Shown: positions 1 to 6,629 of the stretch, one piece after another
How the letters are laid out: each line of letters begins with the position of its first letter
Position numbering within the stretch: the first letter of the stretch is position 1
Origin: an uncultured Fidelibacterota bacterium
GTDB lineage: Bacteria > Marinisomatota > Marinisomatia > Marinisomatales > UBA1611
DNA: 6,629 bases
Direction: 5' to 3'
NCBI GenBank assembly: GCA_913041325.1
Contig: CAJWHU010000083.1
Location: 1-6,629, forward strand
Notes under the pieces: generated by a model
Databases searched by the model: none
What the model saw: only the letters and a program-made list of their open reading frames with translations
What the model was told of the DNA's origin: nothing
Made by a program: the position numbers and the translations under genes

Positions 1-194
<194 letters not shown>

Positions 195-239
195 TCAATG
201 AGCCGGCGAAATTAAGTTTAGATAGGAACATTCCCAACA

Positions 240-947
240 TTAGATTTTTCGGTGTGTAAGCGAACGAATTTCTTTATTTTGGAGATAACGGTACTCTCCT
301 TGGCGTAAGTTTCCTAGAGACAAATTTGAATAACCAATCCTATTCAAGGATATTAACTTTTTACCCAACCGAAAAAATATTCTTCTAATTTCTCTTTTCT
401 TACCTTGTTTTAGTCTAAGAACTACTTTTGATCTGCCCTTGCGAGTATCCTGTTTGACAATCTCTGCTTTACCATATTCATTGTAACCGATATAAATTCC
501 TTTTTTTATTTTATCAACATTTCTGTAATCTAACCTGCCTTCAATGATTGCTTCGTATGATTTAATAACTCCATTGCTGGGATGGGTTAAATACTGATGG
601 AGTTTGCCATCATTTGTTAATAGGAGAAGACCCGTTGTATTTTTATCTAATCGACCGACAGGAGCTACGCGGGTCTTAATTTTTAATAAATCCATTACTG
701 TCTTTCTCCCACAATCATCTTGCATAGTTGTAATTACATTTTTAGGTTTGTTGAGCATGATAATAATTTTCTCGTTGACAGGGCTTATTCTTTTGCCATC
801 ATAAAAAACTTTGTCTTTAGGTTTAACAAAATAAGCTGGATTGAGACATATTTGTCCATTTATTTCGGTAGTAGCCTGTCTTATTAAATCATCTGATTTT
901 CTTCTTGAGGCAATACCTGATTTTGCTAAATATTTATTCAACCGCAT
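240..947 (-). CDS. rluB: 23S rRNA pseudouridine synthase, RsuA/RluB family
   Basis: This 235-residue protein isomerises a uridine in rRNA to pseudouridine. Residues 1 to about 48 form an S4 RNA-binding domain (MRLNKYLAKSGIASRR). The catalytic domain follows, with GRLDKNTTGLLLLTND at residues 98-113, where D101 is the expected catalytic aspartate. The late motif KREIRRIF (184-191) matches the family's RQIRRMF-type segment. The length is usual for the family. Assignment to RluB, rather than RsuA, RluE or RluF, rests on its position directly behind scpA-scpB and ahead of cmk, an order known from many bacteria; the modified uridine itself cannot be read from the sequence. The ATG at 947 lies 15 bases after the scpB stop and has a weak AAGG at about the right distance. 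No frame damage is seen. Confidence 0.92.
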   Translation of the reverse strand: MRLNKYLAKSGIASRRKSDDLIRQATTEINGQICLNPAYFVKPKDKVFYDGKRISPVNEKIIIMLNKPKNVITTMQDDCGRKTVMDLLKIKTRVAPVGRLDKNTTGLLLLTNDGKLHQYLTHPSNGVIKSYEAIIEGRLDYRNVDKIKKGIYIGYNEYGKAEIVKQDTRKGRSKVVLRLKQGKKREIRRIFFRLGKKLISLNRIGYSNLSLGNLRQGEYRYLQNKEIRSLTHRKI

Positions 948-962
948 AGCTTAACCTTGCCA

Positions 963-1574
963 TTATTTTAAAATACTATCTTTTGAAATTTCTGTATCCT
1001 CGTTCTTTTCGTTAAATACTGCAATTTGTCTTCCAAGCCCTGCATCAGATTCAACTAGCTCACTTATCTCTTTCAATTTCGGAAGATCAGATATTCTGTT
1101 AATTCCAAAGTATTCCAAAAATTTTTCTGTTGTTTTATACAGTAGTGGTCTGCCAGGACCAGAACCTCTCCCTTTAATTTTTATGAGATTTTTGTTCAAT
1201 AAATTTTTTAATACCCCACTTGAGTCTACGCCCCTAATTGCATCAATGTCATGTCTACCCAGGGGTTGTTTATACGCTATAATTGCCAGCGAATCCAAAG
1301 ACGCCTTGGATAGAGTAATCTTACCAGATCTATTCAGCATTCGACTTATATAAACCTTATATTCTGCTTTTGAAACTAACTGGTATCCACCAGCAACAGA
1401 TTTTATTTCAAATGAGTGATCACCCATTGCATACCTATCATTTAATTCATGGGCGATTTTTTTTAGATCCGGGGTGACTGAATGAAAGATAGTATTTATT
1501 TTTTTCTGCGTTAATGGCTCCGGGCTTGCGAACAGTAGGGCCTCAACAATTTTTTTGGCCTCGGTATTATTCAC
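963..1574 (-). CDS. scpB: Segregation and condensation protein ScpB
   Basis: ScpB is the dimeric winged-helix subunit that binds the kleisin ScpA within the bacterial SMC-ScpAB condensin, which organises and separates chromosomes. The 203 residues show the family landmarks in order: KKIVEALLFASPEPL near residues 7-21 (first winged helix), LAIIAYKQPLGRHDI at 96-110, RGVDSSGVLKNLL at 114-126, GPGRPLLYKTTEKFLEYFG at 139-157 (second winged helix), and then a short variable charged tail. The start is GTG at 1574, which shares one base with the scpA stop (TAGTG on the minus strand), so translation is probably coupled. GTG is preferred because it begins the conserved N-terminus at the usual distance. 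Function and partner are known from the family; the pairing here is supported by adjacency. Confidence 0.95.
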   Translation of the reverse strand: MNNTEAKKIVEALLFASPEPLTQKKINTIFHSVTPDLKKIAHELNDRYAMGDHSFEIKSVAGGYQLVSKAEYKVYISRMLNRSGKITLSKASLDSLAIIAYKQPLGRHDIDAIRGVDSSGVLKNLLNKNLIKIKGRGSGPGRPLLYKTTEKFLEYFGINRISDLPKLKEISELVESDAGLGRQIAVFNEKNEDTEISKDSILK

Positions 1575-2302
1575 TATGATTTCATCTGAAGGTTAGTCAA
1601 CTCAATTTGGCCATAAACATCGGATTGACCTAAAATACAAATACCTTCCTTTACCAAGTCTAGAACTGCTAAGAATGTCACAATGATTTCCATTTTTGAC
1701 TTTAAAATTTTTACTAGATTATTAAAAATTATCTTGCCCTCTCCATCAAAATATTTTTTAATCATCTCTTTCTGTTCTTCTAATTTAATGGGCTCTCTGA
1801 TAAGCTCAAATTGTGAAATAACGGGGCGATTATCTATAGCCGTTTTGAACAACCTTGCCAAATCATAAAGCGAGGAATCACTAAAATAATTATCCATTTC
1901 AATATTTTCACTGAAATTAATTTCCTGTATGAACTGTCTTGGAAAATGATTGGATCTTTGTGTTGCGAGGTGTTGTAGCATGTCTGCTGCATCCCGATAT
2001 TTGGTGTAATTGATTAGTTTTTCCATCAATTCAGTCCTCGGATCAATTATCTCCCCATCGTCGCCAAGATCTGGACGGGGAATCATAATTTTTGCTTTTA
2101 ATCGCATTAGTGTTGATGCCATCACAATGAAATCTCCGGCGATAATAATATTCAGTTTCTTCCATTGTTCGATTACACCGATAAAATCTTTAGTTATCTT
2201 CGCTATTGGTATATCATATATATCTAACTCGTCTCGGCGAATAAAATACAATAAAAGATCAAGGGGACCCTCAAAGTTATCTATTTGTATTTTATAGCTC
2301 AT
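1574..2302 (-). CDS. scpA: Segregation and condensation protein ScpA (kleisin)
   Basis: ScpA bridges the two heads of the SMC dimer and recruits ScpB. The 242-residue protein carries the family's N-terminal signature NFEGPLDLLLYFIRRDELDI (residues 9-28), followed by DIPIAKITKDFI, which is the SMC neck-contacting helical domain. A central acidic linker follows (PRPDLGDDGEIIDPRTELME, around 76-95), and the C-terminal part from about 160 is a predicted winged helix that should touch the SMC head. The length is normal. The ATG at 2302 overlaps the trpS stop as ATGA, pointing to coupled translation with trpS upstream and, through TAGTG, with scpB downstream. No smc gene lies in the window, which is usual because smc is often unlinked. 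Confidence 0.95.
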   Translation of the reverse strand: MSYKIQIDNFEGPLDLLLYFIRRDELDIYDIPIAKITKDFIGVIEQWKKLNIIIAGDFIVMASTLMRLKAKIMIPRPDLGDDGEIIDPRTELMEKLINYTKYRDAADMLQHLATQRSNHFPRQFIQEINFSENIEMDNYFSDSSLYDLARLFKTAIDNRPVISQFELIREPIKLEEQKEMIKKYFDGEGKIIFNNLVKILKSKMEIIVTFLAVLDLVKEGICILGQSDVYGQIELTNLQMKS

Positions 2303-3282
2303 ATTTTATAGTTGACACCTATTGATTGACGAACCCTTGCTAAAACCTCAGAGGCAATTACTTCAGCCTTATCAGCACCTTCCCTTAGTATGTCATATAC
2401 GTAATCTTTTCTGGTTATTAGATCATTTCGTTTTGATCTGTATGGTGAAAAATAATCCATAACTAATTCAAACAACTCGTTCTTGAGGTCTCCATATCGT
2501 AGTCCAGGTTTATCGTACTTTTCTGCCAAGTTTTTTCTACCATCTGAATCAAGAAACATGCTGTAAAGATGGTATAATGTTGAATTTTTATTTTTTGTCT
2601 CATCAATATTTGAGTTGTCAGTTACTATACGCATTATACATTTCTTAATCTTTTTTCCCGAATCAAAAATTGGTATCGTGTTGCTGTATGACTTGCTCAT
2701 TTTTCGTCCATCTATACCAGGTAAAAGTTCCGTACCGCTGTCAATATCTGGCTCAGGTATCTTTAGAATATTTCCAAAATTGTTATTAAATCTTGTAGCA
2801 GTATCTCTCGTAATCTCTATGTGTTGTTTCTGATCTTTGCCAACAGGTACTAAGTCAGCGTCAAAAAGTAAAATATCAGCAGCCATTAATATGGGATATG
2901 AATATAAACCCATATTTGGCTTGAGCCCTTTAGAAATTTTATCTTTATACGAAGTAGATCGCTCCATCAGTCCGACACTAACATGATTGGACAAAATCCA
3001 CATAAGTTCTGCTACTTTTGCAACATCTGATTGAACCCAAAAGATTGATTTTTCTGGATCTATTCCTAGAGCAAGAAAATCGCAAGCAGCATTGAAGGTG
3101 TTTTCAGATAGGTTCCTCTGATTGTGATTGACAGTCATAGCATGATAATTAGCTATAAAGCAAAAGAGCTCATATTCTTTTTGGTATTCAATCATTCTCT
3201 TCATCATACCAAAATAATTTCCCAAATGCAGAGCTCCTGATGGTTGAATGCCACTCAATACTCTTGGTTGTTTTTTATTCAT
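2299..3282 (-). CDS. trpS: Tryptophan-tRNA ligase
   Basis: This 327-residue class I aminoacyl-tRNA synthetase charges tRNA(Trp) in the cytoplasm. The ATP-binding HIGH-type motif appears as PSGALHLGNYFG (residues 14-25). The tryptophan-pocket and specificity region includes PVGKDQKQHIEITRD (146-160), with the conserved G-x-DQ, and GRKMSKSYSN (192-201) is the KMSKS loop. The length matches bacterial TrpS. The ATG at 3282 comes 12 bases after the HNH gene stop; there is no clear Shine-Dalgarno sequence, as for most genes of this operon. The stop overlaps the scpA start by four bases. No T-box or trp-leader structure is visible in the 12-base gap, so expression probably follows the whole operon. 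Identity is certain on motifs. Confidence 0.98.
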   Translation of the reverse strand: MNKKQPRVLSGIQPSGALHLGNYFGMMKRMIEYQKEYELFCFIANYHAMTVNHNQRNLSENTFNAACDFLALGIDPEKSIFWVQSDVAKVAELMWILSNHVSVGLMERSTSYKDKISKGLKPNMGLYSYPILMAADILLFDADLVPVGKDQKQHIEITRDTATRFNNNFGNILKIPEPDIDSGTELLPGIDGRKMSKSYSNTIPIFDSGKKIKKCIMRIVTDNSNIDETKNKNSTLYHLYSMFLDSDGRKNLAEKYDKPGLRYGDLKNELFELVMDYFSPYRSKRNDLITRKDYVYDILREGADKAEVIASEVLARVRQSIGVNYKI

Positions 3283-3294
3283 GTTCTATTTGAT

Positions 3295-3849
3295 TTAAAA
3301 TGCCTTGAACGGTTCCATAAATAAATACGGTCGCCAATCGATTTGCTCGTCTTTAACATAGCGATGAAAGTAATGCAATCTATTTGGTCGCTTTGGTACT
3401 CTTTTGAGGGTTAAACCTGAATCCTCTGGAGTTCTATCTCCTTTTTTTTGATTACATGATTGGCAGGCAGCTACCAAGTTCTCCCAGGTATCCGATCCTC
3501 CTTTGCCTTTAGGATGTATATGGTCTATTGTTAATGATTTTTTGGAGATACCACAATATTGACAGGTGTACTCATCTCTTGCTAGTATATTTTTTCGGTT
3601 TAAATCAACAGAAAGATTATCATAGCGTATGTAATCTCTAATTTTAATTACGCTTGGTAAAAATTTAGAAATGGTAGGACTGTAAATTTTCTCTTGGTAA
3701 TTTGCCAAAATATCGACCTTATTTAAATATTCCATACAAATAGCTCTCCTAGCTGTGCAGATAGTCATAGGAGCATAGTTTGCATTGAGAACTAGAACAG
3801 CTCGGTCTAGTAAATTATTATAATTTGATCTCATTGCTAGTTTCTTCAT
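3295..3849 (-). CDS. HNH endonuclease-family protein with zinc-binding cysteine pairs
   Basis: The 184-residue product belongs to the stand-alone HNH family that begins with a VLVLNANYAPM-type segment (here residues 18-28, after NNLLDRA). The nuclease module lies at about 96-135: CQYC (96-99), IDHIHPKGKGG (108-118) with H110 as the likely general base, N124, and CQSCN (129-133). The two cysteine pairs should hold a structural zinc, and all core residues are present. I chose the ATG at 3849 because its ATGA overlaps the stop of the upstream peptidase gene. A TTG start at 3876 would add nine residues and overlap that gene by 31 bases. The family is widespread in bacterial chromosomes but its substrate is not established, so I give no symbol. 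Nothing nearby suggests restriction-modification or phage; the setting is a housekeeping operon. Confidence 0.87.
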   Translation of the reverse strand: MKKLAMRSNYNNLLDRAVLVLNANYAPMTICTARRAICMEYLNKVDILANYQEKIYSPTISKFLPSVIKIRDYIRYDNLSVDLNRKNILARDEYTCQYCGISKKSLTIDHIHPKGKGGSDTWENLVAACQSCNQKKGDRTPEDSGLTLKRVPKRPNRLHYFHRYVKDEQIDWRPYLFMEPFKAF

Positions 3850-4571
3850 ATGTGAAACCTGCGTTTTATTGAGCAAGTCGAAAGGTATATATCGAAAAGA
3901 TTTTTATTGAAAATTTTAGAAGTTTCGTTTAGAGAATCTATTTTGACGACACCCTGAGAATGAATGAAGTCAGAATCTCCTATGGAGAGCCCAACATGTG
4001 AGACGGATCCATTTTTACCAAAAAAGTGTAAATCTCCAGGCTCTGAATCATCAATGGTAGTTTCAGAATTTCGAAAAAAGACTTTTTGCTGATGCGCATC
4101 TCTTGGAACCATAAATCCACAAACATAAAGCACTGACTGCACTAAACCTGAACAATCAAAACCAAGACTGGTTTTTCCGCCCCATTTATATGGTATCCCT
4201 AGTAAATTATTAAGGATCTGAACCACTTTCTCGATTCCAAGTTTCTTGTTAGTTGGTGATGAACCAGAAAAAGAGCCCTTAGTTCGGGAGCCAAAAGGCA
4301 ATGATGGTTTAAATAGTCCATCTGAGCAAGGAAACGCAATGACATAATCGGATGTTTTTTTTGAACGCGATTCGAGGCCATAAAATGAATGTATCCAACC
4401 ATTATAACCATCCTCGCAGTCAACATTTAGCCAGTTGCTTTTTTTCTCATTTATTTTTGCTGATTCTCCATAAACTAGTTCTGTGAGGCAAGGGGAATTA
4501 AAATCAGGTTCACCGTGCAGCGATGCGGCACCTGTTTTGCATATAAACCACAATTTTTTGTTTAAAGACAT
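3846..4571 (-). CDS. NlpC/P60 cysteine peptidase with SH3-like N-terminus (YkfC-like)
   Basis: This 241-residue protein is a likely gamma-D-glutamyl-diamino acid endopeptidase acting on cell-wall peptides. The C-terminal NlpC/P60 domain (about 112-240) has YKWGGKTSLGFDCSGL (128-143) with catalytic C140, SVSHVGLSIGD (189-199) with H192, and FIHSQG (202-207) with the third polar residue H204. The N-terminal part (about 5-66) resembles a bacterial SH3 domain (VYGESAKI, WLNVDCEDGYNGWIH). The SH3b plus NlpC layout and the IHSQGVVKIDSLN ending resemble YkfC-type recycling enzymes. There is no signal peptide or lipobox from the ATG at 4571, and an in-frame TAA lies about 21 bases upstream, so a cytoplasmic location and muropeptide recycling fit better than wall lysis (inference). 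It is the first gene of the minus-strand operon and its stop overlaps the HNH start as ATGA. Confidence 0.88.
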   Translation of the reverse strand: MSLNKKLWFICKTGAASLHGEPDFNSPCLTELVYGESAKINEKKSNWLNVDCEDGYNGWIHSFYGLESRSKKTSDYVIAFPCSDGLFKPSLPFGSRTKGSFSGSSPTNKKLGIEKVVQILNNLLGIPYKWGGKTSLGFDCSGLVQSVLYVCGFMVPRDAHQQKVFFRNSETTIDDSEPGDLHFFGKNGSVSHVGLSIGDSDFIHSQGVVKIDSLNETSKIFNKNLFDIYLSTCSIKRRFHI

Positions 4572-4639
4572 ACTTAAAATTAATCTCTGTGTTTATAACT
4601 GTACAGAACGTTTTTAGCTTGCTTAGATTGGGAGTTGCA
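4572..4639. promoter_or_regulatory. Divergent leader region that should hold both promoters
   Basis: This stretch separates the start of the minus-strand operon from the first helix of the plus-strand riboswitch, so promoters for both directions are expected here. I see no convincing match to the Bacteroidota -33/-7 elements (TTTG and TAnnTTTG). Weak candidates are TATAAC at 4594-4599 and TTAGATTG at 4623-4630 on the plus strand. On the minus strand, TTGCAA (4640-4635) is followed 17 bases later by CTAAAA. None is strong enough to name as a promoter; the assignment rests on position. Confidence 0.25.
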
Positions 4640-4811
4640 AGTAAGATTAGAATCATTTTGAGTATATTTAACTAAGGGAAACTCGTTAGATTCGAGTGCA
4701 GTCCCCGCTGCTGTAATTGTAGAACACTTACTTGTTATTTCCATTCTTTGAAACAAGTTTCGAGGGAGAAGGAAAGTAAAGTCGACACTACATGAGCCAG
4801 AATACCTTATT
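4640..4811 (+). promoter_or_regulatory. Cobalamin (B12) riboswitch aptamer
   Basis: The RNA binds a cobalamin such as adenosylcobalamin and regulates the following gene. Conserved blocks are in the right order: AAGGGAA (4674-4680), a hairpin ACTCG/CGAGT (4681-4685 with 4693-4697), GCAG-UCCCCG-CUGC (4698-4711; P5 and L5) running into CUGUAA, a GGGAGAAGG purine block (4764-4772), the B12-box equivalent around CGACACTACA (4783-4792), and GAGCCAGAATACC (4794-4806). Further pairings visible by eye are AGTAAG/CTTATT (4640-4645 with 4806-4811, closing stem, one G-U), TTAG/CTAA (4647-4650 with 4672-4675), TGTAG/CTACA (4718-4722 with 4788-4792), ACTT/AAGT (4726-4729 with 4774-4777) and ACTTGTT/AACAAGT (4730-4736 with 4752-4758). 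The B12 box is divergent from GCCACTG, but the ensemble is unmistakable. Its placement before a BtuG-like gene agrees with B12 control. Confidence 0.95.
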
Positions 4812-4829
4812 AAATAAACGTAAACGACA

Positions 4830-4896
4830 ACACTTTCGGGAGAAAAGTGTCAAATTAGTTTCATTGTCTTGACAATCCCGAAAAATAATAAGGATG
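4830..4896 (+). promoter_or_regulatory. Riboswitch expression platform: P13/L13 hairpin, competing pairing, ribosome binding site
   Basis: A hairpin ACACTTT/AAAGTGT (4830-4836 with 4844-4850) presents the loop CGGGAGA. CGGG of this loop (4837-4840) complements CCCG of aptamer loop L5 (4704-4707), the expected kissing contact in the ligand-bound form. The same loop arm can instead pair TTTCGGGA (4834-4841) with TCCCGAAA (4876-4883), which excludes the hairpin. A small stem ATTGT/ACAAT (4863-4867 with 4872-4876) lies between. ATCC (4875-4878) can also pair with GGAT (4892-4895), which overlaps the AAGGA Shine-Dalgarno sequence at 4890-4894. No U-tract follows any hairpin, so control is more likely at translation than by termination. 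The pairings are seen; the switching model is inference. Confidence 0.7.
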
Positions 4897-4903
4897 TTTT
4901 GAC

Positions 4904-5911
4904 ATGAAAAAATTTACTTTCCTTTTTTTGCTACTTTGCTTCAGCTGCGAGGAAGAGACTAACCCAGATCAAAATTCGGAATTTTTGTTCGTAGCTTCTG
5001 AGGGTAATTATGGTGACTCCAATGGATCTATAACCATGTTCAACGGAAATGAAAAAATACATACCCTCGAAAATGTAGGCGATGTTGTTCAATCAATTCT
5101 CGTACATGATGACAAATTGTTTGTAGCTGTCAACAACAGCCATTTAATCAAAAGATTCACAATCACTGAAACAGGGCTTCAATTACCAGGAATTCAAATT
5201 AGTACCGAGAATTCCAGTCCTCGTGAAATGGTAGTTCTCGAAGACAATTTATATTTTACAAACTGGTTTTCAAAGGATATTAAAGTTCTCAACTTAACTA
5301 CCTTCTCCATAGAAGAATCTATATCGATTGGCGGGGTTCCAGAGGATATAATCACTGATGGAAAAGACTTATGGGTTTCTGTGCCATCTATTGATATTTA
5401 TGATCAGGGTTACGGCACATCTGTTGTAAAAATTAACCCGACAACCAAAGCAATAGAAGAGTCCTACGAAGTCGGTAATGGACCACAAAATCTACTCTTG
5501 GACGGAGAAAAACTTTGGGTTTCAAGAACATTTTATTCTTCTGACTGGTCTACAGCATATTTCGGATCAAGCTTGATTGATTTAAATACAAAGGAGGTTG
5601 AAATCAAAACATATGGTGCAGGCATGATTTGTGGAGGGAACTTGTTAAAATTAAATAATCAAGTTTACAGAACTGTTGACGGTGGAATTGCTCCAATTGA
5701 TCAAAATCTAGACATTAACATTTCGCTAAAAATAGGTTCCTATGGTAGCCTCTATTCTGCCTCATCATCAAACCAAAATATTTATCTGGGACGTAGCGAT
5801 GGTGTCGCTCCTGATTCCGTTTTTGTGCATGACGAAAACGGAAATTTGCAACACAATTTAATGTTAGAATCGGCTTACCCAGGTGATTATGAATTTTGGG
5901 AGCCGAACTAA
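4904..5911 (+). CDS. btuG: BtuG-like surface lipoprotein, beta-propeller, probable cobalamin capture protein
   Basis: The 335-residue product has a lipoprotein signal peptide (MKKFTFLFLLLCFSC) with the probable lipidated cysteine at C15. The following EEE resembles the acidic lipoprotein export signal that sends Bacteroidota lipoproteins to the cell surface. The rest looks like a YncE/DUF5074-type beta-propeller: FVASEGNYGDSNGSI (29-43) is the family's N-terminal EGN-G motif, and blade-like repeats follow (KLFVAVNN 71-78; GVPEDIITDGKDLWVS 144-159; GPQNLLLDGEKLWVS 193-207). The end, DSVFVHDENGNL...PGDYEFW, fits the usual last blade. In Bacteroides, BtuG binds cobalamin tightly and passes it to the TonB-dependent transporter BtuB. 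The upstream cobalamin riboswitch supports that role here. The ATG at 4904 has AAGGA nine bases before it, the clearest ribosome site in the window. Oddly, no btuB is adjacent. Other YncE-like lipoproteins remain possible, but the riboswitch favours BtuG. Confidence 0.8.
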   Translation: MKKFTFLFLLLCFSCEEETNPDQNSEFLFVASEGNYGDSNGSITMFNGNEKIHTLENVGDVVQSILVHDDKLFVAVNNSHLIKRFTITETGLQLPGIQISTENSSPREMVVLEDNLYFTNWFSKDIKVLNLTTFSIEESISIGGVPEDIITDGKDLWVSVPSIDIYDQGYGTSVVKINPTTKAIEESYEVGNGPQNLLLDGEKLWVSRTFYSSDWSTAYFGSSLIDLNTKEVEIKTYGAGMICGGNLLKLNNQVYRTVDGGIAPIDQNLDINISLKIGSYGSLYSASSSNQNIYLGRSDGVAPDSVFVHDENGNLQHNLMLESAYPGDYEFWEPN

Positions 5912-6629
5912 TCATAAAACTCCCACCCAATTTTGAAGATGATTTGACCTCCGAGGCTGGGGAGTGCAGGGTGAGTGAAAAATCGATGATCTTTTTCAGA
6001 GTCAAGTTCGTTTAAAATAATATCGTAAACATTATACCATTCAAATGAAAAGGATAAGCTATTTACATAAGCAGCTATTCCAGCATTGAATATGTTTTTG
6101 AAACTAGCCATCTCAGCTCTGCCCTCACTAAACATTGGTATTTTTTCAATCGGGTCTATAAAATATCCAGATTTTCTCCTATTCAATCTGTTATAATCTC
6201 CTGTCAACTCTAATATCATATGGTCTTGAAAGAGCTTGAAATTACCTTCTGCTTTTAGTGATAATATCGTTCCATAGCCCGATGAGCGCAGGGACAATGG
6301 ATCCTGCATTTTGTAAGATAATTTTAAACTAAAGTTGTCTGATATTGAACTGTTTAGTATAAGCTTAATTCCTTTGTGTGCTAGAGTAAAATTAGATGAT
6401 TCAGAAAATATTCTTTTCCAATAATTAGCATCATCTTTATTGTAAAATAATGTCAATTCTCCATCAATATGCTGTTTATTAATAGCTAAAGTGCTACTTA
6501 CGCAATTATTATTATAGGAGCTTGGTGTGTTATCCTTCTTAACAATTATAAAATAAGGGTGAGCGTTGACTCTTTCGGATTGAAATTGAAAATAAGCTGA
6601 CAATGATTCTAATTTTTTTTTCAGCCTCA
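5908..6629 (-). CDS. Probable outer-membrane beta-barrel protein, C-terminal part (cut by the window edge)
   Basis: The reading frame is open to the right edge, so the visible 240 or so residues are the C-terminal part of a longer protein; a TTG at 6603 is not needed as a start. I do not recognise a specific family. The sequence is rich in amphipathic alternating strands with aromatic girdles (SAYFQFQS, GELTLFYNK, NFSLKLSYKM, GTILSLKAEGNFKLF, MILELTGDYN, SLSFSFEWYNVYD) separated by polar turns. It ends GGQIIFKIGWEFYD, resembling the closing strand of porin-type or TonB-dependent barrels, although the final residue is Asp after Phe-Tyr. No plug, TonB box or signal sequence is in view. Its stop overlaps the btuG stop by four bases, tail to tail. 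It could be a porin, a transporter or another barrel; a link to B12 uptake is not shown. Confidence 0.6.
   Translation of the reverse strand, partial: RLKKKLESLSAYFQFQSERVNAHPYFIIVKKDNTPSSYNNNCVSSTLAINKQHIDGELTLFYNKDDANYWKRIFSESSNFTLAHKGIKLILNSSISDNFSLKLSYKMQDPLSLRSSGYGTILSLKAEGNFKLFQDHMILELTGDYNRLNRRKSGYFIDPIEKIPMFSEGRAEMASFKNIFNAGIAAYVNSLSFSFEWYNVYDIILNELDSEKDHRFFTHPALPSLGGQIIFKIGWEFYD

Follow-up and report, generated by a model that had tools for sequence, protein, structure and literature searches.

BtuG has until now been described as a protein of the Bacteroidetes that acts as a lid on BtuB, and, as given in the available part of a survey of 313 gut strains, its homologues are found only in Bacteroidetes (PMC6143338). 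The stretch of 6,629 nucleotides analysed here (hereafter the window) carries a cobalamin riboswitch followed by a gene for a BtuG-like lipoprotein with no btuB beside it, which raises the question of how such a protein might serve without its partner. A reading of the sequence alone had proposed that the B12 capture protein forms its own regulated unit, working with a distant BtuB, with a different barrel, or in scavenging or storage. The analysis bears this out for the riboswitch, the relationship to BtuG and the separation from btuB, and goes against the distant BtuB; the phylum Fidelibacterota, the riboswitch-btuB-btuG operon of the relatives and the phage copies lie beyond that reading. 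We consider it likely that the locus encodes a B12-capturing BtuG left solitary by the loss of btuB, which would hand B12 to another barrel, most probably that of the neighbouring gene.

The genes around the locus are arranged as follows.

3295..3876, minus strand: HNH endonuclease-family gene (Pfam), a locus flank common to the relatives
3846..4571, minus strand: gene for an NlpC/P60 and SH3 protein (Pfam), also a flank common to the relatives
4904..5911, plus strand: solitary BtuG-like lipoprotein of 335 residues, predicted to be a propeller (reading frame, sequence and structure matches, tree)
5908..6627, minus strand: C-terminal 239 residues of a convergent outer-membrane barrel, its 5' part lying beyond the window (reading frame; TonB-receptor-type barrel predicted for its relative from locus L181; no Pfam plug)

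The minus-strand gene at 5908-6627 lies tail to tail with the BtuG frame, in agreement with the opposite-strand neighbour noted earlier, and is open at the window edge. Apart from this barrel, the remaining reading frames of at least 80 residues include the trpS, HNH and NlpC/P60 genes identified with Pfam; three more genes were read by eye as pseudouridine synthase, scpB and scpA, and two further frames overlap larger genes on the opposite strand. No btuB was seen among the window frames of at least 80 residues, and the btuB status of the window species was read from the relatives in its clade.

The leader of the lipoprotein gene contains the following elements.

4652..4828, plus strand: cobalamin riboswitch aptamer, RF00174 (cmscan 68.6 bits, gathering score 31.5, E 8.3e-16, model positions 1-189 of 189)
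4702..4707, plus strand: loop L5 of the aptamer (UCCCCG), putative counterpart of loop L13; CCCGC is present in 12 of the 12 leaders printed
4830..4850, plus strand: putative P13 hairpin of the expression platform (ACACUUU at 4830-4836, loop CGGGAGA, AAAGUGU at 4844-4850), read from the sequence
4876..4883, plus strand: putative anti-P13 element UCCCGAAA, an 8-base complement of 4834-4841, just 5' of AAGGA (4890-4894)

The match to RF00174 is full-length and stands at 68.6 bits against the curated gathering score of 31.5, so that the complete aptamer proposed earlier is confirmed; its end lies 75 bases before the ATG at 4904, and not 93 as had been stated. In the window the GGGA of the P13 loop is complementary to UCCC of L5 and able to kiss it. 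A hairpin with a CGGG loop was recognised by eye in 11 of the 12 leaders (CGAG in L002), the stems varying while the CCCG and CGGG loops remain complementary, and C-rich stretches resembling UCCCGAAA precede the start in several relatives. In the window UCCCGAAA could compete for the P13 loop and may thereby act in switching; the L5-complementary CGGG loop, together with UCCCGAAA near AAGGA, makes control of translation likely. When the single leader RNA was folded, an extended pairing with the first codons appeared; it was not seen by eye in L001 and was set aside. Being under cobalamin riboswitch control, BtuG is probably made when B12 is scarce, a direction of switching that we infer. Cobalamin riboswitches were found in 156 of the 199 genomes of the phylum (154 over the cut-off), and relatives G001 and G002 carry one each, the one ahead of btuG. 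G018 has a second cobalamin riboswitch (L173, G018:C34), which precedes a gene for cobalamin-independent methionine synthase (PF01717/PF08267).

The lipobox cysteine of the predicted product is encoded as follows.

4946..4948, plus strand: codon of the lipobox cysteine C15, invariant in the 30-sequence alignment A1

Conservation of C15 in 30 of the 30 rows of A1 identifies a lipoprotein, the EGN-G motif noted earlier lies in the same 335-residue frame, and the protein would be exposed at the surface. The best PDB matches of the window protein are Bacteroides BtuG chains (phmmer, E 1.2e-9 to 3e-6), the 30-sequence profile finds them with E values as low as 1.8e-18, and hhalign ties window-type BtuG to that of the Bacteroidota (E 3.6e-21). 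The model of the protein is a propeller (pLDDT 88.3, pTM 0.86) for which the 11 top PDB entries by Z are all BtuG (33.8-32.1), the next being 1ri6 at 30.2; 8bai superposes on it with 2.2 A over 295 residues, and Foldseek gives BtuG rows at 6e-18 to 1e-14 and the next match at 9e-11. Identity to Bacteroides BtuG is about 21% across the fold. The window protein is a BtuG homologue in sequence and predicted fold, as had been surmised, both profile and fold placing it with BtuG and not with another propeller family. As btuB is absent from the window and no BtuB orthologue was found in the 25 solitary-BtuG genomes described below, it is classified as a BtuG-family variant and not as canonical BtuG. 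The Pfam family DUF5074, precomputed for the Bacteroidota relatives listed, stays below threshold in the window protein (21.7 vs 27.2 bits), so Pfam annotation may overlook the Fidelibacterota branch of BtuG.

The named relatives of the window protein belong to Candidatus Neomarinimicrobiota (now Fidelibacterota, FCB group; Marinimicrobia) and not to the Bacteroidota. A BtuG match is present in 113 of the 199 genomes of the phylum, and 96 of these, with matches down to E 1.9e-21, supplied 97 rows (a second G149 fragment left out) for which the distance from riboswitch to BtuG was determined. The distances are bimodal: 59 of the 97 rows lie at 2082-2577 bp and 22 under 800 bp, 17 of the latter at 68-110 bp, while 16 rows have no riboswitch on the same contig and strand among the matches listed; some of these 16 may have a weak one outside that list. 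The long gap holds a gene. In 19 of the 19 btuB-linked loci fetched (18 from the 59 long-gap rows, and L177 of G080 from the rows without a riboswitch) a gene of 663-726 residues precedes BtuG, and profile A4 of the gap genes matches Bacteroides BtuB2 in the PDB at 1.5e-56, then BtuB3 and BtuB1, E. coli BtuB at 5e-44 and the next family at 1e-19. As judged by these profile matches the gene is BtuB, and the order riboswitch-btuB-btuG is common in the phylum.

A BtuB orthologue was located between riboswitch and BtuG, at 522-819 bits, in 20 of 20 held-out long-gap genomes; the 10 btuB-linked genomes of the first BtuB profile search were themselves profile rows and that search was circular, which does not apply to the 20. 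None was found in 25 of 25 solitary-BtuG genomes, MAG-like and of unstated completeness, where the best score was at most 128.6 bits. These comprise all short-gap genomes but G149 (21 of 22) and also G131, G194, G108 and G189; the latter four were included by similarity, no riboswitch being listed for the contig and strand of their BtuG. The riboswitch is kept ahead of BtuG in 21 of the 25. Next-best scores in BtuB-bearing genomes reach 156 and 262 bits, from other receptors, so that 128.6 bits falls among the scores of such receptors, and a diverged BtuB below 262 bits would be indistinguishable from such receptors by this profile.

The two types of locus share their surroundings in many cases: on one side there are HNH and/or NlpC/P60 genes, on the other a gene read by eye as YhaM-like together with the convergent barrel. 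The same flanks, with BtuB absent at that place, read as a loss of btuB in place. Other Fidelibacterota operons resemble the window in riboswitch family, flanking genes and homologous btuG, and differ in that btuB still stands between the switch and btuG. A tree was built from 55 BtuG rows. The window clusters there with the solitary, environmental and phage rows in a single group of 35 (99/98) at the end of a long branch (0.72), and each of 200 bootstrap trees (100%) has a branch that separates the 19 btuB-linked rows from the rest. The tree has one Bacteroidota outgroup on a very long branch, and the polarity follows outgroup logic because Bacteroides also encode BtuB with BtuG. Solitary BtuG is a real, derived lineage in one supported clade, and the loss of btuB is the state of that clade and not a local accident; the sequence-only reading of BtuG as a unit of its own holds for the clade as well as for the window. 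The ancestral operon would have been riboswitch-btuB-btuG, with btuB lost from its place in the ancestor of the window's clade. For Marinimicrobia, cobalamin and BtuB together, only work on Caldithrix was found in a literature search that had preprints and most subscription papers outside its range.

Two further arrangements were seen in these genomes. In G071 (C2:11158-23453), more BtuB-like matches (262 and 215 bits) and a weak second BtuG-like match lie within 12 kb of the btuB-btuG pair. On another branch of solitary BtuG, the gene is preceded on its own strand by one for a permease of about 400 residues, other reading frames intervening in some cases (L191, L192, L196, L198 and L199, of G186, G153, G195, G165 and G187); that of L191 is ArsP_1 with HMA by Pfam, and the other four were identified by eye.

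BtuG might work with a TonB receptor encoded elsewhere, either a strongly diverged BtuB or a recruited unrelated receptor. Receptors are at hand, since G001 and G002 encode 14 and 24 with a plug domain, and E. coli BtuB is the best PDB match for two families, one of 739 residues (L005/L006) and one of about 725 (L007/L008). A counterpart 53% identical to the first occurs in G020, a genome that itself bears BtuB, so this family is not the replacement. Members of the second stand behind a TetR-type gene in the five genomes inspected (by eye; Pfam for one) and near ferrochelatase in G158, with the same gene seen by eye in G141; for L008 the highest-scoring model is that of a haem receptor. No candidate receptor approaches the 522 bits or more of true BtuB. 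Both families are disfavoured as substitute BtuB by the G020 counterpart, the haem-type context and the low scores, and a receptor encoded elsewhere is on the whole rather unlikely; the scores of at most 128.6 bits in 25 of 25 solitary genomes, set against 522-819 in the 20 held-out ones, likewise disfavour the distant BtuB proposed at the outset.

The preferred partner, a barrel other than BtuB, has a concrete candidate in the window. The L181 relative of the minus-strand neighbour is predicted by modelling to be a TonB-receptor-type barrel, with a Z to BtuB of 25.2 against 24.2 and below for other TonB receptors. No Pfam match to the plug domain PF07715 was obtained in the relatives from L001, L002, L166 and L181; the model begins with about 84 residues, mainly low in confidence, ahead of the first barrel strand, and the window copy is cut before the part at the plug position. 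The idea that the barrel is specifically BtuB-like in sequence was dropped, as hhalign gave a probability of 92% with 19 BtuB rows but 4% with 7; four other receptor families gave 0.4-3.8%. Among solitary loci the barrel adjoins BtuG in 10 of 20, and among btuB-linked loci the figure is 11 of 19; hence it is not a simple substitute for BtuB. The earlier suggestion of a different barrel has thereby gained a candidate, its presence at btuB-linked loci and a resemblance to BtuB barely above that to other receptors counting against it.

The putative inner-membrane genes beside the barrel make it the best candidate partner of BtuG. In 13 of 39 loci of the relatives the barrel has a CbrT-like B12 S-component next to it, and in others DUF6580. 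The CbrT-like protein, whose gene is absent from the window, has 6fnp (ECF-CbrT) as best PDB match (E 2.2e-5), the sole other match below E 1 being at 0.67. It resembles the S-component of ECF-CbrT, the B12 ECF transporter described for Lactobacillus delbrueckii in the available text of PMC5997447, and differs in that its gene adjoins an outer-membrane barrel and BtuG. DUF6580 and CbrT never occur together at one locus (0/12 vs 12/20, p 0.0006, over 32 of 41 loci and uncorrected for kinship). The profiles used for finding the barrel and CbrT contain most of the rows that were counted, and several fetched loci stop at contig ends, where absence of barrel or CbrT carries little weight. BtuC (FecCD) was not found in 46 of 50 genomes, among them 22 of the 25 solitary ones; FecCD is present in the other 3. 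B12-binding domains occur in both of two genomes, those of G001 being MetH and a mutase subunit by eye. With BtuC missing, CbrT or DUF6580 may provide the inner-membrane step. A remote relationship of DUF6580 to ECF S-components was considered and rejected (hhalign 0.5%; no PDB match below E 1), and DUF6580 was not found in the literature searched (preprints and most subscription papers outside). At L035:932-2214, DUF6580 is convergent with a Peripla_BP_2 (BtuF-like) protein with no evident signal peptide by eye, and FecCD/BtuC was not found in the genome of that locus.

Solitary BtuG might instead scavenge or store B12, or act as a trap, with no dedicated barrel, B12 entering by any porin or receptor. 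Half of the solitary loci (10 of 20) have no neighbour barrel beside BtuG, and other Bacteroides lipoproteins, BtuH, BtuJ and BtuK, bind B12 without being barrels, according to the available parts of PMC8941943, PMC12751083 and PMC13398666. Riboswitch control and conservation, however, fit uptake better than storage or a trap. The affinity reported for BtuG2 is femtomolar (PMC6143338, available text), and a femtomolar trap would need a release partner such as loop EL8 of BtuB, as described in the accessible part of PMC10404256. We regard such a role as improbable.

Relatives of solitary-clade BtuG are also encoded on eight IMG/VR contigs (L040, L041/L048, L042, L043, L044, L045, L049 and L050), six of the eight proteins forming one group in the tree (89/90), and no riboswitch at gathering score was found in any of the eight viral pieces. 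BtuG stands directly behind a clamp-loader gene on the small contigs L040, L041, L043 and L044 (PHROG for L041). In two larger contigs it stands in tandem behind DUF6580, the genes being 23 bases apart at L049:9489-11020 (177-kb contig) and 16 bases apart at L050:9502-11017 (74.7-kb contig). Of the proteins tested, 4 of 10 from L049 and 2 of 9 from L050 matched phage families, so the viral nature of L050 relies more on IMG/VR. DUF6580 is present on four viral contigs, L050 included, and no BtuG frame was seen within 6 kb of it in L202, L203 and L204. The DUF6580 of L050 is 69% identical to that of bacterial L035, beside the BtuF-like protein, which points to Marinimicrobia as source or host of the viral copies.

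Phage BtuG may feed B12 to the host or may block a receptor, as does Llp of phage T5, a superinfection-exclusion lipoprotein jamming FhuA. Both would be phage lipoproteins acting on a TonB-receptor-type barrel; Llp, in the available description, is small and binds FhuA from the periplasm (PMC9586334), and the likeness to phage BtuG is one of description. Among deposited phages no convincing BtuG copy was found, the sole match being MT835494.1 (L235), an unverified 'Bacteriophage sp.' faecal scaffold with a Bacteroidota-type BtuG and a BtuB-like gene (by eye), which is probably bacterial DNA. BtuG as an auxiliary metabolic gene of phages was not found in the literature (preprints and most subscription papers outside the search), and a query combining phage, vitamin B12, lipoprotein, TonB-dependent and auxiliary metabolic gene matched a single paper, on an enterobacterial phage. 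A TonB-dependent-receptor gene occurs at L041:1-546 and L055:7835-10546 among apparent phage ribonucleotide reductase and exonuclease genes; that of L055 encodes 903 residues with plug and barrel (Pfam) and has relatives at at least 80 viral loci, the query's contig included.

The preferred reading further implies that solitary BtuG still binds B12. The cobalamin residues of BtuG2 named in the available part of PMC10404256 are the loop Asn54-Thr64, which holds cobalamin in simulations, Trp194, Trp272, Tyr239, Tyr316 and Tyr335. The corresponding places in the window are as follows.

4997..5029, plus strand: S32-S42 loop SEGNYGDSNGS, equivalent of BtuG2 Asn54-Thr64 by profile alignment (NEGNFQYSNAT, by counting along the 8bmy chain)
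5132..5143, plus strand: NNSH motif N77-H80, common to Bacteroides BtuG (alignment)
5630..5632, plus strand: codon of C243, at or beside the BtuG2 Trp272 place, the exact column being unsure against Bacteroidota (hhalign)

The window protein shares with BtuG1, BtuG2 and BtuG3 of Bacteroides thetaiotaomicron the propeller lipoprotein form, cobalamin riboswitch control and the EGN..N loop, GDVxQS, NNSH and SPR motifs, of which the loop is the B12 contact in the available text of PMC10404256 (also PMC6143338, in part). It differs in its low identity (about 21%), in its phylum, in having no btuB beside it and none in the clade genomes, and in carrying Tyr at Trp194 and Cys at or beside Trp272. Apart from the reference, EG is retained throughout (54 of 54 rows), and GDVxQS, NNSH and SPR are largely kept. 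The Tyr239 place holds Tyr in 29 of 29 solitary or environmental rows, 18 of 19 btuB-linked and 6 of 6 phage rows; in 54 of 54 there is a Tyr at the Tyr316 place or next to it. The Trp194 column has Trp in 19 of 19 btuB-linked rows and Tyr in 23 of 29 solitary or environmental rows and 6 of 6 phage rows. At the Trp272 column, Cys occupies 29 of 29 solitary or environmental rows and 6 of 6 phage rows (hhalign against Bacteroidota BtuG moves it by one or two places); of the 19 btuB-linked rows, 10 carry Phe there and 4 carry Tyr. The alignment gives the window protein no equivalent of Tyr335. The residue comparison called for earlier thus came out mixed, the loop and the Tyr239 and Tyr316 places being kept and Trp194, Trp272 and Tyr335 not. 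Retention of EG and the motifs beside replacement of the two Trp suggests that the corrin-gripping loops are kept and the upper-ligand side rebuilt, and binding of B12 by solitary BtuG would be expected from this. That the propeller has turned to another ligand, the riboswitch being kept by descent, would suit the replaced Trp194 and Trp272 equivalents and the length (0.72) of the internal branch from which the solitary clade arises, but is very improbable given the EGN loop, GDVxQS, NNSH and SPR shared with Bacteroides BtuG in most rows, the riboswitch ahead of BtuG in 21 of 25 solitary genomes, the pairing of DUF6580 with BtuG on two phage contigs, and DUF6580 by a BtuF-like protein in G001.

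BtuM of Thiobacillus denitrificans is a membrane protein unrelated to BtuG. A Cys can ligate the cobalt of B12, as in BtuM, which binds B12 in cysteine-ligated form and decyanates it (PMC6072759, available part), and the invariant Cys of solitary BtuG is predicted to lie at the upper-ligand side; that it ligates cobalt there is only a guess.

The proposal that emerges is of a riboswitch-controlled BtuG-family B12 capture lipoprotein of marine Fidelibacterota, with its corrin-gripping loops retained and its upper-ligand side remodelled, which most likely would still hand B12 to an outer-membrane barrel. More tentatively, and as a possibility that we do not expect to hold in full, there could be a new B12 route without BtuB and BtuCD, consisting of BtuG, a plug-less receptor-type barrel and CbrT or DUF6580 as inner-membrane carrier; large marine phages might have captured parts of it (BtuG, and the DUF6580-BtuG tandem in two contigs) to feed B12 into Marinimicrobia hosts or to block their re-infection, and the clade-invariant Cys may ligate cobalt.

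The family is known and the arrangement is new: a BtuB-less BtuG lineage in a marine phylum, common to phages as well, where B12-capture genes are seen travelling in marine phages. Through its surroundings DUF6580, a Pfam family without an assigned function, is further linked to B12 transport: bacteria have it next to the barrel and BtuG, G001 has it near a BtuF-like protein, phages have it in tandem with BtuG, and it never shares the locus with CbrT. As the clade keeps the switch and the catcher and drops BtuB, the function of BtuG without its partner, and the barrel that would replace that partner, become directly testable.
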